Of a stretch of DNA of 32,421 nucleotides, positions 1 to 32,421 are shown piece by piece. Within the stretch, counting starts at the first letter, position 1; every line of letters starts with the position of its first letter. The notes under the pieces are model-generated. The model saw only the letters and a program-made list of their open reading frames with translations, made no database searches and was not told where the DNA came from. Source of the stretch: Candidatus Methylopumilus sp. (GTDB lineage Bacteria > Pseudomonadota > Gammaproteobacteria > Burkholderiales > Methylophilaceae); contig JAPLQN010000025.1 of the NCBI GenBank assembly GCA_026399645.1, forward strand, positions 1 to 32,421, in the 5' to 3' direction. Position numbers and translations under genes: made by a program.

Positions 1-27
1 AAGATGGGCGCCTTCGATCAAATACTT

Positions 28-103
<76 letters not shown>

Positions 104-120
104 AATACCTTATATCAAAC

Positions 121-141
121 GCTGTTCTATAGTAGAATAGC
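121..141 (+). terminator. Hairpin between tRNA-Ala and tRNA-Glu
   Basis: A 9-bp stem (GCTGTTCTA pairing with TAGAATAGC, one G-U) closes a 3-nt loop, 18 nt after the CCA of tRNA-Ala, and is followed by a pyrimidine-rich tail (142-154). It could be a weak intrinsic terminator for tRNA-Ala. However, only 15 nt separate it from tRNA-Glu and no promoter fits there, so a processing spacer in a joint tRNA transcript is equally possible. Confidence 0.4.
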
Positions 142-156
142 TCCTTCTTTTCTTAG

Positions 157-232
157 GTCCCCATCGTCTAGAGGCCTAGGACACCTCCCTTTCACGGAGG
201 GAACAGGGGTTCGACTCCCCTTGGGGACGCCA
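157..232 (+). tRNA. tRNA-Glu (anticodon TTC)
   Basis: Acceptor stem GTCCCCA (157-163) pairs with TGGGGAC (222-228), the discriminator is G229 and CCA is encoded at 230-232. The anticodon stem CCTCC/GGAGG encloses CTTTCAC with anticodon TTC. It lies 53 nt behind tRNA-Ala, and the two are probably co-transcribed. Confidence 0.97.
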
Positions 233-238
233 ATTTTC

Positions 239-267
239 AAGCTAGCTCTGCAATTCAGAGATAGCTT
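239..267 (+). terminator. Hairpin between tRNA-Glu and ppa
   Basis: A 12-bp stem with one mismatch (AAGCTAGCTCTG against CAGAGATAGCTT) encloses a 5-nt loop, starting 7 nt after tRNA-Glu. No U-tract follows directly, and T6 at 286-291 is too far away for a standard intrinsic terminator. It overlaps the -35 region proposed for ppa. It may mark the 3' end of the tRNA transcript or be an RNase site for tRNA maturation. Confidence 0.4.
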
Positions 268-282
268 CAAACATGCTAGAAT
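254..282 (+). promoter_or_regulatory. Putative extended -10 promoter of ppa
   Basis: TTCAGA (254-259) as -35, a 17-bp spacer, and the extended -10 TGCTAGAAT (274-282). The expected start is near 289, leaving about 23 nt of leader before the ppa ATG. The same TGC-TAnAAT shape precedes pgi. Confidence 0.5.
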
Positions 283-311
283 CACTTTTTTAAAATTTCC
301 CATAAAAACTT

Positions 312-842
312 ATGAGCTTAGATAACGTCCTTCCTGGTAAAGATATTCCAGCGCATTTCAACGTCATTATTGAAATTCCTATGAATGCTGATCCAATCAA
401 ATATGAGGTGGATAAAGAGTCAGGAGCTATTTTTGTAGATAGATTTATGGGTACTGCAATGCACTATCCTACTAACTACGGGTATGTACCAAAAACAATT
501 GCGGGCGATGGAGATCCTGTTGATGTCCTTGTCGTTACTCCATTCCCTTTAATTCCAGGAGTGGTTGTAAGTTGTCGCGCTGTTGGTATATTAGAAATGG
601 AAGATGAGCAGGGTCAGGACGCAAAAGTTTTAGCAGTTCCTGAAGATAGAATTCTTTCAACCTATTCGCGCTGGCAAAAACCGGAAGATATGAATCCTTT
701 ACGTCTTAATCAAATTCAACACTTTTTCGAGCACTATAAAGATTTGGAAAAAGGTAAATGGGTTAAAGTTAAAGGCTGGAAAGGTCCTCAAGATGCACAC
801 AAAGAAATTCTTGAGGGTATTGAAAGATACAAAAAAAGTTAG
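312..842 (+). CDS. ppa: Inorganic pyrophosphatase (family I, soluble)
   Basis: Hydrolyses pyrophosphate to two phosphates in the cytoplasm, pulling nucleic-acid and aminoacyl-tRNA synthesis forward. At 176 aa it has the same length as the E. coli enzyme. The signature D66-G-D68-P-V-D71 is present, as are the other residues expected for the Mg2+/PPi site by comparison with E. coli: E21, K30, E32, R44, Y56, D98, D103 and K105. The ATG lies behind an A-rich stretch with no clear Shine-Dalgarno sequence, but the N-terminus ([13 protein letters not shown]) matches family starts. It follows two tRNA genes and converges with the unknown gene at 846, with only 3 bp between the stop codons. Confidence 0.97.
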
Positions 843-845
843 CTC

Positions 846-1223
846 TTAAAATCCAAGACGGCCCACAATCTCCGATGGGTCTTCATCTTTAAGAAATACA
901 TATTCTCCTGCGATATCTATTTCTACCCAGTCACATGACAAGGATAAAGTTTCGAAGTTTTCATCAATGACGCAGCAATCTAGCCATTTTTTTTCGCCGT
1001 TAATCAAAACAGCTTGAAAGCCGATATCTCTCCAAGCATTCACTAAATTTTCCATATCAATTGGATTCATAGCACCATCTCTAAACAGATGCTCATCGTA
1101 CCAAACGCGAGTTCCGAGCGAAGAAGCGTGATCGATCAAGCATTGTTCCCATCCGCCAGGATATTTCTCTTCAATGGTTAATCTTCGAACAATAAAATTA
1201 ATATGCTCTAATGCGATGGCCAT
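846..1223 (-). CDS. Conserved-looking protein of unknown function (125 aa)
   Basis: I do not recognise a named family. The protein is acidic and soluble, with no signal peptide or membrane segment. It contains the stretch YPGGWEQCL near residue 21, a WYDEHLFRDGAMNP segment near 41-54, and three cysteines (C28, C83, C84); the C83-C84 pair follows a K-W-L-D. The many W, Y, C and D residues in the middle look like conserved core positions, not random coding. It is last in a minus-strand operon: its ATG follows directly on the TAA of the pseudouridine synthase, with no spacer. Translational coupling to that gene is therefore likely, but gives no specific function. Confidence 0.8.
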   Translation of the reverse strand: MAIALEHINFIVRRLTIEEKYPGGWEQCLIDHASSLGTRVWYDEHLFRDGAMNPIDMENLVNAWRDIGFQAVLINGEKKWLDCCVIDENFETLSLSCDWVEIDIAGEYVFLKDEDPSEIVGRLGF

Positions 1224-1961
1224 TTAAAAGTTCTCTTTCTCTTCTAAAAATCTCCACATGCCTGTGGGCAGATCGCCAAGTAAAACATTACCAATTCTCA
1301 CTCTTTTTAATCCAGTCACATGAAGCCCAACAAGCTCGCACATTCTTCTAATTTGTCTATTTCGGCCCTCAGTTAAGACAAAGCGCAATTGATCATCATT
1401 TTGCCATTCAACTTCAGCTTGTTTTAACTTGTAGCCATCGAGCGAAAGTCCATGCCTTAATAAATCCAAACCTTGATTCACTAATTTTCCTTCAACGCGA
1501 ACTAAGTATTCTTTTTCAATAGCGCTCTGCTCACCAATAATTGTTTTAGCAATTCTTCCATCTTGTGTAAGCACCAATAATCCGGAAGAATCAATATCAA
1601 GTCTTCCAGCTGGAGCTAACCCATCATTATTAAATCTTGGATTTCGAGACGAATGCTGTTTAGAAACTTGAAAATTATCTTGCGTCACAAGACTGGCGGC
1701 AGGCGTAAAAGCTTTATCGTCATCAAGATGAGAAATATAACCCACGGGTTTATTTAAGATAACGGTAGCTTTGGAGGACTGCTGAATAGCTGCTTGCTTT
1801 TTTAACTCAACTTTTTGTGATCGGTAAGCGCGAGTTCCTAATTCAGTAACCACCTTACCATCAAGCATGACAAGACCTTGCTCAATATATGCATCAGCTT
1901 CTCTTCTTGAACAAAGTCCAAGCTCAGATAGTATTTTTGAAATACGAACAGCCTCTTCCAT
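1224..1961 (-). CDS. Pseudouridine synthase, RsuA/RluB/RluF family (RluF-like)
   Basis: Isomerises a uridine in ribosomal RNA to pseudouridine. The 245-aa protein has an N-terminal S4 RNA-binding domain (about 5-50, with LGLCSRREAD) followed by the RsuA-type catalytic domain. The catalytic motif GRLDIDSSGLL puts the nucleophilic aspartate at D122, and the family's C-terminal GRNRQIRRMCE is present. The wording around IRRMCE and the ending GMWRFL resemble E. coli RluF (23S U2604). An insertion of about 20 residues before the catalytic motif (about 90-115) is longer than in RluF, so the target base stays open. It sits between the PhnA-domain gene (11 bp upstream) and the unknown 125-aa gene (directly adjacent). 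Confidence 0.9.
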   Translation of the reverse strand: MEEAVRISKILSELGLCSRREADAYIEQGLVMLDGKVVTELGTRAYRSQKVELKKQAAIQQSSKATVILNKPVGYISHLDDDKAFTPAASLVTQDNFQVSKQHSSRNPRFNNDGLAPAGRLDIDSSGLLVLTQDGRIAKTIIGEQSAIEKEYLVRVEGKLVNQGLDLLRHGLSLDGYKLKQAEVEWQNDDQLRFVLTEGRNRQIRRMCELVGLHVTGLKRVRIGNVLLGDLPTGMWRFLEEKENF

Positions 1962-1972
1962 TTATATGAACT

Positions 1973-2182
1973 TTATGATTTTTTAAGAAAGCAAGTTTTA
2001 AGAACTATCGTATTTCTTCCCTGACCACATTCAATCTCTTCTTCATTATCAGTCAGACGAATACCTTTAAATGTTGCACCTCTTTTTAATACGTCCGAAG
2101 AGCCTTTGACTTTAAGATCTTTGATCACCTGAACAGAGTCTCCGTGATTTAATTCATTACCATTACTGTCTCGAACTAACAT
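1973..2182 (-). CDS. PhnA/YjdM C-terminal domain protein (69 aa)
   Basis: The whole protein matches the C-terminal PhnA domain of E. coli YjdM: VRDSNGN, LNHGDSVQVIKDLKVKGSS, the K-R-G turn, and a final FLKKS. E. coli YjdM is about 110 aa with an N-terminal zinc ribbon, and that part is absent here. PhnA was named from a phosphonate operon, but the family's role is not phosphonate breakdown and remains uncertain. The start is an ATG with AAGGA upstream. It is the second gene of the minus-strand operon, 14 bp behind the quinoprotein gene. The short form looks complete and not degraded, since the domain starts at its usual first residue. Confidence 0.85.
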   Translation of the reverse strand: MLVRDSNGNELNHGDSVQVIKDLKVKGSSDVLKRGATFKGIRLTDNEEEIECGQGRNTIVLKTCFLKKS

Positions 2183-2196
2183 GAACTATCCTTATA

Positions 2197-4038
2197 TTAT
2201 TTAAGTTTATAAACCAAGATGTTGTCACCTTCTTTAAAACCAAAGATAGAATTACCACCTGCAGCAACAGCAATATATTGCGTTCCATCAATCTCATAAC
2301 TAATAGGTGGTGCATTAACACCTGCATCAACTTTATTTGTCCAAAGTAACTTTCCAGTTTTAGCATCGTAAGCATTAAAATCCCCATTACCCTCACCCAT
2401 GAAAACAAGATTACCCTCAGTCGCTAATAAACCGCCTGTTAATGGTTGAGGTGTCTTAACTTGCCATTTAATTTTCTTACTATTTAAATCAATAGCAGAA
2501 AGTAGTCCCCATCTCTCATCTTGCGTAGGTTCGGAAGAAGCATATCTAATCGCAGGTAAATCATCACGCGCAGGCTCATCAACTAATGTGTATTTAATAG
2601 GAGCATGAATAGCTGAAACAAATGCAATTTGATTTTTTTCATCTAGGGAAGTTGGGCCCCAATTAGCACCTCCTAAAATACCCGGATATAAAACTGTACC
2701 CTCAGCTGTGGCTTTTGCAAAAAGATTTTTTTGTGGCACAAAGGATTCTGTTTTTGCCAAAAGATCGCCCGTGATACGATTGTGAATGTAATACCATCCG
2801 GTCTTACTCGCCTGACCCACCGCAGGAATCGTTTTACCATCTTTCTTATATTCAAATAATACTGGGGGGCTCGCAACATCATATCCCCATACATCATGAG
2901 GAACTTGCTGATAAAACCATTTTAATTTACCTGACGTTGCATCGAGCGCTACAAGGGAAACAGTATATAAATTGTCTCCGGGTCTTGAAATGTCATTCAT
3001 CTGCGGAGAAGGATTACCTGTACCAAAATATAAAGTATTTGCTTCTTCATCAATAGCTGGGGTGCTCCATGCTGAGCCTCCTCCATACTTCCAAGCTTCT
3101 TTATTATTTTTAAGACTTTCTTTTTCTTGCGCAATGTTACGGTTTAAAGAAATATTACCTTCAATTGTTTCTCTAAATTTACCCTCCCATCCTTCTGATG
3201 GAATCGTATCGAACTGCCAGACACGCTTACCTGTTTGAATGTTATATGCTGCCATAAATCCTGGACGCCCAAAACGACCATCCACCCCAATCACAGCGCC
3301 CATTGGTGCATCTGGTCTGGGGGTATCGACATGTAATCCATATCCCACCCCTGTAATGCCCACAATTACTAAATCTTTGTAAGTTACTGGGGCCATAGCA
3401 ATACCTACACCAGTTTGACCATAAACATCCTTTTGACTCTTGCTGTCGGACTGACTTAGTGAGTTACTACTTTCAAATTTATTATCATTATCAGCAACAT
3501 CAATATCCCAGATTTTTTTACCTGTTTTCGCATCTAAGGCAACCAGTCTTGCATCAACGGTACCTATAAAAATTTTATTACTTGAATATGCCAATCCTCG
3601 ATTTGCAGGCCCACAGCACATTCTCCAGCTATCTCTTTTTTTATGGTTATAACGCCATAACTCTTTACCTGTCTTTGCGTCTAATGCAACCACATGGTTA
3701 TGCGGAAGACTGATGAACATTACATTATTAATAACCAATGGGGATGCTTGAAATGTCGCTGGAACACCCGATTTTAATTTCCAAGCGAGTTCAAGATTTT
3801 TGACGTTATCTTGATTAATTTGAGTTAAGGTCGAAAAGCGTTGATTGGTTAGATTCTTACCATATGAAGGCCATTGCTCGTCTGAGCCAAATTTGAATGA
3901 CGGAAGCTTGGGTAGAGAAATCTTATCTAAAGACAAGGAGTCTAGGGAAATAGAATCCATAGAAGCGCAACCTGTAAATATGAGAAAAAAGATGCTTAAT
4001 AGAGCCGCTCGGATAGATTTCAACGTATACCCTTTCAA
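2197..4038 (-). CDS. PQQ-type eight-bladed propeller dehydrogenase, periplasmic lipoprotein
   Basis: Resembles the methanol/glucose quinoprotein dehydrogenases. A lipoprotein signal with C24 (IFTGC) is followed by a Ser/Leu-rich linker (26-49) and a propeller with repeats such as VALDAKTGK. Family features kept are the vicinal disulfide C141-C142 followed by NRGLAY, the TGN at 340-342, and K412 where MxaF has Arg and glucose dehydrogenases have Lys. By hand alignment the catalytic Asp of H-D-x-W-D is Gly385 (HDVWGYD), while Asp387 matches the second Asp of lanthanide enzymes. The metal-ligand Glu also aligns to Gly (near 232), beside an insertion of about 20 residues. Activity and substrate are therefore uncertain. 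No cytochrome c or mxa/xox accessory gene is adjacent. The start at 4038 is TTG; an in-frame TTG at 4023 with AAAGGG upstream would give a tighter signal peptide and may be the true start. Confidence 0.85.
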   Translation of the reverse strand: MKGYTLKSIRAALLSIFFLIFTGCASMDSISLDSLSLDKISLPKLPSFKFGSDEQWPSYGKNLTNQRFSTLTQINQDNVKNLELAWKLKSGVPATFQASPLVINNVMFISLPHNHVVALDAKTGKELWRYNHKKRDSWRMCCGPANRGLAYSSNKIFIGTVDARLVALDAKTGKKIWDIDVADNDNKFESSNSLSQSDSKSQKDVYGQTGVGIAMAPVTYKDLVIVGITGVGYGLHVDTPRPDAPMGAVIGVDGRFGRPGFMAAYNIQTGKRVWQFDTIPSEGWEGKFRETIEGNISLNRNIAQEKESLKNNKEAWKYGGGSAWSTPAIDEEANTLYFGTGNPSPQMNDISRPGDNLYTVSLVALDATSGKLKWFYQQVPHDVWGYDVASPPVLFEYKKDGKTIPAVGQASKTGWYYIHNRITGDLLAKTESFVPQKNLFAKATAEGTVLYPGILGGANWGPTSLDEKNQIAFVSAIHAPIKYTLVDEPARDDLPAIRYASSEPTQDERWGLLSAIDLNSKKIKWQVKTPQPLTGGLLATEGNLVFMGEGNGDFNAYDAKTGKLLWTNKVDAGVNAPPISYEIDGTQYIAVAAGGNSIFGFKEGDNILVYKLK

Positions 4039-4151
4039 AACGATCGTATGAGATTACTAGATTAATAAAGCACTTTATGGATAATGCCTAATACTGATAT
4101 CTTATCGCAAGCAATCTTTTTTTAATACCAGATATAGACTGACAACCTTAC
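4039..4151. promoter_or_regulatory. Divergent spacer between quinoprotein gene and mnmC
   Basis: These 113 bp must carry promoters for both the minus-strand quinoprotein operon and the plus-strand mnmC operon. The best plus-strand -10-like element is TATAGA (about 4133-4138), only some 15 nt before the mnmC ATG, with no good -35. I see no strong dyad or riboswitch. Confidence 0.35.
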
Positions 4152-5354
4152 ATGCAAAAAAATATAGTAATCATAGGAGCTGGTATTTCAGGCTGTTCAT
4201 TGGCACATTTTTTAGCAAATACCGGATGGGATGTCACATTAATAGAGAGCCAAGATGATATAGCTTCCGGGGGTTCCGGAAATCCAGTGGCAGCAATTTA
4301 TCCCAAATTTATGCTTAACGATAAGGCATACAATGATTTCATGCTAAAAAGTTTTATGTTTACAACAGCATGGGTAGATAAATTAGGTCTAAGTAAAGAT
4401 GATTATCGATTTGATGGTGCGATTGAAATTTTAGAGGAAACCTATGCTCATAAATTAGAAATTAATTTATCAGGTGGAAGTGTAGACCAAGAAAAAATTT
4501 TAACCTTAATAGATAAAGCAATACTTAAAAAATATTTAATGCATCAGGATTCAAAAGGGCTTCTCTTTAATAAAGGGGGCTGGGTAAATCCAATAGCCCT
4601 ATGCCGGCATTTAGTAAATCATTCAAATATTAAAATACTCACAAACCAGGAAATAATATCGATTGAAAAATTAAATAATGAATGGACACTTAAGACAAAA
4701 GATCAAAAAATTTTCAAAAGTGATCATGTTGCCATTTGTAATGCAGCATATCTAAATCAATTTGACTTAACTCAACATTTACATACTGATGCTTTCCGAG
4801 GACAGATCAATTGGGTAAATTCAACACCATTTCAAATGCCTTCTATCGTCATCTGTGATGAGGGATACTTAGCGCCACTCATGCAAAATAAGCATATTTT
4901 TGGTGCAACTTATGGCATGAATGACTTTAATAAGGACTTAAGATTAAGCGATACAAAAAAGAATGTCGCCTCAATAAAAAAAATACATCAAGAATTTTAT
5001 AATTATTGTTTTGCGCAAAAAACAATTTCTGGGAGAGTGTCTTGGCGAGCATCTACAAAAGATAGAAAGCCTTATGTAGGTCGCGTATTTAATAATGAAT
5101 TATTTAAAAAAATGCGTGTGAGAGAGCTAGCTCAGACAGATCAACTCCCATGGCTGGACAATTTGTATGTTGCGAGTGGATTTGGGTCCAGAGGCTTTAC
5201 GTTTGCACCCTACTGCACCTTCGTCCTTGCTAATTTAATCAACAAAAACTTATCTAAAGATGATAAAGAAACACTCAATTACACAAATCCGGAAAGATAT
5301 AGGCTCAAAAAAATGAGTTTAAAAAAAGCAGCAAGTCGTATTTTTAAGGTATAA
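4152..5354 (+). CDS. mnmC: FAD-dependent cmnm5s2U34 oxidoreductase (MnmC C-terminal domain, stand-alone)
   Basis: Removes the carboxymethyl group from cmnm5(s2)U34 in the wobble base of certain tRNAs. The 400-aa protein is a DAO-type FAD enzyme. The dinucleotide fold GAGISG lies at 9-14, the MnmC-typical GSGNPVAAIYP at 41-51 (E. coli has GASGNRQGALYP), and the closing VASGFGSRGFTFAP near 345 corresponds to the E. coli GALGSRG segment. E. coli MnmC is about 660 aa with an N-terminal methyltransferase (MnmD) that finishes the mnm5 group. That half is absent here and not encoded upstream. A generic DAO-family oxidase is the alternative, but the GSGN and GSRG motifs favour MnmC. The OGT-like gene follows after 8 bp. 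Confidence 0.85.
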   Translation: MQKNIVIIGAGISGCSLAHFLANTGWDVTLIESQDDIASGGSGNPVAAIYPKFMLNDKAYNDFMLKSFMFTTAWVDKLGLSKDDYRFDGAIEILEETYAHKLEINLSGGSVDQEKILTLIDKAILKKYLMHQDSKGLLFNKGGWVNPIALCRHLVNHSNIKILTNQEIISIEKLNNEWTLKTKDQKIFKSDHVAICNAAYLNQFDLTQHLHTDAFRGQINWVNSTPFQMPSIVICDEGYLAPLMQNKHIFGATYGMNDFNKDLRLSDTKKNVASIKKIHQEFYNYCFAQKTISGRVSWRASTKDRKPYVGRVFNNELFKKMRVRELAQTDQLPWLDNLYVASGFGSRGFTFAPYCTFVLANLINKNLSKDDKETLNYTNPERYRLKKMSLKKAASRIFKV

Positions 5355-5362
5355 ATTTAATC

Positions 5363-7219
5363 ATGTCAAAATCCCTTATTGATCTTGCAAAAAAATATGA
5401 AGAAGAAGGCGATCTTGTAAGTGCTATAGAGGTTCTTACAAAAGCACTTCAAGCTAAACCTAACGATCTATTTATTCAATTAGAATTAGGGAATCTTTGT
5501 GCTTTAAACAAACAATTTGTTGATGCAGTAGAATATTTTCGAAATTCCTATATGGCTTTCAAAGATAATCTTGATATTAGAAATGCACTATGTTATTCAT
5601 TGTCAGAGCTCGGTAATGCATACCAAATACAGTCACAATTTTCATTAGCAGAAGCTTGCTTTGAAGAAGCTATTCAATACGAAAAAAATAATTGGACTTA
5701 TTATTACAATTTAGCCAATGCAAAAGATAAACTTCAAAAGAGAGATGAGGCTTATCAATGCTACCAAAAAGCATTAAATCTTAACGATGAGGATGCTGAC
5801 CTCTGGAACAATTTAGGTAATGCAGAGCGTGAATTAGGTCACTTAGATAAAGCCGTAGCCTCTTATGAGCGCGCATTGTCTATCAATCCCCTCTTGTTCC
5901 ACGCTTACCTTCATCTCGCCCATCAAAAACAGCACATGTGTGATTGGCATGGGATTGATCAGCTTTTTCAAAAAATATGCTCTATTGTGAATACAAATCC
6001 CGAAGCGCTCATTTCCCCGTTCGCTTTTATTTCAAATCCATTCTCTTCATCTCAAGAGCAAATGGTATGTGCAAATCAGTGGACGCAAAATCACTACAAA
6101 GCCCAGTCATTCCAAAAAGGCAAATGGAAAAGAAAAAATAAAATCCGTATTGGGTATTTGTCATCAGACTTTAAGTTACATCCCTTATATTTTTTAATAC
6201 GCGACGTTATTAAATATCACGATCGTGATATTTTTGATATTTACGCTTACGATTCGACCCCAAGCGAAAATACAAATGAACGAACTACACTTATTGGTTT
6301 ATTTGATCATTATCGTGATATCTCATGTACCAATGATGTAAGCGCTGTGACTCTTATCAATCATGATGAAATTGACATATTGATAGATTTAACTGGTTAT
6401 ACAAATAACAGTCGAGCATTTATTGCTCCACAACTTAAAAACACAATCACTATCAATTGGCTTGGTTACCCCGGCACAATGGGTTTTACAGGAGAAAAAT
6501 CACTTTATGAATTTATCTTGGCTGATGATTTTATTATCCCTGAAGCGGATGAAAAATATTATGCAGAATCTATTCTAAGACTTCCCTTTGCCTATCAACC
6601 GAATATAGAAAATCGTAGCCAATCGAATGATAAAAATCGGCAAGATTATGGCATTCCTTCAGACGCTTTTGTATATTGCGCTTTTAATCAATCGTTCAAA
6701 ATTACAGAAGCCATATTCAAAGCCTGGCTTACGCTTTTACAAAAATATCCAAAAAGCATTCTCTGGTTAACGCATTCCAATACATGGGCTTCAGATCAAC
6801 TAAAAAGGTTTGCGGAGACACATAGTATTAAATCTGAAAGAATTATTTTCGCAACACGCGTTCCTAATGAGGAACATATTGCTCGCCATGCCTTAGCAGA
6901 TATTTATTTAGATACCCTGCCTTATAACGCTCACACTTCAGCCAGCGATGCCTTATCTATGAATTTACCAATTGTTACACTTAAGGGTAAAACATTCCCT
7001 TCAAGAGTGGCAGGAAGCTTACTTCATAGCTTAAATCTAGATGAGCTAATTACAGAGGATATTGAAAGCTATATTCGATGCGCTTCTAAGCTCACTGAAG
7101 ATTTAATATATAGACAAGACTTAATTCAGAGACTGAAAGAAGCCAAATCAAGTTCACCAAATTTCCAGCCGCGTTTATTTGTAAAAAAATTGGAAAGTAT
7201 CTACCAAGAAATTATTTAA
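5363..7219 (+). CDS. TPR protein with OGT/SPINDLY-type glycosyltransferase domain (GT41)
   Basis: Predicted to transfer a sugar from a nucleotide sugar to Ser/Thr of a protein. The 618-aa protein has about five tetratricopeptide repeats (3-200), then CDW (193-195) and a GT41 catalytic region (258-615). Residues matching the OGT active site are H273 in SSDFKLHPL, K446 in FNQSFKI, and the NAHTSASDAL segment (H524) followed by SRVAGSLL. The donor could be UDP-GlcNAc or another sugar; the sequence does not decide. No signal peptide or membrane segment, so it is cytoplasmic. It shares an operon with mnmC (8-bp gap). Flagellin or another surface protein is a common partner of bacterial homologues, but none is encoded nearby. 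Its TAA overlaps the stop codon of the convergent EamA gene within TTAA at 7216-7219. Confidence 0.88.
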   Translation: MSKSLIDLAKKYEEEGDLVSAIEVLTKALQAKPNDLFIQLELGNLCALNKQFVDAVEYFRNSYMAFKDNLDIRNALCYSLSELGNAYQIQSQFSLAEACFEEAIQYEKNNWTYYYNLANAKDKLQKRDEAYQCYQKALNLNDEDADLWNNLGNAERELGHLDKAVASYERALSINPLLFHAYLHLAHQKQHMCDWHGIDQLFQKICSIVNTNPEALISPFAFISNPFSSSQEQMVCANQWTQNHYKAQSFQKGKWKRKNKIRIGYLSSDFKLHPLYFLIRDVIKYHDRDIFDIYAYDSTPSENTNERTTLIGLFDHYRDISCTNDVSAVTLINHDEIDILIDLTGYTNNSRAFIAPQLKNTITINWLGYPGTMGFTGEKSLYEFILADDFIIPEADEKYYAESILRLPFAYQPNIENRSQSNDKNRQDYGIPSDAFVYCAFNQSFKITEAIFKAWLTLLQKYPKSILWLTHSNTWASDQLKRFAETHSIKSERIIFATRVPNEEHIARHALADIYLDTLPYNAHTSASDALSMNLPIVTLKGKTFPSRVAGSLLHSLNLDELITEDIESYIRCASKLTEDLIYRQDLIQRLKEAKSSSPNFQPRLFVKKLESIYQEII

Positions 7220-8076
7220 TTTTTCGCAGAAAGAATCACACCAGCAATAATTAAAATTCCTCCTAGCCACTCTTTAAGTGCAATACTTTCACCTACAAGA
7301 AAATAAGATGAAATTGCAGCAACCACAATTTCAAATAGAAAAAAACTAGACGCTTCCACTGCTTTAATTTGCGTGACACCAAATTGCACAAGCAAAGTTG
7401 ACAAAAATAAGCTTAATGCAATCACCATCATAATCGCAGTATCAACTGGCCTGAAAAAATCTAATGTTGGCATAGCATTTTTATCAAACATGATGCATAT
7501 CATGGCTACTACGATCACACCAAGCCAAATTGCTAATGCTTTTTGATTGACTGTCATGTGTGCATGTTTCCTTGTCATCACATTAGTAATTGCAAAACCT
7601 AAGCCGGAGCTAAGAGCTAACCAATCACTCTTCGAATCTAAATGAATGAGATAACCCGGCTCCCAAAACATAATAAAAGCCCCAATAAGAGAAATGAAGA
7701 CAGCGATGTAATGACGTTTTTGCGTATCTTCATTAAGCATAAAATGTGCTAAAAAAATAGTCCAAACGGGGGAGAGATAAAATAAGAGCATGACACGCAC
7801 AACTTCTCCATCGATGACAGCGAGGACATAACTAATATTTGTATAACCTGCAACAAGAGCAAGAAGCCAAAAATCTTTTGACCATATAGGGACCTTTTTC
7901 TTAGTTATAAAAAAATAAGGCAGCGCTATGGCAATCGTCAAAATAAACACATAAAAACTGGAATAAATACCAGAAACTCCCGCATCTGCCATTAAGCGAT
8001 AGGGATACCAAATGATTCCCCAGACAAAAGCTCCAAAAAGGAGAGAAAATATCGGCAGCCAAGATTTAATCTTCAT
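7216..8076 (-). CDS. EamA/DMT-family transporter
   Basis: An inner-membrane permease of the drug/metabolite transporter superfamily: 286 aa, about ten hydrophobic segments, and two EamA repeats (roughly 8-137 and 150-285). The first begins with FGAFVWGIIWYPYRLM, the typical helix 1 with a WG pair, and the second ends in FFLFEIVVAAISSYFLVGE, where the Glu-bearing turn is characteristic. Substrate cannot be told; relatives export amino acids, nucleosides or other metabolites. The start ATG overlaps the miaA stop by one base (TAATG), so it is the last gene of tsaE-amiC-miaA-eamA. Its stop overlaps that of the convergent glycosyltransferase. Confidence 0.9.
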   Translation of the reverse strand: MKIKSWLPIFSLLFGAFVWGIIWYPYRLMADAGVSGIYSSFYVFILTIAIALPYFFITKKKVPIWSKDFWLLALVAGYTNISYVLAVIDGEVVRVMLLFYLSPVWTIFLAHFMLNEDTQKRHYIAVFISLIGAFIMFWEPGYLIHLDSKSDWLALSSGLGFAITNVMTRKHAHMTVNQKALAIWLGVIVVAMICIMFDKNAMPTLDFFRPVDTAIMMVIALSLFLSTLLVQFGVTQIKAVEASSFFLFEIVVAAISSYFLVGESIALKEWLGGILIIAGVILSAKN

Positions 8077-9014
8077 TAAAGTCTAGCCTTTACGAAAGTA
8101 ATGACTTCTTTACTTATGAAGTCATTTGAACAATCAAATAGATTAAGATTTTCCATGCTCCTCATCCAAGTCATTTGCCTTTTTGCCAGCTGTCGTGTTG
8201 CAAAGATAATCTTATCGATACATTCTTTTTCTTTAATGCCCCCACTAAAGTACTCAAGGGTTTGACGATATCCCACTGATCTCATTGATGGCATATGGCT
8301 TTGAAGTGTAGAATATTTTTGAAGTAAAGATCTCACCTCTTCAAATAAGCCGGCCTCTATCATTTCATGAACTCTAAACTCAATTCGCTGATGAAGAATT
8401 TTTCTGCTGCTTGGCATAAGCCCTAATTTACAGACTGAAAATGGGAATACATCTTTATTTTCTGATTGATGATAAGAAGATAGAGGTTTTCCTGAAGAGT
8501 AAAAAACTTCTAAAGCACGACTAATGCGCTGGGCATCATTAGGGTTTAACTTTTCTGCTGTTTCTTTGTCAACGGATTTAAGCTTTTCATAAAGCTTCGG
8601 CCAGCCGACATGACTCGCTTCTATTTCTATATCTTTTCGAAACTGCTCATCAGTCATAGGCATTTGATTAATGCCTTTTTCAAGACCATTGAAATACATC
8701 ATAGTGCCTCCGACAAGGAGTGGAATATGGCCACGCATTAGAATTTCATCAATAAGCTTTAAAGCATCTTGCGTAAATTGCGCTACAGAATAGGTCTCGT
8801 TAGGCTTTATGATATTAATAAGGTGATGAGGTGCCTTATCTAGAATATCTTGAGATGGTTTAGCTACACCAATATCCATGTCTTGATATATTTGTGCTGA
8901 ATCAACACTAATAATTTCAAAAGGGAATGTGTTGACAAGCTCAACAGCAAGATTAGTTTTGCCTGAAGCTGTAGGACCTATCAAAAAGAAAACAACTGGC
9001 TTCTCTATAGCCAT
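8076..9014 (-). CDS. miaA: tRNA dimethylallyltransferase
   Basis: Adds the isopentenyl group of dimethylallyl-PP to N6 of A37 in tRNAs reading UNN codons, giving i6A. The 312-aa protein has the P-loop GPTASGKT (13-20), the substrate motif VDSAQIYQDMDIG (about 37-49) followed by AKP, HHLI near 63-66, and GGTMMYF near 102. In most homologues the text after DIG is TAKP; here it is VAKP, a mild change. It lies 3 bp behind the amidase gene. Together with tsaE, the first gene of the same operon, it places two position-37 tRNA modification functions in one transcript. Confidence 0.97.
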   Translation of the reverse strand: MAIEKPVVFFLIGPTASGKTNLAVELVNTFPFEIISVDSAQIYQDMDIGVAKPSQDILDKAPHHLINIIKPNETYSVAQFTQDALKLIDEILMRGHIPLLVGGTMMYFNGLEKGINQMPMTDEQFRKDIEIEASHVGWPKLYEKLKSVDKETAEKLNPNDAQRISRALEVFYSSGKPLSSYHQSENKDVFPFSVCKLGLMPSSRKILHQRIEFRVHEMIEAGLFEEVRSLLQKYSTLQSHMPSMRSVGYRQTLEYFSGGIKEKECIDKIIFATRQLAKRQMTWMRSMENLNLFDCSNDFISKEVITFVKARL

Positions 9015-9017
9015 ACT

Positions 9018-10280
9018 TTAGAAATTCTTAGCAATATTAGGATTGGATGCTAAATATTTTTTTATACCAATTAAAATATTTTTAGCTAAAACTTCTTGGT
9101 GCTCTTCATTATTTAAAATCTGCTCTTCTTTTGGATTACTTATAAAAGCTGTTTCCACAAGAATAGATGGGATATCAGGTGACTTAAGTACTGCAAATCC
9201 AGCTTGCTCTACATTAGTCTTATGTAAGTCATTGATGTCGCCTAATTGATCCAATACAAAATTACCAAGCTTGACACTATCGTTAATAGTTGCTGATTGC
9301 GATAAATCGAGTAATGTCTTAGCAAGCATCGGATCTTTATCATCCAAACTTACACCGCCAATTAAATCAGACTCATTTTCTTTATTAGCTAAATATTTTG
9401 CAGAAGCAGAAGTAGCACCCCTTTCTGATAATGCAAATACGGAAGAGCCTTTAGCTTCCGGATTAGTAAAAGCATCGGCGTGTATAGACACAAAGAGATC
9501 TGCTTTTAATTTTCTTGCTTTAACCACTCGGACATGAAGGGGAACAAAATAATCATCATCTCGCGTAAGCACCGCTCTTAATTGTTCGTCATTATCAATC
9601 TCTTTTTTAAGTTTTCTGGCAATCGACAAAGTAATATTCTTTTCTAAGCTACCAGAAGTACCTCTGGCGCCAGAATCTTCGCCACCATGTCCAGCATCAA
9701 TAGCTATCACGATTTTTTTAGTCAAACTTTTAGTAGTTTGTGATGGTGATGGCACTTCTTGAGATATTTTTTCTTTCTTAATTTCTGGGGGTGTTAACAC
9801 AATCTCTTTTTTAGGTGGAGTGGGATCTTTTTTTTCTTTATCTTGCACGAACGCCATTAATTCATCAGCTCTTGGGTACACATCAATGACCAGGCGATGT
9901 TTGTATCCGCCTGCGGGCTTCAGAGAAAAAATATTAATTTTAGATTCTGATCTTAATTCGATGACGACTCGAGATACTTGGTTATTAAACTTAGCAATAC
10001 GAATTTGTTTAATATTAGGATCGCTTGATAAAATTTTCGTGCTTAAGTTTTTTAAGTCGTCATTAAGATCAATATCATGAAGATCAATCACCAAGCGATC
10101 TGGATTCTTTAAGATCATTTGATCATTACTAATAGGCTTAGTAGACTCAAGAGTTACTCGTGTATATTCTCTTGCAGGCCATACACGAGCTGATTCAATC
10201 GCATTTTTTGCCAAGATATGATTGGGAAATATCCCCAACATGAGGATAAAAATAATTTTCAGATAATAGTTTTTAAACAT
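9018..10280 (-). CDS. amiC: N-acetylmuramoyl-L-alanine amidase, AmiC-type with AMIN domain
   Basis: Periplasmic Zn amidase that cuts the peptide from MurNAc in septal peptidoglycan during daughter-cell separation. The 420-aa protein has a signal peptide (1-24, ends ILAK), an AMIN domain for septal targeting (about 26-136), a charged Pro/Lys linker (137-187) and an Amidase_3 domain (189-415). Zn ligands are H198 (DAGHGG), E213 (SLEKN) and H267 (SIHADA), with catalytic E376 (LVETAF). The stretch 295-345 fits the regulatory helix insert of AmiB/AmiC enzymes that need LytM-type activators. The first 22 bp overlap the end of tsaE. Pairing of tsaE with such an amidase is a common gene order (E. coli has tsaE-amiB). 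Confidence 0.95.
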   Translation of the reverse strand: MFKNYYLKIIFILMLGIFPNHILAKNAIESARVWPAREYTRVTLESTKPISNDQMILKNPDRLVIDLHDIDLNDDLKNLSTKILSSDPNIKQIRIAKFNNQVSRVVIELRSESKINIFSLKPAGGYKHRLVIDVYPRADELMAFVQDKEKKDPTPPKKEIVLTPPEIKKEKISQEVPSPSQTTKSLTKKIVIAIDAGHGGEDSGARGTSGSLEKNITLSIARKLKKEIDNDEQLRAVLTRDDDYFVPLHVRVVKARKLKADLFVSIHADAFTNPEAKGSSVFALSERGATSASAKYLANKENESDLIGGVSLDDKDPMLAKTLLDLSQSATINDSVKLGNFVLDQLGDINDLHKTNVEQAGFAVLKSPDIPSILVETAFISNPKEEQILNNEEHQEVLAKNILIGIKKYLASNPNIAKNF

Positions 10281-10726
10281 TCACTTCCTATCGGTGTGAA
10301 GCCAATCAAGTGAAGATGGCGACCAAATGACTCGTGACTCAGCTCAATTGAAATATCAGGCTCTGGAAGCATAGCCCCTGCTTTTTCTGGCCACTCAATT
10401 AAACAAATAGACGTTTCATTAAAATATTCTCTAAATCCAGCATCGTCCCACTCATGCTCGCTTTTAAATCGATAAAGGTCAAAGTGATAGATCGTAAATT
10501 TTAGAAAGCTATAAGACTCAACCAGTGTGTAAGTTGGACTTTTAACTTTATCCTGATAACCAAGCCCGCGAAGGAGACCTCTTACAAATGTGGTTTTTCC
10601 AGCGCCTAATTCACCTTTTAAATATAAATTCATTCCGGGGCGTAGATGGCTCGACATGCTTTCTGCGAAACGAAGTGTTTCACTTTCATCTTTTAAGTCA
10701 TAATTAGAATCAAACATCATAGACAT
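10259..10726 (-). CDS. tsaE: tRNA threonylcarbamoyladenosine biosynthesis ATPase
   Basis: ATPase of the TsaBDE complex that makes t6A37 in tRNAs reading ANN codons. At 155 aa it has the family length. The Walker A motif GELGAGKTT spans 38-46, followed by SPTYTLVE (63-70), HFDLYR (81-86) and EWPEKAG (111-117), all hallmarks of TsaE. Three Met codons lie at the N-terminus (M1, M3, M4) and any could be the start. Its start codon is only 24 bp from that of the divergent queG. It overlaps amiC by 22 bp downstream. Confidence 0.96.
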   Translation of the reverse strand: MSMMFDSNYDLKDESETLRFAESMSSHLRPGMNLYLKGELGAGKTTFVRGLLRGLGYQDKVKSPTYTLVESYSFLKFTIYHFDLYRFKSEHEWDDAGFREYFNETSICLIEWPEKAGAMLPEPDISIELSHESFGRHLHLIGFTPIGSECLKTII

Positions 10727-10750
10727 AACTTATAAAAAAATAATTAAAAC

Positions 10751-11824
10751 ATGGCAGACATTTGGGATCAATTAGCATTGCAAATTAAAGACTGGGGCCA
10801 AGAAATTGGTTTTGCTCAAATTGGCATTGCTGATATAGATCTCAATCATACGAAAGATCATTATCTAGAATGGATTAAACAAGGGTTCCATGGTGAGATG
10901 CATTATATGGTAAAACATGGTTCTCGGCGATATCAGCCAGATGAGTTAGTGCCTCATGCTATTCGAATTATTTCAGCTAGACTTAATTATTTTCCCCACT
11001 CTCACAATTCAGAGGCCGTTTTAGAGGACGATCAAAAAGCCTTCATTTCTCGGTATGCATTAGGTCGCGATTACCATAAAGTCATGCGTGCTAAATTAAA
11101 AAAACTTTCAGAAAAAATTCAAAAAGAAGCCCATAAGACGCTTGATCAATCATTTGAATTTAGATTATTTACAGATAGCGCTCCCGTTATGGAAGTTGAA
11201 CTTGCTGAGAAGTCTGGTCTTGGTTGGCGAGGAAAACATACTTTACTAATTAATAAAGAACATGGTTCTTGGTTCTTCCTCGGTGAAATTTATATTAACT
11301 TACCTCTGCCTATTGATAAAAAAGTGGAAAATCATTGCGGCACATGCACAAGCTGCATGGATGTATGTCCAACAAAAGCAATCATAGGGCCTTATAAGCT
11401 CGATGCAAGGAAATGTATCTCTTACCTCACTATTGAACATAAATCCTCTATACCTTTGGAATTTAGAAAACAAATTGGTAATCGTGTGTATGGGTGTGAT
11501 GACTGCCAATTGTATTGCCCTTGGAATAAATTTGGTCAAATGACCAAAGAGGATGATTTTAAGGTAAGGCACGGCTTAGACGATATTGAGCTCGTGGAAT
11601 GCTTTTTATGGACCGAAGCAGAATTTACCAAACACATGGAAGGCAGCGCAATCCTTCGCATTGGTTATGAACAATGGTTGAGAAATATTGCGATTGGGCT
11701 TGGTAATGCTAAAACATCTGAAACTATCGTGATTGCCCTTAAGGGCCGACTAAATGAAGCCTCTCCGCTTGTCAAAGAACATATATCATGGGCGCTCGCG
11801 CAACATAATTTTCATATGAATTAA
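10751..11824 (+). CDS. queG: Epoxyqueuosine reductase
   Basis: Catalyses the last step of queuosine formation, reducing epoxyqueuosine to queuosine in tRNA with GUN anticodons, using cobalamin and two [4Fe-4S] clusters. The 357-aa protein has TDSAP with the catalytic Asp at D142, and an eight-cysteine ferredoxin-like segment: C196, C199, C202, C206 (CGTCTSCMDVCP) and C222, C249, C252, C256 (GCDDCQLYCPWN). The C-terminal HEAT-like part (about 285-355) matches the proteobacterial type. The start is supported by MADIWDQLALQIKDWGQEIGF, typical of the family. A second queuosine gene, queD, lies at 21606. Confidence 0.96.
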   Translation: MADIWDQLALQIKDWGQEIGFAQIGIADIDLNHTKDHYLEWIKQGFHGEMHYMVKHGSRRYQPDELVPHAIRIISARLNYFPHSHNSEAVLEDDQKAFISRYALGRDYHKVMRAKLKKLSEKIQKEAHKTLDQSFEFRLFTDSAPVMEVELAEKSGLGWRGKHTLLINKEHGSWFFLGEIYINLPLPIDKKVENHCGTCTSCMDVCPTKAIIGPYKLDARKCISYLTIEHKSSIPLEFRKQIGNRVYGCDDCQLYCPWNKFGQMTKEDDFKVRHGLDDIELVECFLWTEAEFTKHMEGSAILRIGYEQWLRNIAIGLGNAKTSETIVIALKGRLNEASPLVKEHISWALAQHNFHMN

Positions 11825-11833
11825 GTATGTCTT

Positions 11834-11842
11834 TGCTATAAT
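11834..11842 (+). promoter_or_regulatory. Extended -10 promoter of pgi
   Basis: TGCTATAAT is a perfect TATAAT hexamer (11837-11842) with a TGn extension; no recognisable -35 lies 16-18 bp upstream, as is usual with extended -10 sites. Transcription would start near 11849, about 46 nt before the pgi ATG. It lies just after the queG stop, so pgi can be expressed apart from queG. Confidence 0.6.
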
Positions 11843-11894
11843 GTGAAGCTATATTGAAATCTTCATCATTAAATCCTTGAGTTGAACGTTATAC

Positions 11895-13547
11895 ATGTCG
11901 CAAATTAATCAGTCGCCTATCTGGCAAGCGCTAAATCAACATAAAAAAGATATCGAATCCATCTCACTTCGCGAGATGTTCAAGTCAGACCCTGAACGTT
12001 TTAATCAATTTCACATTCAGTTTAATGATTTACTTCTGGATTACTCAAAACATCACATTTCAAAAGAAACAATTAGCCTCCTAGTTAAGCTTGCAAAAGA
12101 AGTGGATGTAGAGAGTTGGCGAGATCGCATGTTTGAAGGTGAAAAAATAAACTCCACTGAACATCGCGCAGTGCTTCATACAGCGCTTCGAAATCAAAAT
12201 GAAACACCGATTATGTCCGATGGCGAAGATGTCATGCCTAAAGTTAAAAAAGTACTCAAAAAAATGCGCCGTTTTAGCGAAGAAGTAAGATCAGGCCAAT
12301 GGAAAGGCTTTACTGGCAAAGCAATTTCGAGTGTGATTAATATCGGTATAGGCGGCTCTGATTTAGGACCTGCTATGGTTTGTCAGGCATTGAAACCTTA
12401 TGGCTCAAAAACTATAACACCCTATTTCGTATCTAACGTAGACGGTGCCGACCTTTCACAAGCATTAGAAAAATGTAATCCAGAAACAACACTTTTTATT
12501 GTTGCTTCTAAAACATTTACGACGCAAGAAACAATGACCAATGCTTTCTCGGCAAGGGATTGGTTTCTCAAGGCTGCAAAAGATAACCAACATATTAAGA
12601 AACACTTTGTTGCGCTGTCAACAAATCAGCATGTCGTATCACAATTCGGTATCGACACAGAAAATATGTTTGAGTTTTGGGATTGGGTAGGCGGTCGCTA
12701 CTCCCTTTGGTCTGCGATCGGTCTTTCTATTGCGTTATATATTGGTATGGATAGTTTTGAAGAATTGCTTAAGGGCGGATTCGAAATGGACGAGCATTTT
12801 AAAACAGCGCCCATAGAACAAAATATTCCAATGATGATGGGCTTATTAGGTGTTTGGAACATTAATTTCTTCAACTTTCCCACCCATGCGATCTTAGCTT
12901 ACGACCAAGGATTGTCGAAGTTAGCTCCTTATCTTCAACAAGCAGATATGGAAAGTAACGGCAAATTTATCAATCGCGATGGAGAGCGTATTGATTTTCA
13001 TACAGGCCCTGTCCTCTGGGGTGAGGTTGGCACCAATGGCCAGCATGCCTTCTACCAACTTCTTCACCAAGGTACAGAAATTGTTCCAGCAGATTTTATG
13101 ATACCAATTAAGTCTCATTACGCGATAGGCAAAGACGGTGATGAACATCATAAAATTTTACTTGCAAACTTTATCGCGCAAACGCAATCGCTCATGCTAG
13201 GAAAAACATATGATGAAGCGCGCGCTGAAATTGAAAAACAAGGCTTTGAAGGTGAGGATATTGAAAGCTTTATCCCTCAAAAAACATTTGAAGGTAATCG
13301 CCCCACTTCATCCATACTTTTCCAAAAGTTAACTCCAAAGACTTTGGGTCAGCTTATTGCGATGTATGAACATAAGATCTTTACCCAAGGCATCATATGG
13401 AATATCAATTCATTTGATCAATGGGGCGTGGAATATGGCAAGCAAATTGCAAAACAGGTTTTACCAAAACTATCTGAAAAAACACCTACACATGACTTTG
13501 ACAGTTCTACAAATGGATTAATTAATTATATTAAAAAAAATCAATAA
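11895..13547 (+). CDS. pgi: Glucose-6-phosphate isomerase
   Basis: Interconverts glucose 6-phosphate and fructose 6-phosphate in the cytoplasm. In methylotrophs using the ribulose monophosphate cycle it links fructose 6-phosphate to the oxidative branch; that role is inferred from the suspected lineage. The 550-aa length matches E. coli Pgi. Visible landmarks are GIGGSDLGP (151-159), the sugar-phosphate site SKTFTTQET (205-213), the PGI signature around GGRYSLWSAIGLSI (267-280), and active-site E353, H384 and K516. The start MSQINQSPIWQAL fits the family. It has its own promoter and converges with sppA across a 10-bp gap. Confidence 0.98.
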   Translation: MSQINQSPIWQALNQHKKDIESISLREMFKSDPERFNQFHIQFNDLLLDYSKHHISKETISLLVKLAKEVDVESWRDRMFEGEKINSTEHRAVLHTALRNQNETPIMSDGEDVMPKVKKVLKKMRRFSEEVRSGQWKGFTGKAISSVINIGIGGSDLGPAMVCQALKPYGSKTITPYFVSNVDGADLSQALEKCNPETTLFIVASKTFTTQETMTNAFSARDWFLKAAKDNQHIKKHFVALSTNQHVVSQFGIDTENMFEFWDWVGGRYSLWSAIGLSIALYIGMDSFEELLKGGFEMDEHFKTAPIEQNIPMMMGLLGVWNINFFNFPTHAILAYDQGLSKLAPYLQQADMESNGKFINRDGERIDFHTGPVLWGEVGTNGQHAFYQLLHQGTEIVPADFMIPIKSHYAIGKDGDEHHKILLANFIAQTQSLMLGKTYDEARAEIEKQGFEGEDIESFIPQKTFEGNRPTSSILFQKLTPKTLGQLIAMYEHKIFTQGIIWNINSFDQWGVEYGKQIAKQVLPKLSEKTPTHDFDSSTNGLINYIKKNQ

Positions 13548-13556
13548 CCTATTGAT
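13533..13556 (-). terminator. Weak intrinsic terminator of sppA, reaching into the pgi 3' end
   Basis: Read on the minus strand, a 7-bp stem (ATCAATA/TATTGAT, loop GGT; 13540-13556) is followed by eight T residues (13533-13540). The T-tract is made by the AAA AAA codons at the end of pgi, so the signal is partly built from coding sequence of the opposing gene. The stem is AT-rich and probably weak. Confidence 0.45.
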
Positions 13557-13557
13557 A

Positions 13558-14532
13558 TTATTTAATAATTAATTTTTGATTTAATATAGCTGCTCGTAAA
13601 GATTCATTCATAGAAGACCCTAAGCTTGCACCAAATTTACGGGCAAAACGGTCAGCAAAACCTTCGTAAGTCGTAAAATCAACCACCTCTTCAGCTTTAA
13701 TAATTTCACGAGCAACATAATCATAATTACCAAAACCATCAGCCAAACCTAATTTAACAGCAGCCTCGCCATTCCAAAAAAGACCACTAAATGTTTCTGG
13801 GGACTCTTTAAGTCGATTACCACGGCCATCTTTAACCACTTTGATAAATTGCTGATGAACCTGATTGAGCATTTCTTGAACAAAGGCCTGTTGCTTTGGA
13901 TTCACTGGTGAGAAAGGATCAAGCATGGCTTTGTTTGAGCCTGCAGTCATCAGCCGTCTTTCAACGCCAGCTTTCTTCATGGTCTCCGTAAAACCAAAGC
14001 CATCCATAAGAACGCCAATAGAGCCAACAATACTGGCTTTATCCACAAAAATTTCGTCCGCAGCTACAGCGATATAATAACCACCCGAAGCGCAAATATC
14101 TTCCACGACTGCATAAACTAGAATATGAGGATGTAATTTTTTTTGTCGTTTAATTTCGTCATTAATCATTCCGGCTTGAACTGGACTGCCACCCGGGCTA
14201 TTAATTTTTAAAATAATGCCTTTCGTTCCGCGACTGTCATAAGCCCTTTGCACACTCTCGAAAAAGTCTTTTGCATTAACCTCATCCTTCTCTCCTATCA
14301 CACCATTAATTTCAATCAGTGCGGTATGAATGCCAGACCCACCCTTGGTATGCGTGGCACCAAATGCAAAAAACAAAAGCACAAAAAGATATAAAAATGT
14401 AATCGATTTGAAAAAAATACCCCAGCGCCTTGCGATTTTTTGCTCACCTAAAGCTGAAAGCGCAATTTTTTCTATAGCTTCTCTTTCCCAATGTACGTTT
14501 GTTTTACTTTCTGTCTTTTTTCTTACTGCCAT
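13558..14532 (-). CDS. sppA: Signal peptide peptidase SppA (S49 family, short 36K type)
   Basis: Membrane-anchored serine protease that cleaves remnant signal peptides. The 324-aa protein is the single-domain type, about half the length of E. coli SppA. One membrane segment lies at about 39-59, with the catalytic domain outside. The Ser nucleophile is S149 in CASGGYY and the general-base Lys is K201 in GSNKAMLDPF, by analogy with the Bacillus enzyme; NSPGGSP (111-117) forms the oxyanion region. It is the last gene of the rluC-HAD-Rieske-sppA operon (21 bp behind the Rieske gene), an order I recognise from other betaproteobacteria. A short S49 protease with another membrane substrate cannot be excluded. 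Confidence 0.93.
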   Translation of the reverse strand: MAVRKKTESKTNVHWEREAIEKIALSALGEQKIARRWGIFFKSITFLYLFVLLFFAFGATHTKGGSGIHTALIEINGVIGEKDEVNAKDFFESVQRAYDSRGTKGIILKINSPGGSPVQAGMINDEIKRQKKLHPHILVYAVVEDICASGGYYIAVAADEIFVDKASIVGSIGVLMDGFGFTETMKKAGVERRLMTAGSNKAMLDPFSPVNPKQQAFVQEMLNQVHQQFIKVVKDGRGNRLKESPETFSGLFWNGEAAVKLGLADGFGNYDYVAREIIKAEEVVDFTTYEGFADRFARKFGASLGSSMNESLRAAILNQKLIIK

Positions 14533-14553
14533 TTGTCATACTCCATAAAAGCT

Positions 14554-14901
14554 TTAAAAAATTTCAACCCATAATACATTGTTTGATTCTGTCACATTTA
14601 ATTTTTGTAATGTTTCACCGCGACAAGGCCCTGAAATACATTCTCCTGAAGCAGGATGGTAAATAGCGCCATGGGTAGAACATACAATCCACTCTTTTCC
14701 ATCATCCATAAATTCATTTGGTTTGTAATCAAGCTCAATCGGCATGTGCTGACATTGGTTAAGATAAGCATGGTACTTGCCCTCAAAAAGAACTGCAAAG
14801 CCTGATTGTGTTGCAGACGCTTTTTGATATTCAAATTTAACGGTTGAACCGTCACCTTGAAATTCTTTTTTATCTATTTCAATTTTTACGTTTGAACTCA
14901 T
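14554..14901 (-). CDS. Rieske [2Fe-2S] ferredoxin-like protein
   Basis: Small soluble electron-transfer protein. The two cluster motifs are C50-Q-H52 and C74-S-T-H77, separated by 21 residues, giving the two Cys and two His ligands of a Rieske centre. It lacks a signal peptide or membrane anchor, so it is not the bc1-complex Rieske subunit but a cytoplasmic Rieske ferredoxin. Two further cysteines (C88, C93) lie in the segment ASGECISGPCRGE, a position typical for these proteins. The start overlaps the HAD gene stop by four bases (ATGA). Its redox partner is unknown; the operon link to sppA and rluC is conserved elsewhere but unexplained. Confidence 0.92.
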   Translation of the reverse strand: MSSNVKIEIDKKEFQGDGSTVKFEYQKASATQSGFAVLFEGKYHAYLNQCQHMPIELDYKPNEFMDDGKEWIVCSTHGAIYHPASGECISGPCRGETLQKLNVTESNNVLWVEIF

Positions 14902-15551
14902 GGTAACAAGAAATCTACAACCTCTTTAAAAGAATCGAAGCATGCCAAAGGCTCATAAGTGAGCAACACATCTTTAGGTTGGGCTCCGTAAGTCACCGCG
15001 ATACTTTGAATACGGGCGTTCCTTCCCATCTCAAGATCGTAGTGAGTATCGCCTACAATCACGGCGCGATCAGCTGGAATCTTAGTTTCTTCTAAAATAG
15101 CCTCTACCATATGAGGGTGAGGTTTTGAAAAGCACTCATCTACTGTTTTAGTTGATAAAAAATATTTATTTAATTCAGTATCTTGCAACGCAAACTTCAA
15201 CCCTTTTCTACTTTTTCCGGTGGCTACTGCGAGCTTACATTTATGCTGATAAAGTTGCCCGATTCCCTCTTTTACGCCATCAAAAAGATATGAATTACCC
15301 TCATTTGCATGATAATGCGTGCGGTAACCTTCGGCTACTTTCTCTAATAATTCAGTAGATAAATGAGGGAACAGTTTAAGTAATAATTGATTTAAACCCA
15401 ATCCTAAAGTTTTTAAAATTAATGCTCTAGGGGGCGCTATAACACCGGCACCTTCAGCTGCTGATATAACTGCATCTACAATGATGCCTGTCGAATCTGC
15501 AACCGTGCCATCCCAGTCCAAAATAACTAAATCAAAGCGAGGTGATTTCAT
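14898..15551 (-). CDS. HAD-superfamily phosphatase (phosphoglycolate phosphatase-like)
   Basis: A 217-aa HAD hydrolase with all four motifs: DWDGT (D12 nucleophile, D14 acid), the Thr/Ser motif at VATGKSRKGL, the Lys at FSKPHPH, and the acidic motif GDTHYDLEMG. The helical cap between motifs I and II is of the C1 type seen in Gph and related phosphatases. The substrate cannot be assigned; phosphoglycolate, a nucleotide or another small phosphate ester is possible. It overlaps rluC by four bases upstream and the Rieske gene by four bases downstream, so translation is probably coupled across all three. Confidence 0.9.
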   Translation of the reverse strand: MKSPRFDLVILDWDGTVADSTGIIVDAVISAAEGAGVIAPPRALILKTLGLGLNQLLLKLFPHLSTELLEKVAEGYRTHYHANEGNSYLFDGVKEGIGQLYQHKCKLAVATGKSRKGLKFALQDTELNKYFLSTKTVDECFSKPHPHMVEAILEETKIPADRAVIVGDTHYDLEMGRNARIQSIAVTYGAQPKDVLLTYEPLACFDSFKEVVDFLLP

Positions 15552-16540
15552 GAGGCTTGCTGACTTAAAAATGCATCAAGCTCCAGGGGTAAAGGGGCTT
15601 TTAACTCTAAAGGCTCCTCAGTTAAAGGGTGTTTCATTTTCATAGAGAATGCATGAAGAAACATCCGTTTTAAGCCCTTTTTTTGGAGCGACTTGTTTAA
15701 GGAAAAGTCCCCATATTTGTCGTCACCTAGAATAGGGAATCCTAGGTGAGCGAGCTGAACTCTAAGCTGATGGGTTCTTCCGGTAATCAGTTTAGCTTCA
15801 AGGAGAGTGTAAGGCCCTAAAGATTTTTTTAAGTAAAAGATCGTTTTGCTCATTTGATTTTGGCTATCATCATCTTCATCGTCAGTTACGTTGACCCGTC
15901 TCTCGCCTCCTTGTGTGAAGGTTTTTTTGAGCATAAGTTCGACTGTTTTCTTGGACTCAGTCCACTGACCTTCAACCATCATGGTGTATTTTTTTTCAAT
16001 ACGATTATGCCGCATCATATCGTGCATATTGACGAGTGCTGAACGCTTTTTGGCAATCAATAAAATGCCAGAGGTTTCCCGATCAATACGATGAACGAGC
16101 TCTAAAAATTTGGCTTTAGGTCTTGCATGGCGAATCAATTCTATGACGCCAAAATTAAGTCCACTACCGCCGTGGACAGCATAGCCGCTTGGTTTATTAA
16201 TCGCCAATAAAGCATCATCTTCGTAAATAACATTAGTGTCTAACCAAGCGGTTTGTTGCTGTTTTGGCTCAATAACGTGCGGTGTTCTCTCAGTCTCTAT
16301 CGCAATAGGAGGGATTCTTACTTGATCCCCGATCATCAGACGATAAGTAGTGTCGACTCGTTTTTTATTCACCCTGACCTCACCACTTCTAAGGATTTTA
16401 TAAACATGGCTTTTAGGCACACTTTTTAAAATTTTTAAGAGAAAATTATCGATTTTTTGTGTCTCGCTTGCTTCATCCACAAGGACAAATGTAGCTTTTT
16501 CATCAGAAAAAAGATTTTTAAGGTTTGTGTTTTGAGCCAT
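15548..16540 (-). CDS. rluC: 23S rRNA pseudouridine synthase RluC
   Basis: Makes pseudouridines in the large-subunit rRNA (in E. coli at 955, 2504 and 2580). The 330-aa protein has an N-terminal S4 domain (about 25-80, with VPKSHVYKILRSGEVRVN) and the RluA-type catalytic domain with HRIDRETSG (D153 nucleophile). It is first in the minus-strand operon that runs to sppA. RluD is the main alternative, but the S4 sequence and the company of HAD, Rieske and sppA genes fit RluC. The rne gene is divergent across 391 bp, as rne and rluC also are in E. coli. Confidence 0.93.
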   Translation of the reverse strand: MAQNTNLKNLFSDEKATFVLVDEASETQKIDNFLLKILKSVPKSHVYKILRSGEVRVNKKRVDTTYRLMIGDQVRIPPIAIETERTPHVIEPKQQQTAWLDTNVIYEDDALLAINKPSGYAVHGGSGLNFGVIELIRHARPKAKFLELVHRIDRETSGILLIAKKRSALVNMHDMMRHNRIEKKYTMMVEGQWTESKKTVELMLKKTFTQGGERRVNVTDDEDDDSQNQMSKTIFYLKKSLGPYTLLEAKLITGRTHQLRVQLAHLGFPILGDDKYGDFSLNKSLQKKGLKRMFLHAFSMKMKHPLTEEPLELKAPLPLELDAFLSQQAS

Positions 16541-16931
16541 ATTTTGTGTAATTTGATTTATACCCTATACTAGGACTGTTCAAATGCTCTTAATCAATTG
16601 AATTAAAGAGATAATTTAAGCTGAATTATACCGTGACAACAAATTACTATGGCTTTTTCCGCTCGCCTTATTTTAAGTAGCGGCCTTGAAACAAGGTTTA
16701 AAAATTTAAAGAATATTTTAGTTTTATTGCACATGTTCACAACAAAGATTAATAAATATATTGCTCAACAATCTTACAAATAAGATTTGTGGTTAAGTAA
16801 ATAGTTTAAAAAAACTTTTTGACAAAAAAGTTTTAACTCAAGGAACGCTAACCTTTCCTAAGGTTAGGTGTGCACCTGAACAGCTGAAATACATTCTTTA
16901 TCTTAAAACCTACTTGTAGGAGTTTTAGATA
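16541..16931 (+). promoter_or_regulatory. rluC-rne divergent spacer and structured rne leader
   Basis: This is the largest gene-free stretch (391 bp). It holds a row of inverted repeats: CCTTG/CAAGG (16684-16696), AATCTTA/TAAGATT (16770-16787), AAAACTTTTT/AAAAAGTTTT (16811-16834, loop GACA), CTAACCTT/AAGGTTAG (16848-16867, loop TCCT) and CCTAC-TT-GTAGG (16909-16920), the last pairing with the Shine-Dalgarno AGGAG (16918-16922) of rne. E. coli rne has a long leader whose hairpins let RNase E control its own mRNA, and this region is placed to do the same. A -10-like TATACT lies at 16566-16571 (plus strand), without a good -35. A 44-codon ORF lies at 16649-16783. Confidence 0.6.
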
Positions 16932-19280
16932 ATGAAACGTATGCTTTTTAATGCAACCCAATCAGAAGAATTGCGAGTTGCGATTGTAGATGGTCAAAAA
17001 TTAATCGATCTAGATATTGAACGTGGAAGTCGCGCTTTAAAGAAAAGTAATATTTATAAAGGCATTGTGACTCGTGTAGAACCTTCGCTTGAAGCTGCTT
17101 TTGTAAACTACGGTACAGAGCGTCATGGCTTTTTGCCTTTCAAAGAAATTTCACCGCAATACTTTAAAGATTCAACTCAAAATCGCCCTCGCATTCAAGA
17201 CGTCATTGAAGAAGGTCAAGAAATTATCGTTCAAGTCACAAAAGAAGAACGAGGCAACAAAGGTGCCGCGCTTTCAAGCTACCTTTCTCTTGCAGGACGA
17301 TATATCGTATTAATGCCCAATAATCCGGATGGCGGAGGTGTTTCAAGACGTGTTGAAGGAGAAGAGCGCAATGAATTCCGCGATCATATTTCAAACTTAG
17401 ATATCACAGAAGGTATGAGTGTTATTGGTCGAACAGCGGGCGTGGGTTCCTCTCTTGAAGAGCTGCAGTGGGATTTAAATTATCTAAAACAACTGTGGAC
17501 AGCGATTGAAGAAGCATCTCAAGGCCAATCAGGCGCATTCCTCATTTATCAAGAAGGCAATCTTGTTATTCGTGCCATCAGAGACTACTTTCATCCTGAG
17601 ATAGGTGAAATTCTCATTGATACTCAAGAGATTTATGACCAAGCGACACAATTTATGAATCATGTGATGCCAAATTATGTAGATCGCGCAAAACTCTATG
17701 AAGATGAAGTTTCTTTATTTTCTCGCTTCCAAATTGAACATCAAATTGAATCTGCTTTTTCAAGAGAAGTGAGATTACCTTCTGGTGGCGCTATTGTGAT
17801 TGACCATACAGAAGCTCTTGTTTCTATAGATGTGAACTCATCAAGAGCCACTAAAGGAAGTGATATTGAACACACGGCATTTAATACAAATATTGAAGCT
17901 GCTGAAGAAGTAGCTAAACAGTTAAGACTTCGCGACTTAGGCGGCCTAATTGTCATTGACTTTATTGATATGGAAAGCCAAAAAAATCAACGCGAAGTAG
18001 AAAACCGATTTAGAGATGCACTTCATCACGATCGCGCACGAGTCCAAACTGGAAAAATTTCACGCTTTGGATTACTCGAGCTTTCTCGTCAGCGACTTCG
18101 TCCAAGTATCGGCGAATCAAGCAATAGTTTATGTACTAAATGTAATGGTACTGGCTCAATTAGAGATATCCAATCATCGGCATTACATATTCTTCGTATG
18201 ATTCAAGAAGAAGCTATGAAAGAACATAATGCAACTATTTCAGCTCAATTGCCTATTGAAGTTGCTACATTCCTTCTAAATGAAAAGCGCTCAGATATAT
18301 ACAGTCTCGAACAACGCTTAAAAGTTGAAATTATTTTAATCCCTAATAAGCATCTTGAATCTCCAAATTATTCAATCTCAAGTGCTAAACAAGAAGATAT
18401 TGCTAATCAATCTAAGCCTAGTTACCAAATGATGGAGTCTCTTAATGAAGGTAATCAAGTTTTAAATTATAAACAAGCCTCTAGCGAACCAAAACAAGAG
18501 CCTTTAGTAAAAGGTATTGTTCCTGATACCCCTGCTCCAACAGGATCGGGAAAACCAAATAAAACATTATTTGGATTCTTTAAAAATCTTATTGCTGGTG
18601 ATGATGAAAATACTCAAAATTCTACTGAAGAAAAATCAGAAGTTTCAGAAACGACAGAAAATAATCGTCCGCGTCCGCAAAATAATAATCGAGGACGTAA
18701 TAATCGCAATCAAAAATTCAAACAGCAGCAGCAGCATAATAATAAAAAACCTCAAGGAGAGGCAAAACCCTCTGAAACAGATGTAACGCTTCCTTCAGAA
18801 AAAACATCTCCTGCTGAAACACGACCTAATCAAGATAATAATAGACGTGGGCGAAACAATAACAATAGTCGCGGTCGTTTTAACAAAGATCGCGGAACAA
18901 GATCGAATCAAGGTCCAAATGATTTTGAGAAAAAAGCTTTAGCATCTCAAGATGCGCCAACCTTAAATAAATCTGCTCCTGAAGCAAGGGTCCCTCAGGT
19001 CACAAAATCAGAGCCTAAGCCAATTGAAGCATCCAAAAAACCTACTCCTCCCAAACCTAGAAAAAGAGTAGAAGAAAAACCAGTTGATCTAAAGGCAGTC
19101 GGTCTTGAGCTTGTTGAGACAAAAGCTAAATCAAAACCTAAGGCTAAAAAAGAAGTCGAAGAAAAACCGAAAAAAGTAGCGCCAAAGAAAACAGCTGCTT
19201 GGCAAAAGAAAGAAAAAGCTAAAGATGAACCTATCGTAATGGTTGAAACAAAGGCTACAAAGAAAAAACCTGCTAAATAG
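16932..19280 (+). CDS. rne: Ribonuclease E
   Basis: Endonuclease that starts decay of most mRNAs and processes rRNA and tRNA precursors. The 782-aa protein has an S1 domain (about 37-120), a 5'-sensor/DNase I-like catalytic region with D300 (VSIDVNSSR) and D343 (VIDFIDME), and the Zn-link C401-x-x-C404 (CTKCNGTG) that holds dimers together. After residue 480 it becomes low-complexity. TLFGFFKNLIAG (545-556) looks like the amphipathic membrane-binding helix; two Arg/Asn/Gly-rich RNA-binding stretches follow (about 575-605 and 634-655), then a Lys/Glu/Pro tail. It is shorter than E. coli RNase E (1061 aa), so degradosome contacts may differ. AGGAG lies 9 nt before the ATG. The stop overlaps the crcB 3' end by 8 bp. 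Confidence 0.97.
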   Translation: MKRMLFNATQSEELRVAIVDGQKLIDLDIERGSRALKKSNIYKGIVTRVEPSLEAAFVNYGTERHGFLPFKEISPQYFKDSTQNRPRIQDVIEEGQEIIVQVTKEERGNKGAALSSYLSLAGRYIVLMPNNPDGGGVSRRVEGEERNEFRDHISNLDITEGMSVIGRTAGVGSSLEELQWDLNYLKQLWTAIEEASQGQSGAFLIYQEGNLVIRAIRDYFHPEIGEILIDTQEIYDQATQFMNHVMPNYVDRAKLYEDEVSLFSRFQIEHQIESAFSREVRLPSGGAIVIDHTEALVSIDVNSSRATKGSDIEHTAFNTNIEAAEEVAKQLRLRDLGGLIVIDFIDMESQKNQREVENRFRDALHHDRARVQTGKISRFGLLELSRQRLRPSIGESSNSLCTKCNGTGSIRDIQSSALHILRMIQEEAMKEHNATISAQLPIEVATFLLNEKRSDIYSLEQRLKVEIILIPNKHLESPNYSISSAKQEDIANQSKPSYQMMESLNEGNQVLNYKQASSEPKQEPLVKGIVPDTPAPTGSGKPNKTLFGFFKNLIAGDDENTQNSTEEKSEVSETTENNRPRPQNNNRGRNNRNQKFKQQQQHNNKKPQGEAKPSETDVTLPSEKTSPAETRPNQDNNRRGRNNNNSRGRFNKDRGTRSNQGPNDFEKKALASQDAPTLNKSAPEARVPQVTKSEPKPIEASKKPTPPKPRKRVEEKPVDLKAVGLELVETKAKSKPKAKKEVEEKPKKVAPKKTAAWQKKEKAKDEPIVMVETKATKKKPAK

Positions 19281-19656
19281 ACTGTTTAATAAAGCCTATT
19301 GTCAGCCAACCAAGGTAAGCCATTAATATCGACCCAACGACATGAAGCGCAATAAGGGTGAGCGAGGAAACGAGCTCATTCTTTTGCAACAACTGAAAGA
19401 TCTCAGCAGTAAATGCAGAGAATGTAGTAAGGCCTCCTAAAAAACCTATATTAATAATAAGTTTTAAATCTGGGCTAAGGTCACTAAAAAATTCAAAAGC
19501 TCCCATCGATATACCCATTAAAAAGCCACCAACAAGATTGACTGTTAATGTCCCTATTGGAAATATCGGATGAAGCGAATTTAATAATATACCTATACCC
19601 CAGCGACTCCATCCGCCTAAAGCTGCTGCAAACCCTATATACAAAAAATTTTTCAA
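19273..19656 (-). CDS. crcB: Fluoride channel Fluc/CrcB
   Basis: Small membrane channel that lets fluoride leave the cell. The 127-aa protein has four hydrophobic helices and the family signatures GGWSRWG (15-21), [10 protein letters not shown] (about 35-44) and [12 protein letters not shown] (about 72-83), whose Thr/Ser/Phe residues line the fluoride path in known Fluc structures. It works as an antiparallel dimer. The start is a TTG that overlaps the orn stop (TTGA), so it depends on the orn transcript and has no room for a fluoride riboswitch of its own. It converges with rne, overlapping by 8 bp. Confidence 0.95.
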
Positions 19657-20213
19657 GATAATTTCAAGAAATGCTCGCGATAATATTTCAATTCGTCGAT
19701 CGAATCATATATATCTGATAAGGCTTCATGTTTGCTTGTTTTTTTAAAGCCTTGGTAGAGTGAAGGCCTCCATCGACGAGAAAGTTCTTTAAAAACACTG
19801 ACGTCTAGATTTCTGTAATGAAAATAACTTTCTAAATTAGGCATATGCTTTGCCATAAAACGTCGATCTTGGCAGATTGAATTGCCGCACATCGGTGATT
19901 TACTTGGTGCAATATGTTTTTTTAAAAACTCAATGGTCGCTTCTGAAGCGTAAGCCTCATCAAACGATGATTGCTTAACCCTTTCAATCAATCCTGATTT
20001 TGAGTGGGTAGATTGATTCCATGTATCCATACCGTTCAATACCTCATCTGACTGATGAATAACAATGACTGGGCCTTCAGCAATGATATTTAAATGAGGA
20101 TCAGTGACTACAGTTGCGATCTCAAGCACCTTATCGGTCTCAGTATTAAGGCCACTCATTTCCATATCAAGCCAAATTAAATTATCGTCCGAAGAGCTCA
20201 TCATGATTTCCAT
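19653..20213 (-). CDS. orn: Oligoribonuclease
   Basis: 3'-to-5' exoribonuclease that finishes RNA decay by hydrolysing dinucleotides, including pGpG from cyclic-di-GMP turnover. The 186-aa protein belongs to the DEDDh exonucleases: D16 and E18 in WLDMEMSGL, an Asp in the CQDRRFM segment, and the His/Asp pair in [12 protein letters not shown]. Three Met codons near the start (M1, M4, M5) leave the exact start open; E. coli Orn begins close to M5. It overlaps crcB by four bases downstream and is divergent from the M48 protease gene, a neighbour it also has in other betaproteobacteria. Confidence 0.96.
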
Positions 20214-20233
20214 TAAAATAGTACTAATTGATT

Positions 20234-20261
20234 AAAACAATCTACAACGTGAGATTGTTTT
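20234..20261. promoter_or_regulatory. Perfect 10-bp dyad in the orn / M48 divergent spacer
   Basis: AAAACAATCT and AGATTGTTTT are exact inverted repeats around an 8-bp centre (ACAACGTG). The dyad sits in the 88-bp spacer, 20 bp upstream of the orn start and covering the expected -35 zone of the M48 promoter. It could be an operator for a dimeric regulator or a hairpin in an orn leader. I cannot name a regulator. Confidence 0.5.
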
Positions 20262-20273
20262 CATACAGAATAC

Positions 20274-20279
20274 TAGAAT
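20274..20279 (+). promoter_or_regulatory. Putative -10 of the M48 protease gene
   Basis: TAGAAT lies 22 bp before the ATG and would give a leader of about 15 nt. No good -35 is visible; the place where it should lie is covered by the dyad arm, which would fit control by a bound regulator. Confidence 0.35.
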
Positions 20280-20301
20280 ATTAACTTAATTCAGAGACAT
20301 T

Positions 20302-21531
20302 ATGGACGAAATACTACGCAACGCCTTTATTGCTGTTCTTACCTTAAGCACAGGCATTCACTTATGGCTTGCGAGAAGACACATTAATTTTATATCTGAT
20401 CATAAAAATAAAGTGCCTGATGCCTTTAAAAAAAATATCACTCTTAAAGATCATCAAAAAGCTGCGCATTATGCAATTGCAAAAAGCGAATTAGGTTCAA
20501 AAGATAAAATCGTTCAAGCCTCCTTAATTATTCTCCTTACTTTGGGTGGATTGATTAGTGGAATCTCCCATCTTTTTGATTCAATCACATCACCTCTCTT
20601 AAAAGATATTGCATTAATCTTAAGCGTCATGTTTTTAAGTAGTCTCATTGATCTGCCTTTTAATTACTACAAAACATTTAAGATTGATGAAGCGTTTGGT
20701 TTTAATCGTATGACAAAGAAACTATTTTTTTCAGATCTATATAAACAGATGATTTTAGGTTTATGTCTTGGCCTACCTATTCTATTTGTTGCATTGTGGA
20801 TGCTACAAAATGCGGGGGCATATTGGTGGTTTTATCTATGGGCTGTTTGGAGTTTATTTAATCTTTTAATTCTTGCAATTTACCCTACTTGGATTGCTCC
20901 TTTTTTTAATAAATTCTTACCTTTAAAAGATAAAACTTTAAAAACTAAGATTATTGCACTATTAAAAAAATGTGGTTTTAAATCTCAAGGATTATTCGTA
21001 ATGGATGGTTCTGCAAGAAGCAACCATGGCAATGCTTACTTCACAGGCTTTGGTAAAAATAAACGAATCGTATTTTTTGATACGCTTTTAGAGCGTCTTA
21101 ATCATAACGAAATCGAAGCCGTCCTAGCTCATGAGCTAGGTCATTTTCATCATAATCATGTTAAAAAAAGAATTGTCATGATGTTCCTAGTAAGTTTTAT
21201 TGGCCTTGCTATTTTGGGATATTTAAAAGATCAATTATGGTTTTATAATGCGTTAGGTATTGTTGAACCTACAAATGGCAGCGCCTTGCTTCTTTTTATG
21301 TTAGTTGGCCCTACTTTCATTTTTTTCATAAGACCTATCATGGCATTCTATTCAAGACAAAATGAGTTTGAAGCTGATCGTTATGCTAAAACACACTCAA
21401 GTGCCAAGTATCTTAAAGAGTCGCTCGTTAAACTTTACCGAGATAATGCATCTACTTTAACGCCTGACCCTTTATATTCTGCATTTTATGACTCTCACCC
21501 TCCTGCGTTACAGCGTATCGCAAGACTTTAA
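20302..21531 (+). CDS. M48 family Zn metalloprotease (Ste24/CAAX protease-like)
   Basis: A 409-aa inner-membrane protease with several hydrophobic segments. The zinc motif is HELGH (H277, E278, H281) and the third ligand is E357 in NEFEADRYA. The order of helices, the SLIDLPFNYYKTF segment and the NAYFTGFG segment (about 244-251) match Ste24-type peptidases more than HtpX. Bacteria mostly lack CAAX prenyl proteins, so membrane-protein quality control is the likely role, though unproven. It is divergent from orn, and queD follows after 74 bp. Confidence 0.92.
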   Translation: MDEILRNAFIAVLTLSTGIHLWLARRHINFISDHKNKVPDAFKKNITLKDHQKAAHYAIAKSELGSKDKIVQASLIILLTLGGLISGISHLFDSITSPLLKDIALILSVMFLSSLIDLPFNYYKTFKIDEAFGFNRMTKKLFFSDLYKQMILGLCLGLPILFVALWMLQNAGAYWWFYLWAVWSLFNLLILAIYPTWIAPFFNKFLPLKDKTLKTKIIALLKKCGFKSQGLFVMDGSARSNHGNAYFTGFGKNKRIVFFDTLLERLNHNEIEAVLAHELGHFHHNHVKKRIVMMFLVSFIGLAILGYLKDQLWFYNALGIVEPTNGSALLLFMLVGPTFIFFIRPIMAFYSRQNEFEADRYAKTHSSAKYLKESLVKLYRDNASTLTPDPLYSAFYDSHPPALQRIARL

Positions 21532-21547
21532 AATTTCAAGAAAGCTT

Positions 21548-21571
21548 TTTTACCATTAACCAATGGTAAAA
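21548..21571. promoter_or_regulatory. Perfect 10-bp dyad upstream of queD
   Basis: TTTTACCATT and AATGGTAAAA are exact inverted repeats with a 4-bp centre (AACC), 34 bp upstream of the queD ATG. As a terminator for the M48 gene it lacks a U-tract, since the T residues are at the 5' side of the stem. An operator over a queD promoter (a -10-like TAAAAT lies in the right arm, 21567-21572) is as likely. Confidence 0.45.
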
Positions 21572-21605
21572 TATCAGATACTTATATGGCATAGCGCTAA
21601 TTAAT

Positions 21606-22043
21606 ATGGACATTACAACTCGCCTAGAATTTGATGCAGGGCATCGCATACCGAATCATAAAAGTAACTGTAAAAATTTACATGGTCACCGTTATGCAAT
21701 TGAGGTCACGGTAACGGGCCCCATTCATGACGACAGAAAAAGTTCAGATTTTGGGATGGTGATTGATTTCTCTGATGTAAAGCAAATCATTAAGGATTTA
21801 GTAGTTGAGCCTTGGGATCATGCATTCATTGTTTATCAAGACGATAAAGACATTGTGAATTTTTTAAATTCACTACCGAATCATAAAACCGTGATATTTC
21901 CAGTTGTACCAACAGCAGAAAATATGGCATCAGAAGCTCACCGAATTTTAAATAGTGAGTTTAATAAACGCTTTAATGGCCAACTTAAAATAAAACAAAT
22001 TCGCATGTATGAAACACCCAACAGCTGGGCTGACGCTCTATAA
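21606..22043 (+). CDS. queD: 6-carboxy-5,6,7,8-tetrahydropterin synthase (QueD)
   Basis: Converts dihydroneopterin triphosphate to carboxytetrahydropterin, an early step of 7-deazaguanine (preQ0, queuosine) synthesis. The 145-aa protein belongs to the PTPS family. Zinc ligands are H13 (AGHR), H26 and H28 (HGHRY), with the catalytic Cys at C22 (SNCKNLHGH) and the terminal Glu in RMYETPNSWA. The Cys position fits QueD, but eukaryotic-type PTPS activity cannot be excluded from sequence alone. The presence of queG at 10751 supports the queuosine role. It converges with dnaQ across 6 bp. Confidence 0.93.
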   Translation: MDITTRLEFDAGHRIPNHKSNCKNLHGHRYAIEVTVTGPIHDDRKSSDFGMVIDFSDVKQIIKDLVVEPWDHAFIVYQDDKDIVNFLNSLPNHKTVIFPVVPTAENMASEAHRILNSEFNKRFNGQLKIKQIRMYETPNSWADAL

Positions 22044-22049
22044 CATAGA

Positions 22050-22730
22050 TTACCAAATAAGCTTTTTTTCGCCCTTCATTTTATTTAAGTATGCTTCATG
22101 ACTTTTAAGTTCTTCGTCGTTTGCTTTAACGACGAAAAGATTAGCTGGCCGATGAGTATTTTTTTCTCCTGCAATATCTGATCCGCTATATTGAAAATCA
22201 ATCATTAAATCTTCTTGTCCACGGGTCATAGCAAGGTAAACTTCAGCTAAAAGTTGCGCATCTAGTAAGGCGCCATGAAGACTTCTTTGCGAATTATCTA
22301 TATTATAAAAACGACATAATGCATCTAAGCTATTCCGCTGCCCTGGCCTCATGTCCTTTGCCATTTTTAATGTATCAATAATGTTGTCCACCACACCTTC
22401 AATAGGCGGTCTTTCAATCAACCCTAGCTCCATATTAATAAAACCTACATCAAATGGTGCATTATGAATAATCAGGGTTGTATCTTTTATGAACTCAATA
22501 AAATCAGAAGCAATTTCTGTAAATTTTGGCTTATCTTGCAAGAAATCTAGAGTAATACCATGAACCTCTTGGGCTGCAGGATCTATTTCTCTATCTGGAT
22601 TTAAATAGAAATGAAAAGAGTTGCTTGTAGGGCGGCGGTTTACAATTTCAACCGCAGCAATCTCAATAATTCGATGACCTTGATTCGCATATAAGCCAGT
22701 TGTTTCTGTGTCTAAAAAAATATGTCTCAC
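22050..22730 (-). CDS. dnaQ: DNA polymerase III epsilon subunit (proofreading exonuclease)
   Basis: 3'-to-5' proofreading exonuclease of the replicase. The 226-aa protein has the DEDDh site: D7 and E9 (LDTETTGL), the Asp in HNAPFDVGF, and the HGALLDAQLLAEVY segment with His and Asp. Behind the catalytic domain, QEDLMI (about residues 187-192) sits where E. coli epsilon carries its clamp-binding motif, and a short tail for contact with the alpha subunit follows. The start is GTG, overlapping the rnhA stop by one base (TAGTG). The rnhA-dnaQ neighbourhood is also found in E. coli, but there the two genes are divergent; here they are in one operon. Confidence 0.97.
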   Translation of the reverse strand: MRHIFLDTETTGLYANQGHRIIEIAAVEIVNRRPTSNSFHFYLNPDREIDPAAQEVHGITLDFLQDKPKFTEIASDFIEFIKDTTLIIHNAPFDVGFINMELGLIERPPIEGVVDNIIDTLKMAKDMRPGQRNSLDALCRFYNIDNSQRSLHGALLDAQLLAEVYLAMTRGQEDLMIDFQYSGSDIAGEKNTHRPANLFVVKANDEELKSHEAYLNKMKGEKKLIW

Positions 22731-23176
22731 TACAGTTCCTTTAATAAGTTATCAACACCTTGATTTGCAAGTTGATCAGCTTTGTCATTGCCATCATCTC
22801 CGGAATGGCCCTTGACCCAAAACCACTCAATAGCGTGACCAGAAGCTAGTTCATCGAGTCTTTGCCATAAGTCTACATTCTTAATAATTTTCTTACTGCT
22901 ATTTTTCCAGTGATTACGTTTCCATGAGTGAATCCACTCGGTAATACCTTTTTGCACATAAGTTGAATCGGTATATATTTTAATTTCTGATGTCTGTTTG
23001 ATGATTTCAAGCGCTTTAATTACAGCCAATAATTCCATACGATTATTTGTAGTATTTTTTTCACCACCACAAATAGATTTCTCATTAGACCCTGATATTA
23101 ATAAAGCGCCCCACCCGCCGTCACCCGGATTGCCTCTGCATGCTCCGTCAGTATAGATAGTGATTAAAGACTTCAC
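22730..23176 (-). CDS. rnhA: Ribonuclease HI
   Basis: Cuts the RNA strand of RNA-DNA hybrids, removing R-loops and primer RNA. At 148 aa it is close to the 155-aa E. coli enzyme. Active-site residues are D10 (YTDGACRGNPG), E48 (NRMELLA), D70 (IYTDSTYV), the H of VKGHSG and the Asp of GNDKADQLA. The basic handle region (about 84-98, WIHSWKRNHWKNSSKK) is intact. The start is GTG, overlapping the yafS stop by four bases (GTGA), and the stop overlaps the dnaQ start, so all three genes are translationally linked. Confidence 0.97.
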   Translation of the reverse strand: MKSLITIYTDGACRGNPGDGGWGALLISGSNEKSICGGEKNTTNNRMELLAVIKALEIIKQTSEIKIYTDSTYVQKGITEWIHSWKRNHWKNSSKKIIKNVDLWQRLDELASGHAIEWFWVKGHSGDDGNDKADQLANQGVDNLLKEL

Positions 23177-23889
23177 GGTTTAAGCCTAAAAGTTCTAGAT
23201 CTTTGTGCAGAATATAACGGGGTTTTAATCAACTTCTTTTTCCATAAAGGTTGAATCGCATTCATACCATGCACCCTCTTTTGTATCACAAGAAAATAAA
23301 AACCTCCTAACATAGGCCACCATCGATCTCCTAGTTTCTCCATAGTATGTATTTTTCTTAGCCACGATTCTTGCTGAATGGGAGGGATATAACATCCCAT
23401 TTTTCCTTCAACCATTTCTAATCCCACGATAGGAAGCCACTCTTTAATTTTACTAAGTGATATAAATTTTGTATTCCAAGGGTAATCAATATCAAAACTT
23501 AAAAGTCTTTTTATCCCCCATAAGCTTACTGGATTAAATCCTGTGATGATGAGACGACCTTCAGGCATAAGAACCCGATGGATCTCTTTCAGTAATTCGT
23601 AAGGCTCGATCATTTGTTCTAATATATGTGGAGCGATAAGCAAATCTACCGAGGCTTCATCAAAAGGTAGCGCTTCGTTTGAGGTCATTAAATCAGGATG
23701 ATTTGAGTTTAATGAAAACTTATTTTGAATGCGTGACTGATCTAAAAAATCAATATCGAAATTACCCATTTGAATCGCATAGAATCCAAACGTATCCATG
23801 ACAACAGGATTTATATAATCATATTCTAACGTAAGTAAATATTGGCCTAAGGGGCTTTTAAACCATTCTAGTGGTGAAATTTTAGGCAT
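23173..23889 (-). CDS. YafS-like class I SAM-dependent methyltransferase
   Basis: The 238-aa protein has a methyltransferase core with the LPFDEASVDLLIAPHILEQ and HRVLMPEGRLIITGFNP segments (about 75-120), matching the later motifs of the Methyltransf_11 fold. The glycine-rich motif I that normally binds SAM is missing: the place reads FYAIQMGNFDIDFLD. E. coli YafS, also between gloB and rnhA, shows the same degeneracy (LLKIGNL) and the same GFNP-S segment, so this is a family trait. Function is unknown; whether it binds SAM at all is open. It heads the yafS-rnhA-dnaQ operon and is divergent from gloB across 43 bp. Confidence 0.88.
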   Translation of the reverse strand: MPKISPLEWFKSPLGQYLLTLEYDYINPVVMDTFGFYAIQMGNFDIDFLDQSRIQNKFSLNSNHPDLMTSNEALPFDEASVDLLIAPHILEQMIEPYELLKEIHRVLMPEGRLIITGFNPVSLWGIKRLLSFDIDYPWNTKFISLSKIKEWLPIVGLEMVEGKMGCYIPPIQQESWLRKIHTMEKLGDRWWPMLGGFYFLVIQKRVHGMNAIQPLWKKKLIKTPLYSAQRSRTFRLKP

Positions 23890-23899
23890 AAAAATATCT

Positions 23900-23905
23900 T
23901 ATAAT
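23900..23905 (+). promoter_or_regulatory. -10 element TATAAT in the yafS / gloB spacer
   Basis: A perfect TATAAT lies 27 bp before the gloB ATG. The self-complementary TTATAA (23899-23904) also gives TATAAG on the minus strand, with TTCATA 18 bp upstream of it as a possible -35 for yafS. The two promoters would overlap and exclude each other. Confidence 0.45.
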
Positions 23906-23932
23906 GATCGAAATACTTTACTATGAATACAA

Positions 23933-24658
23933 ATGACAGGCTACAAAGAAAATCAATTAATTCATATCGATCCTATTGAAGCCTTTCAAGATAATTATAT
24001 TTGGTTAATTCATAACGATCAAAATAGTATAATTGTTGACCCAGGCGACGCTGGGCCAGTCATAAATGCTCTAGAAAGAAAAAATCTTAATCTAGTCGCC
24101 ATCTTAATCACCCACCACCATGCCGATCATATTGGCGGGGTTATGGCGCTTCAAGAGAAATACCCTCATATAAAGATCTTTGCGCCACAAAAAGATAAAT
24201 ATGACTTTGTCAATATAAGCCTTAAAAATGGGGACGAAATTAATATTCCGGAGCTTCAAATAAACTATAAAATAATTGAAATTCCTGGGCATACCCAAGG
24301 TCATATCGCATATTACGATATGAAAAACCTTTTCTGCGGCGATACGCTTTTTGCCTGCGGTTGCGGCAAAATATTTGATGGAACCCATGAGCAAATGTAC
24401 AACTCGTTAAAAAAAATTAGCGCCCTCCCAAAAGAGACAAAAATCTATTGCGCTCACGAATATACTAAAAAAAATATTGCATTTGCCTTGTCGCTTGCTC
24501 CAGATGATATAAATCTAAAGTTAAGAAAAGAATCTCTATCTAATGTAACAAATACCATTCCATCCTCACTCGAGGAAGAATTAAAAACCAATCCTTTTTT
24601 AAAATGTACTTCATTAGAAGCATTTAAAAGTCTTAGAGACCTTAAAGATCAGTATTAA
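23933..24658 (+). CDS. gloB: Hydroxyacylglutathione hydrolase (glyoxalase II)
   Basis: Hydrolyses S-lactoylglutathione, the second step of methylglyoxal detoxification. The 241-aa protein is a metallo-beta-lactamase-fold enzyme with the binuclear metal motif THHHADH (H61, H63, D65, H66), a further His in PGHTQGH, the bridging Asp in FCGDTLF and the His in CAHEYT, which is typical of glyoxalase II. It heads a run of six plus-strand genes, and its TAA overlaps the mltD ATG by one base (TAATG). The gloB-mltD pairing is known from E. coli. Confidence 0.96.
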   Translation: MTGYKENQLIHIDPIEAFQDNYIWLIHNDQNSIIVDPGDAGPVINALERKNLNLVAILITHHHADHIGGVMALQEKYPHIKIFAPQKDKYDFVNISLKNGDEINIPELQINYKIIEIPGHTQGHIAYYDMKNLFCGDTLFACGCGKIFDGTHEQMYNSLKKISALPKETKIYCAHEYTKKNIAFALSLAPDDINLKLRKESLSNVTNTIPSSLEEELKTNPFLKCTSLEAFKSLRDLKDQY

Positions 24659-26064
24659 TGACATCGCCATTTAAATATGTCTTACTTTTTATTTGTATTT
24701 CAGTATCAATGATGCCAAGGGCTTTTGCTGAGAAAAATATTCTAGGAGAGGAAATTAGTATTCTAGATATAGATGTCCTTGATCAAGAAATTAATAAGCT
24801 TAATTCATTAAACTTAAATTCAACCGCCTCGCCTAGCAAAACTCAAAATTACCAAGCCAATAAAGCTGAAATAAATCTGTGGCAACGTATTTATTCTAGA
24901 TATGACATTAAGAATGAAAATAATTCAAGATCTAAGAAATATGAAGATTGGTATTCCGCTCGACCTGAGTATGTAGAAAGGATGATGGATCGAAGTCAGA
25001 AATACCTTTTTTATGTTGTAGGTGAGGTAGAAAAAAGAGGCATGCCATCGGAAATAGCTCTTCTTCCTATGATTGAAAGCGCTTATAACCCTATCGCAAA
25101 CTCAAGGAGCAAGGCTGTGGGTATATGGCAGTTTATTCCATCCACAGGGAGGCTCTATGGCTTAAAGCAAGACTGGTGGCATGATAAAAGACGAAATGTG
25201 GTTGAAGCAACAAATGCAGCGCTTGATTACCTTCAAAAACTTCATACATTATTTGGCTCATGGGATCTTGCATTGGCTGCTTACAATGCTGGTGAAGGTG
25301 CCGTCGGTCGGGCTATAGCTAAAAATAAAGCGAAAGGGTTACCTACTGATTATGCGAACCTTAAACTACCTGGAGAAACAAAGGATTATGTTCCAAAACT
25401 ACAAGCAATTAAAAATATTGTCTCAAACCCAACTCAATACGGACTTTATATAGATCCCATACCTAATAAACCTTACTTTACATCTGTGGAAGCCCCTGCC
25501 GTAATTGATGCAGATCTTGCTGCGAATCTTGCTGAAATTTCTTATGATGAATTTTTACTTTTAAATGCTGAACATAGAAGACCTCTTATTAGAACAAATG
25601 ATAAAACACAACGACTTATTTTGCCAATAAATGCGGCTGATACGTTTGTAAAAAATCTTAGTCAAAATGAAAAACCATTGGTGTCATGGAATATATACCA
25701 ACCAAAACATAATGAAAAAATAAGAGCGATAGCAAATAAATTTGACATGCAAGAAAGTGATCTCATTAAAGCAAATGATCTGAACCCTCAAAAAGCAATC
25801 AAGACCTCTACCATGATGTTAGTAGCCAAAAAAGAAGGTACAGAGTCAAATGCAAATCAAAATATTGATGAGTCAAAAATTCAAAATGATAAAAAGTCTG
25901 AAGGCTCTGTAAAACCGAACAAACACAAGGTAAAATCGGGTGATACACTTAATAAAATTGCCAAAAAATATGAAATAGCTATTGATGAATTAAAAGATAT
26001 GAATCAGATGACTTCTTCAGATATTCAAATCGGAACAATACTTCAACTTCAAAGAAATAATTAA
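24658..26064 (+). CDS. mltD: Membrane-bound lytic murein transglycosylase D
   Basis: Cleaves peptidoglycan strands to 1,6-anhydro-MurNAc ends. The 468-aa protein has a signal peptide (1-24, ending AFA), an SLT domain (about 115-250) with catalytic E140 in LPMIESAYNP and the AVGIWQFIPSTG segment, then one clear LysM at the C-terminus (about 423-466, KVKSGDTLNKIAKKY). A divergent second LysM may lie at about 338-388 (IRAIANKFDMQESDLIKAN). No lipobox cysteine is seen near the signal cleavage site, unlike E. coli MltD, so it may be soluble in the periplasm. It overlaps gloB by one base; the peptide-binding gene follows after 12 bp. Confidence 0.93.
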   Translation: MTSPFKYVLLFICISVSMMPRAFAEKNILGEEISILDIDVLDQEINKLNSLNLNSTASPSKTQNYQANKAEINLWQRIYSRYDIKNENNSRSKKYEDWYSARPEYVERMMDRSQKYLFYVVGEVEKRGMPSEIALLPMIESAYNPIANSRSKAVGIWQFIPSTGRLYGLKQDWWHDKRRNVVEATNAALDYLQKLHTLFGSWDLALAAYNAGEGAVGRAIAKNKAKGLPTDYANLKLPGETKDYVPKLQAIKNIVSNPTQYGLYIDPIPNKPYFTSVEAPAVIDADLAANLAEISYDEFLLLNAEHRRPLIRTNDKTQRLILPINAADTFVKNLSQNEKPLVSWNIYQPKHNEKIRAIANKFDMQESDLIKANDLNPQKAIKTSTMMLVAKKEGTESNANQNIDESKIQNDKKSEGSVKPNKHKVKSGDTLNKIAKKYEIAIDELKDMNQMTSSDIQIGTILQLQRNN

Positions 26065-26076
26065 CTTATAAGACTT

Positions 26077-27711
26077 ATGTATTTCAAATCTATACTCATC
26101 TTCTTTTTTTTGTTTAACTTAACTTCGTGTAGCGACAAAAAAGAAATCGCTTACAACTATGACGGCACTTTTAGTAGTGAAAAAGGTGGCACACTAATCG
26201 ATGCAATGTCTGGAGAGCCAAGTAATCTCATTTCGATGATTGCTGGAGATTCAGCATCATCAGCCATCTCAGGAAATATTTTTAATAAACTGATTAAATA
26301 TGATAAAAATTTAGAGCTAGCACCTGAAATAGCAGAAAAATGGACAATATCAAGCGACCAAAAAACAATTACTTTTCAATTAAAGAAGAATCTTAAATGG
26401 TCTGATGGTCATAATTTAACAAGTGAGGATGTTCTTTTCACATGGAAACTTGTTACCGACGACAAAACGAGAACTCCCTATGGCTCTGATTACAAACTCG
26501 TAGATAAGGCTGAAGCTCCAGATCCTCAGACGTTCAGAGTCGTATATAAACAAGCATATGCGCCAGCTCTAGATAGCTGGGCAACTCTTCAAATTCTTCC
26601 GAAACATATCTTGAAAGATGAAGATATTAATCGTACTTTTTGCTCAAGAAAACCTGTTGGTTCAAGTTATTACAAATTAGCCCAATGGGTTAATGGTGAA
26701 AAATTAACTCTGGAAGCTAGCCCTTCTTCAGTCATGGGCGAACCTAATATAAGCAACTTAACTTCACGCTTCATTCCTGATACATCGTCTCAATTTTTAG
26801 AACTGATCGCTGATAATATTGACCTCATGAATATTAATCCTATTCAATTTGCACGTGTTATTCCTTCCAGACCAGATCTAAAAAATAAATTAGCACTATA
26901 TAAAGAGCTTGGAAATAGTTACACCTATCTTGGCTTTAATTCAAAACATCTCCCATTTAATGATATTAAAGTAAGGCAAGCGATTAACTACGCAATTGAT
27001 AAACAGGAGATTATTGATGGTGTACTTTTAGGATTAGGAGAGCCCGTCGCATCCCCATATAAACCTGGGACTCGATGGAGCGATCAAAAACTTCATCCCT
27101 ACCCTTACGATAAAAATAAGGCACTTAATTTACTTCGTGAGGCAGGCTTTAATGACACAAATCATGATGGTATTTTAGAAAAAGATGGAAAACCTTTCTC
27201 ATTTGAGATTCTCACGAATCAAAATAAACAAAGAGAAATGACCGCAGTCCTTATTCAAAGAAGGCTTAAAGATGTAGGTATTGATGTAAAAATTCGAGTG
27301 ATTGAATGGGCAAGCTTTGTAAATCAATTTATTAAAACTGGTGATTTTGATGCTGTTATTCTTGGCTGGAGTTTATCGCTTGATCCTGATCAATATAATA
27401 TTTGGCATTCGTCTCAACAAAAACCTGGCCAATTTAATTTTATTGGATACAACAATAAAGAAGTTGATCAATTACTTGAAGAAGGTCGTACCGAATTAAA
27501 CCCTGACAAACGAGAAAAAATATATCATGCTTTTTCAAAAATTCTATTAAGCGATAGTCCTGTGATTTATTTGTATGCTGGATATGGTCTAACCGCTATG
27601 AGTAAGCGTATCAAAGGAGTTGAGTCCCCTACGCCGCCCGCTGGAATTGCGTATAATTCATATGAATGGTTTATTCCCTCTACAGTCAGAAGAAATGAAA
27701 TAGCTCAATAA
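26077..27711 (+). CDS. Peptide/opine ABC transporter substrate-binding lipoprotein (SBP_bac_5)
   Basis: Binds the transported solute in the periplasm. The 544-aa protein starts with a lipoprotein signal ending in LTSC (C18) and continues as a family-5 solute-binding protein: GDSASSAISGNIFNKLIKYD near the N-terminus, LKWSDGHNLTSEDVLFTW at about 107-124, and VRQAINYAIDKQEIIDG in the middle. Family members bind oligopeptides, dipeptides, murein peptides or nickel; the ligand cannot be read here. Placement directly behind mltD makes murein peptide recycling an attractive guess. The first permease gene starts 1 bp after its stop. Confidence 0.93.
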   Translation: MYFKSILIFFFLFNLTSCSDKKEIAYNYDGTFSSEKGGTLIDAMSGEPSNLISMIAGDSASSAISGNIFNKLIKYDKNLELAPEIAEKWTISSDQKTITFQLKKNLKWSDGHNLTSEDVLFTWKLVTDDKTRTPYGSDYKLVDKAEAPDPQTFRVVYKQAYAPALDSWATLQILPKHILKDEDINRTFCSRKPVGSSYYKLAQWVNGEKLTLEASPSSVMGEPNISNLTSRFIPDTSSQFLELIADNIDLMNINPIQFARVIPSRPDLKNKLALYKELGNSYTYLGFNSKHLPFNDIKVRQAINYAIDKQEIIDGVLLGLGEPVASPYKPGTRWSDQKLHPYPYDKNKALNLLREAGFNDTNHDGILEKDGKPFSFEILTNQNKQREMTAVLIQRRLKDVGIDVKIRVIEWASFVNQFIKTGDFDAVILGWSLSLDPDQYNIWHSSQQKPGQFNFIGYNNKEVDQLLEEGRTELNPDKREKIYHAFSKILLSDSPVIYLYAGYGLTAMSKRIKGVESPTPPAGIAYNSYEWFIPSTVRRNEIAQ

Positions 27712-27712
27712 A

Positions 27713-28732
27713 ATGCTTAACTATTTAATTAAACGTTTGTTATGGATGATCCCAATGCTCATTGGTATTAGTCTTATTTCTTTTTTTATTATGCACCTTG
27801 CACCGGGTGACATTACCGCATCAGAATCAGCCTTCAATCCAAAAGCATCTGAAGAGTCACGTCAAAAACTAAGGGCGCTTTATAATTTAGATAAACCCCT
27901 GGTTACGCAATATAGTTTATGGTTAAAACGGATTGTAAAATTAGATTTTGGTAATTCATTTGCTTCGCATCAGCGTCCTGTTTTATGGGAAACAAAAGAT
28001 GATAAAGGCAATATCACTAAAGGTATGATTCAAGATGCTCTACCTATAACCCTGATGATTAATTTGATAGGGTTACTTATTATTTTTGTGCTTTCAATAT
28101 TTCTTGGCGTTGTTTCGGCAGTCAATCAAAATCGATGGCCAGACCGACTCATTACCATAATTGTATTCATAGGCTTCGCGGTACCTGGATTTTGGTTAGC
28201 GCTTTTATTAATGTATTGGACTGGGGTCACTCATTCTTGGCTCCCTATTTCAGGCTTACATAGCGTAGGGTATGAAAAGATGGGGCTAATGGCTCAATAC
28301 CTAGATTTAATTAAGCATCTAATATTACCAGTCTTTGTTTCAAGTTTAGGAGGCCTCGCAAGCATTTCACTTTACGTCAGAAATGGAATGTTAGATGTAC
28401 TTCAACAAGAGTTTATTACAACAGCGCGCGCAAAAGGACTCACAGAAAATAAAGTAGTTTATGGCCATGCTTTGAGAAATACATTATTACCTCTCATCAC
28501 TATAGTAGGCCTATCTATTCCAGGCTTGATTGGTGGCTCTGTTATTGGAGAGTCAATTTTTGCAATTTCTGGCATGGGTAAATTATTTTTTGACGCTGTA
28601 TTAATGAGAGATTTTCCAGTGGTAATGGGAATCCTTACGATCGGATCTGTCTTAACGTTGTTTGGAAATTTAATCGCGGACATTGGATATGCTTGGGCCG
28701 ATCCAAGAATTAGGCGAGGTATTACAAATTGA
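27713..28732 (+). CDS. Peptide ABC transporter permease, DppB/OppB type
   Basis: Inner-membrane permease of 339 aa with six expected helices, the first at about 9-29 (LLWMIPMLIGISLISFF). The EAA loop that contacts the ATPase is at 233-256 (TTARAKGL, then HALRN). A hydrophilic loop at about 83-107 is longer than in the shortest relatives. It sits between the binding-protein gene (1-bp gap) and the second permease (overlap of four bases, TTGA). No ATPase gene is adjacent, so it must use an ATPase encoded elsewhere. Confidence 0.94.
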   Translation: MLNYLIKRLLWMIPMLIGISLISFFIMHLAPGDITASESAFNPKASEESRQKLRALYNLDKPLVTQYSLWLKRIVKLDFGNSFASHQRPVLWETKDDKGNITKGMIQDALPITLMINLIGLLIIFVLSIFLGVVSAVNQNRWPDRLITIIVFIGFAVPGFWLALLLMYWTGVTHSWLPISGLHSVGYEKMGLMAQYLDLIKHLILPVFVSSLGGLASISLYVRNGMLDVLQQEFITTARAKGLTENKVVYGHALRNTLLPLITIVGLSIPGLIGGSVIGESIFAISGMGKLFFDAVLMRDFPVVMGILTIGSVLTLFGNLIADIGYAWADPRIRRGITN

Positions 28733-29556
28733 AAATCCTTACGCAAAATCCACTCGCTTTAAGTGGTTTCATTATAATTGTATCTGTTCTTTTTATCGCA
28801 ATATTTGCTCCATGGTTATCGCCATACGATCCAAATTACATTGATATTCATTCCATACTTCTACCCCCTTCTGCCTCGCACTTTATGGGAACTGACGGAC
28901 TAGGAAGAGATGTTTTTTCACGCATGCTTTATGGATCTAGAATTTCACTTTTAGTAGGTATAGTAGCTGTAGGTATCGCTACTGTCATTGGAACGTTTCT
29001 AGGTGCTGTTGCTGGATTTTATCGAGGCTATATCGACTCTATTATCATGCGCTTTGTAGATATTATGTTATCTATTCCTACTTTCTTTCTCATACTTGCA
29101 GTCATTGCGTTTTTAACGCCGTCGATTTGGAACATTATGATTGTGATTGGATTGACTTCCTGGATGGGCGTTACTCGTCTTGTTCGTGCAGAGTTTTTAA
29201 GTCTCAGAAATAGAGAATATATATTAGCAGCGGAAGCTATGGGCGCTTCAGATTATAGGCTTATTTCAAAGCATCTACTCCCTAATAGCCTAACACCTAT
29301 CATCGTAACTTCAGTTTTAGGTATTGCAAGTGCGGTATTAACTGAATCTGGATTGAGTTTTCTTGGGCTTGGGGTTCAAGCTCCACAGTCGTCATGGGGT
29401 AATATTTTGACTGACGGCAAAGAGTATATTCAGTTTGCTTGGTGGCTATCATTATTTCCAGGACTGGCTATTTTGATTACGGTCCTAGGTTATAATTTAC
29501 TTGGTGAAGGCTTAAGGGATTTACTTGATCCTAAAAACAAGAATCAGCAAAAATAA
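28729..29556 (+). CDS. Peptide ABC transporter permease, DppC/OppC type
   Basis: Partner permease of the DppB-type protein; 275 aa, with the N-terminal helix at about 10-30, the family segment [14 protein letters not shown] (52-65), and the EAA loop at 163-186 (LAAEAMGAS, then HLLPN). The C-terminus ([10 protein letters not shown]) is the usual end of these proteins, so it is full length. The start is a TTG overlapping the dppB-type stop (TTGA at 28729-28732); no ATG is near, and translation likely depends on coupling. fabI follows after 8 bp, in the place where dppD/dppF ATPase genes would be expected. Confidence 0.94.
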
Positions 29557-29564
29557 AGGATTAC

Positions 29565-30350
29565 ATGATGGGGTTTTTAACTGGTAAACGAGTTTTAATT
29601 CTTGGTCTTTTAAGTGACCGATCTATTGCATATGGTATTGCTTCTGCAATGAAACGTGAAGGAGCTGAATTAGCTTTTACTTACCAAATGGAAAAGCACG
29701 ATGAGCGCGTAAAAAAACTTGCTCAAGATTTTAATTCAAATATTGTTCTACCTTGCGACGTTTCAAGTGATGAGCAAATCGACAATCTCTTTCCTTTATT
29801 AAAAAAACACTGGGATAAATTAGATGTTATTGTTCATTCACTAGCCTTTGTTACAAGAGAAGCTTTAAATGGAGATTTCGTTCAAGCAACGACCCGCGAA
29901 AACTTTCGCATAGCTCATGATATTAGTTCTTACAGCTTTACAGCCTTAGCTAAAGCAGCACTGCCGATGTTAAGCGAGCATGCAAGTTTACTTACTTTAA
30001 GCTATCTTGGCGCTGAGAGAACAATGCCTAACTATAATGTGATGGGACTTGCCAAAGCAAGTTTAGAAGCTAACGTAAGATATATGTCTCAAAGCTTAGG
30101 GCCAAAAGGTATTAGGGTTAATGCAGTTTCAGCAGGGCCTATTAAAACACTTGCCGCTTCTGGCATTGCTGACTTTGATCGCATGATAGACTTTAATGAG
30201 AAACATGCCGCTTTAAGACGAAATGTGACTATTGAAGAAGTTGGAAATGCAGCTGCTTTTCTATGTAGCGAACTTGCTTCAGGCATCACGGGCGAAATTA
30301 CATATGTAGATGGCGGTATGAATATTACTGCCGCAGGTTCAATCGATTAA
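29565..30350 (+). CDS. fabI: Enoyl-[acyl-carrier-protein] reductase (NADH)
   Basis: Reduces enoyl-ACP in the last step of each fatty-acid elongation cycle. The 261-aa protein is a FabI-type SDR: the nucleotide segment [13 protein letters not shown] (14-26), HSLAF (91-95), the catalytic Y147, Y157 and K164 (Y-x6-K between the last two), and the closing [10 protein letters not shown]. Two ATG codons stand in tandem; the second (29568) matches the usual MGFL start and has AGGA about 8 nt upstream, so it is probably the real one. It ends the gloB-mltD-ABC-fabI run and shares TTAA (30347-30350) with the stop codon of convergent ppiD. FabI is the target of triclosan and isoniazid-like inhibitors. 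Confidence 0.97.
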
Positions 30351-32242
30351 TTCTTTTGTGTTGTCTCGAAGAATTTTTGATTCACTGATACACTCGCCTT
30401 CGCTTTTAACGCTTTCAGATAAGCGCTCAAATATTCATTAGATAATGCTTCTGTATAGCTAGATGCGAATTCTTTTTTATTTTCTTCATTCTCATCATTT
30501 GGAAATACTGCTTTACTGACTTTAACAATCACGTAACCGTTATTGCCATCGATAAAACCGCTGTAACTAGGAAGCTTGTCTGTAGGCATTTTGTAAGCTT
30601 GATTAATGACAGCCTCGCCCAAGCCTTTTGTATTTTTTCTGTCGACTAAAACTGAAGGTTGCCAAACAATTTTACGTGAAGAATCACTAACAGACTTCAA
30701 GGCTGCCTCACCATCGGTAGCCACTAATTTCTTTGCAGCTTCAAATTTTAAATATTCTTCAATACCGGCTTTAACTTCAGCAAATGGTTTTGTAGATTGC
30801 GCTTTGTAATCAACAACACGGGCAGAAATTAAGTTGTTAGGCGTGACTTCGATCGCTTCAGTATTTCGATGATCCTTAATTGATTCTTTCGTATATATAG
30901 CGTTCATCAATGTTTCATTTTTAAAGAATTTATCTGTGTCGCTACGGCTAATCCATTCAGTTTTTTGAATAGGCAGATTAAATTTTTTCGAAACCCCATC
31001 AAGACTTGATGATTGCTCATACACTTTATTACTAAAATCTTCAGCAAGAGTTGCAAATTTATCTTGTGCTTTTTGGTAGATTATTTCAGCTTTAATTTGT
31101 GACTTGATGGCGTCAAAACCACCGCCCTCACCAATGATTTTTGTCAGTTTAATAATGTGGTAACCAAAATCAGATTCAACAATACTACTAATCTCGTTAA
31201 CTTTCATTGAGAAAACAGCATCATCAAAAGGCTTAACCATCATGCCACGATCAAAGGTACCTAGCTCGCCACCTTTTCTGGCAGATTCAGGATCTTGTGA
31301 ATATTTTGTAGCTAATTCTTCAAATTGCTTAGGATTCTTTTTAACCTGATTTAAGATGTCTTCAGCCTTTGCTTTAGCCTTAGCTTTTTCTGCTGGAGCG
31401 GCATTCTTAGATGAAGCTATTAAAATATGACTTGCTTCCCTTTGCTGCTTATTTTGATATTTATCTGCATTTGTTTTATAAAAAGCTTTCACTTCATCTT
31501 CGGATACATTGATGGTCGGAAGAATGCTTGTTAATGAAAATATAACAAACTCAGCTTTCACTTGTTCAGGCGCTAAAAACTTAGATTTATTTTTGTCATA
31601 AAAATCTTGCATATCTTTTTCAGAAATATTTGCTTTAGACATATATTCTTTTGTTTTGAATTCAGCAACAGTAACTTCCCTTTGCTGTGATGTTACTTTT
31701 AATGTTTCTGTTAAATTATTCGGCGGAATAAATGTAAGTTTTTGCAGTCCATCACGCACTTGCTGAATGAGTAAATCGTTCCTAATACCTTCTTCAAATT
31801 TCTTAGGGTTAAGTTGATTATTTTGTAAGACTTTGTCGTAAAGTTCTTGTGAAAACTTTCCATCTTTTTGAAAATCAGGCATACCTATAATGTATTGGCT
31901 TAATTGTTGATCTGTGATTCTAAATTTAGACTTTTTAATATCATTATTTATTAATTGTTTTGTGATGAGTCCGTCGACTACAGACTCTTTAAATTCGAAT
32001 GAATCAAACATTGCAGGATCTATTTTTTTACCTTCACTCATAATCCGATTGCGAACATTTTCAATCGCACGGTTATATTCTGGTAGTGTAATTTTATAGC
32101 CATCAACTTTGGCGATACTTAAATTATTGCCAGCTTGGTTGAGATATGAATCAATTCCAAACAATGCGAAAGGAATAAGAACAAGCGCCAAAATAACTTG
32201 TGCCGCTTTAGTTTGAGCGTAACTTCTAAATTTATCTAACAT
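30347..32242 (-). CDS. ppiD: Periplasmic chaperone / peptidyl-prolyl isomerase PpiD
   Basis: Membrane-anchored folding helper at the exit of the Sec translocon. The 631-aa protein has a short cytoplasmic N-terminus, one membrane helix (about 14-34, [15 protein letters not shown]), a SurA_N-like chaperone region (36-200), a parvulin domain (266-368, from REASHILI to [11 protein letters not shown]) and a second, degenerate C-terminal part. The length is close to E. coli PpiD (623 aa). The start ATG has AGGAT about 7 nt upstream. Its upstream neighbour is tRNA-Asp on the same strand, an arrangement I recall from other betaproteobacteria. Confidence 0.95.
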
Positions 32243-32260
32243 TGGATTTATCCTATTATC

Positions 32261-32291
32261 TTTATAGTTTTATGATAAAAAAAGTTGCCAA
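32261..32291 (-). promoter_or_regulatory. Putative ppiD promoter
   Basis: On the minus strand TTGGCA (32286-32291) and TATAAA (32261-32266) are separated by 19 bp, slightly longer than ideal. A start near 32254 would leave a leader of about 12 nt. It lies after the tRNA terminator, so ppiD needs its own promoter and this is the best candidate. Confidence 0.35.
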
Positions 32292-32311
32292 AAAGTTCTC
32301 ACTTAATGAAC

Positions 32312-32338
32312 AAAAAGGCGAATCTTAAGATTCGCCTT
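32312..32338 (-). terminator. Intrinsic terminator of the tRNA-Asp transcript
   Basis: A perfect 10-bp stem (AAGGCGAATC / GATTCGCCTT, loop TTAA; 32315-32338) is followed on the minus strand by a run of T (32312-32316). It starts 8 nt after the tRNA-Asp CCA and is the clearest intrinsic terminator in the window. Confidence 0.9.
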
Positions 32339-32346
32339 AATGATAT

Positions 32347-32421
32347 TGGCGGAGTGGACGGGACTCGAACCCGCGACCCCCTGCGTGACAGGCAGGTATT
32401 CTAACCAACTGAACTACCACT
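32347..32421 (-). tRNA. tRNA-Asp (anticodon GTC), 5' end cut by the window
   Basis: Read on the minus strand: AGTGG of the acceptor stem, D arm with GGTTAGAAT, anticodon stem CCTGC/GCAGG around CTGTCAC (anticodon GTC), T loop TTCGAGT, then CCACTCC, G, and encoded CCA at 32347-32349. The first two bases of the acceptor stem lie beyond the window end. It is nearly identical to what I recall of E. coli tRNA-Asp from the D arm to the T arm. Confidence 0.96.

Follow-up and report, generated by a model that had tools for sequence, protein, structure and literature searches.

In the genome of a Candidatus Methylopumilus species we find a gene for a protein of the quinoprotein fold in which the catalytic aspartate is replaced by glycine, and comparison with its relatives demonstrates that the change is genuine, shared throughout its clade and under strong constraint. 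In this clade, the PQQ/metal site lacks three acidic residues and the PQQ-pocket positions are retained. Judging from the sequences, the protein is probably not a canonical metal-dependent, cytochrome-linked dehydrogenase, and the best explanation, which we hold tentatively, is that an old, single clade has given up canonical metal-dependent dehydrogenase chemistry, has kept its PQQ pocket and may serve in PQQ binding. The protein, which occurs in freshwater methanol-eating bacteria, resembles a PQQ-dependent alcohol dehydrogenase but probably deals with PQQ differently.

The gene, its start codon and the substituted motif

The minus-strand frame at positions 2197-4038 of the window (i.e., the whole stretch of DNA that was analysed, 32,421 nucleotides in length) translates to ...QQVPHDVWGYDVASPP... 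and amounts to 613 amino acids if counted from TTG 4038 or to 608 amino acids if counted from TTG 4023. Residue numbers given here are those of the initial annotation, which counted from TTG 4038. The likelier start, however, is TTG 4023-4021, since AAAGGG is located 6 nt upstream of it and two close relatives carry a stop codon directly ahead of codon 2 (L033) or codon 5 (L038). Identity is 98% to the protein of a Methylophilaceae genome and 95% to that of Ca. M. universalis (L032), the closest relative that has a species name; the source assembly of the window is a draft of 1.2 Mb in 98 contigs.

For comparison, an alignment of 91 rows was used, in which near-copies are present and the window's protein appears twice (as query and as L001). 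In preparing the family alignment, matches spanning fewer than 340 residues were omitted, and 12 of 86 sequences whose last 500 residues were the same as those of another were dropped. Rows were grouped by the presence of a second insertion at about residues 231-253, not by Gly385, giving 65 rows with this insertion and 26 without it. The gene and its motif have the following features.

2200-4038, minus strand: quinoprotein-fold gene, lipoprotein-like in the window (translation; Pfam, NCBIfam and phmmer searches; start analysis; fold match)
4021-4023, minus strand: likely start codon TTG (AAAGGG at 4035-4030, 6 nt upstream)
3967-3969, minus strand: lipobox-like Cys24 (IFTGC-A; from the sequence)
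2884-2886, minus strand: Gly385 (GGA), replacing the catalytic Asp (G in 65/65 insertion-bearing rows)
2878-2880, minus strand: Asp387 (GAT), where XoxF carries its lanthanide Asp (D in 65/65 insertion-bearing rows)

A lipobox-like pattern was obtained for 36 of 57 insertion-bearing rows with a loose expression that missed some cases and wrongly admitted others, and some insertion-bearing members show no lipobox.

The motif HDVWGYD lies at window positions 2898-2878 on the minus strand and was also located at G000:C78:2878-2901. When the protein was aligned with solved structures by phmmer, HDVWGYD was paired with NDAWDF of ExaA (1flg), with HDGWDF of PedH (6zcv, 6zcw) and with GDSWDF/GDNWDY of two quinohaemoprotein alcohol dehydrogenases (1kv9, 1kb0). 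In each of these five alignments, the residue paired with Gly385 is the W-D Asp of the solved structure; the MxaF numbering and roles of Asp303 and of position 305 are given in PMC9291206. The initial annotation had placed glycine at the catalytic Asp position and Asp387 at that of the lanthanide Asp, and both assignments hold up: related genomes keep the two residues in every one of the 65 insertion-bearing rows, which is why the shared pair is not a matter of chance. Homologues of the HDVWDYD type, named beforehand as counter-evidence, did not turn up among the insertion-bearing rows, WDYD being found in 0 of 65. Among the 26 rows without the insertion, Asp385 is present in 24, and the remaining pair, L046 and L074, belong to the Gly clade but are truncated.

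In a first tree, calculated with the insertion and motif columns removed from 76 of the 91 rows (five fragments, the window copy and nine near-copies were omitted), the Gly rows are all on one side of one branch (SH-aLRT 99). A second tree of 58 rows, with the trait columns removed and further rows dropped by hand for speed, gave the same arrangement (bootstrap 100, SH-aLRT 99); both trees drew long-branch warnings, and the row placed with least certainty is L070's divergent copy. Codon 385 reads GGC in 30, GGT in 15, GGA in 10 and GGG in 2 of 57 distinct motif strings, and one base change suffices to revert GGC or GGT to Asp. Between the window's gene and five relatives dN/dS was 0.027-0.049, the ratios of four of the five pairs being rough (dS > 1), and in the pair of window and L032 it was 0.031, against values of 0.069, 0.181 and 0.160 for three genes of the neighbourhood. 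If the protein were an ordinary dehydrogenase whose codon 385 had been misread in sequencing or had changed in one strain alone, a single-base change, GAT/GAC to GGT/GGC, would be enough to turn Asp into Gly, but this explanation, which has practically no chance of being correct, is refuted by Gly385 in 65/65 insertion-bearing rows, by the use of all four Gly codons and by dN/dS of 0.03-0.05.

Two nearby Gly-clade paralogues occur in one genome on L099 (6462-8630 and 10530-12992), and the divergent first paralogue (6462-8630) has Phe at the His236 and Ile at the Trp324 position.

Metal site, PQQ pocket and insertions

Further features of the protein, with counts of alignment rows, are these.

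3748-3750, minus strand: Gln97, Glu in active relatives (Q in 64/64 insertion-bearing rows; E in 23/24 rows without the insertion)
3613-3618, minus strand: Cys141-Cys142, vicinal disulfide position (Cys142 in 61/64 rows; absent from L116-L118)
3418-3483, minus strand: first insertion, about residues 186-207, variable (alignment; pLDDT below 50)
3280-3348, minus strand: second insertion, about residues 231-253, GYGLHx[D/E] (alignment)
3333-3331, minus strand: His236 (kept in 64/65 rows)
3327-3325, minus strand: Asp238 (Asp/Glu in 64/65 rows)
3274-3276, minus strand: Arg255, aligned to the metal-ligand Glu (R in 49/65 rows)
3067-3069, minus strand: Trp324 (GGGSAW; W in 64/65 rows)
3013-3015, minus strand: Asn342 (TGNPSP), retained metal-ligand Asn position (N in 65/65 rows)
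2803-2805, minus strand: Lys412 (SKTG; K in 65/65 rows; without the insertion K in 16 and R in 10 of 26)

We take the position of Gln97 to be that of MxaF Glu55 and Trp324 to be the PQQ-stacking Trp, and Lys412 presumably stands at the place of the MxaF Arg331-type residue. Other pocket positions are kept without exception, R147, T160 and D162 in 64 of 64 rows and W460 and H478 in 65 of 65; the PQQ-pocket roles of R147, T160, D162, W324, N342, K412, W460 and H478 are assumed to carry over from MxaF. The earlier statement that Cys141-Cys142 and the TGN of the metal site remain is in agreement with these data (Asn342 in all 65 rows, Cys142 in 61 of 64). In L116-L118, which belong to another class of the phylum, IFGPP is found instead of xCCGP, and GYGLHxE and WGYD are kept.

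About 23 residues long, the second insertion separates Thr229-Gly230 from Gly254-Arg255, at the place of the SG-x-E of active enzymes, which contains the metal-ligand Glu. An alignment of the metal-ligand Glu with Gly232, as initially proposed, is unsupported, since our alignment places the lost Glu of SG-x-E at position 255. There, the 65 insertion-bearing rows read R in 49, L in 4, N in 4, Q in 3, G in 3, E in 1 and K in 1; of 25 insertion-free rows, 23 have Glu. The proposed tie between an insertion of about 20 residues and the loss of the metal Glu is sound, as the two go together in the alignment. At positions 236 and 238, the sole exception is one and the same row, the divergent copy of L070 (262-2430) with Phe236 and Gly238.

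The protein matched the PQQ dehydrogenase propeller of Pfam (PF01011) with 341.3 bits (cut-off 26.7). Two AlphaFold2 models had mean pLDDT values of 73.0 and 77.8, with the insertion and the motif loop at low confidence in both, and the second of them gave a fold match of Z 39.3 to 1yiq (rmsd 2.3 over 484 residues). With the methanol/ethanol dehydrogenase family TIGR03075 (PedH, ExaA, XoxF, MxaF), the window's protein has in common the propeller fold, the vicinal Cys-Cys, the Trp floor, the metal-ligand Asn of TGN and the Asp at the lanthanide position. It differs from that family in having Gly for the catalytic Asp, Gln for the pocket Glu, no metal-ligand Glu, two insertions of about 20 residues each and no cytochrome neighbour, and its score of 425.7 bits is below the curated cut-off of 480.05. 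Likewise, the D-x-D of the XoxF/PedH type reads G-x-D here, the second Asp (Asp387) being present and the first absent. PQQ dehydrogenases are recognised in genomes by their fold and the D-x-D motif; for a protein with the fold and the second Asp that lacks the catalytic one, a homology-based label such as 'methanol/ethanol dehydrogenase' would probably mislead.

Distribution, PQQ synthesis and gene neighbours

In the Methylophilaceae, the gene was present in 51 of 60 genomes searched, split or fragmentary copies counted, and absent from nine. Carriers gave E values of about 1e-169 or better and non-carriers 5.6e-57 or weaker, or no match, and the motif was read in all 51 carriers except where a copy was the same as one already in the list. 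The window's genus, a streamlined freshwater one, has the gene in all 16 genomes searched, and 6 of 40 other genomes of the order have it too. In a sample of the phylum, 7 of 398 genomes match at E 1e-60, namely the window's genome, five Gly-clade members of another class, probably Alphaproteobacteria, and one sister-type genome (G209); the distant carriers are related, 4 of the 5 sharing one genus label.

Split genes consisting of two overlapping frames were encountered in Methylobacillus caricis (L043 5875-7699, the same as L073 536-2360) and in M. glycogenes (L046 5980-7798), and G025 and G056, which bear the genus label of M. caricis, gave no sign of an orthologue. In the genus of M. caricis, the gene seems to be undergoing decay. 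A tblastn scan of viral contigs for a Gly-clade homologue gave none, and one pattern search for it returned nothing; an exact PHDxWGYD match in viral L120 was found not to be a homologue. The IMG/VR contigs L133-L137 encode a methanol dehydrogenase of the XoxF type that is 74-76% identical to a XoxF-type protein of Methylophilaceae, viral L139 (2282-4186) encodes an ExaA-like quinoprotein and viral L140 (11113-13818) a PQQ protein with CxxCH at its end.

The question of pqq genes, raised in the initial annotation, is answered for most carriers: pqqB exceeded its cut-off in 54 of the 62 genomes that carry the gene, and the eight without it are drafts of 54-94% completeness. The window's own genome is one of these eight and holds a pqqB end at a contig edge. 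Eight of the nine non-carriers in the Methylophilaceae also have pqqB over the cut-off, so that within the family the association with pqqB is empty as an argument for or against PQQ binding, and the gene must be dispensable for PQQ use as such. Outside the family, pqqB was detected in 5 of 24 genomes of the order that were tested, including all 4 carriers among the 24, and in the phylum sample in 70 of 398, including all 5 carriers other than the window's genome; 65 of the 70 pqqB genomes are without the gene. A search for XoxF within the genus was positive in 11 of 16 genomes, and the window's draft assembly gave none. For pelagic forms of these freshwater bacteria, XoxF4-1 is the sole methanol dehydrogenase named in the study PMC6794327.

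The nearest group outside the Gly clade, according to the first tree, consists of 12 rows with HDVWDLD. This sister clade resembles the Gly clade in its CCGP, GNPSP and GKTG motifs and differs in keeping the Glu, the catalytic Asp and the lanthanide Asp and in lacking the insertion. A cytochrome c gene with two CxxCH adjoins the gene in 10 of 11 sister loci examined, and the sister clade therefore looks like a cytochrome-linked dehydrogenase. In contrast to those 10 of 11 HDVWDLD genes, a same-strand CxxCH within 1.2 kb was found beside 0 of 36 Gly-clade genes, in a scan of non-independent loci in which the L163 stretch ends 0.8 kb past the gene and the sister-type L044 was left out. The Gly clade has lost, or never had, the arrangement with a neighbouring cytochrome.

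Of 264 matching plasmid records, four were inspected at the motif and none of these four was a Gly-clade member, H6, H10 and H12 being of the sister type and H39 (Streptomyces) reading WDYD. Sister-type plasmid examples are annotated as 'PQQ-binding-like beta-propeller repeat protein' in Alloyangia (L142) and Caballeronia (L143) and as 'PQQ-dependent dehydrogenase, methanol/ethanol family' in Paraburkholderia (L141).

In the window, the gene is flanked by an mnmC-like gene on one side and a pseudouridine synthase gene on the other. A conserved operon was considered and rejected, as nothing was widely recurrent among the 22 stretches compared; mnmC-like, TPR and transporter genes recur beside the gene within the genus and also in L095 and L102, which come from other genera, and L094 and L106 have a different neighbour block in common. 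Adjoining the pseudouridine synthase gene, a genus-conserved frame of 125 amino acids (846-1223, minus strand) was matched by neither Pfam nor NCBIfam models at the limits applied.

Possible functions of the protein

The initial annotation had offered a choice between a rebuilt active site and a PQQ-binding or structural lipoprotein without dehydrogenase activity. Its premises stand, except for Gly232, and the choice leans to PQQ binding, with the near-invariant His236, Asp/Glu238 and Asp387 keeping the rebuilt site under consideration. The missing cytochrome neighbour, the change from Glu to Gln97 and the common Arg255 make us lean to PQQ binding without canonical catalysis, and the clade-wide trait in 65 of 65 insertion-bearing rows, its place on one branch of the tree, the kept pocket positions, the dN/dS values and the carriers with pqqB count for it as well. 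Without the canonical set of Ca/Ln ligands, PQQ would be bound in the absence of the usual metal, charge balance might fall to Arg255 together with the loss of negative charges, and the insertion (GYGLHx[D/E]) would close over the pocket. The protein, in this genus anchored by a lipid, would act beyond the inner membrane in holding, delivering or sensing PQQ, and it would have no role as a cytochrome-linked alcohol dehydrogenase.

In PqqU, a cationic side chain (Lys274) is located at the metal place beside PQQ according to PMC12124388, which makes Arg255 a reasonable stand-in in those members that have it. The same paper describes that unbound PQQ is lost by diffusion, and we may guess that a role in holding or delivering PQQ fits this loss and the lipoprotein signal. 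Several observations count against a PQQ-binding role: His236, Asp/Glu238 and Asp387 vary as little as one would expect of catalytic residues, Arg255 varies, the gene is absent from most pqqB genomes of the phylum sample and its distant carriers are related, and the product of a solitary gene can draw on a cytochrome from another locus. The clade offers a natural test of what remains possible for a quinoprotein stripped of base and metal ligands, and it is a candidate for the keeping and hand-over of PQQ outside the inner membrane. Among the matches listed in the open-licence literature (titles and starts of abstracts) there was no quinoprotein clade without the catalytic Asp, and we do not claim its absence from print.

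A rebuilt, active quinoprotein oxidoreductase is a possible though doubtful alternative. Here, the insertion would bring His236 and Asp/Glu238 into the pocket, His236 (with or without Asp387 as a dyad) or Asp387 would serve as the base, and the site would be metal-free or else bind a metal anew through Asn342, Asp387 and Asp/Glu238. Such a site would account for the conservation of His236 and of Asp/Glu238 (64/65 rows each) and of Asp387 and Asn342 (65/65 rows each) and for the location of the insertion at the metal-ligand loop, and L116-L118, which are without Cys-Cys, still have GYGLHxE and WGYD. In soluble glucose dehydrogenase, a His serves as the base alongside PQQ. However, CxxCH was found beside 0 of 36 Gly-clade genes, the insertion is modelled at low confidence so that its contact with PQQ is only putative, and the copy of L070 at 262-2430 has Phe236 and Gly238. 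A specific version, a metal-independent quinoprotein in which His236 and Asp/Glu238 of the insertion replace the Ca/Ln site, His and Asp387 form the base and Arg255, where present, stands in for the metal, we consider unlikely.

That the protein is a cofactor-free scaffold, a propeller serving as a BamB-like platform for protein binding without PQQ, appears quite improbable. Like BamB, it is a propeller that is lipoprotein-like in this genus, and the NCBIfam family TIGR04528 (acido-empty-quinoprotein group A), a quinoprotein-type propeller thought to be PQQ-independent by its NCBIfam name alone, does match, but with 330.1 bits it stays below the curated cut-off of 650, and carriers of the Gly clade make PQQ. 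The notion of a structural lipoprotein, part of the initial annotation, is weakened, since pocket positions are conserved and some members have no lipobox. BamB has no PQQ pocket, whereas the PQQ-pocket positions are conserved here. The score for BamB (TIGR03300) amounted to 92.9 bits (curated cut-off 285.2), and BamB-type propellers match the fold of the second AlphaFold2 model at a lower Z, 29.5 for BamB 4xga compared with 39.1 for PedH 6zcw, which places the PQQ enzymes about 10 above BamB.
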